Assembly (NCBI GenBank): GCA_900018345.1
Contig: FCNA01000098.1
Coordinates: 1 to 64,000, forward strand
DNA: 64,000 nt
Source of the DNA: Clostridiales bacterium CHKCI006
GTDB taxonomy: Bacteria > Bacillota_I > Bacilli_A > Erysipelotrichales > Coprobacillaceae
Reading direction: 5' to 3'
Of this stretch, positions 1-64,000 are shown piece after piece. Position numbers and translations under genes: made by a program. Position 1 is the first letter of the stretch. Each line of letters opens with the position of its first letter. Under the pieces are notes generated by a model. That model had not been told where the DNA came from, did no database searches, and saw only the letters and a list, made by a program, of their open reading frames with translations.

Positions 1-169
1 AGCGTGGCAAAGTGGTCGAGATGATCAATATGCGGCGCAATCGCGTGATCGAACGATTTGAGAGTAGGGAGGCGCTGATCGAATACATAGAAGAACTGGA
101 GAAAAAACGTCTGATGACGACCAGTCGAAAAAAAGCACTGCTGCGTTATTTAGGGAAGGGTGAGGACGC

Positions 170-173
<4 letters not shown>
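1..173 (+). CDS. C-terminal fragment, probable ABC transporter ATP-binding protein
   Basis: An open frame enters from the left edge and ends at TGA 171-173, giving about 56 residues (…KVVEMINMRRNRVIERF…). It is charged and helical and has no motif of its own. The stop overlaps the start of the next gene (ATGA), so the two are translationally coupled. The partner is an FtsX-type permease, so this is most simply the tail of the ATPase of the same transporter. That assignment rests on context only, because the Walker motifs would lie outside the window. Confidence 0.6.
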
Positions 174-4097
<3,924 letters not shown>

Positions 4098-4100
4098 TTC

Positions 4101-4129
4101 AAAATACACTCTTTCATAGAGTGTATTTT
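4101..4129 (+). terminator. Terminator after the GH1 gene
   Basis: The inverted repeat AAAATACACTC / GAGTGTATTTT has a 7-base loop and a T-rich 3' arm. It begins four bases after the stop codon. Confidence 0.8.
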
Positions 4130-4155
4130 CTCAATCCGGACAAAAAATCTGGGAC

Positions 4156-4184
4156 TTGACAAGAAGCAGACATTATGAAATACT
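4156..4184 (+). promoter_or_regulatory. Promoter-like sequence without an obvious gene
   Basis: TTGACA, 17 bases, AATACT. The -35 is perfect and the -10 matches 4 of 6. No ORF starts within 150 bases; the next gene (4397) has its own closer promoter. The 4185-4335 stretch shows no convincing RNA fold by eye. It may be an upstream promoter of the regulator or a chance match. Confidence 0.3.
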
Positions 4185-4339
4185 AAAAACAGTCATAAGA
4201 GTCGCTATGTCTGCAGAATTTCAATTTTTAGTGCACATTTTCACATTGATTGGTCACAAATGAACAAGTAACATACCATCTTTTGTAAAGAAAGGGATGC
4301 GTCCTTTGTCAGTTATTCAGGTCGCAGGTGGAGATTGTT

Positions 4340-4368
4340 TTGCATCATGATCATCAATTTGTTATAAT
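4340..4368 (+). promoter_or_regulatory. Promoter of the RpiR-family regulator
   Basis: TTGCAT, 17-base spacer, TATAAT (perfect -10). The expected transcription start is near 4375, leaving a leader of about 20 bases that contains GAGGTG before the ATG at 4397. Confidence 0.65.
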
Positions 4369-4396
4369 AATAGGGATAGAAAGTGAGGTGGTATCA

Positions 4397-5218
4397 ATGA
4401 TCCAGGAACAGGAAGCAGATATTATCTATAATTTATTAACTTATCTGAACGCAGCAAAGGAAGAGGATATGTATTATTCGATTGCTTTGACAACTGTTCA
4501 AAATTTAGATATCATCCCCAATTGTTCAATCAACGAGCTGGCGGATCTTTGCTTTACCTCGACTGCAACCATCAGTCGCTTCTGTAAGAAATTTGGCTGT
4601 GCCAGTTTCCCAAAGTTTAAAGAAGAAGTCAGAGAGGGCTTGAATCAGGCACGTAATGAAATTCATTTTCCGGCTGAAGAACTCCAGTTTATTCAAGCCA
4701 ATCCTGCCTATTTGATCGATAAGGTCTATCATCTGATGTTTGAGACGCTGTTACTAGGAAAACAGTCTTTACAGATGGACGAGGTGGATGCACTTTGTCA
4801 ATTGATCCATGATGCCAAAAAGGTTCACTTTTTTGGGTTTCAATTTAATAAGATCGTTGCGAGTGATTTTCAATTGAAGATGATCAAATTAGGTAAATTT
4901 ATTTACTCTTTTGTCGATCACGGTGACGATTCACAAAAGACAGATATCTTAGATGAGGACAGTTTAGCCGTTTTCCTGAGTGTATCTGCCCGTGAACCGC
5001 ATTTATCCCTGATCAATACGATTCATCAAAAGCACGCAAAAGTAGCCTTGTTTACCATGAATCCTGACACCGTTTTGAAAGAACACGTGGATTACTTTTT
5101 CAGTATACTCGGTAAAGAAAGTGATTTTACTGTTTCGTCTATTTCAGGCAGTATTGGTTTCCTGACAGTTCTCAATATTGTCTATTTGCGTTACGGGATC
5201 CTTTATCCTAAACAATAA
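4397..5218 (+). CDS. MurR/RpiR-family transcriptional regulator
   Basis: A 273-residue DNA-binding protein. An N-terminal helix-turn-helix of the RpiR type (INELADLCFTSTATISRFCKKFG) is followed by a SIS sugar-phosphate-binding domain (about residues 115-250). Such regulators sense phosphosugars and control their catabolic genes. The ATG at 4397 is preferred over 4328 because the latter lies upstream of the TATAAT at 4363, and GAGGTG precedes 4397. It sits between two 6-phospho-beta-glucosidase genes, so phospho-beta-glucosides are the likely effectors (inference). Confidence 0.88.
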   Translation: MIQEQEADIIYNLLTYLNAAKEEDMYYSIALTTVQNLDIIPNCSINELADLCFTSTATISRFCKKFGCASFPKFKEEVREGLNQARNEIHFPAEELQFIQANPAYLIDKVYHLMFETLLLGKQSLQMDEVDALCQLIHDAKKVHFFGFQFNKIVASDFQLKMIKLGKFIYSFVDHGDDSQKTDILDEDSLAVFLSVSAREPHLSLINTIHQKHAKVALFTMNPDTVLKEHVDYFFSILGKESDFTVSSISGSIGFLTVLNIVYLRYGILYPKQ

Positions 5219-5225
5219 ATGGATT

Positions 5226-5260
5226 AAAAGACTTCATAGAAACAGAAGTCTTTTATTTTA
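5226..5260 (+). terminator. Terminator after the RpiR regulator
   Basis: Perfect 10-bp stem AAAAGACTTC / GAAGTCTTTT followed by a T-rich run, 7 bases after the stop. Confidence 0.8.
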
Positions 5261-5313
5261 TTTTTTTGAAAGTAATAAATCCTGAAAAAAACACCACTTT
5301 TTTACAAAAAAAG

Positions 5314-5326
5314 TGAACCGGTTTCA
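5314..5326 (+). promoter_or_regulatory. Operator-like palindrome upstream of the GH4 gene
   Basis: TGAACCGGTTTCA contains the perfect palindrome AACCGGTT. It resembles the CG-centred sites of LacI-family regulators (CcpA cre-like, but one base short). It lies 15 bases upstream of the proposed -35 of the GH4 promoter. Either a LacI/CcpA protein or the neighbouring RpiR regulator could bind it. Confidence 0.4.
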
Positions 5327-5341
5327 AATCATGAAAAAAAC

Positions 5342-5370
5342 TAGACGTCTGTGAACAAAACCGATATACT
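5342..5370 (+). promoter_or_regulatory. Promoter of the GH4 gene
   Basis: TAGACG, 17 bases, TATACT. The weak -35 suits a promoter that needs an activator. The short palindrome AGACGTCT overlaps the -35. Confidence 0.5.
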
Positions 5371-5414
5371 GAATCTGTCAAAGAACGAAAATGGTTGAAG
5401 GAGGATAAATAACC

Positions 5415-6809
5415 ATGGAAAAAAAACCAGTCAAAATTGTAACTATTGGTGGAGGTAGTTCTTATACTCCAGAGTTAATGGAAGGTTTTATTAAACGTTA
5501 CGAAGAACTCCCTATCAAAGAAATCTGGCTTGTAGACATCGAAGATGGCAGAGAAAAGCTGGAAATCGTTGGAGCAATGGCACAGCGTATGTGGGATGCC
5601 ACTCCTTATGGTGTTAAAGTTCATTTAACTTTAGATCGTCGTGAAGCACTCCCAGGTGCCGATTTCGTTACGACACAGTTCCGTGTTGGTTTATTAGATG
5701 CACGTATCAAGGACGAAAGAATTCCTTTCTCTCATGGTATGTTAGGTCAGGAGACGAATGGTGCAGGCGGTATGTTCAAAGCTTTCCGTACGATCCCAGT
5801 TATCCTTGACATTGTTAAAGATATGAAAGAATTATGCCCAGATGCTTGGCTGATTAACTTCACAAACCCATCTGGAATGGTTACTGAAGCAGTTATCAAA
5901 CATGGTGGATGGAAGAAATGTATCGGTTTATGTAACGTACCAGTAGGTGCTTTATTAAGCGAACCTCCTATGTTCGGTTTAACAGAAAGAGAATGTATCC
6001 ATCGTTTCGCTGGTTTGAACCACTTCCACTGGCATAAAGTGACAGATAACCAGGGCAATGACTTAACAGATAAGATCATTGATAATATGTATAAAGATGT
6101 CGATGATGGTACACCTGCCAATATCCATGACGTTAAATTCTTAAAAGACCACATGAAACAGATTCAGCTGATTCCTTGTGGATATCATAGATATTACTAC
6201 ATGCATGATGAAATGCTGAAACATGGTTTAGAAGAATTCAATACGATTGGTACACGTGCTCAGCAGGTTAAACAGACAGAAGCTGAACTCTTCGAGTTAT
6301 ATAAAGACCCTAAATTAAACTATAAACCTGAACAATTAACAAAACGTGGTGGTACACATTACAGTGATGCTGCTTGTGAATGTATCAGTTCTATCTACAA
6401 TGATAAGAGAAGACATATGGTTGTCAGCACACAGAACAATGGTGCTATCGCTGATTTACCTTATGACTGCATCGTTGAAATCTCTTCTATCATTGGTGGT
6501 GATGGTGCAATGCCATTAACTTGGGGTAAATTCAATCCTTCTGAAAGAGGATGGGTACAATTAATGAAAGCAATGGAGGAATGTGTTATCGAAGCTGCCA
6601 TCACAGGTAACTATGGCTTAGCTTTAGCTGCTTTCGAAATGAACCCACAGGTTGAACATGGTCAGGTTGCTCAGACTGTTTTAGATGAATTATTAGTTGC
6701 ACATAAGAAATACTTACCACAGTTTGCTGACAAGATTGCTGAATTAGAGGCAAAAGGTGTTGCCAGCAAGGATCCAGTTGTCATGGATTTAATGGTAAAT
6801 GGTCATTAA
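5415..6809 (+). CDS. 6-phospho-beta-glucosidase, glycoside hydrolase family 4
   Basis: A 464-residue NAD+- and metal-dependent hydrolase of the CelF/LicH type, which cleaves 6-phospho-beta-glucosides by a redox-elimination mechanism. The N-terminal dinucleotide-binding motif is IVTIGGGSSYTPEL. The metal ligands are C173 (GLCNVPVG) and H203 (LNHFHW), and NFTNPSG matches the family. The length is normal. A strong GGAGG precedes the ATG. It duplicates the activity class of the GH1 enzyme by an unrelated chemistry, and the module lacks a permease, so uptake must be encoded elsewhere. Codon choice is unusually uniform (many TTA, GGT and CGT), which suggests high expression. Confidence 0.93.
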   Translation: MEKKPVKIVTIGGGSSYTPELMEGFIKRYEELPIKEIWLVDIEDGREKLEIVGAMAQRMWDATPYGVKVHLTLDRREALPGADFVTTQFRVGLLDARIKDERIPFSHGMLGQETNGAGGMFKAFRTIPVILDIVKDMKELCPDAWLINFTNPSGMVTEAVIKHGGWKKCIGLCNVPVGALLSEPPMFGLTERECIHRFAGLNHFHWHKVTDNQGNDLTDKIIDNMYKDVDDGTPANIHDVKFLKDHMKQIQLIPCGYHRYYYMHDEMLKHGLEEFNTIGTRAQQVKQTEAELFELYKDPKLNYKPEQLTKRGGTHYSDAACECISSIYNDKRRHMVVSTQNNGAIADLPYDCIVEISSIIGGDGAMPLTWGKFNPSERGWVQLMKAMEECVIEAAITGNYGLALAAFEMNPQVEHGQVAQTVLDELLVAHKKYLPQFADKIAELEAKGVASKDPVVMDLMVNGH

Positions 6810-6834
6810 TTGAATACGACTGATTGACGCAATG

Positions 6835-6874
6835 AAAAAGGTGTGAACTCAAATGGGAGCTCACACCTTTTTTA
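6835..6874. terminator. Bidirectional terminator between the GH4 and MATE genes
   Basis: Stem AAAAAGGTGTGA / TCACACCTTTTT with partial continuation inward, and T-runs on both strands. It serves the converging GH4 (+) and MATE (-) genes. Confidence 0.85.
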
Positions 6875-6909
6875 TCATCAGATATAACATGAATCTTAGC
6901 GACGGCTAG

Positions 6910-8244
6910 TTAGGATAGGATCTCCCTTCGATGTGTAAAATAATAGATAAAACCGACTAAGTCAGCTAAGAACCAACCAATTGGGACGGACCACCAGATA
7001 CCAACGACGCCGATACCTTCTATGCCAGACAAGGTATAAGCCAGCAGAACACGCAGTCCGAGTGAAATGACCGTCAGTACAACAGACATCCCTGGTTTTC
7101 CTAAAGCGCGATACAGACCATAGAAGAGAAATAAGATACCGATCATAAAATAGAAGCTGCCTTCAATATGGAGATATCGTACTCCTTCCATGATGACGCT
7201 GGTTTGATTGGCATCAATGAAGAGAGCTATCAGATCAGCTGCAAAGATATACACGAAAAAGGAAACGACGAAACTAAAGCCAACTGATGTGAGCAAAGCC
7301 CCTTTAAGCCCTTTACGAATACGTTCCTGTTCCTTCGCACCATAATTCTGTGCAAGAAAAATAGAACATGCATTTCCAAAATCCTGGACGGGCAGATACG
7401 CGAAAGCATCTATCTTAACACCTGCTGCAAAAGCGGCCATCACAGTTGTGCCATAACTATTGACCAGCCCTTGAACGGCCAGGATACCTAAATTCATAAT
7501 GGATTGCTGAAGACAGGTTAGTGAAGAAAAACTAAAGATTTCTTTCAGACGTTGCTTTTTAAGATGGATGTGCGGATCTTTTTTGACCAATTGGGGATAC
7601 TTCCATTTTGTATAGAGCGCAATGCCGATGCCAGAAACGTACTGAGAAATGACGGTTGCCTCAGCTGCACCTGCGACACCACGAGCAAGGACGGCAACAA
7701 AATAAAGATCGAGCGCAATGTTAAGCAAGGCAGAAATAGCTAAAAAGAATAGTGGTACAAGAGAATTGCCTAATGAGCGCAAAAGAGAAGCAAAAAAATT
7801 GTATAAGAAGATGCCAATCATACCTGCAAAGATAACCATGAGATATTCTTTCATTAATGAATAGAGTTCAGAAGGTGTCTGTAAGGTTTGGATGATCCAA
7901 TCGAGCAATACATAAATCAGTATGTTCAAAACAATCGTGACGATTCCTAAAAGAACAAAACTAGCTAAAATCCCTTCTTTAAGACCGTGATCATCCTTTT
8001 GACCGAAGCGGATCGAAAAGACTGTCCCGCTCCCCATTGCTAGACCGAGCAAGATAGACGTGAGAAAGGTCATTAAACTGAAAGCTGATCCAACGGCTGC
8101 CAGCGCATTTTCACCCAAATATTGGCCGACGATCACAGTATCAGCAATGTTGTAGCATTGCTGGAGCAAATCCCCTAGGATCATGGGGATGGCAAAACCA
8201 ATCATGGTACGCATGACTGGTCCTTTGATGAGTTCTTTTTCCAT
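6910..8244 (-). CDS. MATE-family multidrug efflux transporter
   Basis: A 444-residue protein with about twelve membrane helices in two homologous halves (first half ILGDLLQQCYNIADTVIVGQ; second half from about residue 230). MATE proteins export cationic drugs or metabolites by Na+ or H+ antiport. The ATG at 8244 (complement) is preceded by GGAAAGGGA and is preferred to a TTG six codons upstream. It is divergent from an Lrp-type regulator, which may control it. The substrate cannot be inferred. Confidence 0.9.
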   Translation of the reverse strand: MEKELIKGPVMRTMIGFAIPMILGDLLQQCYNIADTVIVGQYLGENALAAVGSAFSLMTFLTSILLGLAMGSGTVFSIRFGQKDDHGLKEGILASFVLLGIVTIVLNILIYVLLDWIIQTLQTPSELYSLMKEYLMVIFAGMIGIFLYNFFASLLRSLGNSLVPLFFLAISALLNIALDLYFVAVLARGVAGAAEATVISQYVSGIGIALYTKWKYPQLVKKDPHIHLKKQRLKEIFSFSSLTCLQQSIMNLGILAVQGLVNSYGTTVMAAFAAGVKIDAFAYLPVQDFGNACSIFLAQNYGAKEQERIRKGLKGALLTSVGFSFVVSFFVYIFAADLIALFIDANQTSVIMEGVRYLHIEGSFYFMIGILFLFYGLYRALGKPGMSVVLTVISLGLRVLLAYTLSGIEGIGVVGIWWSVPIGWFLADLVGFIYYFTHRREILS

Positions 8245-8293
8245 ATTTCCCTTTCCTTTCAAAACGAAATTTATAAATTAACATTCGTAATAT

Positions 8294-8323
8294 ATTATAG
8301 GATGTGAAAGCGCTAGATGTCAA
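8294..8323 (-). promoter_or_regulatory. Consensus promoter of the MATE gene
   Basis: On the minus strand: TTGACA, 18 bases, TATAAT, with both hexamers perfect. The leader to the ATG is about 45 bases. It lies back to back with the lrp promoter, about 20 bases away. Confidence 0.75.
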
Positions 8324-8342
8324 GAATGAAATGAACTGAGAC

Positions 8343-8372
8343 TTGACGGAATCGAGAAAGGATAGATATAAT
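8343..8372 (+). promoter_or_regulatory. Promoter of the Lrp-type regulator
   Basis: TTGACG, 18 bases, TATAAT. It places the transcription start at about 8379, which excludes the ATG at 8377 as the start of the downstream gene. Confidence 0.7.
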
Positions 8373-8397
8373 AAGGATGTTAGAGGAGATGAGGAAA

Positions 8398-8856
8398 ATG
8401 TTTTTAGACGCTCTCGATCAACTGGATCAGCAGATTCTTTCGTTGCTGATTAAAAATGCGCGCATGTCCTATTCTGAAATTGGACAGCAAGTTGGCCTTT
8501 CCAGGGTGGCTGTCAAGATGCGGGTGCAAGCATTGGAAAACAAGGGTATCATTGAAGAATATACGACCATCATTAATCCACAAAAAATTAGTGGTGCAAT
8601 CTCTTGTTATTTTGAGATTGAGACGGTTCCTGACCAGTTAATGGCGGTAGCACGTATTCTATCGGATGATCCGACCATCACACAAATTTATCGTGTTACC
8701 GGTAAGAGCAAGCTGCATGTTCATGCCGTTGCCAGCGGAAATGAGGAAATGGAAAAGTTGATCTATGAAACAATAGATCATCTTCCAGGTGTGGTTGAAT
8801 GCAGCTGCAATATGATCTTTTCAAGAATAAAAGATATCAAGGGGTTACGCTTATGA
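8398..8856 (+). CDS. Lrp/AsnC-family transcriptional regulator
   Basis: A 152-residue regulator. The N-terminal helix-turn-helix (LDQQILSLLIKNARMSYSEIGQQVGLSRVAVKMRV) is followed by an AsnC/RAM ligand-binding domain (about 65-150), as in feast/famine regulators that sense amino acids. The start at 8398 is set by GAGGAGATGAGG before it and by the promoter position. It is divergent from the MATE exporter and overlaps the following GNAT gene by four bases, so those are its likely targets or partners. Confidence 0.87.
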   Translation: MFLDALDQLDQQILSLLIKNARMSYSEIGQQVGLSRVAVKMRVQALENKGIIEEYTTIINPQKISGAISCYFEIETVPDQLMAVARILSDDPTITQIYRVTGKSKLHVHAVASGNEEMEKLIYETIDHLPGVVECSCNMIFSRIKDIKGLRL

Positions 8857-9374
8857 ATAATCAGGAATGTAAAACGATGGTGCTTCGTGCTTATGATCAG
8901 ACACTGCAGGAAGAAACATTAACATTGATCAGTCAATTTTGGCAATCGCATAGCCAGTACTTGCCTGATTTACAGGAAACAAAACAGGATTTGGCAGCCT
9001 GGACCAGTCCGGGCAATCAATTGTATTTAGTGATCCATCGGGCTTGTTTGATTGGCTTTGTTCACCTTGGCAGTCGTGGAAGTGCCATTGACTGGTTGGA
9101 ACATCTATTTATCTTACCTGCTTATCAGGGAAGAGGACTAGGCAGCGCCGTCATTCAGGAAGTTGAAGACATCGTTAAAACTTATTCCGAATCGCTATAT
9201 ATAGAAGCAGCTGCCCGTAATACCAGAGCGATTGCTCTCTATCACTGTCTTGGCTATGCATGTTTGAATACTGTCACGATCCGCAAGGATTTTAAGCCGG
9301 CTGATTTTACGGTCTTGGATGAAGAGAAATTATATGGACTTTCTTTTGAAATAAAACGTAAAAAAGAAGCATAA
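8853..9374 (+). CDS. GNAT-family N-acetyltransferase
   Basis: A 173-residue acetyl-CoA-dependent transferase. The acetyl-CoA motif A is visible as LFILPAYQGRGLGSAVIQEVE, followed by the usual beta-alpha segment EAAARNTRAIALYHCLGY. The ATG overlaps the stop of the Lrp gene (ATGA), so it is translated from the same mRNA. The substrate is unknown; pairing with an Lrp regulator and a MATE exporter hints at modification of a small amine or drug-like compound. Confidence 0.87.
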   Translation: MNNQECKTMVLRAYDQTLQEETLTLISQFWQSHSQYLPDLQETKQDLAAWTSPGNQLYLVIHRACLIGFVHLGSRGSAIDWLEHLFILPAYQGRGLGSAVIQEVEDIVKTYSESLYIEAAARNTRAIALYHCLGYACLNTVTIRKDFKPADFTVLDEEKLYGLSFEIKRKKEA

Positions 9375-9399
9375 AAGCACTACGGAACCGTAGTGCTTT
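9374..9399. terminator. Bidirectional terminator, 12-bp stem
   Basis: AAAGCACTACGG / CCGTAGTGCTTT with a two-base loop. It lies between the stops of the converging GNAT (+) and phosphatase (-) genes and overlaps the latter's stop codon. Confidence 0.8.
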
Positions 9400-10081
9400 A
9401 AATGTAGTATTCATGCAGGTCATCTAAACATAGACAAGCTAGACGTCCGCCAAAAACAACACCGCAGTCGATGGCAAAATGACGGTTTTCTTTAAAGATG
9501 ACCGGTTTAAAGTTGGGGTTTAAGGTTTGCGTAGGCGTGTGACCGGTGACAAGGAAACGCGTTGGGAAATAGACTCGCTGATAGTCTGTGCGTTCAAATA
9601 ATAGTTCAGGGATGCTATAGGATGACAGCGGTCGCTGTGGATCAAAATGTCCTAAACCGGCATGTACCAGGATAAACTGGCGATGATTGACTTCTATCTC
9701 GCGATAGGTTGGCCAGCTTTTTAGATAGGTGAGCAGCGCAATCTGTTTTTCTTCAGTCAAGTCGAGCCATTGTGCAAGCGTTGATCGTCCGCCATCATCG
9801 AGCCATAATTCAAATATTTCCATCTCAGCATGGCTGAATGCCATGATTTTTTTGTTAGCTAAGAGTTCAAACATTGTCATTGCGGTGTACTCATGGTTTC
9901 CTAAAAGACCGACCATATTGGGGTAGGACATCATTTTGAAAAGGATATCCAGCGGCCGTGGTCCGCGATCGAGGACATCTCCAAGGATATATAACTGATC
10001 GTTTTCTGTTAAGTCGATTGCTTTGAGCAAGCTCTCGAATTCGTCATAGCATCCATGCAGATCACTGGTTACGTATATCAT
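9398..10081 (-). CDS. PPP-family metallophosphatase (serine/threonine phosphatase or ApaH-like)
   Basis: A 227-residue cytoplasmic hydrolase with the full set of metallophosphoesterase motifs: SDLHGC (GDxHG-like, first residue Ser), GDVLDRG, GNHE, and a late HAGL and GH. It binds two metal ions and dephosphorylates phosphoproteins or dinucleoside polyphosphates. The start at 10081 (complement) has GGAGG seven bases upstream; the upstream in-frame extension lies inside the terminator of the preceding gene. The first motif having Ser-Asp instead of Gly-Asp is common in the family. Confidence 0.87.
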   Translation of the reverse strand: MIYVTSDLHGCYDEFESLLKAIDLTENDQLYILGDVLDRGPRPLDILFKMMSYPNMVGLLGNHEYTAMTMFELLANKKIMAFSHAEMEIFELWLDDGGRSTLAQWLDLTEEKQIALLTYLKSWPTYREIEVNHRQFILVHAGLGHFDPQRPLSSYSIPELLFERTDYQRVYFPTRFLVTGHTPTQTLNPNFKPVIFKENRHFAIDCGVVFGGRLACLCLDDLHEYYI

Positions 10082-10092
10082 CGAATTCCTCC

Positions 10093-10120
10093 AAAAAAAG
10101 AGGGTAGCATCGCTACCCTC
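10093..10120 (-). terminator. Terminator of pduL
   Basis: On the minus strand: GAGGGTAGC / GCTACCCTC with a three-base loop, followed by seven T. The T-run abuts the ribosome binding site of the phosphatase gene, so some read-through may feed it. Confidence 0.85.
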
Positions 10121-10132
10121 AAGCAAGCCATC

Positions 10133-10699
10133 TTATTTAATGATTTCGCCTTCAGTGGCACCACCGCAAGCATTTGCTTCATCTGTATCGATGTGCATTG
10201 CTAAAGCGTATTGATCACTGACACGGCAAACAACATCACCAAAAACAAGTGAACGTCCGTTTGACTCTACTTTAACAGAAACGACTTGTTTATCCTCAAC
10301 ACCAAATTCTTTGGCGTCTGCAGGAGTCATATGGATATGGCGTTTAGCAGCAATGACACCTTCTTTAATTTCCACTTCACCGCAAGGGCCTACTAATTTA
10401 CATCCAGAAGTGCCAGCGATATCGCCTGATTCTCTGACTAAAGCCTGGATACCAGCGCTTCTTGCATCTGTTAAAGATAATTCAACCTGTGTTGCACTAC
10501 GAACAGGACCTAAAATGCTGACGTTAGGGATTTCTTTTTTAGCACCGACAACGGTTACACGTTCGTTAGAAGCAAACTGACCTGGCTGAGATAAATCTTT
10601 TTTATGTGTTAATTGATATCCTTTACCAAATAAGATCTCGAGATCTTCCTGAGTGACATGGACATGTCTCGCTGAAGTTTCAACTAAAATTTTCTTCAT
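10133..10699 (-). CDS. pduL: Phosphate propanoyltransferase, PduL family
   Basis: A 188-residue acyl-CoA:phosphate acyltransferase converting acetyl- or propionyl-CoA to the acyl phosphate. The family's paired zinc-binding patches are visible: SARHVHV near the N-terminus, RHIHM near residue 120 and HIDTDEANA near 172. There is no N-terminal extension that would target it to a microcompartment, and no pdu/eut genes lie nearby, so it probably serves as a general phosphotransacetylase feeding an acetate kinase elsewhere. AGGAGAG precedes the ATG. Confidence 0.9.
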   Translation of the reverse strand: MKKILVETSARHVHVTQEDLEILFGKGYQLTHKKDLSQPGQFASNERVTVVGAKKEIPNVSILGPVRSATQVELSLTDARSAGIQALVRESGDIAGTSGCKLVGPCGEVEIKEGVIAAKRHIHMTPADAKEFGVEDKQVVSVKVESNGRSLVFGDVVCRVSDQYALAMHIDTDEANACGGATEGEIIK

Positions 10700-10727
10700 C
10701 GTTTTTTCTCTCCTTTTCTACATGTTC

Positions 10728-10756
10728 ATTGTATGCTTTTTCTTATCTTTTTGCAA
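10728..10756 (-). promoter_or_regulatory. Promoter of pduL
   Basis: On the minus strand: TTGCAA, 17 bases, TACAAT. The predicted start near 10721 gives a leader of about 20 bases. Confidence 0.65.
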
Positions 10757-10868
10757 GACTCTGTTCATGATTTCGTTGCTTTTTTCAATAGTCCGACCCT
10801 CCATCAAGCATTCAAGATCAGTGATCGCGGATTCGTAGAGATTAGTTAGTGAATTGGAAAGACACATG

Positions 10869-10877
10869 TGCTATAAT
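10869..10877 (+). promoter_or_regulatory. Extended -10 promoter of cdaA
   Basis: TGCTATAAT is an extended -10 with a perfect hexamer. No good -35 is seen. The leader to the cdaA ATG is about 16 bases. Confidence 0.55.
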
Positions 10878-10899
10878 GAAAGACAAGGAGGGAGTATCA

Positions 10900-11742
10900 A
10901 TGTTTTTAGGCTTGGATATTATTTCCAATATCACAGATTGGATCTATGCGAACTGGACAGTTGTTCTAACTGTTATTCGTACGATTATAGATGGAGCCCT
11001 CGTTTGGTCTGTATTATATTATTTGATTGAAATTGTTCGGCGTAACATGCGAACACTACAGATCTTTAAAGGGGTCTTGCTTGTTGTCATAGCAAAGCTG
11101 ATTGCGAATATTCTTCAATTAACCATGATTTCCTGGCTGGTTGATAATATCATTACCTGGGGCGTCGTTGCCATCATTGTAATCTTCCAGCCAGAGATAA
11201 GGGTCATGCTGGAGAAAATGGGGCAAACTAAAGTCATCAACAATGTGACCACACTCTCCTCAGATGAGAAAGAAAAAATCGTCAATGAAGTGACGACGGC
11301 TGTCAAACAAATGTCTCAGGAGCGCACGGGTGCGCTGATCTCTTTTGAACGCTCTCAGTCTATGATGGATTATATTGCAACGGGAACAAGGATCGACGCC
11401 AATATCTGCAGCGAACTTCTTTTGACGATCTTTATGGAAGGAACGATGCTGCATGATGGGGCTGTTATCATTCAAGGTGACCGCATTGTTTGTGCTTCAG
11501 CGTTCTTTCCGCCAACCAAACAGGATCTGAGTCCAAAATATGGTGCGCGTCATCGGGCTGCATTGGGTTTAAGTGAAGTCAGTGATGCCCTGACGATTGT
11601 TGTATCTGAAGAAAGCGGGACGGTCTCATTTGCGCTTGATGGTAAATTGCGTCCCATTCCACTGGATGAATTTAAAACGGCTCTATCCAATGAAATCACC
11701 GGATTTATAGCCGATGATAACGGAGGTGAGACGAATGAGTAA
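10900..11742 (+). CDS. cdaA: Diadenylate cyclase CdaA
   Basis: A 280-residue membrane-bound enzyme making c-di-AMP from two ATP. Three N-terminal membrane helices (residues about 20-98) precede a DisA_N cyclase domain (about 120-260) with the catalytic DGA motif (186-188) and RHR motif (217-219). c-di-AMP controls potassium and osmolyte transport and wall homeostasis in Firmicutes. The ATG at 10900 is preceded by AAGGAGGGAG. It overlaps cdaR by 8 bases, the standard cdaA-cdaR arrangement; glmM does not follow here. Confidence 0.96.
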   Translation: MFLGLDIISNITDWIYANWTVVLTVIRTIIDGALVWSVLYYLIEIVRRNMRTLQIFKGVLLVVIAKLIANILQLTMISWLVDNIITWGVVAIIVIFQPEIRVMLEKMGQTKVINNVTTLSSDEKEKIVNEVTTAVKQMSQERTGALISFERSQSMMDYIATGTRIDANICSELLLTIFMEGTMLHDGAVIIQGDRIVCASAFFPPTKQDLSPKYGARHRAALGLSEVSDALTIVVSEESGTVSFALDGKLRPIPLDEFKTALSNEITGFIADDNGGETNE

Positions 11743-13201
11743 GGACGATATAGAAAAAAAGCCACAGGACCAGGAAGAGAATATCGAAGATGAGGCTAAG
11801 AAATCGACCGAGTTTTTCCTTAATTTCATGAAAAAAAGTCGTGAAGATGAAAATAAGAAAAAAGCGCTTAAAGAGAGAAATGAAAGACAGAAGAAATCAG
11901 CGATACGCGATATTAAACCAGAATTTAAGGTATCCCAGCTTGCACAGCGGATGTCCTTGTTGGTGGTGAAGATTTTTAATCAGTTAAACCGTTGGATGGA
12001 TCTGATGATGTCTTCAGACAAACGGATTCGCTGGCTGTCTTTATTGATGACACTCATCATTTATGTTGTCGTTAGTGGAGGAACGGGGGTAACCACGGCA
12101 CGCTCCATCGACATTATTCAGGATGTGCCTGTCATTGTGCAAAAAAATGAATCTGATGAAGTCATCGGCTATGATGAGACGGTCAATATTCAGTTGATTG
12201 GGAACTTTACGGATATCCAATTAGCAAAACTAACCAGTAATTATCAGGTTTATCTGGATACGACCAGTTACTCTGAAGGTGTAGCGGAAGTGCGTTATAC
12301 GACCAGCGGGTTCTCAAGCCGTCTGGAAGTCAGTGTGATTCCTGAATCTGCTGAGGTCACTATTTCACCGATCCGTTCCCAAACCTTTGATTTATCCAGC
12401 TGGATCGTGGGTAAAGAGACTTTAGATACGTCAATCAGCTTAGGAGAACCAGTGCTTGCCTTCAATGAGGTTGAGGTTCGTGCCGGACAGGCAACGCTCG
12501 ATCAGATTGACCGAGTAGTTGCGCGCATCGATGTGACGAATTTAAATCAGTCTGTGGACGGTGCTTCAGCGAATATCGTTGCGCTGGATGCTTCCGGAAG
12601 AGAGCTGGATGTACAGATTGAGCCTTCTACTGTACGTTATTCTTTAGATGTTGTAGAGAATGCAAAAGATGTACCGATTCGGGCAGAAATCGTCGGCAGT
12701 GTTCAGGATGGCTACGCGATTGCTGATTATGCGCTGTCAGCAGCAACCGTGAAGGTTTTTGCTAATCCGGATGTGCTGGAAAGTATTGATGAAATTGTGC
12801 TGCCAATTGATGTCAGTGGACTTAACCGCAGTCAGACGTTGAACAATCTGGAATTTGATTTGCCTGAAGGAGTTGTTCGGTCGTCGTTGGAGAATGTTGA
12901 TGTGGAATTAACGATAGAGCCTACGAGTTCTAAGCAGATCGATAATATTCCGATTCAATTATCCAATATTCCTAGCGGGCTTGATGCATCGGTAGTCAAT
13001 GATGCCAAGGTTTCTATTATGGTGACCGGTGCGCAGTCGCTGGTCGATCAGTTAACAGCGGAAGATATCACAGCGACGATTGACCTCACCGAGGCAAGAA
13101 GAGGTTCATTGACTTATGAAGTGACACTGACTTTGCCTAGTGAATTCCTTACTTATACGTGGGTATCTGGTAATAGTGTCGTTGTTGAGATCACAGGGTA
13201 G
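11735..13201 (+). CDS. cdaR: CdaR, YbbR-domain regulator of CdaA
   Basis: A 488-residue protein with a highly charged cytoplasmic N-terminus of about 95 residues, one membrane helix (about 103-122, WLSLLMTLIIYVVVSGG) and several external YbbR repeats. CdaR binds CdaA and modulates its activity. The charged N-terminal tail (Lys/Glu-rich, about residues 1-75) is longer than in B. subtilis CdaR, where the membrane helix is near the N-terminus. The start at 11735 has GGAGGTGAG upstream and overlaps the cdaA stop. Confidence 0.92.
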   Translation: MSKDDIEKKPQDQEENIEDEAKKSTEFFLNFMKKSREDENKKKALKERNERQKKSAIRDIKPEFKVSQLAQRMSLLVVKIFNQLNRWMDLMMSSDKRIRWLSLLMTLIIYVVVSGGTGVTTARSIDIIQDVPVIVQKNESDEVIGYDETVNIQLIGNFTDIQLAKLTSNYQVYLDTTSYSEGVAEVRYTTSGFSSRLEVSVIPESAEVTISPIRSQTFDLSSWIVGKETLDTSISLGEPVLAFNEVEVRAGQATLDQIDRVVARIDVTNLNQSVDGASANIVALDASGRELDVQIEPSTVRYSLDVVENAKDVPIRAEIVGSVQDGYAIADYALSAATVKVFANPDVLESIDEIVLPIDVSGLNRSQTLNNLEFDLPEGVVRSSLENVDVELTIEPTSSKQIDNIPIQLSNIPSGLDASVVNDAKVSIMVTGAQSLVDQLTAEDITATIDLTEARRGSLTYEVTLTLPSEFLTYTWVSGNSVVVEITG

Positions 13202-13224
13202 AGGTGAGGACCTCTACCTTTTTT
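13197..13224 (+). terminator. Terminator of the cdaA-cdaR operon
   Basis: GGTAGAGGT / ACCTCTACC with a GAGG loop, then six T. The 5' arm includes the cdaR stop codon. Confidence 0.85.
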
Positions 13225-13309
13225 CACATGATTCAACACATTGCTTTGATAAAAAGTAAGAGTATTTTTATGTATGATAAAAGTGACAATGATAAGGAGG
13301 GAAACAACA

Positions 13310-13966
13310 ATGAAATATAAGATCAATATTATTGATGATGAAAAAAGTTTGAATGATCTCGTTCGAGCCTATCTGGAAAAAGAAGATTTTATTGTTTATT
13401 CATTTTATACATATGATGAAGCTTTGATGCATGTAGATGATGATGTGCACCTATGGATCATTGATATCATGTTAGATAAACATAGTGGTTTTGATCTGCT
13501 TAATGATATTAAGGAACATAAGCCGGATATGCCTATTGTTTTCATGTCTGCTCGTGATCAGGAGTTTGATCGGATCATCGGTTTGGAAAAGGGATGCGAT
13601 GAATATATTACAAAACCTTTTTCGATGAAAGAATTGGTACTGCGCATTCGAAATGTGCTCAAACGCGTTTATAAAAATAATCCATTCCTGATTGAGATGG
13701 ATGGCTATCTGATTGATGAAGGAAAACGGCGTGTCAGTGAAAATGGGCAATTTATTGATCTGACGACCAAAGAATATGATTTGTTACTGTTCTTTATTAA
13801 AAATCGTGCGATGGCATTGTCACGTGAGCAGGTTCTCAGTAAGGTCTGGGAAAAGAATTACTTCGGTTCTGACCGTGTGGTCGATGATACGCTGCGCCGT
13901 TTGCGTAAAAAAATGCCAAATTTAAACATTAAAACGATTTATGGTTACGGTTATCGTCTTGATTAA
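13310..13966 (+). CDS. OmpR/PhoB-family response regulator
   Basis: A 218-residue regulator. The receiver domain has the acidic pocket D9/D10, phospho-acceptor D52 (WIIDIML) and K102 (TKPF). The C-terminal winged helix (about 125-218) ends in the typical IYGYGYRLD. The ATG at 13310 is preceded by AAGGAGGG. It is two bases from the histidine kinase gene, so they form a two-component pair. The signal is unknown. Confidence 0.93.
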   Translation: MKYKINIIDDEKSLNDLVRAYLEKEDFIVYSFYTYDEALMHVDDDVHLWIIDIMLDKHSGFDLLNDIKEHKPDMPIVFMSARDQEFDRIIGLEKGCDEYITKPFSMKELVLRIRNVLKRVYKNNPFLIEMDGYLIDEGKRRVSENGQFIDLTTKEYDLLLFFIKNRAMALSREQVLSKVWEKNYFGSDRVVDDTLRRLRKKMPNLNIKTIYGYGYRLD

Positions 13967-13968
13967 GC

Positions 13969-15339
13969 ATGAATAACAAACGCTTTTCTTTAAGTCGGTT
14001 ATCACTGGCAAAGCAGCTGATCTTCATTTTAGGTGCACTCGGTATCCTGATCGTCTTATTGGTCATTCCCTTGATTGAGCATAACATGCGCCGGATCGTC
14101 GGGAATCAGATGATTGATACGATTGCTAGTCAGCAGCAAAGTCTGATGCTTTTGAATGAATCAAATCTGGCGGATGGCAGTGATCTATATGATAACTTGC
14201 GTCAACGCAAACAGGATATGAATGTGAATCATTTTATTTACTTTCCTGAACAAAATGTATTTCGTAATCTGACTTCACTAACGAATGAAAATGCGCTTGC
14301 GTTGCAGCGCAGTGTCTTTAATCCCTATCTGATCAACCAGATTCATACAGGTGAAACGCAGGGAACATATCACTCTTCTTATCATGATCAGGATATTTAT
14401 TTTGTCATCACTGAGAGTGAGAAAGCAAATGTATACTGGATCTCGTTCGCTTACAGTGATATTTCAGGTGAACTATTGAGTGGATTAAGAAATGAGCTTG
14501 TTTATGTTCTTTATGGGGTTATTTTGTGTATTGCGCTAGTTCTTTCATTGTGGGTATTTACACTGATCAGACCTCTGAAGGAGATTCAGAGTTATATTGG
14601 AGCTATCAAAAAGAAAGAACCGCGGCATCTTAATATTGAACGTCAGGATGAAATCGGTGATGTCAGTGCAGCATTGCTGGAGATGGAAAATGAACTGGAA
14701 AGACAGGATCAGCTCAAATCAGATTTGATCCACAATATTTCGCATGATCTCAAAACACCGATTGCGATCATTCGAAGCTATAGTGAGAGTATGAAAGAGG
14801 ATATTTATCCTTATGGTGATAAAGATAGTTCCTTGGATATCATTATTGAGAACGCTGATCGGTTAGAGAATAAAGTGAAGGATTTCCTATATTTAAATCG
14901 TCTGGATTATATTGATGCGAAAAAAGAAACTATCGAGCGTATCGATCTTACTTTCCTGGTTGAGCATCTGGTAGAGGAATTAGCACCGTTGCACCCACAA
15001 ATTGCATTTAAGACCGATCTTGTTGAGGGCGAGTTTTCAGGTAATCCAGAACATTGGTATAGTGCGGTCATGAATATCTTAGACAATGCCACACGTTATG
15101 CTGCCAGCGAGATAAAGATCACGCTTCGTTCAGATTATTTAGAGATCTACAATGACGGCAGTTTCATAGAGGATGACCTGATGCGTGATTTATTTAAACC
15201 CTATACTAAAGGCCCAAAAGGAAATTTTGGTTTAGGTATGTCCATCGTTCACAAGGTGGTTACGATGTACGGATATGTGATCGAGGCTAAGAACATGACC
15301 GATGGCGTCAGTTTTGTGATACAAAAAAAGAGCGTTTAA
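13969..15339 (+). CDS. Sensor histidine kinase
   Basis: A 456-residue membrane kinase. Membrane helices at about 17-36 and 178-201 flank an extracytoplasmic sensor domain of about 140 residues. A HAMP-like linker follows, then the H-box with phospho-acceptor H259 (NISHDLKTP), the N-box (NILDNATRYA) and the G-box (FGLGMSIVHKV). It has no clear Shine-Dalgarno and begins two bases after the regulator stop, so it depends on translational coupling. The sensor domain is not one I can name. Confidence 0.92.
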   Translation: MNNKRFSLSRLSLAKQLIFILGALGILIVLLVIPLIEHNMRRIVGNQMIDTIASQQQSLMLLNESNLADGSDLYDNLRQRKQDMNVNHFIYFPEQNVFRNLTSLTNENALALQRSVFNPYLINQIHTGETQGTYHSSYHDQDIYFVITESEKANVYWISFAYSDISGELLSGLRNELVYVLYGVILCIALVLSLWVFTLIRPLKEIQSYIGAIKKKEPRHLNIERQDEIGDVSAALLEMENELERQDQLKSDLIHNISHDLKTPIAIIRSYSESMKEDIYPYGDKDSSLDIIIENADRLENKVKDFLYLNRLDYIDAKKETIERIDLTFLVEHLVEELAPLHPQIAFKTDLVEGEFSGNPEHWYSAVMNILDNATRYAASEIKITLRSDYLEIYNDGSFIEDDLMRDLFKPYTKGPKGNFGLGMSIVHKVVTMYGYVIEAKNMTDGVSFVIQKKSV

Positions 15340-15351
15340 CCGCTCTTTTTT
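15324..15351. terminator. Bidirectional terminator
   Basis: AAAAAAGAGCG / CGCTCTTTTTT with a six-base loop between the converging histidine kinase and SPFH genes. It includes parts of both stop regions. Confidence 0.8.
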
Positions 15352-16261
15352 ACTTGTTTGTTGGATCTTTAAACAATTCTGCTAAAGTTGTAGCCGTTCC
15401 GGCAAGCCCTTGCAGTTCACTTGGGATGATAATCTTCGTTGATTGGCCGTCTGCTACTTTTTCCAGTGCTCTAAAGCCCTGTAGTGTGATGTAACCTTGT
15501 GTCGGTTTGGCATCATTGATATAATGAATACCTTTTGCTTGTGCTTCATAAACCAGGCGCAGTGCTTCAGCCTGTCCTTCTGCTCTGGCAATGGCAGCTT
15601 CTTTTTCAGCTTGAGCCTTTAATACGACCGCTTCTTTTTCACCTTCGGCAGTTAGGATTGCCGCCTGTTTTTTACCCTCAGCCTGCAGGATGGCTTCACG
15701 TCTTTCACGTTCAGCTCGCATTTGTTTTTCCATCGCTTCCTGAATATCTCTAGGTGGAATGATATTCTTGACTTCGACACGGTGCACTTTGATTCCCCAA
15801 GGATCAGTCGCTTCATCAAGGATCGAACGCATTTTGGTGTTGATGATATCACGACTGGTCAATGTTTCATCTAATTCCAGATCACCGATAATATTTCGCA
15901 GTGTCGTTGCAGTAAGATTTTCGATAGCATTGATAGGTCGTACTACACCATAGGTAAACAGTTTAGGATCGGTAATCTGAAAATAAACAACGGTATCTAT
16001 CTGCATGGTGACATTATCCTTCGTGATGACGGGTTGTGGGGCAAAATCAACTACCTGCTCTTTTAAAGAGACACGATTGGCGACACGATCAAAGAAAGGA
16101 ATCAGAATATGCAGCCCAACATTGCATGTTCGGTTGTAGGCACCTAGTCGTTCTACGACATAGGCATTGGATTGAGGTACGATCCTGATTGTAAGAGCAA
16201 CAACAATTAAAACGACAATGATTAACGCAATCAGTACAAAATAAAACAGAAAGTTATCCAT
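15350..16261 (-). CDS. SPFH/Band 7 membrane protein (stomatin/QmcA-like)
   Basis: A 303-residue protein with one N-terminal membrane helix (about 5-27), a Band 7/prohibitin domain (about 28-190) and an alanine/glutamate-rich coiled coil (about 185-240, repeated AEGEKEA units). Such proteins oligomerise into membrane-microdomain scaffolds. It is followed upstream in the same operon by an NfeD-like partner, the usual pairing. AAGGAGG precedes the ATG. Confidence 0.92.
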   Translation of the reverse strand: MDNFLFYFVLIALIIVVLIVVALTIRIVPQSNAYVVERLGAYNRTCNVGLHILIPFFDRVANRVSLKEQVVDFAPQPVITKDNVTMQIDTVVYFQITDPKLFTYGVVRPINAIENLTATTLRNIIGDLELDETLTSRDIINTKMRSILDEATDPWGIKVHRVEVKNIIPPRDIQEAMEKQMRAERERREAILQAEGKKQAAILTAEGEKEAVVLKAQAEKEAAIARAEGQAEALRLVYEAQAKGIHYINDAKPTQGYITLQGFRALEKVADGQSTKIIIPSELQGLAGTATTLAELFKDPTNK

Positions 16262-16273
16262 AAATGTTCCTCC

Positions 16274-16705
16274 TTAAGCTTGATGCTTGACGATGAGCTT
16301 GACACCATCAATGGCTTGTATTTCGACATGTTCACCTGCGGGAATGGTCTTTTTATCATCCATTGAGATAGCGCTCCAGAAATTTCCTAAGACTTTGACT
16401 TCACCGGGTGCATCTGGTGTAATGGTCTTTGTGACAAGTGCCGTCTTTCCGATGACCCGATCCACATTCGTTTTGACAATATTGCCACGCAGATACTTCT
16501 TGGCCAGCGGACGAGTGATCAGGATACAAATCAATGATACGATCACAAAGGCGATTACCTGCCAGACGATGGATACATTGAAATACGCTAATAACAATGC
16601 AACCAGCGCCCCAATCGTAAACCAGATGCTGACCAGATTGATTGTACAAGCCTCAACAATTGCTGTCAAAACAACAACGATCAGCCAAATGAATGGCATG
16701 TTCAT
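16274..16705 (-). CDS. NfeD-like membrane protein
   Basis: A 143-residue short-form NfeD: two to three membrane segments (about 5-30, 32-60) followed by an OB-fold beta domain (about 80-143). It stabilises or tethers SPFH scaffold proteins. It is the first gene of a two-gene unit with the SPFH gene, 12 bases apart. AAGGAGGGAG precedes the start; a second ATG two codons in is also possible. It lacks the N-terminal ClpP-like protease domain of long NfeD. Confidence 0.85.
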   Translation of the reverse strand: MNMPFIWLIVVVLTAIVEACTINLVSIWFTIGALVALLLAYFNVSIVWQVIAFVIVSLICILITRPLAKKYLRGNIVKTNVDRVIGKTALVTKTITPDAPGEVKVLGNFWSAISMDDKKTIPAGEHVEIQAIDGVKLIVKHQA

Positions 16706-16726
16706 ATTCTCCCTCCTTTTTTATAT

Positions 16727-17092
16727 CTAAAGCTGAACAATCAACATGTTCTGCTCTTTGTCAAAGGTTGCGTCGAGCTTGAGTCCTTTATCTTTTTCAT
16801 AATTGAGTTCAAACAAATCCTGCAGGTTTTTCATAAAGCTTTTATTGCTGATGCGACCATAACTTTTTCCTAGAGAAAGCTTATGTAGATTTGTTTTTGG
16901 ATAAAGACCTAGATCGATTTCTTCTTTACTCACTGGTTTGATGGCTAGCTGCCGATTGTCCAGATCGTAGCCGATCAATACATAGCGAACCTGCTCAAAA
17001 GGGGCACAGGCAGCTTTATTCAGTGTAATATTGGATGCGTAAAGGGTCACTGAATAGCTGGCCACTTCATTTTTGGCCCATACAAAGTTCAT
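16727..17092 (-). CDS. Conserved-looking hypothetical protein
   Basis: A 121-residue soluble protein that I do not recognise. It has alternating beta-like and basic segments (VRYVLIGYDLDNRQLAIKPV, then GKSYGRISNKSFMKNLQDLF). No signal peptide, membrane helix or cysteine motif is seen. A strong AAGGAGG precedes the ATG and a near-consensus promoter lies upstream, so it is a real, well-expressed gene. It is 21 bases upstream of the NfeD/SPFH pair and probably co-transcribed. Confidence 0.7.
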   Translation of the reverse strand: MNFVWAKNEVASYSVTLYASNITLNKAACAPFEQVRYVLIGYDLDNRQLAIKPVSKEEIDLGLYPKTNLHKLSLGKSYGRISNKSFMKNLQDLFELNYEKDKGLKLDATFDKEQNMLIVQL

Positions 17093-17111
17093 AAAATCCC
17101 TCCTTGCTTAT

Positions 17112-17140
17112 ATTATATTATAAATATTATTTTTATGCAA
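17112..17140 (-). promoter_or_regulatory. Promoter of the hypothetical-nfeD-SPFH unit
   Basis: On the minus strand: TTGCAT, 17 bases, TATAAT (perfect -10), about 20 bases before the ATG. Confidence 0.7.
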
Positions 17141-17333
17141 CTTATATTGAAAAAAACGCAATGATCAGCTTGTGATTGGATTTTTGATCGACTGATCTTC
17201 GCTAGGCGGTGCTTGCGTATAAGGTTTAGTTGATGAAGTAGAAAAGGATAAGCACAGGTCACCATACCAGTGGTCGAAAAGGAAAAACTGTGGTATGATA
17301 GTAGGGAGAACGAAAGGGGGAAATAGATTAGCA

Positions 17334-17858
17334 ATGTTCAAGCAATTAAAAAAATGGGGGTTGCTTTGTTTGATGATTTGTTGTGTGGTCGGTCTTACCG
17401 GTTGTCAGAATTCAAACAGTAAAGAATCCACAGAACCTTTTGATGTGCATTTCTTTTATTCTTCAACATGTAATTACTGTGCCTCACTGAGAAGTAATCT
17501 GCTTTCGAAGATTCAAGAGGAATTTGGTAATCAGGTGACAATCTATGAACATGAAATAGATGATGAAGAAAGCAAAACGCTTTACGATACTTTCTTTGGT
17601 GTTTATGATGCGCAAACAGACACGGTCATCAATGGTCAGCTTGAGGGGGTGACACCGGAGGAGATCGGTGTCAGTGAGCTGTTGCCGCTCAATCAGTATT
17701 ATGTACCGGTTTTGGTCATTGGAGATTACTATGCTTTTATGGGGTATGATTCTAGCTTTGATGACGATTATTTAAATGATATTCATCTGGCGCTAAGAGG
17801 AGAACCTTTATCCTCAAAGATGGCGGCAAGTCGCTGGGAGTTCAAAAAGGATGCGTAA
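17334..17858 (+). CDS. Thioredoxin-fold lipoprotein with CxxC motif
   Basis: A 174-residue predicted lipoprotein. A signal peptide ends in the lipobox LTGC, so the mature protein is anchored outside the membrane. A thioredoxin-like domain follows with CNYC in the redox position (FFYSSTCNYCASL). An unusual insert follows the first half (about residues 80-110), and the C-terminus ends with a segment shared with the next gene (YYAFMGYDSSF…LNDIHLALRGE…SRWEFKKD). The ATG is 13 bases from AAAGGGGG, a long spacing, with no better start. A substrate-specific extracellular disulfide role is an inference. Confidence 0.78.
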   Translation: MFKQLKKWGLLCLMICCVVGLTGCQNSNSKESTEPFDVHFFYSSTCNYCASLRSNLLSKIQEEFGNQVTIYEHEIDDEESKTLYDTFFGVYDAQTDTVINGQLEGVTPEEIGVSELLPLNQYYVPVLVIGDYYAFMGYDSSFDDDYLNDIHLALRGEPLSSKMAASRWEFKKDA

Positions 17859-18294
17859 GTGGCTTTGCTTTTTGCTTTCAATGATCAGTCTGACTGCCTG
17901 TCAGACGATCGAGAAGCCAACGCTTCATCTGTTCTATTATGAGACCTGTCCAAACTGTGCGTTGATGGAAACAGAAGTTTACTTACCGGCTCAGGAACGT
18001 TACGGTGATCGGCTCAATTACGAAATGCATGATCTTGATCAGGAAGATGGCCAACAGCTATATGCTTCTTTTATGGGAACTGCTGATAAGGAGGGACAAT
18101 TGGCCGATGTAGCAATTCAGGATCGTCAGGATTATTATGCGCCCCTGTTAGTTCTGGAAGGATATTATGCCATCATGGGCTATTCTTCATACTTTCAGGA
18201 AGATTATTTAACAGATATAGAGCGAGCTTTGAATGGGGAGGATCTGAGCCCTTCCTTGCAGGATGGCCGCTGGTATTTTAGAAAGGATGGTTGA
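17851..18294 (+). CDS. Thioredoxin-fold lipoprotein with CxxC motif, tandem paralogue
   Basis: A 147-residue protein paralogous to its upstream neighbour and overlapping it by 8 bases. It has a signal peptide with lipobox LTAC and a CPNC redox motif (FYYETCPNCALME). The conserved tail is YYAIMGYSSYFQEDYLTDIERALNGE…DGRWYFRKDG. Both paralogues keep Cys-x-x-Cys, so both could exchange disulfides. It is co-transcribed with deoD, whose start lies two bases after this stop; no functional link to nucleosides is obvious. Confidence 0.78.
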   Translation: MRKWLCFLLSMISLTACQTIEKPTLHLFYYETCPNCALMETEVYLPAQERYGDRLNYEMHDLDQEDGQQLYASFMGTADKEGQLADVAIQDRQDYYAPLLVLEGYYAIMGYSSYFQEDYLTDIERALNGEDLSPSLQDGRWYFRKDG

Positions 18295-18295
18295 T

Positions 18296-18997
18296 ATGAA
18301 CACACCACATAACGAAGCCAAAAAAGGGGAGATTGCACCGGTTGTCTTAATGCCTGGTGATCCGCTGCGCGCTAAATATGTTGCGGAACATTATCTTAAG
18401 GATGTGAAGGTTTTCAACACGGTTCGTAATATGTTAGGTTATACAGGCGACTATCAGGGCAAACGCGTTTCTGTCATGGGTTCAGGTATGGGCATGCCTT
18501 CGATAGGCATTTATTCTCATGAACTTTATCACTTTTATGATGTGGATGCCATCATTCGTATCGGTTCTTGCGGTGCGTTAAATGAAAACATTCACGTGCG
18601 TGATCTGATTTTAGTGCAGGGCGCCTGTACAGATTCACGTTATGCCAGTCAATTCGAGCTTCCAGGCACCTATTCAGCAATCAGTTCATTTGACTTGCTT
18701 GAAAAAGCAGTGAATTGCTGCCGTGAAAAAGATCTGCGCTTTCATGTTGGAAATGTTATTGCTTCTGATTTTTTCTATCATGCGGATGCTAACAGTGCTG
18801 AAAAATGGGCTTCGGTAGGCTGTTTAGGAGTAGAGATGGAAAGTTATGCTTTATTTATGAATGCCGCTTATGCGAAGAAAAAAGCGATGACCTTGCTGAC
18901 GGTTTCAGATCATCTCTTTCTTAAAGAGGACACCACACCACAAGAACGTGAAAAAACTTTCCATGATATGATGGAAGTGGCCTTGGAGATCGCATGA
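18296..18997 (+). CDS. deoD: Purine nucleoside phosphorylase DeoD
   Basis: A 233-residue hexameric (trimeric-type low-molecular-mass) phosphorylase splitting purine (deoxy)nucleosides into base and (deoxy)ribose-1-phosphate. Motifs: MPGDPLRAKYVAE, GSGMGMPSIGIYSHEL, RIGSCGAL, VEMESYALF and the catalytic SDH segment. The length matches the family. The start at 18296 follows the lipoprotein stop directly, with AAAGGATGG upstream. It overlaps the HAD gene. Confidence 0.96.
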   Translation: MNTPHNEAKKGEIAPVVLMPGDPLRAKYVAEHYLKDVKVFNTVRNMLGYTGDYQGKRVSVMGSGMGMPSIGIYSHELYHFYDVDAIIRIGSCGALNENIHVRDLILVQGACTDSRYASQFELPGTYSAISSFDLLEKAVNCCREKDLRFHVGNVIASDFFYHADANSAEKWASVGCLGVEMESYALFMNAAYAKKKAMTLLTVSDHLFLKEDTTPQEREKTFHDMMEVALEIA

Positions 18998-19602
18998 TGC
19001 AAAAAATCGCTTTTTATGATTTTGATGATACGCTGCTGCCTTATGATTCTATGGCACGTCTTGTTGCCTATGGCTTAAAGCGAAAACCGTGGCTTATTTA
19101 TCGGCTGCTGCCTTTGCTGTTATATGCATTAGCTTATGGTTTGCATCTGATTTCTTTTCGACCGCTCAAACAGCAAATATTGTTTCCGTTGAAATATCTG
19201 GATGAGAAAGAGCTGGAGGATTTTTATACGCAGGTTTTGATTCCGCGTTATTATCCGAATGTTGTGGCGACACTCCAAAAGCACCATCAGGAAGGTTACT
19301 TCTGTGTGCTTGTATCTGCCAGTCCAGAAAGTTATTTGAAATATACTGACCTGCCTTTTGATCTAGTGATCGGAACGCAAATGGCCAAGCATAGTAATCA
19401 AATGATCTCGCCGAACTGCAAGGGAGAAGAGAAAGTTGTACGGATTCAAAATGCTCTGCGTGAGCGACAGATTGAAATCGATTATGATCGCTCTTATGCA
19501 TACAGTGATTCTGATTCAGATCTGCCGATGTTACTGCTTGTTAAAAATCGTATTCGCGTAGTAAAACATAGCGGGAAGATGATTCCTTTTGAAACGAAAT
19601 AA
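18994..19602 (+). CDS. HAD-superfamily phosphatase, subfamily IB
   Basis: A 202-residue hydrolase with motif I DFDDTLLP, a cap domain with hydrophobic stretches (LIYRLLPLLLYALAYGLHLISF), motif II LVSASPESYL and motif IV AYSDSDSDLPML. It resembles SerB/CicA-type HAD-IB phosphatases. The hydrophobic cap suggests membrane association and a lipid-phosphate or similar substrate (inference). The ATG overlaps the deoD stop. Confidence 0.88.
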   Translation: MMQKIAFYDFDDTLLPYDSMARLVAYGLKRKPWLIYRLLPLLLYALAYGLHLISFRPLKQQILFPLKYLDEKELEDFYTQVLIPRYYPNVVATLQKHHQEGYFCVLVSASPESYLKYTDLPFDLVIGTQMAKHSNQMISPNCKGEEKVVRIQNALRERQIEIDYDRSYAYSDSDSDLPMLLLVKNRIRVVKHSGKMIPFETK

Positions 19603-19633
19603 AGACCGAAACGAAGACGTTTCGGTCTTTATT
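19598..19633. terminator. Bidirectional terminator, 16-bp perfect stem
   Basis: AATAAAGACCGAAACG / CGTTTCGGTCTTTATT with a four-base loop. It separates the converging HAD and DUF378 genes and contains both stop codons. Confidence 0.88.
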
Positions 19634-19823
19634 CACTTGGTTCGAAAAATAAAGCCAAGTTAATGATACCGCAGATTCCGACAATCATATAGACGATGTT
19701 TGCCAGAAAAGTTCCAGTACCAAATAAAAAACTGACCAGATTAAAACGGAAGAGTCCAATTAAGCCCCAGTTAATTGCACCAATCACGGTAAAAAACAGG
19801 GCGATTTTCTGATATAGCTTCAT
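19629..19823 (-). CDS. DUF378 small membrane protein
   Basis: A 64-residue protein with two membrane helices. The family signature AINWGLIGLFRFNLVSFLFG is plain. The function is unknown. The ATG at 19823 (complement) is preceded by GGAGG; an in-frame TTG five codons upstream is less likely. Confidence 0.85.
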   Translation of the reverse strand: MKLYQKIALFFTVIGAINWGLIGLFRFNLVSFLFGTGTFLANIVYMIVGICGIINLALFFEPSE

Positions 19824-19923
19824 AATGACCTCCTTCAATTTCTATTCTAACCGTTTTCTTCCCTTTTATGCATAGCAAGGGTCTTTTCAACATAGGATGA
19901 AATAGAAACTTGAGGTGAAGAAA

Positions 19924-20919
19924 ATGAAAAAAATCGTCATTGCCATCGTTGCGGTCGTGGTTCTGGTAGGTGGCCTGCTCATCTATAAATTTCAGAAACC
20001 GACATTGAATAAGGCCTATCAGGCGGTAAAAGATGATTACTCATCTTATACGATGGAAGGCACTTTATCAATGATGGACGGGGAGAATCTCAGAGAATAT
20101 CAGGTCCATGTCGATTATACCTGCCAGGATGAAACAGAGTATTTTTTGGTAAGCCTGAGTGATCCAGATCTTTCTCAGTCACAGAAGATCATCCGCAATG
20201 CGGAAGGTGTCTTTGTTGTTACACCGACACTGAATCGTGCCTTCCAGTTTAAAAGCGATTGGCCTTATAACAGTCCTAAGCCATACATCTATCAATCCCT
20301 GTTGGCGATACTGGAAGGGGAGTATGATAGTGAAAAAACCGAGCAGGGATACCAGGTCACGGCTCCTTTAAGCTATGAAGCGGATCCGAGAGTGGTTTCA
20401 GTTGAGATTGGCTTTGATCACAATCTGGCTCCGCTCTATGTCTATTATTATGATGAAAATGCCAGTGAGATCATTTGGTTGGAAGTCAGTCAGTTCCAGC
20501 GAGATGTCGATCTTGATCTTGCTACTTTTAGTATTGAGAAGGCTACTCAGGAACAAACAGAAACTTCCTCAGCATCTGTCGGCGAGTCCAGTCTGCCATA
20601 CTATCCGCTGGAATTAATGGGGTGTCAGTTAGCCTATGATGAAAAGACAGAGATCAATGGAGAAATGAAACACATCCTTAAATTTGAGGGGGACCATCAT
20701 TTTACACTCGTTGAATCCAGCTTATCCAGGGAAGAGGAATTAGAAGTGCTGGCGATGGACGGGGATGTGTTGGAAATGGCAAGCGGAATTGCCTTCATTT
20801 CCGATGAAGGAATCAGTCTGTTAGAAAATGATGTCCTGTGTCAGATCTATTCTGATACATTGACCCAAGAAGAGATGCTGCAGGTTGCAACGAGCCTGGA
20901 TGGAAGTTTGATGAAATAA
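19924..20919 (+). CDS. YdcC/GerS-like membrane-anchored protein
   Basis: A 331-residue protein with an N-terminal membrane anchor (IVIAIVAVVVLVGGLLIY) and no lipobox cysteine. The body looks like the LolA/RseB-type beta fold of YdcC and GerS (a long series of amphipathic strands, e.g. YTMEGTLSMMDGENLREYQVHVDYT). It lies directly upstream of alr, exactly where ydcC lies in B. subtilis, which supports the call. GerS/YdcC-type proteins act in sporulation and cortex modification in some Firmicutes. The start at 19924 is favoured over a GTG three codons upstream. Confidence 0.65.
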   Translation: MKKIVIAIVAVVVLVGGLLIYKFQKPTLNKAYQAVKDDYSSYTMEGTLSMMDGENLREYQVHVDYTCQDETEYFLVSLSDPDLSQSQKIIRNAEGVFVVTPTLNRAFQFKSDWPYNSPKPYIYQSLLAILEGEYDSEKTEQGYQVTAPLSYEADPRVVSVEIGFDHNLAPLYVYYYDENASEIIWLEVSQFQRDVDLDLATFSIEKATQEQTETSSASVGESSLPYYPLELMGCQLAYDEKTEINGEMKHILKFEGDHHFTLVESSLSREEELEVLAMDGDVLEMASGIAFISDEGISLLENDVLCQIYSDTLTQEEMLQVATSLDGSLMK

Positions 20920-20941
20920 TCGTGCAATTGACAGGTAATTG

Positions 20942-20950
20942 TGCTACAAT
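20942..20950 (+). promoter_or_regulatory. Extended -10 promoter of alr
   Basis: TGCTACAAT is an extended -10. The TTGACA at 20928-20933 is too close to serve as its -35 (11-base spacer). The leader is about 15 bases and includes GAGGTG. Confidence 0.5.
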
Positions 20951-20971
20951 GGTTGCTGAGGTGTTTTTTAA

Positions 20972-22057
20972 ATGGAAAATTATCGTGACACATACGCAAA
21001 CGTCGATTTGGACGCTTTAAGGCGTAATATTGCCTATATTCATCAGATTGCCAAAAAGCCTATTATGGCCATTGTGAAGGCGAATGCCTATGGACATGGC
21101 GCCGTGGAGATTGCTAAGGCTGCTTCAAGTATGGATGAGATCCAGATGTTTGGAGTCGCCACACTGGGTGAGGGCATTGAACTTAGAAATCATGGGATTA
21201 CTAAGGAAATCTTGGTAATTGGTTCCAGTCGTCCGGAAGATATGATGATTGCCAGTCAACGCAATATCAGTATTAGTGTCTATTCCATGGATGATTTAGA
21301 AAAAGTTTTGTCAGCACATTTTGAAAAGCCGCTAAAGGTGCATATTAAAATTGATACTGGCATGAATCGCATCGGTTTTAAAGGAAAAGCAGATTTTGAA
21401 GAAGCGCTCGCCAGACTACAGGCACATCCATTGATTCAGGTAGAAGGCGCCTTCACTCATTATGGTGCTGCAGAAGAAGAAAATGATACGTATCAGCATC
21501 AGTTTGAGACTTTTCAAAGCATCGTTGCAGGACATCAGTTCAAATACCTTCATGCCGCTAATACGGCAGGTGCACTGTATCACCATGAAGATCTGACAAA
21601 TCTGGTCAGGGTAGGAATTGCTTTATATGGGATTGAGCCTAATGGCAGTGATGATACCCCTTTAGAACAGGTCATGTCGCTTTATACGCGTGTTGTGATG
21701 ACTAAAAAGATTTGTGCCGGAGAACATGTCGGTTACGGCTTTACTTATCAGGCGAAGCAGGATGAGTATCTGGCGACTGTACCGATTGGGTATGCGGACG
21801 GGATCATTCGCAAAAACCAGAATCGTGAGGTGTATATCAATGGTCGTTACTACCAGATCGTAGGACGTATCTGTATGGATCAGATGATGATCCGCGTGGA
21901 TGAAAACGTGCAGGTAGGCAATCTGGTGGAGATTTTTGGGCCACATATTTCATTGAATCGGATGGCCAGAGAATTAGAAACGATTCCTTATGAGATCATT
22001 TGTCTTTTATCGCTTAGAGTAGCCAGACATTATATTCAAAACGGCATTTGTGAATAA
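20972..22057 (+). CDS. alr: Alanine racemase
   Basis: A 361-residue PLP enzyme making D-alanine for peptidoglycan. The PLP lysine is in AIVKANAYGHGA, and the C-terminal catalytic tyrosine is in VGYGFTYQ. RVGIALYGIEP and GRICMDQMM are also typical. GAGGTG precedes the ATG. It is followed by a strong terminator. Confidence 0.97.
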   Translation: MENYRDTYANVDLDALRRNIAYIHQIAKKPIMAIVKANAYGHGAVEIAKAASSMDEIQMFGVATLGEGIELRNHGITKEILVIGSSRPEDMMIASQRNISISVYSMDDLEKVLSAHFEKPLKVHIKIDTGMNRIGFKGKADFEEALARLQAHPLIQVEGAFTHYGAAEEENDTYQHQFETFQSIVAGHQFKYLHAANTAGALYHHEDLTNLVRVGIALYGIEPNGSDDTPLEQVMSLYTRVVMTKKICAGEHVGYGFTYQAKQDEYLATVPIGYADGIIRKNQNREVYINGRYYQIVGRICMDQMMIRVDENVQVGNLVEIFGPHISLNRMARELETIPYEIICLLSLRVARHYIQNGICE

Positions 22058-22069
22058 TGCCGTTTTTTT
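22038..22069 (+). terminator. Terminator of alr
   Basis: AAAACGGCATT / AATGCCGTTTT plus a T-run. It overlaps the last alr codons. Confidence 0.85.
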
Positions 22070-22190
22070 CTAGAAGGTTGAACAATTGAATAGATTAGCT
22101 AGCTCTCGAGAGTGGCGTGAATGACTTTACCAGGTGTTTTATCATTCCGATTAGAGATAATGCGATACGTTTATGATAAATGGACAAAAG

Positions 22191-22211
22191 AAAAAACCAG
22201 CATAGGCTGGT
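22191..22211 (-). terminator. Terminator of tRNA-Leu
   Basis: On the minus strand: ACCAGC / GCTGGT with a four-base loop followed by TTTTTT, 14 bases after the tRNA CCA end. The stretch 22070-22190 between alr and this terminator holds no gene I can support. Confidence 0.8.
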
Positions 22212-22224
22212 CTATTTCTCTAGC

Positions 22225-22310
22225 TGGTGCCCAAGGCCGGACTCGAACCGGCATGGCTTATCACCGCTTGATTTTGAGTCAAGTTTGTATACCAATTTCA
22301 ACACTTGGGC
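22225..22310 (-). tRNA. tRNA-Leu, anticodon CAA (reads UUG)
   Basis: An 86-base class II tRNA on the minus strand. The acceptor stem is GCCCAAG / CTTGGGC with an encoded CCA end. The anticodon arm is CTTGA-CTCAAAA-TCAAG, giving anticodon CAA. There is a long variable arm, and the T arm is GCCGG-TTCGAGT-CCGGC. It is a single-gene transcript with its own promoter and terminator. Confidence 0.95.
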
Positions 22311-22316
22311 TTCATC

Positions 22317-22336
22317 AACCATCTTTTCAGATGGTT
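22317..22336 (-). other. Hairpin in the tRNA-Leu 5' leader
   Basis: AACCATCT / AGATGGTT, a perfect 8-bp stem. On the transcribed strand the loop is GAAA, a GNRA tetraloop. It ends six bases before the mature tRNA 5' end and has no T-run, so it is not a terminator. Confidence 0.6.
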
Positions 22337-22363
22337 ATTGTTTTGTCTAGATGTGACTTAATT

Positions 22364-22392
22364 ATAATAGCATAGGGACTTTAAAAAAGCAA
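22364..22392 (-). promoter_or_regulatory. Promoter of tRNA-Leu
   Basis: On the minus strand: TTGCTT, 17 bases, TATTAT with TG one base upstream (extended -10). It gives a leader of about 45 bases. Confidence 0.6.
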
Positions 22393-22405
22393 TCCTTTTT
22401 TGAAT

Positions 22406-23281
22406 TTATTTTTCTAAAGCCTGTTTTGCCAGAGCTAACGCACCACAAATACCGGCGTTATCACCTAAACCAGGTGCAACGATATAGTCTTTTATACCGG
22501 AGCTGATTTCTGGTTTTTGAATATAGCCGTTCAGAAATGACTGCGTATAATGATGGATGCGTGGGAAAAGCTGTGTCTGTTTCATCACGCCACCACCAAG
22601 AATGATCTTTTTAGGTGACAAGATAAGAATGTAGGTCGCGAGGGCCTGACCGATATAATAGGCTTCCATTTCCCAAACGGGATGATCTTTAGGCAGTTCA
22701 TATGCTTTCTGATGGCAGCGTGCTTCGATTGCCGGACCGGATGCCAATCCTTCAAAGCAGTAAGGGTGATATGGACAGATTCCCCGGAACTCATCATCCG
22801 GATGGCTAACTAAGCGCATATGTCCCATCTCAGGATGCAAAAGCCCATGGACGAGCTTTCCTTCCACAACGGCACCACCGCCGATCCCTGTACCAATGGT
22901 AAGATACAGACAGCTATCCAATCCTTTGGCAGCACCAAAGCTGACTTCTCCCAAAGCAGCACCATTGACATCCGTATCAAATCCCATAGGAATAGGATAA
23001 CGCTGTTTCAATTGTCCCAGTATATCCACCTGATTCCAATGCGGTTTAGGTGTTGTGGTAATGTATCCGTAAGTTGAACTATTGGGATCGGGATCAATCG
23101 GACCGAATGTGCCTACTCCTAACGCCTCTATGTCGAACTGATCAAAAAAAGCAAAGACTTTCGCTAACGTTTCTTCAGGCGTGGTAGTCGGAAAAGATTC
23201 TCTTTTTTCAATTCTCCCAGTCTCGTCTCCAATGGCGACCACAAACTTTGTTCCGCCTGCTTCAATTGCTCCTAATTTCAT
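22406..23281 (-). CDS. scrK: ROK-family fructokinase
   Basis: A 291-residue sugar kinase. The N-terminal phosphate loop is AIEAGGTKFV; FDTDVNGAALGE holds the catalytic aspartate; TIGTGIGGG follows. A zinc site typical of ROK fructokinases is present (HPEMGHMR … CPYHPYCFEG). The closest known types are ScrK/GmuE fructokinases (mannokinases are possible). GGAGG precedes the ATG. No sugar transporter is adjacent. Confidence 0.87.
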   Translation of the reverse strand: MKLGAIEAGGTKFVVAIGDETGRIEKRESFPTTTPEETLAKVFAFFDQFDIEALGVGTFGPIDPDPNSSTYGYITTTPKPHWNQVDILGQLKQRYPIPMGFDTDVNGAALGEVSFGAAKGLDSCLYLTIGTGIGGGAVVEGKLVHGLLHPEMGHMRLVSHPDDEFRGICPYHPYCFEGLASGPAIEARCHQKAYELPKDHPVWEMEAYYIGQALATYILILSPKKIILGGGVMKQTQLFPRIHHYTQSFLNGYIQKPEISSGIKDYIVAPGLGDNAGICGALALAKQALEK

Positions 23282-23296
23282 CTTATTGACCTCCTT

Positions 23297-23488
23297 CTAA
23301 TTAATCAATGTACTGTTATCATTCTCATCATCATTGAAAAAGACTTCCTCGATGCGTTCTTCACTTTCGAGGATGGCGCGGCGAATTCCTTCCAGTGTTT
23401 TCTCATCACAAAGGATCTGAATTGCTTCATGCTTGTCACGCGCTTCAATGGCGATGGTTAGATCTAGTTTAAATTTTTTACGTTCCAT
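23297..23488 (-). CDS. Small hypothetical protein
   Basis: A 63-residue acidic protein that I do not recognise. A beta strand (KFKLDLTIAIEA) is followed by a charged helix (GIRRAILESEERIEEVFF) and an Asp/Asn-rich tail. AAAGGAGC precedes the ATG. It lies between hflX and the ROK kinase with short gaps (14 and 15 bases), so all three are one transcription unit. Confidence 0.7.
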   Translation of the reverse strand: MERKKFKLDLTIAIEARDKHEAIQILCDEKTLEGIRRAILESEERIEEVFFNDDENDNSTLIN

Positions 23489-23502
23489 ATTGATTGCTCC
23501 TT

Positions 23503-24732
23503 TTAATTCAAAATGATGAAGGACTCTAACTTCTTCTTGAAAGAAGGAAGGGTCTCAATATCCATGTAGATGCCATTTTCCTGATATTGGACCTCATTGA
23601 CATGAACATGGCGCATGATCATCGCAAAGGTCTCACCTTGTGCATAGGGAATCCACAACTGATAGCGTTCAAGATTTCCAAACAAGGTCTTGCCTAGAAA
23701 GCGTTTTAGCTGGTCTAGATTGGTTTTCTCCTTGGCTGAAATCAAAAGGTGTGGTTCACGTGTCTGCAGGAAGACGATATTGCCTTTGTCTATTTTATTG
23801 TAGACATATAACATAGGGATGTCTTTGACTCCCAAGCTTTCAAGGACCTGTTCGGTCGTTTCGATATGCTTTGTGTATTCGGGGTGACTGACATCGATGA
23901 CCTGAATGATCAGATCAGCCTCTCGAATCTCTTCTAAGGTGGAGCGGAAAGCTTGAATTAATTCGTGCGGTAAAAAGGAAATGAATCCGACTGTATCGGT
24001 GAGAAGGAAAGGCAGGTGATCGTCTGTTTCACAATACCTTGTCGCTGTCTGCAGAGTGGCAAATAGCATGTCTTTTTCAAACACTTTCTTCTCATCTACC
24101 AGCGCATTGAGCAATGTCGATTTCCCGCTGTTCGTATAACCGACCAGGGCCACGATCGGCAGATCGCTTTTTTTGCGCTTATCGCGTTGCGTTTGGCGCT
24201 CCTTGGCAATCTGCCGGAGCTCTTTTTCATATCGCTGAAGTTTTTGATGGAGCAGCCGGCGGTCGTTTTCTAATTGCGTTTCTCCGCTTCCACGAAAGCC
24301 AGATCCACCTTGCTGACCAGTCAATTCACGGTGAGCGCCGACGAGGCGGGGCAGGGTGTATTTCAGACGAGCGATTCCCACTTGCAGGATGGCCTCGCGC
24401 GAACGCGCTCGTTGTTCGAAGATACGCAGGATCAGACTGGTTCGATCTTCGATAGCACAATCCAGCTGATCTTGAAAGTAAAGGTATTGAACACTAGTCA
24501 GTTCCTCATTGAAAAGGACTAAATCGATTGCTTCTGTTTGAATGAACTGACGCAGTTCGCTTACTTTGCCTGAACCAAGGTATGTCTGTTTATCCGGAAC
24601 GGGCAGATTTTGCACAAACGAGTATTGAACTTCAATATTTAAAGCTAGCGCTAACTCTTTTAATTCCTGCATCATCATTTCAAAGACCGCATGAATCGCT
24701 GGATAATGAACTCCCACAATCATGGTTCGCAT
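23503..24732 (-). CDS. hflX: Ribosome-associated GTPase HflX
   Basis: A 409-residue protein. The N-terminal HflX domain (about 1-190) carries GAHRELTGQQGGSGFRGSGE. The G domain has G1 GYTNSGKST, G3 DTVGF and G4 NKID. HflX splits stalled or stressed 70S ribosomes. A leftover C-terminal domain of about 60 residues follows the G domain. GAGGTG lies before the first ATG. Confidence 0.95.
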   Translation of the reverse strand: MRTMIVGVHYPAIHAVFEMMMQELKELALALNIEVQYSFVQNLPVPDKQTYLGSGKVSELRQFIQTEAIDLVLFNEELTSVQYLYFQDQLDCAIEDRTSLILRIFEQRARSREAILQVGIARLKYTLPRLVGAHRELTGQQGGSGFRGSGETQLENDRRLLHQKLQRYEKELRQIAKERQTQRDKRKKSDLPIVALVGYTNSGKSTLLNALVDEKKVFEKDMLFATLQTATRYCETDDHLPFLLTDTVGFISFLPHELIQAFRSTLEEIREADLIIQVIDVSHPEYTKHIETTEQVLESLGVKDIPMLYVYNKIDKGNIVFLQTREPHLLISAKEKTNLDQLKRFLGKTLFGNLERYQLWIPYAQGETFAMIMRHVHVNEVQYQENGIYMDIETLPSFKKKLESFIILN

Positions 24733-24786
24733 TGAATCACCTCTATTTTTTTAAGCGTGCGCATATACATAGGAACGGGTGATACC

Positions 24787-25701
24787 ATGAAAAAATATTT
24801 ATGGCTTATGCCAACGATGCTATGTATCTATACGTTTATTTATAGTTTAACACATCTCACAACCATAAATCAAATTACACAGAGCACTCTGGCCGCAATT
24901 TTTCAATTAATTCCGTCCTTGTTTTTTCTGATGCTTCTTTTTGGTGTGATGAATCAGATGGGACTTTTTGGATTGGCGGGTTTTTTTCTGGAAAAAATAC
25001 TGAATCCGCTTTTGCATCTAGGAACACGTGCCAGTGGACTATATGCAGCAAGTCTTTTTGCTGGATATCCGACATTTGCCCTGTTGATCGGACAGGCTTA
25101 TGAAAGACAGGAGATCGATGCGGCTGAAATGAAACATTTGATGCGGATCTCTTCGCATGCCAGTCCGGCCTTTGTTTTGTTAAGCATAGGGAGTGGACTG
25201 TTTCATTCCTTAAAGATGGGACTTGTGATCTGGCTGATTCACATCCTGAGCAATTTGATCCTGGCACTGATCTTTCGTCCTGCCAGTCCAGGTAAGAAGC
25301 TAAGTTGGGAAAGCTGTCTGGAAGGGTGTGCCTCAACAGCGTTTGTTCCGCTCTGTCAGCGACAGCTGATCCAATGTGTCCGAACTTTTGTTTACATCTA
25401 TGGTTTCATGCTGATCTTTAATGTATTGCAGGCATCCTTATTTTCTCATCTGCCTGGTTCAGCAATCTTCCATGGACTGCTTGAATTTAGTGCTGGAAGT
25501 CTCGACTTGGCAAATCAGCCGGAACGTTCGATCTTTGTTCTGGTCAGTTTGTTTTTAGGCTTTTCTGGTATCTCATGTATGATGCAGGTTCAGGCTGTTC
25601 TGTCACACATCCAATGGGCATTTCAAAGTTACTTCATTGCGCGCCTTTTTCAGGGGTTGATAGCTTTCTTGCTAAGTATTTTTTACCTCTGGTTGTCTTG
25701 A
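24787..25701 (+). CDS. YlbJ-like sporulation/nucleoside-gate membrane protein
   Basis: A 304-residue integral membrane protein with about eight helices. It shows the Gate/nucleoside-recognition features of YlbJ and SpoIIIA-region relatives (AGYPTFALLIGQAY … SSHASPAFVLLSIG … EFSAG … LGFSGISCMMQVQAVL). YlbJ is a mother-cell membrane protein needed for spore cortex formation, possibly as a small-molecule channel. It is shorter than YlbJ (about 400 residues). GGGTGAT precedes the ATG at 24787. Confidence 0.72.
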   Translation: MKKYLWLMPTMLCIYTFIYSLTHLTTINQITQSTLAAIFQLIPSLFFLMLLFGVMNQMGLFGLAGFFLEKILNPLLHLGTRASGLYAASLFAGYPTFALLIGQAYERQEIDAAEMKHLMRISSHASPAFVLLSIGSGLFHSLKMGLVIWLIHILSNLILALIFRPASPGKKLSWESCLEGCASTAFVPLCQRQLIQCVRTFVYIYGFMLIFNVLQASLFSHLPGSAIFHGLLEFSAGSLDLANQPERSIFVLVSLFLGFSGISCMMQVQAVLSHIQWAFQSYFIARLFQGLIAFLLSIFYLWLS

Positions 25702-25749
25702 AAAAGCATGGAATTTTGTGTATGCTTAGACATAAAGGAGGAATGGGTC

Positions 25750-26019
25750 GTGCCTTGTTATGTCTATATGTTGCGCTGTCAGGATGGATCCTTGTACACT
25801 GGCTGGACAAATGCGCTGGAAAAAAGGGTAGCGGCGCATCAGTCTGGTAAGGGTGCCAGGTACACTCGGGCGCATCGACCGGTTGCATTGGTCTATGTAG
25901 AGACATTCGATACAAAAAAGAAGGCGATGCAGCGGGAATATCAGCTCAAACAATTGACGAAAGCACAAAAAGAGGCCCTGGTAAGTACTTATGAAGCAAA
26001 AAAGACAAATCTTGTTTAA
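25750..26019 (+). CDS. GIY-YIG domain protein (YazA/UPF0213 family)
   Basis: An 89-residue protein covering the GIY-YIG nuclease fold: YVYMLRCQDGSLYTGWTN, then GKGARYTRAHRPVALVYVE and REYQLKQLTKAQKEALV. GTG at 25750 is chosen because AAAGGAGG is eight bases upstream and the family starts just before the YVYML strand. The molecular role of this family is not settled. The end overlaps the VanZ gene by 29 bases. Confidence 0.88.
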   Translation: MPCYVYMLRCQDGSLYTGWTNALEKRVAAHQSGKGARYTRAHRPVALVYVETFDTKKKAMQREYQLKQLTKAQKEALVSTYEAKKTNLV

Positions 26020-26380
26020 TTTTCTAGCTATGTTGATCTGGATGGCTGTGATTTTTTCTTTTTCTCAGCAAAATGGGGAGTCCTCACAGTCTTTGAGTAA
26101 TCACCTGTTGGCTTTGTTGGGACTGGAAGGGGAGATGGCAAGTTTCATCTTACGCAAATTAGCGCATTGGACAGAGTACTTGATCTTAGCTTTTCTAACA
26201 GCCCGCTTTGTGAAAAGCGCTGGCCTATTACCACGCTGGATCCTGATCTGGGTCATCATGTTTGCCTTTTTAGATGAATTTCACCAGTCTTTTATTGCCG
26301 GGCGAGTCGCTTCGTTATGGGATGTCGGTGTTGATACTTTTGGGGGATTGGTCGGTTACTGGCTTTTTTCTAAAAAATAA
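25991..26380 (+). CDS. VanZ-like membrane protein
   Basis: A 129-residue protein with three to four membrane helices and the VanZ signatures IFSFSQQNGESSQ, RKLAHWTEYLIL and DEFHQSFIAGRVASLWDVGVDTFGG. VanZ-like proteins are common in Firmicutes, and most are unrelated to vancomycin clusters; some give low-level teicoplanin tolerance. The start lies inside the upstream gene with only a weak ribosome site. Confidence 0.87.
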   Translation: MKQKRQILFNFLAMLIWMAVIFSFSQQNGESSQSLSNHLLALLGLEGEMASFILRKLAHWTEYLILAFLTARFVKSAGLLPRWILIWVIMFAFLDEFHQSFIAGRVASLWDVGVDTFGGLVGYWLFSKK

Positions 26381-26426
26381 AGTGTAACAGCAGCTTTTTA
26401 GGGATAATAGAGTAGGAGGTGATTGG

Positions 26427-28049
26427 ATGCACTGGTATCCGCTTTATCTGACTCAAGATCCCCAAAAAACTGCTTTTTGTTGTTTGCAATCCGTCTTAGC
26501 TCATCATCGGTATCGTCATGACTGGCGCTGGATGCTTAAAGATATCGGTGAGCATGCGTGGGGACTGGATGGGTTACTACATCTTTTGACGCTTTATGGC
26601 ATAGACTATACCGCTTTTTCATCTATAGAAGAAGCGTTAGCGCATCGCTGTTTCCCCATCATTGCTAACTTAGGTGATCATTTTGTTTTAGTGATGCGAT
26701 CTGGGACCAAAGCGGTCTACCTGATGGATCCGCTTAGAGGGTATCGCAAAATGAGCCTCTCTTCATGGAAGGAAAAAGCAATCTGGCAATGCTTGAGCAT
26801 TGGCTTTATTGGACGCTATCCCTATCATCACCAATCGTTATGGCCGTTATGTTTGCGTCAGCCACGTTTTCTCATTTCATTTTTTCTATATCTAATAGGG
26901 ACGATGGGCTATTATCTGGTTCTTTTTCACTTTCACCTTACGCAAACTATCTGGCTGGATCTGGGCCGGGGAGTGGAGAACGCTGCTTTTTTATGGGTGA
27001 CGGCCCAAGGCTTATTTGAGCTGATGACTCAGTGGCAGGAACGCTGGCCGTCGATCCGTCCATACCCAATCAAACAGATCATCAGACAGAACCTCTCATT
27101 TGTGGCACAATTACTCTGGGGTCTCTGGCTTATAGAAAGCTTGGTGAGAGCGGGACGCAGTGCTTTGATGGCAATGCTTTACGGGCTTCTTTTAGCAGGC
27201 TTGTCACATTATCTTTGGCATCGCTGGCAGCCGGCGGATCGCCATTGTCTGGAGTCATCTTCTTTCTGGAATTATTTAGGTGGATTGGGGCTGGTGCTCA
27301 GCATCCATCTTGGCTTGGTGATTGGATACTTTGGCTGGACGTCTTCCTGGATAGAGACGCAAGCCTTGTTATATATTGGACTGACAGGATTAGGCTGGCA
27401 CTGGATTTCTATTGGTTTTCATCTCGCTTGCACACAACTTGCCGATTGGCAGTATTGGCTAGAGACGAAGAAAAAAGAAGCGCCACTGGAATCACTGGAA
27501 GAAATTCGTTTTTATCAGGCGACAAAGCTCATCTCCATGTCTGTTTCAGGCGGTTTTTCCAGTGATCACTACTTATTGCCTTTGATGATGTTAGGAAAAG
27601 GAATGCCATCGCCTGAATGGCAGGTTTATATCAATGGTCATCGTGCGGATACATATTCGATGTCAGATTATCATTGTATCATTCGTTATTTTGATCACTT
27701 CTGTCTAGACGAATCAGAGTCTTTGCGGGATTATCTGGGAGAGGCTGGTGTGAAGCTGGCCTGGCAATATCAATTGCTGAAAGAAGAGCTGCTCATTAAT
27801 TTGCAGTTGCCCTTTTTATCTTTTGAAGCTAAAGAACTCGCAGGTTTTATCCATCAGTATTTAGCTGATGGAAAACTGATGATCTGTGTGCATTGTTTAG
27901 ATCATTTGCAAGCGGATAGTTTGGAAAAGGTCATCCGCCTGATTCAGGAGCAGAATGAACGGTGGGTCATTCTGGTCAATCCTCAAATAAAATTAGTGAA
28001 TCCCTCGTTCGAATATGCTATAATGGGGCATGAAGAAGGAGGATCTTGA
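26427..28049 (+). CDS. Degenerate peptidase-containing ABC exporter-like protein (C39-like + membrane + dead NBD)
   Basis: A 540-residue protein with three parts. Residues 1-125 read as a C39 peptidase domain: the His (H85 in HFVLV) and Asp (D101 in MDPLRG) regions are kept, but the catalytic Cys position appears to be T15 in DPQKTAFCCLQSVL. Residues about 148-340 form roughly six membrane helices. Residues about 365-540 follow an ABC nucleotide-binding domain in outline: a YINGH strand; a Q-loop-like region; LSFEA in place of LSGGQ; and LMICVHCLDHLQADSLEKVI in place of the Walker B/D-loop. The Walker A lysine is absent (SGGFSSDHYL). The frame is intact with a good GGAGGTGAT site, so it is not decaying DNA. 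The substrate is unknown. The domain assignments are by eye. Confidence 0.7.
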   Translation: MHWYPLYLTQDPQKTAFCCLQSVLAHHRYRHDWRWMLKDIGEHAWGLDGLLHLLTLYGIDYTAFSSIEEALAHRCFPIIANLGDHFVLVMRSGTKAVYLMDPLRGYRKMSLSSWKEKAIWQCLSIGFIGRYPYHHQSLWPLCLRQPRFLISFFLYLIGTMGYYLVLFHFHLTQTIWLDLGRGVENAAFLWVTAQGLFELMTQWQERWPSIRPYPIKQIIRQNLSFVAQLLWGLWLIESLVRAGRSALMAMLYGLLLAGLSHYLWHRWQPADRHCLESSSFWNYLGGLGLVLSIHLGLVIGYFGWTSSWIETQALLYIGLTGLGWHWISIGFHLACTQLADWQYWLETKKKEAPLESLEEIRFYQATKLISMSVSGGFSSDHYLLPLMMLGKGMPSPEWQVYINGHRADTYSMSDYHCIIRYFDHFCLDESESLRDYLGEAGVKLAWQYQLLKEELLINLQLPFLSFEAKELAGFIHQYLADGKLMICVHCLDHLQADSLEKVIRLIQEQNERWVILVNPQIKLVNPSFEYAIMGHEEGGS

Positions 28050-28507
28050 TGGAAATATCTTTTGCGTTTGTCAATCAGACGGACACTGATTTGACTGAAT
28101 ATGAAACGCTTTTTTCGCAAATCATTGAAACCGCACTAACCATTTTACATATTGATGATGATGTTGAACTATCCTGTATCATTGTAGATAATAATGCCAT
28201 TTGGCAAATCAATCGGGATTATCGACAGATCGACCGACCAACAGATGTGATCAGCTTTGCCTTGGAAGATCAGCCGGACGTTTTGCCTGAAGGCATGCCG
28301 CGGGAGCTGGGAGATATCTTTATTTCGTTAGAAAAAGCAAGCGAACAGGCAGAGAGCTATGGTCATTCTTTTCATAGAGAATTCTGTTTTCTGTTCACAC
28401 ATGGACTTCTTCACCTTTTAGGATATGATCATATGGAAAAACAAGAGGCAGAGGTTATGTTCGGTTTGCAGGAGGAGATCTTAAATGCCCAAAAAATTAC
28501 CCGATAA
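28049..28507 (+). CDS. ybeY: Endoribonuclease YbeY
   Basis: A 152-residue metal-dependent RNase for 16S rRNA 3'-end maturation and ribosome quality control. The zinc signature HGLLHLLGYDH (H-x3-H-x5-H) is complete. The ATG at 28049 overlaps the upstream stop by one base (TGATG) with AAGGAGG before it. It heads the ybeY-dgkA-cdd-era-recO block conserved in Bacilli. Confidence 0.95.
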   Translation: MEISFAFVNQTDTDLTEYETLFSQIIETALTILHIDDDVELSCIIVDNNAIWQINRDYRQIDRPTDVISFALEDQPDVLPEGMPRELGDIFISLEKASEQAESYGHSFHREFCFLFTHGLLHLLGYDHMEKQEAEVMFGLQEEILNAQKITR

Positions 28508-28871
28508 AGTTCATTATTCTCATTTTCGGGATATGTTCAAATGTGCTGGTCATGGCATCTTCGTTTGTATCAGAGAAGAAACCAATATGAAGGTGCACCT
28601 GATCATCGCTTTGCTGGTGATGATCCTGGCATGGTGGCTTGACTTTGCGCGGATGGAATGGTGCATGCTTCTGTTATGCATTGGTCTGGTGCTGGCTTTG
28701 GAGATGGTCAATACGGCGATTGAAAACATCGTGGACTTCATCTGCCCGCAATATGATCCGCGCGCAGGGAAGATCAAGGACGTAGGTAGCGGGCTGGTCC
28801 TGATCTTTGCACTATTTGTGGCTGTTATCGGCTGTATGCTGTTTATCCCGCATTTGATGGAATTGAGGTGA
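28485..28871 (+). CDS. dgkA: Undecaprenol/diacylglycerol kinase DgkA
   Basis: A 128-residue integral membrane kinase with three helices. The signature EMVNTAIENIVDFI and the N-terminal amphipathic FKCAGHGIFVCIREETN are typical. In Gram-positives it phosphorylates undecaprenol for wall synthesis. The ATG overlaps ybeY by 23 bases, with GGAGGAG upstream. Confidence 0.93.
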   Translation: MPKKLPDKVHYSHFRDMFKCAGHGIFVCIREETNMKVHLIIALLVMILAWWLDFARMEWCMLLLCIGLVLALEMVNTAIENIVDFICPQYDPRAGKIKDVGSGLVLIFALFVAVIGCMLFIPHLMELR

Positions 28872-28875
28872 GAAG

Positions 28876-29271
28876 ATGGAAGCATTAGAATTGATACATC
28901 AGGCTTTTCAGGCGCGTGAGAACGCCTATTGTCCTTATTCGAATTTTAAGGTTGGCGCAGCTGTTTTGTTGAAGAATGGCCAATATATTGTCGGTGCCAA
29001 TGTTGAAAATGCTGCGTACGGCTCTAGTATGTGCGCTGAACGGAATGCGATTTTCCAGGTTTACAGTCAGGGTTATCGCAAGCAGGATATCGAAGCATTA
29101 GCGATCGTCGCTGATACGGAGGCCGTGATCACCCCTTGTGGCAGCTGCCGTCAGGTACTGGTGGAACTTTTAGATTCAGAAACACCGATCTTTCTGGCAA
29201 ACAAGACTTCCTATAAGCAGACGACGATTGAAAAATTATTACCAAAATCATTTACAGGAGCGTATTTGTAA
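28876..29271 (+). CDS. cdd: Cytidine deaminase
   Basis: A 131-residue homotetrameric-type zinc deaminase converting (deoxy)cytidine to (deoxy)uridine. Zinc/catalytic motifs: MCAERNAIF and PCGSCRQVL. The TAA overlaps the era ATG by one base. Confidence 0.96.
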   Translation: MEALELIHQAFQARENAYCPYSNFKVGAAVLLKNGQYIVGANVENAAYGSSMCAERNAIFQVYSQGYRKQDIEALAIVADTEAVITPCGSCRQVLVELLDSETPIFLANKTSYKQTTIEKLLPKSFTGAYL

Positions 29272-30161
29272 TGTTTAAATCAGGTTTTGTTGCCATCGTA
29301 GGCCGTCCGAATGTTGGCAAGTCAACGTTATTAAATCATTTATTAAAAAAGAAAGTAGCCATCATGTCCAATGTGGCTCAGACAACACGAACGACCCTGC
29401 AGGGAATCTATACGGATGACAAGAGTCAGATCATCTTCATTGATACGCCAGGTGTGCATCGTCCTCAGGACCTCTTAGGTAATTTCATGAATACGACAGC
29501 GATCAATAGTGTTTATGGCACAGATGTTGTTTTGTTTATGAGTGCAGCCAATGAATATATTGGTCAGGGAGACCGATATATCTTAAATAAGCTCAAAGAA
29601 CAGGAAGTACCTGTCTTTCTAGTGCTCAACAAGGTGGATCTGATCAAAAAGGAAGAACTGATCCAGGTGCTGAACAACTGGCAAAAGGAATTCGATTTTG
29701 CTGAGATCATTCCGATCAGTTCCCTTCAAGATGAGAACCTGGATACCTTGCTCGAGGTGATCCGAGGATACTTAAATGAAGGAATTAAATATTATGATGA
29801 AAACCAGCTGACCGATCATTCTGATCGCTATTTGATGGCAGAATACATTCGTGAGAAAATATTATTCTTTACACATGAAGAAGTTCCTCATTCGGTGGCA
29901 ATCGTGATTGAACGTTATGAGGAATTTGAGGATCATTACGAGATCATGGCGACGATCGTTGTGAATCGCAGCAGTCAAAAAGGGATTATTATTGGTAAAC
30001 AAGGCAGTATGATCCAAAAGATCCGTCAGGCAGCTCGTAAGGATATGAAACGCTATCTTGGTAAGCGAGTGGATCTGGAACTGTTTGTCAGAGTTGAGAA
30101 AGACTGGCGTAATAAGCAGCGCTATCTGAAAGAGTTTGGCTATGATGAGGAAGATTATTAG
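29271..30161 (+). CDS. era: GTPase Era
   Basis: A 296-residue 16S rRNA-binding GTPase acting in 30S assembly. G1 GRPNVGKST, G3 DTPG, G4 NKVD; the C-terminal KH domain (about 200-290) contains IIGKQGSMIQKI. The length is normal. Confidence 0.97.
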   Translation: MFKSGFVAIVGRPNVGKSTLLNHLLKKKVAIMSNVAQTTRTTLQGIYTDDKSQIIFIDTPGVHRPQDLLGNFMNTTAINSVYGTDVVLFMSAANEYIGQGDRYILNKLKEQEVPVFLVLNKVDLIKKEELIQVLNNWQKEFDFAEIIPISSLQDENLDTLLEVIRGYLNEGIKYYDENQLTDHSDRYLMAEYIREKILFFTHEEVPHSVAIVIERYEEFEDHYEIMATIVVNRSSQKGIIIGKQGSMIQKIRQAARKDMKRYLGKRVDLELFVRVEKDWRNKQRYLKEFGYDEEDY

Positions 30162-30884
30162 ATGAGTCAGACCATCACGGATGAAGGGTTGATCTTAAGG
30201 ACGCAGCCTTATCAGGAAAACGACTTACTGGTAAGTGTCTATTTTGCTCATTATGGGAAGATGAACCTGCTTGCACGTGGGGTTCGTAAGCCGAAAAGCA
30301 AAAACGCTTCGAGTTTACTGCCGGGGATGATTTCGGAGTTCGTCTTTATTCTCAAAGAGGGACTTTCGCGTCTGATGAAAGCAAGTCCCGTACGGTTGTT
30401 TCGTTATTTGGATTCTCATTTAGAGGTAATGGCCTGTGCGCAGCTGACGATGGAGTATTTTTATCGCAGTGCGCCAGACCGTCAGCCTAACGCGAAACAT
30501 TATGCATTTATCTGTCAGGTACTCGAGCGGTTGGATGAGGGATATCCTTATTTGCTGGTTTACTTTTTTGTGATTGCGTATATCTTGAAAGACTGCGGCA
30601 GCGGATTGATGGTGGATCATTGTGTTTTTTGTCAGGATTCCCGTCATATTGCTTCCATCAGTGTCCGGGATGGTGGTTTTGTCTGTCAGGAACATCTGCA
30701 GGGAACGATGATCACTTATTCCAGACGTATCCTGCGATCCTTTCGCCTGATCAACAAGCTGGATCTCTCGCGCATCGATGATTGTCAGATCGAAGTGGAG
30801 GATTATCCTGTTTTAAAAAGGCTCATGGAAGACTTTTTAGATGAATATTGTCCGGTCCGTTTAGGAAGCCGTAAGTTCATTTGA
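30162..30884 (+). CDS. recO: DNA repair protein RecO
   Basis: A 240-residue protein of RecFOR recombination mediation. The N-terminal OB fold has EGLILRTQPYQENDLLVSVY and ARGVRKPKS. A partial zinc site is visible (CVFC … CQEH), lacking the fourth classical cysteine. It begins directly at the era stop. Confidence 0.93.
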   Translation: MSQTITDEGLILRTQPYQENDLLVSVYFAHYGKMNLLARGVRKPKSKNASSLLPGMISEFVFILKEGLSRLMKASPVRLFRYLDSHLEVMACAQLTMEYFYRSAPDRQPNAKHYAFICQVLERLDEGYPYLLVYFFVIAYILKDCGSGLMVDHCVFCQDSRHIASISVRDGGFVCQEHLQGTMITYSRRILRSFRLINKLDLSRIDDCQIEVEDYPVLKRLMEDFLDEYCPVRLGSRKFI

Positions 30885-30886
30885 TG

Positions 30887-30934
30887 TACCCTTATTGTTG
30901 GTTGACAAAACACCACGATAAGGGTATATTTTTG
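30887..30934 (+). terminator. Terminator of the ybeY-recO operon
   Basis: TACCCTTAT / ATAAGGGTA outer stem with an imperfect inner continuation and TATTTTTG after it. The glyQS promoter lies within the same 45 bases, so terminator and promoter overlap. Confidence 0.65.
30902..30930 (+). promoter_or_regulatory. Promoter of the glyQS leader
   Basis: TTGACA (perfect), 17 bases, TATATT. The expected transcription start is about 30937, which leaves a leader of about 113 bases before glyQS. Confidence 0.7.
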
Positions 30935-30949
30935 TTGCGTAAGGAGCGT

Positions 30950-31018
30950 ATGACAATTAAAGGAAATGGGCATATGCGACTACGAATATTGTCAGAATTT
31001 GCCCTAGCAGCAGGCTAG
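30950..31018 (+). CDS. Candidate glyQS leader peptide (22 codons)
   Basis: ATG 30950 to TAG 31016-31018. It starts MTIKGNGH and ends FALAAG. TAAGGAG lies three bases before the ATG, a short spacing; an internal ATG at codon 9 has AAAGGA at better spacing. Three of 22 codons are glycine (GGA, GGG, and GGC as the last sense codon). The stop lies inside the downstream terminator hairpin. Its place between a promoter, a terminator and a glycyl-tRNA synthetase gene suggests ribosome-mediated attenuation (inference). It could be a chance ORF. Confidence 0.45.
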   Translation: MTIKGNGHMRLRILSEFALAAG

Positions 31019-31029
31019 AGGCTTTTTTT
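31001..31029 (+). terminator. Attenuator-type terminator inside the glyQS leader
   Basis: GCCCTAGC / GCTAGAGGC with one bulge, then seven T, 20 bases before the glyQS ATG. Upstream GGGCA (30968-30972) can pair with TGCCC at the 5' arm, and GACAAT / ATTGTC (30952-30957 / 30988-30993) form another possible stem, so alternative folds exist. No T-box consensus (AGGGTGGNACCGCG) is present. Confidence 0.65.
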
Positions 31030-31049
31030 ATCGTGAAGGAGGATAATTA

Positions 31050-32426
31050 ATGGCATCAAAAGAAATGGAAAAACTGGTCAGCCATGCACGCACCTCTGGT
31101 TTTATTTATCAGGGTTCAGAAATTTATGATGGACTGGCGAATAGTTGGGATTATGGACCATTGGGCGTAGAGATGAAAAATAACATCAAAAATGCGTGGT
31201 GGAAAAAATTTATTCAGGGATCAGCTTACAATGTAGGCTTGGATTCGGCCATCCTCATGAATCCAAGAGTATGGGAAGCTACAGGACATGTCGGCGGTTT
31301 CTCAGATCCACTAATGGACTGTAAAGAATGTAAGACACGTCATCGTGCAGATAAATTGATCGAGGATTATGATCCAAGTGTGCATTGCGATGGCTGGAGC
31401 AATGAAAAACTGATGGATTACATCAAAGTACATCATATCAAATGTCCGGTATGCGGCAAAGAAAACTTTACCGAGATCAGACAGTTCCAGCTGATGTTCA
31501 AAACCAGCATGGGTGTTGTTGAGGATGCGAAAAGCACGGTTTATCTGCGTCCGGAGACAGCTCAGGGGATTTTTGTCAACTTTAAAAACGTACAGCGTAC
31601 GAGCCGTAAGAAGGTGCCATTTGGAATCGGTCAGATTGGTAAAGCATTCCGAAATGAGATCACACCAGGAAACTTTATCTTCCGTATGCGTGAATTTGAA
31701 CAGATGGAATTAGAATTTTTCTGTAAGCCAGATACGGATCTGGAATGGTTCCATTACTGGAAGGATTTCTGTATGAACTTCCTGCTTCAATTGGGGCTTC
31801 GTCCTGACCATTTACGTTTTAGAGATCATGCGAAGGAAGAACTGGCCTTTTATTCGAAAGCAACGAGCGATATCGAGTATCTGTTTGCCTTTGGATGGGG
31901 TGAGCTCTGGGGAGTTGCTGACCGTACAGATTATGATTTGAAACGCCACATGGACTATTCTAAAAAATCATTAGAATATCTCGATCCAGAGACCAACGAA
32001 AAATATGTTCCATATTGTATTGAACCTTCGGTTGGTGTGGATCGTCTGTTCTTAGCGTTATTTACGGATAGTTATGAAGAGGAAGTGCTGAATGAAAAGG
32101 ATACGCGTATTGTGATGCATCTTCATCCGGCCATTGCACCGATCAAAGCCTGTGTCCTGCCTTTGACTAAAAAACTGCGTGATCAGGCACAGGAGGTTTA
32201 TGCACATTTAGCACCTTACTTCAATATTGAATATGATGAAGCCGGTAATATCGGAAAACGTTATCGTCGTCAGGATGCAATCGGAACACCTTATTGTCTG
32301 ACGGTTGACTTTGATACGTTAGACGATCAGTGCGTAACTGTTCGTGATCGTGACAGCATGGAACAAACACGTTTACCGATTGCCGATTTAGTGGCATTCC
32401 TGGAAGAAAAAACCAAATTAGTCTGA
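31050..32426 (+). CDS. glyS: Glycyl-tRNA synthetase, dimeric single-chain type
   Basis: A 458-residue class II synthetase charging tRNA-Gly. Motif 2/3 regions: [35 protein letters not shown] and [13 protein letters not shown]. It is the archaeal/eukaryal-like homodimeric form, not the alpha2beta2 glyQ/glyS pair of B. subtilis, although it lies in the same chromosomal slot. A TGAAGGAGG site precedes the ATG. Confidence 0.96.
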
Positions 32427-32449
32427 GAGCGAAGATGAGGTGATGCTTT

Positions 32450-34231
32450 TTGGCTAGACTTTCAGAAGAAAAGATCGAACAGATTCGTTCGAGTGTTGAT
32501 ATTGTCGATGTCATAGGCAGCTATATTCCTCTTAGCAAACGCGGCAAAGGCTACTGGGGGATCTGCCCATTTCACGATGACAGCAATCCTTCCATGTCAG
32601 TCAGTCAGGAATTACAGATTTATAAGTGCTTTGTCTGTGGCGCTGGCGGAAATGTCTTTACCTTTTTACAAAACTACCTCAAGATCGGCTATTTGGAAGC
32701 TGTCAAAATGGTTGCGGAAATGGGAGGTATTCCGGTCGATGAATTGAACGAGGCTTACACACGACCTAAAGTCAATGATCAATTGAAGCCGCTTTATGAT
32801 ATGCATGAAGAAGCTTTGAAGATCTATCACGTGATGTTGAGTCGGCGAACCGGCCTGCGAGCTCGAGAGTATCTGGAAAAAAGGCATATTACCGATGAAG
32901 TGATTGAGAAGTTCATGATCGGCTATGCTCCTAATGAGGATACATTATTGAAAGGATTTGGGCAATTAAATTTCAATAAAGTGGATATGGAACGTTCCGG
33001 ACTAATTATTGAAGGGACGCGCCAGGATTATGATCGTTTCAAGGATCGTATCATGTTCCCGCTTTGGGACAGTAATGGTCAAGTGGTTGGCTTTTCGGGG
33101 CGTATCTATCAAAAAGACCGCGATGAAGCAAAATATATGAATTCACCTGAATCGGAGATCTTCATCAAAGGTCAGACCCTGTATCATTATCATGAAGCCA
33201 AACAGGCGACGCGTCAGGCAGGCTTTATCTACCTGCTGGAAGGGTTTATGGATGTGATCGCGCTTTATCGTGCCGGGCTGGAAAATGCCGTAGCCCTGAT
33301 GGGGACGGCTTTGACGCAAGATCATTTACGCCTGTTACGAAAATTGACTGTTCAGGTTCATGTATGTCTTGACGGTGATCGCGCCGGGCAGGAAGCGACC
33401 TTGAAAAATGCTTCTATCTTAGCGCGAAACGGTTTTCAGGTTCGGGTGATCCGTCTCAAAGATGGGATGGACCCGGATGAAACGCTCGAGCAGTATGGCA
33501 AAGAGGGCTTGCTCAAGAGTTTGGCGAGCCATATGAGCTTATTAGAATTCAAAATCAACTATTATTATGAGACTAGTCAAATGGACAATTACGATGAGCG
33601 TAAAGCTTATCTGGATCATTTGGCTGGCGATCTCGCTAGTCTGGAAGATCCCATCGATCAAAGCTACTACATTGGCCTGGTATCTAATAAATCCGGGTTT
33701 TCCACGGATATCATCCATGAGAAAATCGCCAATATCGGCGGTTCAATGCGCAAAAAGATACATGAAGTACCAATCGTCAGCCATACTAAACAAGGACCGC
33801 TGCCTAGCAAATATCAAAAAGCAGAACAATGTCTATTGCATTACATGCTTTTAAGCAAGCAGGTGAGTTCGCAATATGAAAAAAAACTCGGCTATATGTA
33901 TGATGCGACCTATCGCGTCATCGCTAATTATATTGTTGACTATTACCGCAGTCATGATACCTTGCAAATTGCCGATTTCATTAATGTATTAGGACAGGAT
34001 TCATTGATCAGTGCTGTTCTGGAAATTGCTCAGCTCCATCTGCCTTCTGAAGTGGACGGAAAAGAGATTCAGGATTATATTCAGACCATTTCTCAGCATA
34101 CGTTCCGACTAGAGATTGAGGACCGCGAAAAAGAGATGCATCAGGAAATGGATCCGGTTCGGAAAGCGGAGATCTTAAAAGAAATCATCGCTCTTAAAAA
34201 GAAGCTTAATGAGTTGAAAGGAGTTATTTAA
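32450..34231 (+). CDS. dnaG: DNA primase DnaG
   Basis: A 593-residue primase. The CHC2 zinc finger (CPFH … CFVC) lies at about residues 39-66. A Toprim catalytic core follows ([18 protein letters not shown]), then a C-terminal helicase-interaction domain. The start is TTG at 32450: the family begins with R(I/L)…EKIEQIR, GAGGTGAT is upstream, and the nearby ATG at 32443 is out of frame. The stop overlaps the sigA ATG (TAATG). Confidence 0.96.
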
Positions 34232-35466
34232 TGGATAACAAAAACAATAAAAAAACAGTCGCACCTGTTTCTGTTGACGATATCAAGAAAATGCTGGATG
34301 ATAAAAACGCTCGCTTGGGTTTTATCACTCAGGAAGATATTGATAATCTGATGAGCCAGTATGATTTGGATGATGAAACAGCGGATGACATTCTAAACTA
34401 TATTTCAGAAAAACATATTGAGATCCGTGATGATACTTTTGATGAATTAGAAGCGGATAATCTGGATTTGAACAATATTGAAGATATCAATCTTGATGAT
34501 GATCTGGATGGCTTGTCCATTGATGATACACCTGATTTAGATTTTGTCGATGATTTTGATATGTTCACTGGAGATACGTATAATATGTATTCTTCGGATG
34601 AATTTGATGACAATTCTCTAGGATCAAATGTGAAGATCAATGATCCTGTGAAAATGTATTTAAAAGAAATTGGAACAGTAGAATTACTGACTCATGATGA
34701 GGAAATCGAACTGGCCAAACGAATCCTGGAAGGCGATGAGGAAGCGAAAAAAAGGCTGGCAGCTGCTAACCTAAGACTGGTTGTTTCGATTGCCAAACGT
34801 TATGTAGGCCGAGGAATGCTGTTTTTGGATCTGATCCAGGAAGGAAATATGGGGTTGATCAAAGCCGTAGAAAAATTTGATTATACAAAGGGATTTAAAT
34901 TTTCTACATATGCCACCTGGTGGATCCGACAGGCGATTACACGTGCGATTGCTGATCAGGCCCGTACGATTCGAATTCCGGTACATATGGTAGAGACGAT
35001 CAATAAGTTGACTCGTATTCAGCGACAGCTGATTCAGGAACTTGGTCGTGAACCTAGTGCTGAGGAAATTGCCGAGAAGATGGATGGCATGACGCCTGAA
35101 AAGGTGCGCGAGATTCAAAAGATCTCTCTGGAGCCTGTTTCGCTGGAAACACCAATTGGTGAAGAGGATGACTCCCACTTAGGTGATTTCATTGAAGATG
35201 AAGGAGCTATGAGTCCGGATGACTATGCCGCTAATGAGTTGCTCAAAGATGAATTAAATGAAGTTCTGTTGGAATTGACCGACCGTGAAGAAAAAGTATT
35301 GCGCTTACGCTTTGGTCTTGATGATGGAAGAACACGAACACTCGAAGAAGTGGGGAAAGAATTTAATGTTACCCGTGAACGTATCCGTCAGATTGAAGCC
35401 AAGGCCTTACGTAAATTAAAACACCCATCTCGCTCGAAACGTTTAAAGGATTTCCTGGATAAATAG
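34231..35466 (+). CDS. sigA: Primary sigma factor SigA (RpoD)
   Basis: A 411-residue housekeeping sigma factor. Region 1.1-like N-terminus (about 10-65), region 1.2 ([12 protein letters not shown]), region 2 ([41 protein letters not shown]), region 3 and region 4 ([17 protein letters not shown] … [17 protein letters not shown]). Between 1.1 and 1.2 it carries an Asp-rich stretch of about 65 residues, making it about 40 residues longer than B. subtilis SigA (371). Confidence 0.97.
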
Positions 35467-36134
35467 TGAAGCTTTCCAAACGTTTAATGGCGATTGCCAG
35501 GATGGTTCAGAAACATAGTAACCATGGCGAGCTGGCCGATATTGGAAGTGACCATGGTTATTTGCCTGTTTGGCTTGTTTTAAACGGTGTAATCTCAAGT
35601 GCCATTGCCTGTGAGATTGCTGATGGTCCGATTCAAGCCTTGAAGAAGACAATTCAATTATCGCATACAGAAGATAAAATTTCTGTAAAAAAAGGGGATG
35701 GACTTCAACCAATCATTGGCAGTCAACTGGATATGATCACAATCTGCGGGATGGGAGGCAATTTGATCTGCCAGATTCTGGATCGGGATCTTTCTAAATT
35801 GGCGGTTTCTACTTTAGTATTAGCACCTAATGTCAACGAAGGAATGGTACGTGAATGGCTGATGCAGCACGGTTGGCAGATTGTTGATGAGACGGCTGTT
35901 GAAGATATGCATCACTACTATGAGATCATCGTTGCAAAACCTGGATGCATGGCACTCAATGCTAAGGAAATTTACATGGGACCTGTGTTATTAAAAGAAA
36001 AACCGGATGTCATTTTCAAAAAATGGAAATGGCAAACCGGAATTCTAGAAGATATTCTGAAAACCCTAAATGAATCTAATGAAAAACATAAAATGATTCA
36101 TTTGCAGCATCAGTGGTTAAAGGAGGAATTGTGA
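35466..36134 (+). CDS. trmK: tRNA (adenine-22-N1)-methyltransferase TrmK
   Basis: A 222-residue SAM-dependent methyltransferase. The SAM-binding segment is LADIGSDHGYLPVWL, and ICGMGGNLICQIL is typical of TrmK. The start is GTG 35466, whose first base is the last base of the sigA stop; the upstream ribosome site is weak, so coupling is likely. Confidence 0.93.
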   Translation: MKLSKRLMAIARMVQKHSNHGELADIGSDHGYLPVWLVLNGVISSAIACEIADGPIQALKKTIQLSHTEDKISVKKGDGLQPIIGSQLDMITICGMGGNLICQILDRDLSKLAVSTLVLAPNVNEGMVREWLMQHGWQIVDETAVEDMHHYYEIIVAKPGCMALNAKEIYMGPVLLKEKPDVIFKKWKWQTGILEDILKTLNESNEKHKMIHLQHQWLKEEL

Positions 36135-36883
36135 TGCGTGTACAAGATGTTGTTGCGTATCTGGAATCGCTTTATCCTCTATCTGAAATGGAAGAGTGGG
36201 ATCATAGCGGAATGCAGATTGGCTCACGCGAGCAGGACTGTCAGAAGGTCATGGTTGCTTTGAATGCAGATGAAGGAACGATTACGCAGGCTTTAGCGGC
36301 TTCCTGTGATCTTCTAGTTACCCATCACCCTTTTCTCTTTCATCCGCTGACCTCTTTAGAGATTGAAACGTATCGCGGGGGGCTGATCGCACGTGCTCTT
36401 TCGGGACATTTAAGCATCTATTCCATGCATACGAATTATGATCGTTTGCGTATGAATACGCTGCTTCTTGAGAAATTAGGGTGCACGAACATCGAGCCTT
36501 TTGAAAGCACACGTATCCCACGACTGGGTCATTTGCCAATGCCTATGGCTCTTGAGGCCTTTATTGAGCATGTGAAGCGTGCTTACGATCTGCCGTTGGT
36601 TCGCTATACAGGCAAACCCAAAGCTATGCTTCGCAAGATTGCTGTCTGTGGTGGCAGTGGCTCTGAATTTGTCAATGATGCACTCGATCAGGCAGATATT
36701 TTTCTGACAGGCGATTTCAACTATAATCATGCGACAAACTTGCTTGATCATCCTCATGGTCTGGTGCTGGGAATTCCTCATTTTGTTGAAGCACTGATGA
36801 AAGCGGATGTTCAAAAGAGTTTGCAAGTTTTCAATATCGATGTTTTGCTTGCAGACGAGAAGGATTACTTTATATATAGATAG
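36134..36883 (+). CDS. Nif3/YqfO-family dinuclear metal protein
   Basis: A 249-residue protein (YqfO/YbgI family, also called GTP cyclohydrolase I type 2 homologue). Metal ligands are in THHPFLFHPL and MHTNYD, with a late HFVEAL. It lacks the PII-like insert of the 370-residue YqfO form. It follows trmK as in Bacilli. AAAGGAGG precedes it; GTG 36131 or ATG 36134 can be the start. Confidence 0.9.
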   Translation: MRVQDVVAYLESLYPLSEMEEWDHSGMQIGSREQDCQKVMVALNADEGTITQALAASCDLLVTHHPFLFHPLTSLEIETYRGGLIARALSGHLSIYSMHTNYDRLRMNTLLLEKLGCTNIEPFESTRIPRLGHLPMPMALEAFIEHVKRAYDLPLVRYTGKPKAMLRKIAVCGGSGSEFVNDALDQADIFLTGDFNYNHATNLLDHPHGLVLGIPHFVEALMKADVQKSLQVFNIDVLLADEKDYFIYR

Positions 36884-36895
36884 GGAGGTTTTAAT

Positions 36896-38101
36896 ATGTA
36901 TGAAACGAGAAGACAGTATGTCATGGATGCCATGAAAGAACATTCTTTAGGCATTATCTATGCGGATCGCGAGGTCTGCCGCAACTTTTTCTATTTGACA
37001 GGGATCGAAAGAGCAGGGATGATCCTATTACTTGTGAAGAATAATGGTCAGTCCCATGCGACGCTCTTTATCCAGAAACCAGATCCTCTTTATGAAAAAT
37101 GGAATGGCAAGCTCATGACTGCCAAGGAAGCCAGTGACCTTTCTGGTATTGAAGATATTGCTTATCTGGAAGATTTTGAAGCAACGGTATTACGTTACCT
37201 TGAGCGCTCTGGAATTGAAAATCTCTACTTCAATCTGGATGAATTCAGTCTTTCTCATACGGAAAGCATGAGCACTCGAGAAGCGAAACGCTTTGGCGAA
37301 CATTTCCCAGCGCTGCATATTGAAAATCTCTACCCAATCATCGGTACGGCACGTATGCAAAAGGATGAAGATGAGGTGGCAAAGATTCGCAAGGCCATTC
37401 TGATGACCAAGAATGGTCTTGAGGCGGTCATGAAACACCTGAGACCGAACTTATATGAATATCAGGTTCAGGCTGTTTATGAATATGCTATCAAATATCA
37501 GGGTTCGATCAAACCATCTTTCCCAACTATCGCTGGAGCAGGTTATAACGGTACGATGCTTCACTATGGTACCAATCGCGATCTTTGCCATGATGGTGAT
37601 TTGATCTTATTGGATCTAGGTGCCATGTATGAGGGGTACTGCTCTGATATTACACGTACTTATCCGGTCAATGGTCATTTTACAGAGCGTCAAAAACAGA
37701 TCTATGACATCGTTTTACAGGCTAATGAAGCGGTTCGTAAAGCGGCGCGACCTGGTTTGACGACCATTGATCTAAATAATGTGTGTAAAGAAGTTTTGGC
37801 CAGTGGTCTGATGGAGATCGGTCTGATTCATTCTGCAGACGAATTAGGGAAATACTATATGCATGGGGTAAGTCATCATTTAGGACTGGATGTGCATGAT
37901 GTAACGATTGCCAGCAATGCGCTTCTGAAGCCTGGTGCTGTGATCTCCAATGAGCCAGGTCTTTATATCGAGGAAGAGGCGATTGGTATTCGTATCGAGG
38001 ATGATCTTTTGATTACTGAAGATGGATGCGAGGTCTTATCCAAGGATATTATGCGTACAACAGAAGAAATTGAAGCTTTTATGCAGAAATATCATTCATA
38101 A
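36896..38101 (+). CDS. pepP: Xaa-Pro aminopeptidase (M24, AMP_N + creatinase fold)
   Basis: A 401-residue metallopeptidase removing N-terminal residues before proline. An AMP_N domain (about 1-130) is followed by the pita-bread domain with dinuclear metal ligands in LLDLGAMYEGYCSDITRTYP, HGVSHHLGLDVHD, SNEPGLYIE and IRIEDD. It sits between yqfO and ispH, an addition to the B. subtilis gene order. Confidence 0.93.
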   Translation: MYETRRQYVMDAMKEHSLGIIYADREVCRNFFYLTGIERAGMILLLVKNNGQSHATLFIQKPDPLYEKWNGKLMTAKEASDLSGIEDIAYLEDFEATVLRYLERSGIENLYFNLDEFSLSHTESMSTREAKRFGEHFPALHIENLYPIIGTARMQKDEDEVAKIRKAILMTKNGLEAVMKHLRPNLYEYQVQAVYEYAIKYQGSIKPSFPTIAGAGYNGTMLHYGTNRDLCHDGDLILLDLGAMYEGYCSDITRTYPVNGHFTERQKQIYDIVLQANEAVRKAARPGLTTIDLNNVCKEVLASGLMEIGLIHSADELGKYYMHGVSHHLGLDVHDVTIASNALLKPGAVISNEPGLYIEEEAIGIRIEDDLLITEDGCEVLSKDIMRTTEEIEAFMQKYHS

Positions 38102-38127
38102 AAAAGATTCCGAAGGGAATCTTTTTT
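38100..38127. terminator. Bidirectional terminator between pepP and ispH
   Basis: AAAAAAGATTCC / GGAATCTTTTTT with a four-base loop. It contains the ispH stop and serves both converging genes. Confidence 0.87.
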
Positions 38128-39052
38128 AATCGAGAATATGCTTTTTGTCGATGCTTGGGAAAGGCGGAAGACTTTGAACAGGCGCTTCGAGTGTTTGCAG
38201 ATAGGCAATGATCTGATTGGTCAGATAAGTAGGTGTCGATGCACCAGAACTGATGGCAACACAGGATTTTCCTTTTAGCACATCCAGGCTCAGATCTTGG
38301 ACGGATTCAATTTGGATGACTTCTTTGTGTGCTTTTTGACTGGCAATGGCTGCCAGTTTAGCTGTGTTATTGCTGTGAGGATCGCCGACGATGATGACCA
38401 GTTCTACTTCTTCAGGCACTTTGGCGATCGCTTCCTGACGGATGCGGGTGGCCTGGCAGGTTTCTTTGGCAATCTGAATATTGGGCAGCTTTTTTTGGGC
38501 ATATTCACATAGATCATAAACATCCCAAAGACTCATAGTGGTTTGATTGGTTATCAAATAAGCCTGATCATGGTTTTGGATAGCATCGATATCCTGTTTG
38601 CTGGTAATCAGATGAATATGCTCTGGATCAATGGCAATGGTGCCTTCTGCTTCAGGATGTCCTTTTTTGCCAATGTACAGGATTTCCTGTTGAGCGTCTA
38701 GAGCTGTCTTGATCAGCGTATGTGTTTTGATCACATCTGTACAGGTGGCGTCAATAATTGTCAGGCCTTTTGCCTGTGCTTTGTCAAAAACATCCTGACC
38801 CGCACCATGCGCTGTGATCAGCACAATGCCTTCATCGATCTGGTCTAATAGTTCAAGCCGGCTCAGGCCGGGTTGATCGACAGTGTGGATCCCCATTTGG
38901 GCCAGGGCATCAACGATATACTGATTATGCACGATCATGCCGAGAATATGGATCGGTGTATCGGGATAGTCATGCGCACAACGCTTCGCCAGTTCAATGG
39001 CATGAACCACGCCTTTACAATAACCTCTGGGTGTGATTGGATATACTTTCAT
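38126..39052 (-). CDS. ispH: 4-hydroxy-3-methylbut-2-enyl diphosphate reductase IspH
   Basis: A 308-residue Fe-S enzyme making IPP and DMAPP, the last step of the MEP pathway. The three cluster cysteines are in GYCKGV, DATCTDV and ETCQAT, and the catalytic glutamate is in HPEAEG. The ATG at 39052 (complement) has GGAGGTG upstream. The pathway partner ispG lies 4.4 kb away on the same strand. In B. subtilis ispH (yqfP) is co-directional with its neighbours; here it is inverted. Confidence 0.96.
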   Translation of the reverse strand: MKVYPITPRGYCKGVVHAIELAKRCAHDYPDTPIHILGMIVHNQYIVDALAQMGIHTVDQPGLSRLELLDQIDEGIVLITAHGAGQDVFDKAQAKGLTIIDATCTDVIKTHTLIKTALDAQQEILYIGKKGHPEAEGTIAIDPEHIHLITSKQDIDAIQNHDQAYLITNQTTMSLWDVYDLCEYAQKKLPNIQIAKETCQATRIRQEAIAKVPEEVELVIIVGDPHSNNTAKLAAIASQKAHKEVIQIESVQDLSLDVLKGKSCVAISSGASTPTYLTNQIIAYLQTLEAPVQSLPPFPSIDKKHILD

Positions 39053-39091
39053 AAGTTGCACCTCCATCGCCATTATAACATATTTATGGGT

Positions 39092-39418
39092 TCAGGGGTG
39101 AAAGAGAATCGGATTTTCAGAATCAGGGATATCGTTTTTTGATGTGTCCGGAACATCGATAATGGTTGCTGGGGCGGCTGGTGGTGGATCTGATGCTTTC
39201 ACAGCCTTGATGACATGCAGAGCGGTTTTCGCATTCTCCAGCATCGGTTGCAGCTGTGCGATGAGCGGAATGATCCGTGAAGCTGTTTCCAGGGTCTGCA
39301 AAGCGACGCGTAGACCAGAAACGACTTGTTGACGGCCCAGCTTGGTTTGCATATACTGCTGGGGCTTATAGGCCACGATAGGCTGATAAAGGTAGGGCCG
39401 ATTTTGATTAGGATACAT
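39092..39418 (-). CDS. YqfQ-like hypothetical protein
   Basis: A 108-residue protein: a Tyr/Gln/Pro-rich start (YPNQNRPYLYQPIVAYKPQQYMQ), a helical middle (LETASRIIPLIAQLQPMLENAKTAL) and a Pro/Asp-rich tail. It lies between ispH and the cshB-like helicase gene, the position of yqfQ in B. subtilis, and the composition fits. The function is unknown. GAGGTGAT precedes the ATG, and it is probably co-transcribed with ispH. Confidence 0.6.
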   Translation of the reverse strand: MYPNQNRPYLYQPIVAYKPQQYMQTKLGRQQVVSGLRVALQTLETASRIIPLIAQLQPMLENAKTALHVIKAVKASDPPPAAPATIIDVPDTSKNDIPDSENPILFHP

Positions 39419-39462
39419 ATTATCACCTCAGTTTAATTTATGCACGCATGTATGAAAATGTG

Positions 39463-39489
39463 AAAAACATCCATCAAATGGACGTTTTT
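39463..39489. terminator. Imperfect hairpin with flanking A/T runs
   Basis: AAAAACATCCAT / ATGGACGTTTTT with one mismatch. It lies between the divergent yqfQ and helicase promoters. It looks like a terminator, but a terminator is not expected between divergent genes; it may instead be an operator or insulator. Confidence 0.35.
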
Positions 39490-39550
39490 GCTTTATTTTC
39501 CAAATAAAATAGTGTATAATAGCGAGGATGTTGAAAGAGAGTTGAGAGAT

Positions 39551-40921
39551 ATGAATACATTCGATACTTACCCATTACGGCCTTTTGTTAAAGAGACCAT
39601 TCAAGAATTGGCATTTACTCAGCCAACACCTATTCAGGATGCGGTCATTCCCGTGATGCTGAAAGGCAAAGATGTCATCGGTATTTCGCAGACCGGTACA
39701 GGTAAGACCCATGCGTTCCTGATTCCTATCATGAATCAGATCCAAACTGGCAAAGACAAAGTTCAGGCCGTGATCACAGCGCCTACCCGTGAACTTGCCA
39801 GTCAGATTTATGAGCAGGTAAAAATCTTTATGAAACATCAGCCGGCCTTGCGCGCTTCACTGCTGATTGGAGGCAAAGACCGTCAGAAGACGATTGCTCA
39901 GTTAAGCACTCAGCCGCATATTGTTGTCGGTACGCCTGGGCGTATTCGAGACCTGGCTTTGGATGAGCAGGCTTTGCATATCACGACTGCAGATATCCTG
40001 GTGATTGATGAAGCGGATATGACGATCGATCTAGGCTATATTGAAGATATTGATGCAGTGGCAGGAAAGATGAAGGATGACCTACAGATGGCTGTTTTCA
40101 GTGCGACCATTCCACAAAAAATTCGTCCGTTCCTGAAAAAATACATGCATCAGCCGCAAACGATTGAAATCGAGTCAAAAAAAGTGACTAATGATCATAT
40201 TGAGCACATCTTGATCTGGACAAGGCATCGAGACCGCTATGAGGTGCTGCAGGAATTGACTGCTTTAATTGATCCTTATCTATGCTTGATTTTTTGTAAC
40301 ACCCGTACGCAGGCGAGTGAAATTGCGCATCGCTTCTATGATGCCGGCATGAAGGTAGGGGAGATCCATGGGGATCTTGAACCACGTGAACGACGAGCCA
40401 TGATGCGCCGCATCAAACAGTTTGATTATCAGTATGTTGTTGCGACCGATATCGCGGCCAGAGGAATCGATATCGATGGCGTGAGCCATATCATTAATTT
40501 GGGGTTCCCTAAAGAACTGGATTTCTATATCCATCGTTCCGGACGTACCGGCAGAGGAAAATATACGGGGATCTGTTATAGTTTATACGATACAAGCGAT
40601 GAAAAAATGGTGGCTCAGCTTGAGAAAAAAGGCATTCAATTTAAAAATATGGAAATTCGTAACGGTCAGCTTGTTGATCTAGGCGCACGCGAAAAGCGGA
40701 AGGCACGCAAGAAACAGCCAACTGCCCTAGAAATGGAGATTCAAAAGATCGTTAAGAAGCCAACGAAGGTCAAACCTGGATATCGTAAAAAAAGAAAACA
40801 GCAGATTGAGGCACTGGTGCGTAAGCAGAAACGACAGATTATCCAGCAGGATATTCGTCGTCAGAAAAAAGAACGCGCACGCCAGGCTCAGATTGAAAAA
40901 AGACGAATGAATGGAGAATAA
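39551..40921 (+). CDS. cshB: DEAD-box RNA helicase, CshB-like
   Basis: A 456-residue helicase. Q motif (AFTQPTPIQ), motif I (SQTGTGKT), DEAD replaced in order by VIDEADM, SAT, and motif VI (HRSGRTGRG). A long basic C-terminal tail (from about residue 375) is typical of cold-shock RNA helicases. Gene order yqfQ-cshB-nfo matches B. subtilis. The ATG at 39551 is used; the ribosome site (GAGAG) is weak. A TATAAT at 39515 is its likely -10. Confidence 0.92.
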
Positions 40922-40922
40922 C

Positions 40923-41786
40923 ATGTTGTTGATTGGTAGTCATGTGGGCATGAAAGGACCAAAAATGCTGCTCGGTTCAGTAGAGGAAGCGTTGAGCTAT
41001 CATGCCAACACGTTTATGTTCTATACTGGTGCGCCCCAAAATACGGTTCGTAAACCTGTCGAGGATCTCAGACGCGAAGAAGCTTGGGCGCTGATGGAAG
41101 CCAATGGCATTTCACCTGATCAGGTTGTTGTCCATGCGCCTTATATCATTAATTTGGCGAACACGGTCAAACCGGAAACCTTTGAACTTGCGGTTTCCTT
41201 TCTTAAAATGGAACTTGAACGCTGTGAAGCTTTAAAGATGACAAGACTGGTCCTGCATCCGGGCAGTCACGTTAAGATGGGTGCAGAAGCTGGTTTAGAA
41301 CGAGTGATTGAAGGATTAAATCAGGTCTTAAAACCTGATCAGAAAGTGAATATTGCACTTGAGACCATGGCCGGAAAAGGCTCGGAAGTGGGTCGCTCTA
41401 TTGATGAGCTGGCTTATCTGATCTCCCATGTCACGCACCCTGAACATCTTGGGGTCTGCCTCGATACCTGTCATCTTCATGATGCAGGGTATGATCTGAA
41501 TCATTTTGATGACTTGCTGGAAGAAATCGATGCCAAGATTGGTCTTGATCGCATCTATTGCGTCCACATTAACGATTCTAAAAATCCTTGTGGTGCAAAG
41601 AAGGATCGTCATGAAAATATCGGTTATGGGTATATCGGTTTTGAACTGTTGAATCGTATCGTTCATCACCCGGCCCTGCAGGATGTACCGAAGATCCTGG
41701 AGACGCCATATGTTGAAAAAATGGCTCCATATGCCAAAGAAATTGAAATGTTTCGACAGGAAACATTTATACCCGGTTTAAAATAG
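40923..41786 (+). CDS. nfo: Endonuclease IV (AP endonuclease)
   Basis: A 287-residue zinc-dependent AP endonuclease of base excision repair. Trinuclear zinc ligands are in [47 protein letters not shown] and ETPY. The ATG at 40923 follows the helicase stop by one base, with GGAG at proper spacing. Confidence 0.96.
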
Positions 41787-41787
41787 A

Positions 41788-41816
41788 CCTGAAGTCATAT
41801 GCTTCAGGCCTTTTTT
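41788..41816 (+). terminator. Terminator of cshB-nfo
   Basis: CCTGAAG / CTTCAGG with a seven-base loop, then CC and six T. Confidence 0.82.
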
Positions 41817-41910
41817 GTTATATTTAAAAGGGTTTTGAAAAAAAAGGTGGACTTCATTACTAAAGTAGCTTAAAATAGGTCCGTAAGAATCTTACAAAGG
41901 AGGAAACTGC

Positions 41911-43317
41911 ATGAGTGGATTTTTTGGGGTTGCATCCAAAAATGATTGTGTTTTAGATGTATTCTTCGGTACGGATTATCATTCCCACCTGGGAACGCGC
42001 CGAGGCGGAATGGCGGTGTATGGAGAAAATGGCTTCATCCGTTCCATTCACAATATTGAAAATTCACCTTTTCGAACAAAATTTGATAAAGATTTAGACG
42101 ATTTTCAGGGGAATGTAGGGATCGGTTGTATTTCTGACAATGAGGCTCAGCCTTTATTAGTCAACTCCCATTTAGGATCTTTTGCGATTTCCACGGTTGG
42201 TCGTATCAATAATCTGGAAGCCTTAAAAGCGTATTGCTTTGAGCAGGGAAAAACGCACTTTTTGGAAATGAGCGGTGGTGTCATCAATCCAACGGAAATG
42301 GTGGCTGCTTTGATCAATCAGAAGGATGACATGATTGAGGGGATCAGTCACGCACAGGAAATGATCGATGGGTCTATGAGCATTTTGATCCTGACACCCG
42401 AAGGTCTCTATTGTGCGCGTGACCGTTTAGGACGTACACCAGTTATCATCGGGAAAAAAGAAGATGCTTTTTGTGCGACTTTTGAAAGTACGGCTTTCCT
42501 GAATCTAGGTTACCATCATTATAAAGATCTTGGACCGGGCGAAATTGCTTTTGTGGATGCTGAACACTTTACGCAGTTAAAGCAGCCGGGCAATGAAATG
42601 AAGATCTGTTCTTTCTTGTGGGTTTACTACGGCTATCCTACTTCAACATATGAGGGAGTGAATGTCGAAACGATGCGCTATGCCTGCGGTGATATGTTAG
42701 CTAGACGTGATGATGTCAAGCCGGATTGTGTCGCCGGTGTTCCGGACTCAGGAACAGCCCATGCAGTCGGTTATTCGAATCATTCAGGTATCCCGTTTGC
42801 GCGACCTTTTATTAAATATACGCCAACCTGGCCACGTTCATTTATGCCGCAAAATCAGAGTCAGCGAAATTTGATTGCGAAGATGAAGCTGATTCCGGTT
42901 GAAGAACTGATTCGAGATAAGAAACTGCTGTTGATCGATGATTCCATTGTACGCGGTACGCAGCTGCGCGAAACAACGGAGTTCTTATACGAGAGTGGGG
43001 CCAAGGAGGTTCATGTACGACCAGCTTGTCCACCTATTTTATTTGGTTGTAAATATTTGAACTTTTCTCGTTCCAATTCAGAGATGGATCTGATCACCAG
43101 ACGCGTTATCTTTGATTTGGAAGAAGGTGAGATCACTCCAGAAGTGCTGGCTGATTATGCGAATCCGGATCATCCAAAATACGCCAAAATGCTTGAAGAG
43201 ATCCGCCGTCGTTTAAAATTTACTTCATTACGTTACCATCGTCTGGACGACATGATTGAATCGATTGGTTTAGATCGCTGTCAGCTTTGTACGTATTGCT
43301 GGGATGGAAAAGAATAG
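41911..43317 (+). CDS. PurF-like amidophosphoribosyltransferase lacking the N-terminal cysteine
   Basis: A 468-residue protein with a class II glutamine amidotransferase domain (1-230) and a phosphoribosyltransferase domain with an intact PRPP loop (LLLIDDSIVRGTQL). Ordinary PurF begins MCGI/V, and Cys2 is the glutaminase nucleophile. Here the start is MSGFFGV, so Ser occupies that place. Other amidotransferase landmarks remain (SHLGTRRGGMAVYGE, GRIN, MSGG). C-terminal cysteines (CQLCTYC) are present. I recall a gut-bacterial PurF-like branch starting MxGFFGV, so this may be a family trait. No other pur genes are adjacent. AAAGGAGG precedes the ATG. Confidence 0.85.
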   Translation: MSGFFGVASKNDCVLDVFFGTDYHSHLGTRRGGMAVYGENGFIRSIHNIENSPFRTKFDKDLDDFQGNVGIGCISDNEAQPLLVNSHLGSFAISTVGRINNLEALKAYCFEQGKTHFLEMSGGVINPTEMVAALINQKDDMIEGISHAQEMIDGSMSILILTPEGLYCARDRLGRTPVIIGKKEDAFCATFESTAFLNLGYHHYKDLGPGEIAFVDAEHFTQLKQPGNEMKICSFLWVYYGYPTSTYEGVNVETMRYACGDMLARRDDVKPDCVAGVPDSGTAHAVGYSNHSGIPFARPFIKYTPTWPRSFMPQNQSQRNLIAKMKLIPVEELIRDKKLLLIDDSIVRGTQLRETTEFLYESGAKEVHVRPACPPILFGCKYLNFSRSNSEMDLITRRVIFDLEEGEITPEVLADYANPDHPKYAKMLEEIRRRLKFTSLRYHRLDDMIESIGLDRCQLCTYCWDGKE

Positions 43318-43390
43318 AAAAGTGTATAAAAAAACCAACTCAGGCATATTCTATGATTGACCGTTGCTTTCAATGGTTCATACATCTGCT

Positions 43391-43417
43391 AAACGAGAGT
43401 CCTCTCTCGTTTTTTTG
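43391..43417 (+). terminator. Terminator of the purF-like gene
   Basis: AAACGAGAG / CTCTCGTTT with a four-base loop and a T-run. Confidence 0.82.
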
Positions 43418-43434
43418 TTTAAAGAAAAACAAAG

Positions 43435-44502
43435 TCAAGCATGACTTTGTTTAACCATTTCCAGAATTTCTTTTTTTAGAACATCGACAAGTTCTTCCTG
43501 TTTGACTTTACGTATGATCTCCCCTTTTTTAAATAAGAGTCCTTCCTTGACACCTCCAGCGATACCAATATCTGCATTGCGTGCTTCACCTGGTCCGTTG
43601 ACAGCGCAGCCCATGATGGCTACCGTAATCGGCGCCCGAATATTTTGCAGAAATTGTTCGATTTCTTTAGCGACCGGGATCAGATCATATTGAATACGTC
43701 CGCAGGTCGGACAGGAGACAAGATTTGGAACGTCATCTAAGAGATCAAAGTTTTTAAGCAGTTCTCTGGCAACTTTGATTTCTTCAACCGGATCATCGCT
43801 CAAAGAAACGCGGATCGTGTTTCCTAATCCTTCATGAAGCAGGATCCCCAGTCCTGCGCACGAACGAATGGTGCCTCCAAAGGCAGTGCCCGCTTCAGTG
43901 ATGCCTAAATGTAAAGGGTAGGGAAAGGTCTCACTTGCTAACTCGTAAGCTTCCACACACATTTTCATCGTACTTGCCTTTAAGGACAGGCAGATATCTT
44001 CAAAATCAAGTGATCTCAAGATATCGACATGACGCTTGGCACTTTCCACCATTGCCTGAGCTGTTGGTTTACCATATTTTTCTAAAAGTTCTTTTTCTAA
44101 TGAACCGGCATTGACACCGATACGGATCGGTATATGTTTTTCTTTACAAGCTTCCACAACACGTCTGACATTTTCCTTTGATCCAATGTTGCCGGGATTG
44201 ATGCGGATCTTGTCAATTCCTGATTCGATTGCTGTTAAGGCCAGACGATAATCAAAGTGAATATCGGCGACCAGAGGAATGTGAACCTGTTCTTTAATGG
44301 TTCGGATGGCTTTGGCATCCTCTTGATCGAAGCAGGCCATTCGGACAATTTCACATCCTGCATTTTCTAAAGCCAAGATCTGATTGACCGTTGCTTCTAC
44401 ATCATGTGTTTTAGTATTGGTCATGGACTGAATGTAGACGTGTGAATTGCCGCCCATTGTCAGATTACCTACCTGAATGGATCTTGTTTCATCTCTTTTC
44501 AT
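43435..44502 (-). CDS. ispG: 4-hydroxy-3-methylbut-2-en-1-yl diphosphate synthase IspG
   Basis: A 355-residue Fe-S enzyme of the MEP pathway. The cluster cysteines are in SCPTCGR and [10 protein letters not shown]; the TIM-barrel part starts with [30 protein letters not shown] precedes the ATG. It pairs functionally with ispH at 38126-39052. Confidence 0.96.
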
Positions 44503-44546
44503 AGACTCACCTCAATGTCATTATATCATCTTTCAGGTCAGGATAC

Positions 44547-44574
44547 AAAAAAAGAAGGTAGAATATCTACCTTC
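44547..44574 (-). terminator. Terminator of rpsT
   Basis: On the minus strand: GAAGGTAGA / TCTACCTTC with a three-base loop followed by seven T. Confidence 0.87.
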
Positions 44575-44593
44575 GTGCAAGTCACATCATCGC

Positions 44594-44860
44594 TTAAGCT
44601 TCGATAGAGTTGACTAACTTAGCTAATCTTGATTTCTGTCTAGAAGCGTAATTTCTGTGATGAATTCCTTTAGTTACAGAAGAATCCAGCTTAGCGCTTG
44701 CTGCATTATAAGCCGCAACAGCAGCTTCTTTATTACCAGCTTCAACTTCAGCTAAAACTTTTTTGATTGCTGTTTTTAAACCTGATTTAAAAGAAGTATT
44801 AGCTGCACGTTTAGCGTTATCATTTTTATAACGTTTGATTTGTTGTTTCATGTTTGCCAT
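44594..44860 (-). CDS. rpsT: Ribosomal protein S20
   Basis: An 88-residue basic helical protein of the 30S subunit: MANMKQQIKRYKNDNAKRAANTSFKS-type start and GIHHRNYASRQKSRLAKLVNS end, both family-typical. Divergent from gpr, as in Bacillus. Codon use is highly biased. GAGAGGTG precedes the ATG. Confidence 0.96.
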   Translation of the reverse strand: MANMKQQIKRYKNDNAKRAANTSFKSGLKTAIKKVLAEVEAGNKEAAVAAYNAASAKLDSSVTKGIHHRNYASRQKSRLAKLVNSIEA

Positions 44861-44893
44861 GTTTGTTCACCTCTCTTTTTTTGCTACTGTATA

Positions 44894-44922
44894 ATATTAA
44901 CAAATTCAACTGGTAATTGCAA
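44894..44922 (-). promoter_or_regulatory. Promoter of rpsT
   Basis: On the minus strand: TTGCAA, 17 bases, TAATAT. An overlapping alternative (-10 TATACA) is also possible. Confidence 0.5.
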
Positions 44923-44983
44923 TATTTTTTTTGATTTTTGCATATAATTGTTCTTTAGCTTTAGACTAAGATGGGTGATAACT

Positions 44984-45919
44984 ATGTCAAATTTTCGGTT
45001 TCGAAGTGACCTGGCACTTGATTTTAAGGAATTAGAAGATGCAGATGGTAAGCTTCATTTTAAGATCAGTCAACGTCGTCAGGTTCGGATTGAAACACTT
45101 GTTTTAGAAAAAGAAAGATTTGGAAAAAAGCCAGGAACTTATACAAGTCTGGCATTTGAAGGATTGGCGCTGGAAACACTGCGCGAGGATCTGGCTGAAG
45201 TCTTAGCCGAAGAGTTGGAAACAATGATCGGCGCACTTGCAATCAGAGATCTCAATCGTATTCTTGTTTGTGGATTAGGGAATCCGGATCTGTCATGTGA
45301 TGCCATCGGTCCTCTTTTAGCCGATGAACTGCTGGTCAGTGCTCATATTCCAGAAGAAGATCGACAGCAAGAGAGGATGCGAGCTGTGGCTTTATTGATA
45401 CCGCGGGTCCGTGCACAAACCGGTATGGAAACGATCGAACTGCTGTTAGGGACGATTGAACGCTTTCAGCCAGATCTTGTGATTGCTGTTGATGCTTTGG
45501 CTAGCCGCAGTCTTGGGAGAGTCGGTCATGTTATTCAGCTGACGGATGCCGGGATGCAGCCGGGTAGCGGGGTGGGTAATCATACCCGTGAATTGACTAG
45601 ATCGAGCTTAGGCGTCCCACTTATCTGTATCGGTATTCCAACGGTTGTTGATGTTTCGACGGTTGCTTATGATGTGCTTGAAATGGTCGAGAACCATTTT
45701 GCGAAACATCTTGAAGATGAATGGAACGAGATGCTCAGCGCACATCTGCTGGGCGAATTTGGACGTTTGGAAGAAGCCGACGGTCGTCAGCTCCTCCGTG
45801 AAATTCTGACACCTGCAGGTATGAATATGATCGTCATGGATAAAAGTATCGATCTGGAGGTCAAAGAACTGGCCAGCATTGTCAGCCGAGCTTTAAATCA
45901 AGTCCTTTTAGCTTATTAA
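44984..45919 (+). CDS. gpr: Germination protease GPR
   Basis: A 311-residue spore protease that degrades small acid-soluble proteins at germination. Family segments: RSDLALD, CGLGNPDLSCDAIGP, RVRAQTGMETIELL, IAVDALASRSLGRVG, PGSGVGNHTREL and GIPTVVDVSTVAYDV. It is made as a zymogen in the forespore. The start at 44984 is preceded by GGGTGAT; the upstream extension is not family-like. rpsT-gpr-spoIIP order is as in B. subtilis. Confidence 0.95.
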   Translation: MSNFRFRSDLALDFKELEDADGKLHFKISQRRQVRIETLVLEKERFGKKPGTYTSLAFEGLALETLREDLAEVLAEELETMIGALAIRDLNRILVCGLGNPDLSCDAIGPLLADELLVSAHIPEEDRQQERMRAVALLIPRVRAQTGMETIELLLGTIERFQPDLVIAVDALASRSLGRVGHVIQLTDAGMQPGSGVGNHTRELTRSSLGVPLICIGIPTVVDVSTVAYDVLEMVENHFAKHLEDEWNEMLSAHLLGEFGRLEEADGRQLLREILTPAGMNMIVMDKSIDLEVKELASIVSRALNQVLLAY

Positions 45920-45976
45920 GGACTAATTTTGCGCTTTCCTGCATACATTGAGCTGTAGAATAAAAGAGGTGGTTGA

Positions 45977-46870
45977 ATGCAAAGAAATTCCTGGTTCAAT
46001 GTATGTGTAAAGCTGCTGGCAGTTATGCTGATCTTGGCTGGTTTACATAAAAGCAGTCTGGTCGTTTCCGTGATGCAGGATTTTGATGTCTCTTATTTAA
46101 CGAGCTTTCATCCTTTTGATGTCAGTGATGTGGTAGCCCCCCTGCATCTGGCAACAGTGGATGATGATACGAGTCTTCTAGTTCATCAAGTGGATCAGAA
46201 GATGGCATCAGAGACATTAGAAACCAGTGAACCAGACACTCAGACAGAAAATACGCCACAGACAGAAAATACTCAGACCCCGACCCCGACAGGAAAACGT
46301 ATCTATATCTATAATACACATCAGTATGAGGGCTATGCGACCAATAACGTGATGGATGCTGCTGATTATCTGGCTGGCCAGTTGAGAAGCCTTGGATATG
46401 AGGTGATTGTTGAAAAAGCAGATTTTGAAGCATATCGCTTACAGGTCGGCGATACTGGACAATCCCGTTATCCGACCAGCCGCATTTTTATGGAACAGCA
46501 GCTAGCAACTTATGGATCTTTTGATCTGATCATTGATCTTCATCGCGACTCAATCAGCAAGGACCTTTCGACCGCGAATGTTGATGGGGTTACTTATGCA
46601 AAGATGATGATGGTCATTGGAATGGCATCAGCCAATGCCAGCGAAGTCGCCAGTCGCAGTGCCGTTATTCATGAAGAAGTTGACCGACTTGTGAATGGTG
46701 TGATGCGTTCAGATTATCAGCGAGCCAGTGGGACCTATAATCAGCAATATGCCGATCATATGGTCCTCATCGAGTGTGGTGGACCCGAAAATACGTATGA
46801 GGAAGTCACACGCTCCATGGATCTCCTTGCGAAGGCCATCGATGCCGGATTTAAAGGAGGACGTTTATGA
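45977..46870 (+). CDS. spoIIP: Stage II sporulation protein P
   Basis: A 297-residue membrane-anchored amidase/endopeptidase of the engulfment machinery (SpoIIDMP). An N-terminal membrane helix and a Thr/Glu/Pro-rich linker (about 75-110, TENTPQTENTQTPTPT) precede the catalytic domain: YIYNTHQYEGYA (zinc His), IDLHRDS and LIECGGPENTYEE. GAGGTGG precedes the ATG. Confidence 0.94.
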   Translation: MQRNSWFNVCVKLLAVMLILAGLHKSSLVVSVMQDFDVSYLTSFHPFDVSDVVAPLHLATVDDDTSLLVHQVDQKMASETLETSEPDTQTENTPQTENTQTPTPTGKRIYIYNTHQYEGYATNNVMDAADYLAGQLRSLGYEVIVEKADFEAYRLQVGDTGQSRYPTSRIFMEQQLATYGSFDLIIDLHRDSISKDLSTANVDGVTYAKMMMVIGMASANASEVASRSAVIHEEVDRLVNGVMRSDYQRASGTYNQQYADHMVLIECGGPENTYEEVTRSMDLLAKAIDAGFKGGRL

Positions 46871-47157
46871 AAAATATCTTGTTAGACTTTTGTCTGGTAT
46901 TATTAGTATTGATGTTGGCAGGGCAGTTTTTAAATCCTGATTACTTAAAAACAGAACAACAAAAATCAGCTTTGGATAGTTTTAATCAGGATGTCAGGCA
47001 GGGCCAAACATTGCAGTCATCCTACCTTTCGAGTCGGGTAGATGAAGAAAATCAAGTGAGTCAATTTGTGGGGGAGGTGAGCGATCTATCGCGTCAAGCC
47101 ATCTCAAACACGGTCTATTTCTTTTCCGGACTGCTGCAGAATTTATTTGAAAGCTAG
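46867..47157 (+). CDS. Small membrane-anchored protein, YqxA position
   Basis: A 96-residue protein with an N-terminal membrane helix (DFCLVLLVLMLAGQF) and a polar helical rest rich in Gln and Ser. The ATG overlaps the spoIIP stop by four bases with AAAGGAGG upstream. In B. subtilis spoIIP is followed by yqxA (DUF3679), a small protein of similar layout; the match here is by position and topology only. A sporulation role is an inference. Confidence 0.65.
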   Translation: MKNILLDFCLVLLVLMLAGQFLNPDYLKTEQQKSALDSFNQDVRQGQTLQSSYLSSRVDEENQVSQFVGEVSDLSRQAISNTVYFFSGLLQNLFES

Positions 47158-47174
47158 CCCTTTTGTGATAGAAT
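47147..47174 (+). promoter_or_regulatory. Promoter of fmt
   Basis: TTGAAA, 16 bases, TAGAAT. The -35 lies in the last codons of the upstream gene. Confidence 0.5.
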
Positions 47175-47196
47175 AGAAGCATGAGAGGTGTTTAGG

Positions 47197-48132
47197 ATGG
47201 AAGATATTCGCATTGTATTCATGGGAACAGCCGATTTTTCAAAAGCAGTCCTGGAGATGCTGCTGGAAAATCATTATCATGTTGTAGCTGTTGTCAGTCA
47301 GCCGGATCGTCCGGTTGGTCGTAAAAAGATCCTTAAACCGACAATGGTCAAGGAAGTGGCCATGGCGCATGGCATCGACTGTGTGCAGGTCAGCAATATC
47401 AAAAAACAATATGAGGAGGTTCTGGCTTATCAGCCGGATCTCGTTATCAGTGCGGCTTATGGTCAGATCGTCCCGGAGGCTTTGCTTAAAGCACCTAGAT
47501 TGGGATGCATCAATGTGCACGCTTCGCTGTTGCCTAAGCTGCGCGGTGGGGCGCCTGTGCATCATGCCATCATCGATGGCTATGATCGAACTGGGGTCAC
47601 GATCATGTATATGGCAAAGAAAATGGATGCTGGGGACATGCTGGCAAAAATCGAGACGCCAATTTCTGATCAAGATACGGTCGAAACGCTTTATGCGCGT
47701 CTGACGCAGCTAGGAGCCAATTTGCTTAAAGAAATGCTGCCTGATTTTCTGGCAGGCAAGATCATCCCGGAAAAACAGAATGAGGATGAGGTGACCTATG
47801 CGCCAACGATCGATCGTGAAACCGAACATGTTGATTTTAATCAGAAAGCGGTTGCTGTGGATCGATTGATCCGTGGTTTAAATAGCTGGCCGGTGGCCTA
47901 TGCGCGTCTGGATGATGGAAATGTCAAGCTCTGGGCCGGAACTGTCACTACCACACCTGCCACGGACAAGCCGGGAACCATCGTTCAGGCTGATCATAGT
48001 GGCGTTTATGTCTGCTGTCAGGATTATCTTTATCGGCTGGATGAGGTTCAGGTTGCTGGTAAAAAGAAGATGCCTGTCAAAGATCTGATGAATGGACGGC
48101 ATCCTTTTACGAATGGAAAATGTTTTCAATAA
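47197..48132 (+). CDS. fmt: Methionyl-tRNA formyltransferase
   Basis: A 311-residue enzyme formylating initiator Met-tRNA. Motifs: IVFMGTADFSKAVLEML, QPDRPVGRKK, HASLLPKLRGGAPVHHAI (catalytic Asn-His-Asp region) and GVTIMYMAKKMDAGDML, with a C-terminal OB domain. The ATG at 47197 has GAGGTG upstream. Unusually, def and priA are not neighbours. Confidence 0.96.
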   Translation: MEDIRIVFMGTADFSKAVLEMLLENHYHVVAVVSQPDRPVGRKKILKPTMVKEVAMAHGIDCVQVSNIKKQYEEVLAYQPDLVISAAYGQIVPEALLKAPRLGCINVHASLLPKLRGGAPVHHAIIDGYDRTGVTIMYMAKKMDAGDMLAKIETPISDQDTVETLYARLTQLGANLLKEMLPDFLAGKIIPEKQNEDEVTYAPTIDRETEHVDFNQKAVAVDRLIRGLNSWPVAYARLDDGNVKLWAGTVTTTPATDKPGTIVQADHSGVYVCCQDYLYRLDEVQVAGKKKMPVKDLMNGRHPFTNGKCFQ

Positions 48133-48157
48133 AGCTCTATTTCGATAGGGCTTTTTA
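48131..48157 (+). terminator. Terminator of fmt with UUCG loop
   Basis: AAAGCTCTAT / ATAGGGCTTT (one G-U pair) closing a TTCG tetraloop, then a T-run. Confidence 0.83.
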
Positions 48158-48171
48158 TTATGGTGCAAATT

Positions 48172-48180
48172 TGATATAAT
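48172..48180 (+). promoter_or_regulatory. Extended -10 promoter upstream of pdp
   Basis: TGATATAAT, an extended -10 with a perfect hexamer. The start would be near 48187, immediately before a terminator-like hairpin. Confidence 0.5.
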
Positions 48181-48192
48181 AAAAGTGAGTTT

Positions 48193-48222
48193 AAAAAAGC
48201 ATGGATTTTCATCTGCTTTTTT
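48193..48222 (+). terminator. Terminator-like hairpin in the pdp leader
   Basis: AAAAAAGCA / TGCTTTTTT with a 12-base loop. It lies between the extended -10 at 48175 and a second possible -10 (TATACT, 48225-48230) closer to the gene. It may attenuate the first promoter or yield a RNA of about 40 bases. Confidence 0.5.
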
Positions 48223-48258
48223 GTTATACTAAAATTTGTTTGCGAAAAGAGGGATAAT

Positions 48259-49515
48259 ATGTTGATGACTGATTTGATCCATCAGAAGCGAACCGGCAAG
48301 GCACTAAGTGATCAGGAAATTGAATGGATGATGCATGCTTATATGCAAGGTGACATTCCGGATTATCAGATGAGTGCTTTTTTGATGGCCGTATGTTTTC
48401 AGGGGATGAATGAGCGGGAGACCCTGGCATTGACCAAGGCCATGTATCTTAGCGGGGAGACCTTAGATCTAAGTGATGTTCCAGGCTGGAAAGTGGATAA
48501 ACATTCGACGGGTGGTGTTGGCGACAAGACGACGTTAGTCCTGGCACCGCTGGTAGCCAGTGCGGGCATGAATGTCGCTAAGATGTCCGGTCGCGGGTTA
48601 GGGCATACAGGCGGAACGTTGGACAAATTAGAATCGATTCCCGGTTTCTGTATTCATTTGAGTGAAGAAGCATTTAAAGATCAGCTCAGAAGGATTCATG
48701 TTGCCATTATCGGACAAAGTGAAAAATTGGCGCCGGCAGATCAGCGTCTGTATGCTTTGCGAGATGTGACAGATACCGTGAATGCGATTCCTTTAATTGC
48801 TTCAAGTATTATGTCTAAAAAGCTTGCCTGTCAGACAGATGCCATTTTATTAGATGTTAAATATGGCAACGGAGCATTCATGCCTGATCGTGAAAGTGCG
48901 CGTCAGCTAGCGGATACGATGATTGGTATTGGCGAGGCATTTGGGCGTAAAGTGGATGCCGTTCTTTCTAGTATGGATGAGCCGCTTGGCTACGCTATTG
49001 GGAATGTCCTCGAAGTTAAAGAAGCGTTGGCAACACTCAAGGGGCGTGGTCCTAAAGATCTGACCGCTCTTTGTCTGCATGAAGGTGCGCGTCTTTTGTC
49101 AATGTGCGAGATGGGCATGACTGAAAAAATGGCTTATCGTTTACTATCTGAAAAGCTTTTATCGGGGGAAGCATTTGATATTTTCCGTCAAATGGTGGCT
49201 TTTCAGGGCGGGGATATAGAATATATTGACCATCCTGACCGTTTTGCGAAGACTCGTTATCAGATTCATCTGAAGACTCGGACCGACGGCTGCATTCAAT
49301 CTATCAACAGTTATCAGCTTGGTCTGGCTGCCATGCATTTAGGGGCTGGCCGGCAGACCAAAGAAGATACGATCGACCCAGATGTTGGATTGGTCTTAAA
49401 GGCTAAAATAGGTGATCATGTCAAAAAGGGAGAACCTTTGTTGACGATTTACGCCAATACGCTGCCTTCCCAGGCGTTTTATGATACACTGTGGCAAAGC
49501 TATGTGCTGAAGTAA
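48259..49515 (+). CDS. pdp: Pyrimidine-nucleoside phosphorylase
   Basis: A 418-residue phosphorylase of thymidine and uridine, in the glycosyltransferase family 3 fold. Motifs: VDKHSTGGVGDKTTLVLAPLVASAG, KMSGRGLGHTGGTLDKLESIPGF and YALRDVTDTVNAIPLIASSIMSKKLA. It is slightly shorter than the usual 430-440. It complements DeoD (18296) in nucleoside salvage and leads into a PfkB kinase two genes later. Confidence 0.94.
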   Translation: MLMTDLIHQKRTGKALSDQEIEWMMHAYMQGDIPDYQMSAFLMAVCFQGMNERETLALTKAMYLSGETLDLSDVPGWKVDKHSTGGVGDKTTLVLAPLVASAGMNVAKMSGRGLGHTGGTLDKLESIPGFCIHLSEEAFKDQLRRIHVAIIGQSEKLAPADQRLYALRDVTDTVNAIPLIASSIMSKKLACQTDAILLDVKYGNGAFMPDRESARQLADTMIGIGEAFGRKVDAVLSSMDEPLGYAIGNVLEVKEALATLKGRGPKDLTALCLHEGARLLSMCEMGMTEKMAYRLLSEKLLSGEAFDIFRQMVAFQGGDIEYIDHPDRFAKTRYQIHLKTRTDGCIQSINSYQLGLAAMHLGAGRQTKEDTIDPDVGLVLKAKIGDHVKKGEPLLTIYANTLPSQAFYDTLWQSYVLK

Positions 49516-49526
49516 GGGGGAAATAC

Positions 49527-50045
49527 ATGAATATTACGGAATATATTGATTTAGTTCTTTTCGTGGCTATGGCGGTCGATCTATTTATCCGCCATCGCCG
49601 CTTTAAAAAAGTCAAACATCAGATGCCTAAATGGAAAAGATATCAGTACAATGCGACGAAGCTGCGTAATGTGATCTATGGAATCATTTTAACTATCTCG
49701 GTGGCTTATGTGCTTTTCCGTTTATATAATCTAATGACTGGCGGCAATTGGATCTTTCCAAGGATCATGATTCTGGTTCCCTGCATTGATTATTACATTA
49801 TCTGGGATCTTCTCTATGCTGGCATTTACTACAATAAGAATGCTATCTATTATAAAAACGAGCTCTATGAATTCCGGCGTGCTCTTCATATCTATCGCTA
49901 TAAGGTCAAAAATCGCTATGAATACGAGATGACTTATCGAAATCCAGATGGGGGACAGAGAGAAATTGTAATCAAGGTTCCAGATGAAAAGGAAGCGTAT
50001 CCTTTATTGATGTGTATTCCGTTTGAAGAGGAGGATGAGGCATGA
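49527..50045 (+). CDS. Hypothetical membrane protein
   Basis: A 172-residue protein. An N-terminal hydrophobic helix (YIDLVLFVAMAVDLFI), then membrane segments at about 53-75 and 85-108, then a basic cytoplasmic-looking tail with many Tyr (RYKVKNRYEYEMTYRNPDGGQREIVIKV). I do not recognise the family. AAGGGGG precedes the ATG at 49527, and the stop overlaps the next start (ATGA), so it belongs to the pdp-pfkB unit. Confidence 0.75.
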   Translation: MNITEYIDLVLFVAMAVDLFIRHRRFKKVKHQMPKWKRYQYNATKLRNVIYGIILTISVAYVLFRLYNLMTGGNWIFPRIMILVPCIDYYIIWDLLYAGIYYNKNAIYYKNELYEFRRALHIYRYKVKNRYEYEMTYRNPDGGQREIVIKVPDEKEAYPLLMCIPFEEEDEA

Positions 50046-50893
50046 GTTCGGTTGCCGTTTTAGGAACTGCCTGTCTGGATCGTGTGATTGTTGCGCGCGA
50101 AAATGGAAAGCTTAATTTTCAAACGACGACACAGGTGATTGAAACAGACAGTTTTGGTGGTTCAATGCATAATATTGCTTTTCACTTAGGTGTTTTAGGT
50201 TTAGATTGTCATTTTATAAGTAAATTTGGTAATGATGTGACCAGTCAGGCGCTGATCAATGATATGGAAACGCATGGGGTAAAGGTTCATCCTACGATTC
50301 TGGATGCACCTTGCCCGGTTTTTACTTGTCTGCAGGATGATGAGAAAAAAATGTATGTTTCCAGTGTGGATCCACGTTATTTTTATCATGATGAGGATGA
50401 AATTCCTTTTCGTGAACTCAGTACCTGTCAATGGGGCATCACGGATAATAACGATCCGCGCTTTCTAAAGAGGCTGCTGCAAACCAGTCCGAATACGCGC
50501 TGGATCATGAATGCCCGCCAGTTTGACTGGCAGCTTATGCCACTATTGGAAGGGTATATCCTGAATCGCGAAGAGGCGGCACGCTACTGTCCCGGTCTTG
50601 ATCAGGATGCGTTTGCTGCCAAAGCGCTCGCTGCCGGTTTAAAATGGATCGTTATTACGATGGATAAAGATGGTTTAACTTATTATGATCATCAGGTGAG
50701 TCGCCATTTTGATAGTCTGACGGGTGGACCCGGCGTTACATTAGGTTGCGGCGATGCGTTTTCGAGCGGCTTGCTCTATGCGCTTAGTTTGGGAAAGACG
50801 CCTTTAGCAGCTGTTCCATATGGTCTTAAGGCTTCTGCCATCATCTATAAACTGCCGACTGCAACCAGTCTAAGCATTACTCAAATCAAATAG
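50042..50893 (+). CDS. PfkB-family carbohydrate/nucleoside kinase
   Basis: A 283-residue ribokinase-fold enzyme. The N-terminal glycine pattern is DSFGGSMHNIAFHLGVLG; the C-terminal catalytic motif is GGPGVTLGCGDAFSSGLLYAL with aspartate D in GCGD. It is most like the pseudouridine kinase branch in size and the GGxxxN start, and being downstream of a nucleoside phosphorylase fits a nucleoside or ribose substrate. Substrate not proven. Confidence 0.85.
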   Translation: MSSVAVLGTACLDRVIVARENGKLNFQTTTQVIETDSFGGSMHNIAFHLGVLGLDCHFISKFGNDVTSQALINDMETHGVKVHPTILDAPCPVFTCLQDDEKKMYVSSVDPRYFYHDEDEIPFRELSTCQWGITDNNDPRFLKRLLQTSPNTRWIMNARQFDWQLMPLLEGYILNREEAARYCPGLDQDAFAAKALAAGLKWIVITMDKDGLTYYDHQVSRHFDSLTGGPGVTLGCGDAFSSGLLYALSLGKTPLAAVPYGLKASAIIYKLPTATSLSITQIK

Positions 50894-50941
50894 GTCTATT
50901 TCTTCCTTGCCTGACTATAATGAAGCAAGGAGGATTTGAAT

Positions 50942-51064
50942 ATGAATAAAGCGGGATGTTATGCCATTATTGATTATTTATGGCGCAGAGGAGTTATTAA
51001 TGATGATCAATATCTGGCTATTTATCGTTACTATACGTATTTAGATCAACTTTCCAAACCATAG
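50942..51064 (+). CDS. Small 40-residue protein
   Basis: ATG 50942 to TAG 51062-51064. A textbook AAGGAGG lies seven to eight bases upstream, and a strong terminator starts immediately after the stop. The peptide begins MNKAGCYAIIDYLWRRGVI and is rich in Tyr, Ile and Asp, with features of a short helix-turn-helix. No family is recognised. Its own terminator and Shine-Dalgarno argue that it is expressed. It sits 48 bases after the PfkB gene and upstream of dacF. Confidence 0.65.
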   Translation: MNKAGCYAIIDYLWRRGVINDDQYLAIYRYYTYLDQLSKP

Positions 51065-51086
51065 GCGTCTTCAAGACGCTTTTTTT
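51065..51086 (+). terminator. Terminator after the 40-residue gene
   Basis: GCGTC / GACGC with loop TTCAA, then seven T. Confidence 0.85.
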
Positions 51087-51132
51087 CATAAATGTTTAAT
51101 CTCAACATATAGTGTGCTGAGGGGTGAAAAAG

Positions 51133-52278
51133 ATGAAAAAATGGATGCTCTGTTTAACACTGGTCATTGGTTTGTGTATTGGGGCTGTTCCCTGTCAAGC
51201 AGAAGAACTGGCCAGTCAAGCCAAGGCGGCTATTCTCATCGAAGCGAAAACCCGAGATGTCCTCTTTACCAAAAGTGAACACGAAAGGATGTATCCGGCC
51301 AGCACGACCAAGATCATGACCATGATCTTAATTTTTGAAGCTTTAAATGAAGGGTCGCTTCAATTAGATGAGATGATTCATACCTCGGCTTATGCTGCCA
51401 GTATGGGCGGCAGCCAGGTCTATCTAGAAGAGAACGAAGTTTTGCCTCTGTCTGACATGCTTAAGGCGATTGCTGTCAGCTCTGCCAACGATTGCTGTGT
51501 TGCGGTAGCGGAGCATATTGCCGGAAGCAGCGAAGCATTCGTCGATATGATGAACAAGAAGGCGAGCGAGCTAGGTCTCAAGGATACGCATTTTGTGAAT
51601 TGTACGGGGCTGCACGACGAAAATCATTATACCAGTGCTTACGATCTGGCGATGATGGCTGCCTATCTGGTTGAAATTGGTCAGGATCAGCTTTTTGATC
51701 TGACCAGTCTCTATGACGCTTATATTCGTGAAGATACCGATCAGAAATTTTGGCTGGTCAACACCAATAAAGCACTTAATCCGAGTCAGGGAATCGATGG
51801 CTTGAAAACGGGTTTTACTAAAGAAGCCGGTTATTGCTTAGTACTGACCGGTCAGCGTGATGGTCTGCGAATGATAGCAGTTGTTTTGAATGAAGAAGAT
51901 CCCAAAGTACGCAATGCGGAAGCGACGGCGCTGCTGGAAAGCGGGTTAGCGCAATATACGACAACGACTTTGTACCGTGCCGGTGATGTCGTAACCGAAA
52001 TGGACGTCAAACATGGGCGCGTGTCAAGTGCACCAGTCATCAGCGCTGAAGATATACAGGTACCTTATCCTAAAACAGAAACCTATGAACCGGATTATGC
52101 GATTGAGATCGATCGTGACGAGGCGCCCCTATACACAGGAGAGGTCGTCGGATATCTGAAATTAATGAATGAGGAGGCAACCGTTGCGCGTTATCCACTG
52201 ATTGTCAATCAGGATGTAGAACGGATTTCTTACTGGAGCTTCTTCAAAGAGTTGTTTGGAAATTTACTTTATGCATAA
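51133..52278 (+). CDS. dacF: D-alanyl-D-alanine carboxypeptidase, DacF-like
   Basis: A 381-residue secreted penicillin-binding protein (class C low-mass, S11). Signal peptide 1-25 (ends VPCQAEE). Active-site motifs: SxxK in ASTTK, SxN in SSAN and KTG in GLKTGFT, then a beta-rich C-terminal domain. It trims peptidoglycan stem peptides. It lies upstream of spoIIAA as in B. subtilis, where dacF is a forespore gene. The ATG at 51133 follows GAGGGGTG. Confidence 0.95.
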   Translation: MKKWMLCLTLVIGLCIGAVPCQAEELASQAKAAILIEAKTRDVLFTKSEHERMYPASTTKIMTMILIFEALNEGSLQLDEMIHTSAYAASMGGSQVYLEENEVLPLSDMLKAIAVSSANDCCVAVAEHIAGSSEAFVDMMNKKASELGLKDTHFVNCTGLHDENHYTSAYDLAMMAAYLVEIGQDQLFDLTSLYDAYIREDTDQKFWLVNTNKALNPSQGIDGLKTGFTKEAGYCLVLTGQRDGLRMIAVVLNEEDPKVRNAEATALLESGLAQYTTTTLYRAGDVVTEMDVKHGRVSSAPVISAEDIQVPYPKTETYEPDYAIEIDRDEAPLYTGEVVGYLKLMNEEATVARYPLIVNQDVERISYWSFFKELFGNLLYA

Positions 52279-52291
52279 AAGGTCGTCTTGC

Positions 52292-52322
52292 TTCTAGTTT
52301 TGCCGTCACAGTTCTAGTTTTG
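52292..52322 (+). repeat. Direct repeat upstream of spoIIAA
   Basis: TTCTAGTTTTG occurs twice, at 52292-52302 and 52312-52322, with a 20-base period (about two helical turns). It lies between dacF and spoIIAA. The second copy runs into TGTCAAA, one base off a Spo0A box (TGTCGAA). Confidence 0.6.
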
Positions 52323-52324
52323 TC

Positions 52325-52350
52325 AAAAATGTCCACAGGGACATTTTTTT
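52325..52350 (+). terminator. Terminator of dacF
   Basis: AAAATGTCC / GGACATTTT with a four-base loop, then a T-run, separating dacF from the spoIIA operon. Confidence 0.82.
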
Positions 52351-52385
52351 CGTATATGATATAGGCGGAAAAGGAGTGAGAGATT

Positions 52386-52724
52386 ATGCAAAATGAAATG
52401 AAAATCAGTGAGACTGAAGACGCCCTGGTGGTTTTCTTTTATGGCGATCTGGATCATGAAACAACACTGCGCTATCGAGACCACCTTGTGTCTTGCATCG
52501 AGGAAAGTCATCAGCCCAGTGTCATCTTTAATTTCAAGCATGTCCATTTTATAGATAGTTCGGGAATTGGAATGGTATTAGGTCGATACAATCAGCTGGT
52601 AAAAAGTCAGCGTCGCCTATATCTTTCTGGTTTACATGGTTCTGTTTATAAGCTTTTTGATCTGACAGGCCTTTTTAAGATCATTCAGTGTTTGGATGAA
52701 GATAAGGAGGTAGAAGCAAAGTGA
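52386..52724 (+). CDS. spoIIAA: Anti-sigma F factor antagonist SpoIIAA
   Basis: A 112-residue STAS-domain protein. The phosphorylation site is S58 in FIDSSGIGMVLGRYN. Unphosphorylated SpoIIAA displaces SigF from SpoIIAB in the forespore. GGAGTGAG precedes the ATG. First gene of the spoIIA operon. Confidence 0.95.
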   Translation: MQNEMKISETEDALVVFFYGDLDHETTLRYRDHLVSCIEESHQPSVIFNFKHVHFIDSSGIGMVLGRYNQLVKSQRRLYLSGLHGSVYKLFDLTGLFKIIQCLDEDKEVEAK

Positions 52725-53158
52725 ATCGAATGGAAATGCACTTTGATGCGCGCATTGAAAATGAGGCTTTTGCCAGAACGGTCGCAGCCAGCTTCATTGC
52801 CCCTTTAAATCCGACCATGGATGAATTGATCGAAGTGAAAACAATCATTTCAGAGGCAGTCGCCAATGCCATTATTCACGGCTACAACGGTCAGTCTGAA
52901 GGGCAGGTTTATTTACGTCTGGAAACCCTTGATCATGAACTACATATAGAAGTCGAAGATTATGGGGTAGGCATCCAAGATATCAATCAGGCGTGTCAGC
53001 CACTCTATACGACACGTCAGGATCTAGAGCGCTCTGGGATGGGGATGACGATCATGGACAGTCTCTCTGATCAGATGCAAATCGAATCCATACCAGAACA
53101 GGGGACAAAACTGGTGATCAGTAAACGTTTCAAACATGGTTCGGACAGTCAAGCCTAA
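52721..53158 (+). CDS. spoIIAB: Anti-sigma F factor/kinase SpoIIAB
   Basis: A 145-residue GHKL-type kinase. N-box SEAVANAIIHGY, G1 VEDYGVGI, G2 ERSGMGMTIM. It binds SigF or phosphorylates SpoIIAA. The GTG start at 52721 overlaps the spoIIAA stop (GTGA), has GGAGG upstream and aligns with the B. subtilis N-terminus; an ATG three codons in is the alternative. Confidence 0.95.
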   Translation: MNRMEMHFDARIENEAFARTVAASFIAPLNPTMDELIEVKTIISEAVANAIIHGYNGQSEGQVYLRLETLDHELHIEVEDYGVGIQDINQACQPLYTTRQDLERSGMGMTIMDSLSDQMQIESIPEQGTKLVISKRFKHGSDSQA

Positions 53159-53870
53159 GACCCTCGATTTGATTGTTTTAGCTCAGCAGGGGGATGAAAA
53201 AGCGAAAGCAACAATCGTGGAGGAAAATGTTGGACTTGTCTGGTCCATCGTCCATCGTTTTAAAAATACACTTTATGATAAAGAGGATCTTTTTCAGATT
53301 GGCTGCATTGGCTTGATGAAGGCAATCAATCATTTCGATACACAGTATGAAGTTCAATTTTCAACTTACGCTGTCCCTATTATCATGGGGGAGATCAAAC
53401 GCTATTTTCGTGATGACGGATCGATCAAGGTCTCGCGTTCTTTAAAAGAGCTCCATTTAAAAGTGGTCAAAGCGAAAGACATGCTTCAGGCGCAAAACGG
53501 ATCCGATCCCACTTTGGAAGAAGTGGCAGCCTATTTGAAGGAAGATGTCCAAAATGTGATTTTAGCTCAGGAGGCAAGTTATTATCCGACTTCTTTAAGT
53601 GAACCGATCTATGAAAAAGATGGTTCGTCGATCTGCATGGAAGAGCGTTTAGAGGATCATTCACGCACGCACTGGTTTGATAAGCTTGCCCTGGAGATGG
53701 AGATTGATAAATTATCCAACAAAGAGAAACTGATCATTCAGATGCGCTATTATCTGGATTTTAATCAGGAGGCTGTAGCGAAAAGACTGGGAATCAGTCA
53801 GGTGCAGGTTTCCCGTTTAGAAAAGAAAATTATACAGAAGCTAAAAACAAGACTAGTAGAAGACGAGTAG
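53136..53870 (+). CDS. sigF: Forespore sigma factor SigF
   Basis: A 244-residue sigma-70 family factor (B/F/G group). Region 2: DKEDLFQIGCIGLMKAINHFD, FSTYAVPIIMGEIKRYFRDDG; region 4: QEAVAKRLGISQVQVSRLEKKIIQKLK. It drives early forespore genes such as gpr and spoIIP-region genes. It overlaps spoIIAB by 23 bases with no clear ribosome site, so it is translationally coupled. Confidence 0.95.
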   Translation: MVRTVKPKTLDLIVLAQQGDEKAKATIVEENVGLVWSIVHRFKNTLYDKEDLFQIGCIGLMKAINHFDTQYEVQFSTYAVPIIMGEIKRYFRDDGSIKVSRSLKELHLKVVKAKDMLQAQNGSDPTLEEVAAYLKEDVQNVILAQEASYYPTSLSEPIYEKDGSSICMEERLEDHSRTHWFDKLALEMEIDKLSNKEKLIIQMRYYLDFNQEAVAKRLGISQVQVSRLEKKIIQKLKTRLVEDE

Positions 53871-53887
53871 AGAGCTCGTTTTCTTTT
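53863..53887 (+). terminator. Weak terminator of the spoIIA operon
   Basis: ACGAG / CTCGT with a seven-base loop followed by TTTCTTTTT. It overlaps the sigF stop. Confidence 0.5.
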
Positions 53888-53930
53888 TGTTATTATCAAA
53901 CAAAGGATGGGAAGAATCGTTTTTATTTCT

Positions 53931-53944
53931 AATTGACGTCAATT
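53931..53944. promoter_or_regulatory. 14-bp perfect palindrome, candidate operator
   Basis: AATTGACGTCAATT lies just upstream of the extended -10 of the signal peptidase/ArsR unit, where a bound dimer would block RNA polymerase. Confidence 0.5.
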
Positions 53945-53946
53945 TA

Positions 53947-53955
53947 TGATATAAT
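53947..53955 (+). promoter_or_regulatory. Extended -10 promoter of the signal peptidase-arsR unit
   Basis: TGATATAAT, perfect hexamer with TG. No good -35; the palindrome occupies the spacer. Confidence 0.55.
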
Positions 53956-53981
53956 GATTAAAGTAGGTAATTAAGGTGAGA

Positions 53982-54488
53982 ATGATGACAGAGTTAAATC
54001 GTAAAACGCTTTTTTCTTATATACGCTGGGTACTTGTGACCATGCTGGTTATCAGTGTGTTTTTTCATTTTTTTATGCTCGCACGAGTGAAAGGTGAATC
54101 GATGGCACCTGGCTACCATGACGGGGATCGTGTGCTCGTCAGCCGTTTTTATTATGACTTGCAGGCACCTGAGTATAATGATCTAGTCATTATTCAATAT
54201 ACTTCGAGTAATCTTGCTGCACCGAGCTTAATGATCAAAAGGGTGGTTGGTTTACCGGGGGATCATCTGGAGTTTCGTGATGGCAAGCTGTATCGTAATG
54301 AAGTGCTGGTCGAGGAACCTTACCTGCTGGATCAGGATGTTACATTTCCTGATCGTCATGTGATTGTTTTAGAAGGTGAAGTGTTTGTGATGGGGGATAA
54401 TCGCGATAACAGCATTGACTCCAGACATTTTGGCTGTATTGATATTCAGTCTCAGATCATTGGAAAGGTCATATGGAAGCTATTTTAA
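53982..54488 (+). CDS. Signal peptidase I
   Basis: A 168-residue membrane-anchored serine protease removing signal peptides. One N-terminal membrane helix (about 15-35), catalytic S40 in VKGESMAPGYHDGDRVLV and K86 in MIKRVVGLPGD, then GDNRDNSIDSRHFG. It is a Sip-type short enzyme. The start is ATG 53982 or 53985 after AAGGTGAG; a GTG at 53976 is less likely. It is followed 12 bases later by an ArsR-type regulator. Confidence 0.93.
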   Translation: MMTELNRKTLFSYIRWVLVTMLVISVFFHFFMLARVKGESMAPGYHDGDRVLVSRFYYDLQAPEYNDLVIIQYTSSNLAAPSLMIKRVVGLPGDHLEFRDGKLYRNEVLVEEPYLLDQDVTFPDRHVIVLEGEVFVMGDNRDNSIDSRHFGCIDIQSQIIGKVIWKLF

Positions 54489-54500
54489 AGGGGGATGTGC

Positions 54501-54785
54501 ATGAAGTTTGAAAAAGTAGACGAGATGGCTATGTTTTACAAAGTCATCGGTGATCCGACGCGAGTCAAGATTCTTTATACACTACTCGAAAAAGAACATA
54601 ATGTGTCAGAAATTGCGGATGCTTTGGAAATGACGCCTTCAGCCATTTCTCATCAGTTGTCCAGGCTGAAACAGTTTAGATTGGTCAAAAGCAAGCGGGT
54701 AGGAAAAGAAATCTACTATTCACTAGATGATGACCATGTATTACAAATTTTTAATCTGACACTTGAACATTTGGAACATCAGTGA
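54501..54785 (+). CDS. ArsR/SmtB-family metal-responsive repressor (CzrA-like site)
   Basis: A 94-residue winged-helix repressor (GDPTRVKILYTLLEKEHNVSEIADALEMTPSAISHQLSRLK). The C-terminal helix carries D77-x-H79-x10-H90-x2-H93, which is exactly the alpha-5 Zn/Co site spacing of CzrA and SmtB. The alpha-3 cysteine site (ELCVCDL) is absent. It therefore probably senses zinc or cobalt/nickel. The partner gene is a signal peptidase, not a metal pump; a CDF exporter gene lies 5 kb downstream. ATG 54501 has GGGGG six bases upstream. Confidence 0.88.
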   Translation: MKFEKVDEMAMFYKVIGDPTRVKILYTLLEKEHNVSEIADALEMTPSAISHQLSRLKQFRLVKSKRVGKEIYYSLDDDHVLQIFNLTLEHLEHQ

Positions 54786-54816
54786 CGTTTGAGACCGATT
54801 ACATTGTTTTTTGTTG

Positions 54817-54836
54817 GGAAAATCAATTGATTTTCC
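54817..54836. promoter_or_regulatory. 20-bp perfect palindrome overlapping a promoter
   Basis: GGAAAATCAATTGATTTTCC, perfectly self-complementary. It covers the -35 of the next gene. It could be an operator or a hairpin after arsR; the T-run that a terminator needs is only TTTATT. Confidence 0.6.
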
Positions 54837-54854
54837 TTTATTCTATGTTAGAAT
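54827..54854 (+). promoter_or_regulatory. Promoter of the P-loop kinase-like gene
   Basis: TTGATT, 16 bases, TAGAAT, with the palindrome over the -35. Leader to the ATG at 54892 about 30 bases. Confidence 0.5.
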
Positions 54855-54891
54855 TGGATTGATAGGATTAACTAATGAAAGGTGGGAATCT

Positions 54892-56619
54892 ATGAGTTAT
54901 CGATTTAAACTAACGAATGGTAATGTCATTTTGAACTTTAGTGAGGAGTATCATCATCGTTCCATCGAACTGATCGAAAGCGACGGTTTTTTAAAACTCT
55001 TAAAAGCCTTCATTGCCAAAGGCAAGACACTCGGAAACGATGCCTATGTTTATCTGCATTCCTGCAATGCGGAGGACAATGAGTTGGCTAACGATCTACA
55101 GAATATGGCGAGACTCCTTTTAATTATGAATGTGGATGAACTATCTCACAGTTATCCGCAATATGCACCTTATTTTCGCAACAGACAAATGTTTTATAAC
55201 GTCATCGAACGTTTCTATCTTTTCTGGCGGCGGTTGCAGCGTTATGCCGTGGTTTTTAATGATCATACGCAAACCGGGTTTCAAAATGTAGGTTTTGTGG
55301 ATGCCCAGATTCAGTTTGAGTCTTTGATCTTAAGAACATATCGTCAGATAGAAGAAACTGTGATGGGATACCAAAATCGCGTTTATCGTCAGATCACAGC
55401 TGGTGTCAATGCCGGTCTGGTTGTCAGCCGTGTGCGTTCGGTCTTACCTTATGAATATCGACAGCTTGATCCAATCCCTGTCATTGAATCAGTGGTGGTT
55501 CATCCGCCATTCATTACTTATTCTAAGCGTAATAAACGTTCCGGTGTGTTCCCGGAAGTCAAAGAGAATCCTTTGGAAGATAAGCGCTTTGATCCGGAAA
55601 ACTGGTTCTGTTACCCTGCGAAAGTAGGGGATCTGCTGGCCTTTGTTTACTTCCATGTCGATTATATGGCGCAGGGAATTACGCTCTGTAACCTTTTTGA
55701 ACTGGCTGATGCTGAAGAATATCGCAATCGTAAACCGGATATTGTTTATGTTTATGGTTATGAGGACGGTCAGCGTAATGAGTGTTTCTATCAGGATGAA
55801 GAAAATGATATTATGGTCGCCTTGCTGAGTCATCATGATGATTTTGATTATTTTGGATATATGAAAAAAATGATCCTGACTTTGCATAATGTGCGTAAAT
55901 TAAATCAAGGTGAATTACCGATCCATGGTGCCATGGTGGAGGTGACTTTGCATTCCGGTCAAAAGCGAAATATCGTCATTATGGGCGATAGCGGTGCCGG
56001 TAAATCTGAAACTATTGAGCAGATTAAAGGCATGGGTGAAAAGAGCATTCGTGAAATCAAGACCATTTATGATGATATGGGTGTTCTGAGTAAGGATGAG
56101 AATGGCCAGATCGTTACCAGCGGTACAGAGATTGGCGCATTTGTTCGTCTGGATGATCTAGATGCCGGATATGGCTATAAAGAACTCGACCGTTCTGTTT
56201 TCATGAATCCCGATAAGGTCAATGCACGTATCGTTATTCCAATCACACCATATCGTGAAGTCGTGGCAAAGCATAAAGTTGATTATTTCCTTTATGCCAA
56301 TAATTATGATAACGATCATGATGCCCTGCATTTTTTCAATCAAATCGATGAAGCACTGGATGTCTTTAGACGTGGTGCCAGAATGGCGAAAGGCACAACA
56401 ACAGAATCAGGCTTGGTTGAGAGTTATTTTGCCAATCCGTTTGGTCCTGTTCAGCGTCAGGAACAGACAGAGGTTCTTTTACAGGACTATTTCAAAGCCA
56501 TGTATGATCAGGGAATCAAAGTCGGACAGGTTTGTACGCGTTTAGGCATTCCTGGCAGTGAGCATCAGGGACCTAAAGAAGCGGCAAAGGCATTGCTTTC
56601 ATTGATCCTGGACGACTAA
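54892..56619 (+). CDS. HPr kinase/PEP carboxykinase-like P-loop protein of unknown function
   Basis: A 575-residue protein. The first 340 residues match no family I can name. A phosphate-binding loop GDSGAGKSET sits at 365-374, in the form used by HPr kinase and ATP-dependent PEP carboxykinase rather than ordinary Walker ATPases, and is followed by acidic and YDDM segments (YDDMGVL, near 395) that may bind metal. Residues 430-575 are rich in Asp/Tyr (YANNYDNDHDAL). It is longer than HPrK (about 310) and unlike PckA in its N-terminal half. GGTGGG precedes ATG 54892. Single-gene unit. Confidence 0.65.
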   Translation: MSYRFKLTNGNVILNFSEEYHHRSIELIESDGFLKLLKAFIAKGKTLGNDAYVYLHSCNAEDNELANDLQNMARLLLIMNVDELSHSYPQYAPYFRNRQMFYNVIERFYLFWRRLQRYAVVFNDHTQTGFQNVGFVDAQIQFESLILRTYRQIEETVMGYQNRVYRQITAGVNAGLVVSRVRSVLPYEYRQLDPIPVIESVVVHPPFITYSKRNKRSGVFPEVKENPLEDKRFDPENWFCYPAKVGDLLAFVYFHVDYMAQGITLCNLFELADAEEYRNRKPDIVYVYGYEDGQRNECFYQDEENDIMVALLSHHDDFDYFGYMKKMILTLHNVRKLNQGELPIHGAMVEVTLHSGQKRNIVIMGDSGAGKSETIEQIKGMGEKSIREIKTIYDDMGVLSKDENGQIVTSGTEIGAFVRLDDLDAGYGYKELDRSVFMNPDKVNARIVIPITPYREVVAKHKVDYFLYANNYDNDHDALHFFNQIDEALDVFRRGARMAKGTTTESGLVESYFANPFGPVQRQEQTEVLLQDYFKAMYDQGIKVGQVCTRLGIPGSEHQGPKEAAKALLSLILDD

Positions 56620-56642
56620 TATCAAAAAGTACCATTTTGAAA

Positions 56643-56686
56643 TGAACCTTGTTATTTGGATACCCAAATAATGGAGGTTCATTTTT
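56643..56686 (+). terminator. Hairpin near the left end of the IS remnant
   Basis: TGAACCT / AGGTTCA outer stem and TTATTTGG / CCAAATAA inner stem, followed by TTTTTATT. It can terminate transcription from the upstream gene. Confidence 0.55.
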
Positions 56687-56689
56687 ATT

Positions 56690-57009
56690 ATGACCAAACT
56701 GATAAGAGGACAAAAAATAGAATTATATAAGAAGAGAAAGGGGGGCAATCTATTACGAGCACAGCGATTGCGTAGGGTTTATTTAGTAATGGAGGGATCA
56801 GTATCTGGAAGCGGAGAATGAATACCTCAAAAATGCAGAGCTGCAGATCAGGCAAGAAAGAATCGACAACCGAAGAAAAAGTCATGGTGGTTTATCAACT
56901 GCAGCTTAAATATCCACTTAGGATCCTTACTAAGATATTCAAATTAAAAGTTCAACATATTACGATATGTTATCCAAAACGTATAAGGATTTGGTTCACT
57001 TCATTTTGA
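56690..57009 (+). pseudogene. Broken IS3/IS150-type transposase orfA
   Basis: A start MTKLIRGQKIELYKKRKGGN resembles IS3-family OrfA N-termini, then the frame shifts. A second frame reads NEYLKNAELQIRQERIDNRRK (leucine-zipper-like), and a third reads VVYQLQLKYPLRILTKIFKL, like the start of OrfB. At least two frameshifts, so it is non-functional. Confidence 0.6.
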
Positions 57010-57025
57010 AGGTACTTTTCGTGAA

Positions 57026-57051
57026 AAAAAATCACCCAATGGGTGATTTTT
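57026..57051 (-). terminator. Terminator of gdhA
   Basis: AAAAATCACCC / GGGTGATTTTT with loop AAT, T-runs on both strands, overlapping the gdhA stop. Confidence 0.85.
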
Positions 57052-58393
57052 AGAAGATACCTTGACTTAACATCGCTTCAGCGACTTTCTCAAAGCCTGC
57101 GATATTTGCTCCGGCAATCAGGTCATAGCCTAAACCGTATTTTTCACTAGCTGTTCTACAAGCATTATGGATAGAAATCATGATCTGATGTAATTTCTCA
57201 TCGACTTCTTCTCTGGTCCAGGCATAACGCATGGAGTTCTGACTCATTTCTAAAGCACTGCAGGCAACCCCACCGGCATTTGCAGCTTTCGCTGGTGCCA
57301 GAATACCGCCATTTTGAGTAAAGTAAGCGATCGCTTCTGGGGTGGTTGGCATATTGGCGCCTTCGATAATGTATTTAACGCCATTAGCCATTAAAGTCTT
57401 TGCTTCCTCTAAGCCGATTTCATTTTGGGTGGCACAAGGGAAAGCCATGTCAGCTTTGATTCCCCATGGCTTTTCTTTAGGGAAGAACTGACAGTTGAAT
57501 GTTTTGGCATAGTCTTCGAGCTTAACATCGTTTGAACCACGGATCTTCAGCAGGAAGTTGATCTTCTCATCGGTTGTAATACCTTCAGGATCATAGACGT
57601 AACCATCACGTCCGGAAATGGAAACGACCTTTGCACCATAGTCACGCGCTTTTAAACATACGCCCCAAGCGACATTACCGTAACCTGAACAGATAATGGT
57701 CTTGCCTTTTAAACTGTCATTAAAGTGTTTAAGGATCTCATCCGCAAAATACACTGCACCATAACCAGTCGCTTCAGGGCGAATTAATGATCCACCATAT
57801 GTCAATGGTTTACCAGTTAAAACACCATTCTCAAAGGCACCACGAATGCGGCGATATTGACCATACATATAACCAATTTCTCTGGATCCTACTCCGATGT
57901 CACCGGCTGGTACATCAATATCAGGTCCGATATGACGATAGAGCTCAGTCATGAAGGCCTGGCAGAAACGCATGATCTCGCCATCGCTTTTTCCCTGTGG
58001 ATCAAAATCAGAACCACCCTTGGCTCCGCCAATCGGTAATGTTGTCAGTGCGTTTTTGAAGACTTGTTCAAAGCCTAAGAACTTGATGATGCTCAAGTTT
58101 ACGCTTGGATGGAAACGTAAGCCGCCTTTGTATGGACCGATTGAGCCATTGAACTGAACACGATAACCGCGATTGACCTGAACTTTGCCATTATCATCGA
58201 CCCAGGTTACCCGGAAGGAGATCGCACGTTCTGGTTCAACCATTCTTTCTAAAATACCAGCTTTTTCATAAGCAGGATTCTGGTCTAAAACAGGTTTTAA
58301 TGTTTCTAAAACTTCTTCTACAGCCTGATAGAATTCAGGTTCGTTTGGATTTCTTTTCTTTACAGAATCGAGTACTGTTTCAACGTAAGACAT
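57050..58393 (-). CDS. gdhA: NADP-specific glutamate dehydrogenase
   Basis: A 447-residue hexameric-type enzyme making glutamate from 2-oxoglutarate and ammonia. Motifs: KGGLRFHPSVNLSIIKFLGFEQ, LPIGGAKGGSDFDPQGKSD (substrate lysine) and CSGYGNVAWGVCLKA (dinucleotide). The 447-length class is usually NADPH-dependent and assimilatory. GGGAGG precedes the ATG. Confidence 0.96.
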   Translation of the reverse strand: MSYVETVLDSVKKRNPNEPEFYQAVEEVLETLKPVLDQNPAYEKAGILERMVEPERAISFRVTWVDDNGKVQVNRGYRVQFNGSIGPYKGGLRFHPSVNLSIIKFLGFEQVFKNALTTLPIGGAKGGSDFDPQGKSDGEIMRFCQAFMTELYRHIGPDIDVPAGDIGVGSREIGYMYGQYRRIRGAFENGVLTGKPLTYGGSLIRPEATGYGAVYFADEILKHFNDSLKGKTIICSGYGNVAWGVCLKARDYGAKVVSISGRDGYVYDPEGITTDEKINFLLKIRGSNDVKLEDYAKTFNCQFFPKEKPWGIKADMAFPCATQNEIGLEEAKTLMANGVKYIIEGANMPTTPEAIAYFTQNGGILAPAKAANAGGVACSALEMSQNSMRYAWTREEVDEKLHQIMISIHNACRTASEKYGLGYDLIAGANIAGFEKVAEAMLSQGIF

Positions 58394-58532
58394 GTTGTTA
58401 CCTCCCTTTATCTATGGTATCATTGTAGCTCATTTATTTTAAAAAATAAAGTTTTTTTATCAAAAATAGAATAAATTATTAATTCCATTTTGTCGGCAGA
58501 TTTGTTAAAATGAGGATGAAAGTGGTGAGAAC

Positions 58533-58907
58533 ATGCGCTTTAAAGAATTACGCGGATTAGGAGTAGCGCTGCTATTAGCAATTTTAGATGGTGTATTGAT
58601 TGGATTAAGCCTGCACGCGCATGATCGGATGAAATTGATCGTTGCCCTGCTGTTATCTTTTTTAATTGTGATTTCGTTATTCATGCAATTCTATATTCGG
58701 TTATTTGATGACGGTGTCATATGTTATCGAAGTTATATCGTGGCAATGTTGCCGCAGTTTGTTACTTATGACAGCATTCAAACAATTGAACAGCGAGGAA
58801 AGCATCATGTATGCCTTCATACGGATCAAAAGACCTATCATCTTTATGTCTGGAAAGCAGATAAGCTGCGCCTTCAAATTGAGACTAAAACAAAGGCAGA
58901 GGTTTGA
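58533..58907 (+). CDS. Small membrane protein with PH-like tail
   Basis: A 124-residue protein with two membrane helices (about 8-28 and 33-55) and a beta-rich C-terminal half (RLFDDGVICYRSYIVAMLPQFVTYDSIQTIEQRG) reminiscent of bacterial PH-like membrane domains. Not a family I can name with certainty. GTGGTGAG precedes the ATG. Confidence 0.65.
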   Translation: MRFKELRGLGVALLLAILDGVLIGLSLHAHDRMKLIVALLLSFLIVISLFMQFYIRLFDDGVICYRSYIVAMLPQFVTYDSIQTIEQRGKHHVCLHTDQKTYHLYVWKADKLRLQIETKTKAEV

Positions 58908-58921
58908 TCAACTGCCTTTTG
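58892..58921 (+). terminator. Weak terminator
   Basis: AAAGGCAG / CTGCCTTT with a 12-base loop, overlapping the stop of the upstream gene. Confidence 0.5.
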
Positions 58922-59236
58922 CTGTGTCAAATTTAGACCCGTCTGAGTTAGTAGAGTAACTCTTTTTACGTCTTCATCGAACAATCACCGGTATGCTTCT
59001 TTGAGGTCAGGCATAAACTTGAAGTCAATGGGCTGATCCATCCTTCAATCCTGGTCAGGATGATCGAAGATCTGAGGATCCATAAAATGGATTACATTTA
59101 ACGCCTTGCTCATGATTCTTGCAAAGGTTCTGCTGTCTAATGAACAGTAAACGTGCATGGACTGATCGTTCTTGTTTATTTCCGTTCTTCTTTGTTTCCT
59201 ATGTGGCGATACTTTCGATTTGCAAGCCAAGCTTTA
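58922..59236. other. Intergenic stretch with possible minus-strand gene remnant
   Basis: Over 300 bases without an intact gene. On the minus strand a frame interrupted by stops reads RTEINKNDQSMHVYCSLDSRTFARIMSKALNVIHFMD-like sequence in pieces (about 59230 to 58960), as from a decayed protein-coding gene, possibly a transposase. No ribosome site. I cannot name the parent family. Confidence 0.3.
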
Positions 59237-59265
59237 TTGTTTTTAGATAGATTTTATGCTATAAT
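59237..59265 (+). promoter_or_regulatory. Promoter of the 117-residue gene
   Basis: TTGTTT, 17 bases, TATAAT with TG one base upstream (extended -10). Confidence 0.65.
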
Positions 59266-59292
59266 CACTATCAATGAAAGGAAGGAAGATCT

Positions 59293-59646
59293 ATGAATCG
59301 TTTTTATCGTCAGGAGGATATCGACCAGATTCTGAGCGGATACGATATTCAGAAAGACTTTTATGTACCTGGAGCCTTATTTAAGCAAATTGCCTATCGT
59401 AATTTACGGCTTGAAGTGAAATGGGCTTATATCGGCTTGCTGCACCTTGTTCTCAGTGAACCACATTTCAACGATAATGGGGATGCGTTGTTAAGCTATG
59501 GTATTCAGCAGATGGCGATGCCGTTAGCGAAATTAATGAATAAAAAAGTGGATGAGGAAAAAGTGCATCAATATTTAAATGAGTTGCGAGAAGCAGATCT
59601 GATTGAATCCGTGAATGGACAGGATCTGTTAGTGAATATTGTCTAA
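59293..59646 (+). CDS. RepA_N-like winged-helix protein (hypothetical)
   Basis: A 117-residue soluble protein. The pattern FYVPGALFKQIAYRNLRLEVKWAYIGLLHLVL, then a short polar turn, a helix (GIQQMAMPLAKLMNK) and VHQYLNELREADLIE resembles the N-terminal DNA-binding domain of RepA_N plasmid initiators, here standing alone on a chromosome. The fit is by pattern only. AAGGAAGG precedes the ATG; it has its own promoter and terminator. Confidence 0.6.
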   Translation: MNRFYRQEDIDQILSGYDIQKDFYVPGALFKQIAYRNLRLEVKWAYIGLLHLVLSEPHFNDNGDALLSYGIQQMAMPLAKLMNKKVDEEKVHQYLNELREADLIESVNGQDLLVNIV

Positions 59647-59649
59647 AAG

Positions 59650-59672
59650 GATAGAGTGTGCTCTATCTTTTT
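59650..59672 (+). terminator. Terminator
   Basis: GATAGAG / CTCTATC with loop TGTG, then five T. Confidence 0.8.
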
Positions 59673-59694
59673 GTTATGAGGAAAGGGGATAGCG

Positions 59695-60861
59695 ATGACT
59701 AACTTTTTAATTAAACATCTGATCAAAAATGCAGACGATGTGAAAAATGATCAGGTGCGGGAAGCTTATGGAACGTTGACCAGCCTGATCAGTATTTTAT
59801 GCAATGCCGTTTTATGTGTCTTTAAGATGCTTGTGGGTATTTTATCTCACTCGGTCTCGATTCAGGCGGATGCTTTAAATAACCTTTCAGATGCCGGCAG
59901 CAATGTGGCAACCTTATTTGGTTTTAAGCTTGCAGGCAAGCATCCGGATAGTGATCATCCTTACGGACATGGTCGAATCGAATATATCACTGGAATGATC
60001 ATTGCTTTTTTGATCATTTTGGTTGCTTTATCATCGTTTAAAGAATCTGTCACCAAGATCTTTCATCCAGAAGCAATTAGTTTTAGCTATGTGACGTTAG
60101 GGGTGCTCCTGTTTTCAATTGCCGTCAAGTTGTGGATGGGATATTTTAATCGAAAAATTGGTGATAAGATCGATTCCAGCAGTTTAAAGGCAGCCAGTCA
60201 GGATAGTTTGAATGACGTGATCTCAACATCGGCAACATTGTTTTCACTGGTCTTTGCCAAATTCAATTCTTTTCCAATCGATGGTTATATTGGTTTTTTT
60301 GTTTCTATTTTTGTATTTAAAGCCGGACTGGATGTTTTTTCAGATACAGTCACACCACTGCTGGGAAAAGCACCGGATCCAGCTTTTGTCAATGCGATTC
60401 ACGAATTTGTGATGAGTCATGAGAGTGTCATTGGTGTCCATGATCTGATGGTCCATGACTATGGTCCTTCGCGTTGTTTTATCACTTTACATGCTGAAGT
60501 ATCCAGCGATGCAGATCTTCTGGCGATTCATGATGAAATCGATCAGATAGAAAGGGAGATGCTGGAAAAATTTCATGCCCTGACAACCATCCATATGGAT
60601 CCTATCGTTACGAATGATCCTTTCACCAATGAACTGCGTGAGAAAACAGCCTCTTGTGTGAAGGAAATTAATGAAAATTACAGTATTCATGATTTCCGCA
60701 TCGTTCCGGGTCCTACCCATACCAATCTTATCTTTGATGTGGTGCTGCCGGCTGATGATTATCGGGATGAAATAGCTCTGAAGAAAGTTATTGATGAAAA
60801 AATCAAACAGATCAACCCCAAATACTACACCGTTATTAATGTCGATCACAGTTATATCTAG
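59695..60861 (+). CDS. Cation diffusion facilitator family transporter
   Basis: A 388-residue divalent-metal/H+ antiporter. Six membrane helices; the metal site motifs are ADALNNLSDAGSN in TM2 and ASQDSLNDVISTSA in TM5; DHPYGHGRIEY lies after TM2. A cytoplasmic domain (about 205-290) and an extra C-terminal domain of about 95 residues follow. The DxxxD/SxxxD-type residues suggest Mn, Zn or Fe. GAAAGGGGAT precedes the ATG. It may belong to the regulon of the ArsR protein at 54501 (inference). Confidence 0.9.
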   Translation: MTNFLIKHLIKNADDVKNDQVREAYGTLTSLISILCNAVLCVFKMLVGILSHSVSIQADALNNLSDAGSNVATLFGFKLAGKHPDSDHPYGHGRIEYITGMIIAFLIILVALSSFKESVTKIFHPEAISFSYVTLGVLLFSIAVKLWMGYFNRKIGDKIDSSSLKAASQDSLNDVISTSATLFSLVFAKFNSFPIDGYIGFFVSIFVFKAGLDVFSDTVTPLLGKAPDPAFVNAIHEFVMSHESVIGVHDLMVHDYGPSRCFITLHAEVSSDADLLAIHDEIDQIEREMLEKFHALTTIHMDPIVTNDPFTNELREKTASCVKEINENYSIHDFRIVPGPTHTNLIFDVVLPADDYRDEIALKKVIDEKIKQINPKYYTVINVDHSYI

Positions 60862-60873
60862 TGATCGACTTTT
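60841..60873 (+). terminator. Terminator of the CDF gene
   Basis: GTCGATCAC / GTGATCGAC, a perfect 9-bp stem with an 11-base loop, then TTTTG. The 5' arm is coding. Confidence 0.7.
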
Positions 60874-60930
60874 GCTTTTAGATTCCCAAAATGTTCAATG
60901 AATTTCACAAACCGTTCACTTCTAAAGACC

Positions 60931-60959
60931 TTGACAAGAAAAAATGAAAAGGTTAATAT
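60931..60959 (+). promoter_or_regulatory. Promoter of the C39-like protease gene
   Basis: TTGACA (perfect), 17 bases, TAATAT. Confidence 0.6.
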
Positions 60960-60993
60960 AAATTTATCATCTTTTAGATAGGAGGGAATGCGA

Positions 60994-62427
60994 TTGAGCC
61001 AAAAGCGTAGAAGATTGAACTATCGAGCTAAAATCTTAATTGGTCTAGTGGGATTCATTGTCATTGCTGCAATTATGATTCTTTATGGACGGTCTCAGAT
61101 TTCTGCCAAAAATAGTGGCTACATTACTTTTGAAATAGGAGAGCCTGTCAGCACACAAATCGATGACTATTTAAATCTCTATTTTTATTCAGAATCCGAA
61201 AAACAGACAATGTCCAGTGAAATGGAACTTATCGTAGATGATTTAAAATATATTGATGAAGATAACACGCTGCCTGCGATTGGTACTTATACAGCCATCT
61301 TACGTTATGATGGACATATTTATCCTCTGATCCTGACTTATCAGGATACACTTGCGCCGACCATTGAATGTCCAGAGATCTTTCCATATATGGATGAGGA
61401 ATTTGATTTAAATACAGCCATTACCGTCTCTGACAATTCTATGCGTAACTGTGAGGTGAGCATCAATGCAGATGCCTTAGATCTATCCACACAGGGAAAG
61501 TACACGGTGAGTGTGAGTGCAACGGATGTGAATGGGAATTCGACGACACAGAGCTTTAATGTTGAGGTTCGAGATATCAGTGCCCCTGAACTCAGCGGTG
61601 TCGAAGATATTTTTGTTCCTCTGAATAGTTCTGTCAGCATGAGTGGGGGCATATTGGCCACTGATAATGTCGATGGTGACTGTACGGCGAATATTCAGAC
61701 AAGCGGCGAAGTGGATTACAGTCAAGTAGGGGCATATCCTGTCACATACACGATTCAGGATAGTGCAGGGAATGAAACATCAGCATCACGTACCATATAC
61801 GTCGGTGAGTCCTCATTACGTCTAGATGAAGTTCCAATGATTCTACAGATGCCTGAATATTACAATGGCTGTGAAGCAACGTGTGCAACCATGCTGCTGC
61901 AGTACTATGGCTATGACATCAGTTTGGAAGAGATGGCAGAAAGTGTTCCTTCCATGACCATGGAAACAGTGGATGGACAATTGTATGGCCCAGATCCTAA
62001 TGAGGCGTTTGCTGGTAATATGAGCGAAACAGGCTACGGCGTGTATTTAAAGCCTATTCTGAATACGATGCAGAATCTGATTGATGCAAATGGTGGAAGC
62101 CATCAGGTCCGAGATCTAACCGGTTCTAGTGCAAAGGCACTTTACTATTACTTGAATACCGGCCATCCTGTACAGGTGTGGGTCACGACCAATATGTTAG
62201 ATGTATCTTATTCTGATACGATTAGCTGGTATGTCAAACAAAGTGATGGGACATACACCGAAACTGAAATTGTTTTCCCGCTAAATGAACATTGTCTGGT
62301 CCTGATTGGATATGATGAGGATAGTGTTTATTTGAATGACCCATTGCGAGGTCTGGCAATCATCGATAAAACAGACTTTGAGACGGCCTATGCAAGCATG
62401 GGCGCCATGGCACTGATTATTGAATAA
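60994..62427 (+). CDS. Membrane-anchored C39-like cysteine peptidase with Ig-like domains
   Basis: About 477 residues. One N-terminal membrane helix, an N-terminal beta domain, two bacterial Ig-like (DUF5011/HYR-type) domains (each starting APTIECP / APELSGV and ending in DxxGNxT), and a C-terminal Peptidase_C39_2 domain with catalytic Cys in YYNGCEATCATML and His/Asp in LNEHCLVLIGYD … LNDPLRG. Likely a surface protease or peptide-processing enzyme. AGGAGGGA lies eight bases before TTG 60994; ATG 60988 is only two bases from the site and is less likely, though possible. Confidence 0.85.
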   Translation: MSQKRRRLNYRAKILIGLVGFIVIAAIMILYGRSQISAKNSGYITFEIGEPVSTQIDDYLNLYFYSESEKQTMSSEMELIVDDLKYIDEDNTLPAIGTYTAILRYDGHIYPLILTYQDTLAPTIECPEIFPYMDEEFDLNTAITVSDNSMRNCEVSINADALDLSTQGKYTVSVSATDVNGNSTTQSFNVEVRDISAPELSGVEDIFVPLNSSVSMSGGILATDNVDGDCTANIQTSGEVDYSQVGAYPVTYTIQDSAGNETSASRTIYVGESSLRLDEVPMILQMPEYYNGCEATCATMLLQYYGYDISLEEMAESVPSMTMETVDGQLYGPDPNEAFAGNMSETGYGVYLKPILNTMQNLIDANGGSHQVRDLTGSSAKALYYYLNTGHPVQVWVTTNMLDVSYSDTISWYVKQSDGTYTETEIVFPLNEHCLVLIGYDEDSVYLNDPLRGLAIIDKTDFETAYASMGAMALIIE

Positions 62428-62456
62428 GGCCGGATATTTCATAAGCGATCTACGAA

Positions 62457-62479
62457 AAACCCGCACATCGTGCGGGTTT
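62457..62479. terminator. Bidirectional terminator
   Basis: AAACCCGCAC / GTGCGGGTTT with a three-base loop between converging genes; it overlaps the stop of the minus-strand gene. Confidence 0.8.
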
Positions 62480-62876
62480 AAACATGTGTGATCTTCGGAA
62501 TAGAGGTTAACTCATTTTCCCGATAAGCCAGGTCGATCCACTGCAAGATGTCCGTGTCTAAATCCTGCACACAGTGCAGAAATAGATGATGCAGCCAAAC
62601 ATTAGCATAAGGTTCTGTAATTTGGACAAACCGGGAATTATCTAATCGCTTGGATAGAAAGACGGATAAAATCAAATACGGCTCCTGCCCGGCTTTTTTG
62701 CGGTGTGGAAGAGTGACCACCAGGTAAGGGAGCTCGTCGTGCACAAAGGCAATCTGGCTGGCCTGACAGGCAATCACGGTTGCAGGGTAACGTTCTTGCA
62801 GAGTTGTCTTTAATTTTTCATAAATGGTTAATAATTCAGGTGTTTTCTTTAGGGCATCTAACATATTATCTAGCAT
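62478..62876 (-). CDS. DUF5655-like protein
   Basis: A 132-residue soluble protein. The pattern of strands ending in a YLILSVFLSKRL strand, then RFVQITEPYANVWLHHLFLHCVQDLDTDILQWIDLAY, fits the DUF5655 (former part of Uma2/DUF4287 neighbours) family as I recall it. The function is unknown. AAAGGGGTGGG precedes the ATG. Confidence 0.6.
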   Translation of the reverse strand: MLDNMLDALKKTPELLTIYEKLKTTLQERYPATVIACQASQIAFVHDELPYLVVTLPHRKKAGQEPYLILSVFLSKRLDNSRFVQITEPYANVWLHHLFLHCVQDLDTDILQWIDLAYRENELTSIPKITHV

Positions 62877-62957
62877 GATCCCACCCCTTTCTTTAAATTT
62901 ATTGTAACATATTTTTGACTCGCTTGAAAAATGATATGACTATTCGCTCTCAAAGAA

Positions 62958-62986
62958 TTGAAGTGCGTTTTGGGGCGTGCTAAAAT
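62958..62986 (+). promoter_or_regulatory. Promoter of the acetyltransferase gene
   Basis: TTGAAG, 17 bases, TAAAAT with TG one base upstream. Confidence 0.45.
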
Positions 62987-63006
62987 GGATTCAAGGAGGA
63001 AGAAAG

Positions 63007-63582
63007 ATGAGTGAAAAGGAAAAAAGGGATCTGGGCGAATGGTATGATGCTAATTTTGATGAAGAACTGCTTGAAGAGCGCGTTGCAGCGATAGATCTTT
63101 GCTTTGATCTGAATCAGACGCGTCAGTCTGAACGAGAGAAACGTCAGCAGATCCTCCAGCAATTAATCGGGAAAGCCGGAGAAGGTCTGGAAGTTATCAG
63201 TCCTTTTAGCTGCGATTATGGTTATCATATTCATTTGGGAAAACAGGTCTTCATTAATACGAATTGTTATTTGATGGATTGTGCACCGATCACGATTGGG
63301 GATCATGTGTTTATTGGTCCGCATTGCGGTTTTTACACAGCCAGCCATCCGTTGAATTATACAATGCGCAACGCGGGACTGGAAAAAGCATTGCCTATTA
63401 CGATTGGATCTAATGTCTGGTTTGGTGGACATGTTGTCGTTCTGCCCGGCGTAACCATTGGTGATGGTTGTGTGATTGGGGCAGGTAGTGTGGTTACCCA
63501 TGATATTCCTGCCAATAGTGTGGCCGTTGGTTCGCCTTGTCGCGTCATCTCAACCATTGATCAAGATGATCGGACACGTTAG
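63007..63582 (+). CDS. Maltose/galactoside O-acetyltransferase family (Maa/LacA-like)
   Basis: A 191-residue acetyltransferase with an N-terminal helical Mac domain and a left-handed beta-helix of hexapeptide repeats (ITIGDHVFIGPHCGFYTASHPLNY, active-site His in SHPL; then ITIGSNVWFGGHVVVLPGVTIGDGCVIGAGSVVTHDIPANSVAVGSPCRVI). It acetylates sugars such as maltose or galactosides. The start at 63007 has AAGGAGG upstream. Confidence 0.93.
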   Translation: MSEKEKRDLGEWYDANFDEELLEERVAAIDLCFDLNQTRQSEREKRQQILQQLIGKAGEGLEVISPFSCDYGYHIHLGKQVFINTNCYLMDCAPITIGDHVFIGPHCGFYTASHPLNYTMRNAGLEKALPITIGSNVWFGGHVVVLPGVTIGDGCVIGAGSVVTHDIPANSVAVGSPCRVISTIDQDDRTR

Positions 63583-63610
63583 CTTCTGTGAAAACAACAG
63601 AAGCTTTTTT
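63581..63610 (+). terminator. Terminator of the acetyltransferase gene
   Basis: AGCTTCTGT / ACAGAAGCT with a seven-base loop, then six T; it includes the stop codon. Confidence 0.85.
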
Positions 63611-63705
63611 GATACTGTTTACTTTTAGATATTTTGAGAAAGCTGTCCGTTTTAGGCAAACAGGAATAGATAAGAAATAAGCTGTCTTTTTATATTTTAG
63701 TGAGA

Positions 63706-63711
63706 TATAAT
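63706..63711 (+). promoter_or_regulatory. -10 of the leader-peptide/hydrolase transcript
   Basis: TATAAT, perfect; the -35 (TGTCTT region) is weak. The expected start is about 63718. Confidence 0.5.
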
Positions 63712-63744
63712 AAAAATAGCATAAGCAGGAGGGAGGACGGCTCT

Positions 63745-63771
63745 ATGGGAATCTTTGTCAGCTTGTTATAG
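63745..63771 (+). CDS. Candidate 8-residue leader peptide MGIFVSLL
   Basis: ATG 63745 to TAG 63769-63771. GGGAGG lies eight bases upstream, within a long AGGAGGGAGG tract. The stop overlaps the 5' arm of a hairpin (AGCAAGG 63770-63776 / CCTTGCT 63795-63801). It precedes a hydrolase gene by 65 bases. The start MGIF matches that of the ErmC leader. Role as a ribosome-stalling leader is an inference. Confidence 0.5.
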   Translation: MGIFVSLL

Positions 63772-63817
63772 CAAGGTGGATCTTGATTATTGCGCCTTGC
63801 TGATCAGTCAAACAAGG
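63770..63817 (+). promoter_or_regulatory. Mutually exclusive hairpins in the hydrolase leader
   Basis: AGCAAGG (63770) can pair with CCTTGCT (63795), or CCTTG (63795) can pair with CAAGG (63813). No T-run follows either, so any control would be on translation rather than termination. Confidence 0.45.
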
Positions 63818-63836
63818 AATGATTAGGAGGCTAATA

Positions 63837-64000
63837 ATGGCATATTTTCATTATCAATCAAATAAGATCTTTTATAAGGAAGCCGGTGTTGGGACCCCGC
63901 TGATCATGCTGCATGGTGACACGGCTTCATCTGTGATGTTTGAGTTCATATTACCTTTGTATCAAGAAAACTTTCGCGTTATCCTGATGGACTTCTTAGG
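63837..64000 (+). CDS. Alpha/beta hydrolase, N-terminal part
   Basis: The gene is cut by the window edge; 54 codons are visible. FYKEAGVGTPLIMLHGDTASSVMFEFILPLY … FRVILMDFLG shows the first strands and the HG oxyanion segment of the alpha/beta hydrolase fold. The nucleophile lies outside. AGGAGG is six bases before the ATG. The substrate is unknown. Confidence 0.88.
   Translation, partial: MAYFHYQSNKIFYKEAGVGTPLIMLHGDTASSVMFEFILPLYQENFRVILMDFL

Follow-up and report, generated by a model that had tools for sequence, protein, structure and literature searches.

The stretch of DNA analysed here (the window) comprises 64,000 nucleotides of a contig of Clostridiales bacterium CHKCI006. Directly upstream of ybeY it carries a gene resembling those of peptidase-containing ABC exporters (PCATs), whose product has lost the catalytic motifs of both the protease and the ATPase. 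The question raised by this locus is what keeps the reading frame of such a gene open.

Layout and motifs of the gene

An earlier note, made from the sequence alone, had reported an open frame of 540 codons with a strong ribosome site, and both were confirmed on the forward strand. The ribosome site ends 3 bases ahead of the start codon. No ABC gene adjoins the PCAT gene among the open reading frames of the window. The locus contains the following features:

26414..26423 (+), ribosome-binding site AGGAGGTGAT, a strong match to the 16S 3′ end (sequence)
26427..28049 (+), PCAT orthologue of 540 aa in an open frame, predicted to be catalytically dead (ORF, Pfam, family profile, positional orthology)
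26427..26837 (+), C39-like region, aa 1-137, with Thr15 for the catalytic Cys and Thr9 for the oxyanion Gln; His85 and Asp101 kept (Pfam, family profile, column alignment)
26847..27476 (+), putative membrane region, about aa 141-350, shortened (profile, hydrophobicity)
27627..28031 (+), C-terminal part of the NBD, aa 401-535, with the Walker A region deleted and a normal coding signal (family profile, coding signal)
27816..27830 (+), LSFEA in place of the ABC signature, which reads LSxGQ in the orthologues (sequence, orthologue comparison)
27888..27893 (+), Val488-His489 where the orthologues have the Walker B Asp-Glu (column alignment)
28047..28051 (+), TGATG overlap of the PCAT stop and the ybeY start, with the ybeY ribosome site inside the end of the PCAT gene (sequence)
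28049..28507 (+), ybeY, which marks the conserved slot; cdd, era and recO come after it (ORF list, synteny)

The sole Pfam match in the protein is PF03412 (Peptidase_C39), which scores 34.9 bits where the cut-off is 22. A family profile was built from full-length orthologues with intact motifs, and shuffled copies served as the control. It has two separate matches, to residues 1-137 and to the NBD at about residues 401-535, with scores that the shuffled copies came nowhere near. The membrane region gave no match to the TMD profile; it contains three strong hydrophobic segments, and about five to six at a looser cut-off. The earlier note had drawn the outline of a PCAT with a C39 domain, about six helices and an NBD. 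The two end domains of this outline are supported by the profile, and the membrane region is unrecognisable by sequence. The order C39-TMD-NBD is therefore given by homology at both ends, and we infer the middle. When the whole protein and its C39 part were modelled from the single sequence, the pLDDT values were 40 and 43, too low for the models to be informative.

Column alignment with the orthologues agreed with the earlier reading of the motifs, namely the replacement of the peptidase Cys by Thr with the His and Asp kept, and an NBD without Walker A, with LSFEA as its signature and without the Walker B Asp-Glu. The H-loop His is gone as well, being replaced by Pro519, and the profile alignment places a deletion at the Walker A stretch. 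As judged by these alignments, the catalytic Cys, Walker A, the signature, Walker B and the H-loop are all lost. The protein is about 135 residues shorter than its orthologues, the loss being in frame, and its Trp content is 4.6%, compared with 0.3% in the intact orthologues.

It is extremely improbable that the gene is an intact exporter disguised by an assembly error or a frameshift. Over the membrane region, frame 3 has a long open stretch, and one weak tblastn match (E 0.01) falls within it. However, the TMD profile scored no better on the other frames than on shuffled controls, and the frameshift was rejected on this basis. Furthermore, the motifs of both end domains carry in-frame substitutions, and the coding signal favours frame 1 in the TMD and the NBD, with frames 1 and 2 about equal in the C39 part.

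Conservation of the locus in the family

The bacterial family was sampled with 43 genomes from 20 genera. Throughout the family a gene for a PCAT of about 675 aa immediately precedes ybeY, and cdd, era and recO come next. On the basis of this synteny, the window gene is the positional orthologue of the ybeY-linked PCAT. The earlier note had left open whether orthologues in related genomes share the substitutions. The motifs are intact in every readable orthologue from the other genera, with the single exception of genome G024, whose copy also appears dead; for partial orthologues at the end of a contig this refers to the part that is covered, and the state of the PCAT is not readable in genome G001, from whose assembly ybeY is absent. 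Alignments of the intact orthologues with PCAT1 and ComA extend over the full length. The nearest named family of these orthologues is NCBIfam NF045998 (Mbov_0121 family), to which they score well below the cut-off. In the rest of the order, PCATs of full length were compared by sequence alone; they are scattered and, at about 720 aa, longer, and none of those seen came close to the family type.

In genome G007 two ORFs make up the PCAT, one for the C39 domain (186 aa) and one for the TMD and NBD (493 aa), with 8 bases in common (L020:4651-6132 and 6125-6685, reverse strand). The division of the gene may be real, or it may come from a frameshift or from the assembly.

Scans of contigs with the dead PCAT protein and with RecO returned no close relative. 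The possibility that the window gene is a recent wreck was rejected: its divergence is deep, the intact orthologues belong to other genera, and a second dead copy with an open frame exists.

Selection for an open frame

The terminal branch of the window PCAT has a length of 3.7 amino acid substitutions per site, which is near saturation, compared with 0.56 for housekeeping genes on the species tree. The ratio of PCAT to housekeeping branch length is 6.7 for the window copy, and the median of the other copies is 1.9. Relative to housekeeping genes, the window copy has diverged about three times faster than the intact ones. For dN/dS, estimated by NG86 against other genera, dS is saturated. Neutral evolution was simulated from an intact gene at 0.3 substitutions per site, our conservative estimate for the unconstrained part, taken from the fall in identity to the orthologues from about 33% to 20%. 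The simulation produced about 17 stops, and none of the 200 replicates stayed open. The window gene has no stop and has lost its approximately 135 residues in frame, so the open frame is not due to chance. The absence of stops shows that the frame is under selection, as the earlier note had supposed.

The selection could in principle act on the frame alone. The gene would then be a decaying relic with no function of its own, kept open by translational coupling to the operon of ybeY and era and free to accumulate missense changes. We regard this as doubtful, though with a sizeable share of the probability. The TGATG overlap with ybeY is consistent with it, as is the loss of the catalytic motifs of both domains except the His and Asp of C39. 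The coding signal, measured in stretches of 140 codons, has eroded in the C39 and membrane parts to below all 95 sampled stretches of the neighbouring genes and is normal only in the NBD part, which lies next to ybeY. On the other hand, ybeY has a strong ribosome site of its own, and Bacillota generally show little translational polarity. The amino acid composition of the protein is unlike that of a randomly drifting frame, and a useless part could simply have been deleted. Two observations speak against selection for the protein itself: the weak coding signal of the C39 and membrane parts, and the non-catalytic invariant residues of the C39 part, of which 9 of 18 are kept, roughly the number expected after uniform drift to the divergence observed.

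The VanZ-family gene next to the PCAT gene (25991-26380, forward strand) resembles it in having a high Trp content (4.7%) and a weak coding signal.

An independent loss in another genus

The second copy with degenerate motifs is found in G024, which belongs to a genus other than that of the window. It encodes 644 aa in an open frame (L091:1074-3008). The catalytic Cys is replaced by Ser, the His is missing and the Asp is replaced by Ser. In its NBD, GKGM stands for GKST, LSSHE for the signature and DR for DE, and the H-loop His is missing. The PCAT of a congener, G015, is intact. The window and G024 copies are far apart on a tree of five housekeeping proteins, which indicates that the losses were independent. 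Among invariant residues, the G024 copy has kept 22 of the 25 that are non-catalytic but only 6 of the 14 that are catalytic (Fisher p 0.004). Judged by its residues, this is the pattern of a pseudoenzyme with a retained fold.

The stop codon of the G024 gene lies 77 bp before ybeY. An overlap with ybeY cannot account for the open frame there, which is a point against the relic. It is mostly for this reason that we favour, with moderate confidence, the explanation that the window gene is the leftover of an exporter, now a non-catalytic pseudo-exporter, which is kept in frame for the sake of its protein rather than of the operon.

Probable cargo of the exporter

A search for double-glycine leaders yielded three homologous peptides of 52-54 aa from three genera, all encoded in one slot upstream of radC-mreC. 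A profile of the three found a match at E below 1e-14 in 40 of the 43 genomes. The peptide gene is located between valS and radC wherever its flanks were readable; in the 30 loci examined, one or both of these genes adjoin it. The consensus is about M-K/N-EL...GG-hydrophobic stretch-YK..S..GRISIP..I..EW, for which Pfam and NCBIfam gave no confident match. Four of the genes for this peptide of about 53 aa are:

L161:1495-1656 (-), double-glycine peptide
L154:1498-1659 (-), double-glycine peptide
L156:1501-1656 (+), double-glycine peptide
L193:3065-3247 (-), double-glycine peptide

The genome of the window has valS, a gene for a SPOR-domain protein and radC in the usual order. The position of the peptide is taken by a gap of about 115 bp in which a peptide ORF is absent, and the profile search found the family peptide nowhere else in this genome. 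The double-glycine leader model TIGR01847 also gave no match there, and a wholly different cargo is possible. In the assemblies of G024 and G009 both valS and radC are missing, so the absence of the peptide from them carries no information, and cargo loss refers to the window's genome only. The PCAT and the peptide occur together in 39 genomes and have been lost together in one (Fisher p 0.025). This co-occurrence, the leader motif and the co-loss make the peptide the likely cargo of the PCAT in the family. Since the peptide is absent from a slot that is itself present, and no other intact PCAT is encoded in the genome, exporter and cargo have been lost together in the window's genome. The loss of the cargo gene is also what would be expected of a relic.

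The earlier note had considered the protein as a regulatory subunit or scaffold for a separate active exporter, or as a receptor for leader peptides. The first role finds no partner, as the genome encodes no other C39 exporter, although other, unlinked ABC exporters are present. The second would lack its likely ligand, the conserved cargo being missing from its slot. A subunit that binds double-glycine leaders and works with an active exporter in the manner of the HlyB C39-like domain would agree with the retention of His85 and Asp101, together with several residues that are structural in the C39 fold, and non-catalytic C39-like domains do recruit substrate in HlyB (PMC6363468). However, domains of the HlyB type sit on active NBDs, and the window's genome has no leader for such a subunit to bind, as far as the leader model can detect. 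We consider this explanation very unlikely.

Fate of the window copy and comparison with known systems

The favoured explanation is a maintained pseudo-exporter. Its ancestor is the PCAT that the whole family keeps directly upstream of ybeY, which in the relatives most likely cuts and exports the double-glycine peptide. In the window lineage the peptide gene was lost and, as read from its sequence, the exporter lost its cysteine-protease and ATPase activities. The copy shrank and diverged fast, its frame staying open by selection. Its product is most probably translated and anchored in the membrane, where it may serve in structure or in binding, independently of ATP and of cleavage. More generally, PCATs of the family may have been converted at least twice independently into maintained pseudo-exporters, membrane proteins dead as protease and as ATPase, with a structural or signalling role after loss of the cargo; this is a tentative proposal, to which we give somewhat less than an even chance.

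Exporters with one dead part are known, but we know of none in which the protease and ATPase motifs are both gone and the frame is kept, and this combination was not found in the open-licence papers searched. The window gene shares with PCATs of the PCAT1 and ComA type an orthologous locus, an N-terminal C39 and a C-terminal NBD. It differs from them in lacking the protease Cys and the NBD motifs, in its length and in the absence of a cargo from the genome. Degenerate-site ABC exporters such as TM287/288, TAP and CFTR have likewise lost the Walker B Glu and signature residues. However, one canonical site is preserved in them (PMC7756269), in most cases on a partner, whereas in the window protein all motifs are gone and no partner is apparent. 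A C39 fold without the catalytic Cys is also found in HlyB-type exporters with a C39-like domain (CLD), but HlyB combines it with a working ATPase (PMC6363468) and a membrane domain, and exports RTX proteins. Loss-of-function alleles of pneumococcal BlpA are another natural case in which one lineage has lost a PCAT that is still present in its relatives. In BlpA the loss arose through recent frameshifts and stops (PMC12150690), in contrast to the window gene, which is open after deep divergence.

The comparison exposes a family-wide exporter together with its likely cargo, a strongly conserved peptide whose role can now be tested. The window lineage, in which exporter function and peptide are both lost, constitutes a natural knockout.

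Some variation was observed among the peptide genes. They are present in two to four copies in G007, G022, G028 and G032. In G004 (L194:2926-3165, reverse strand) the leader ends in G-E instead of G-G, and the PCAT motifs of this genome are intact. The conservation of the C-terminus, GRISIPxxIxxEW, seems stronger than would be expected of a typical bacteriocin. The valS-radC slot of G002 contains two more, different double-glycine peptides of 39 and 48 aa (L192:3117-3536, reverse strand).
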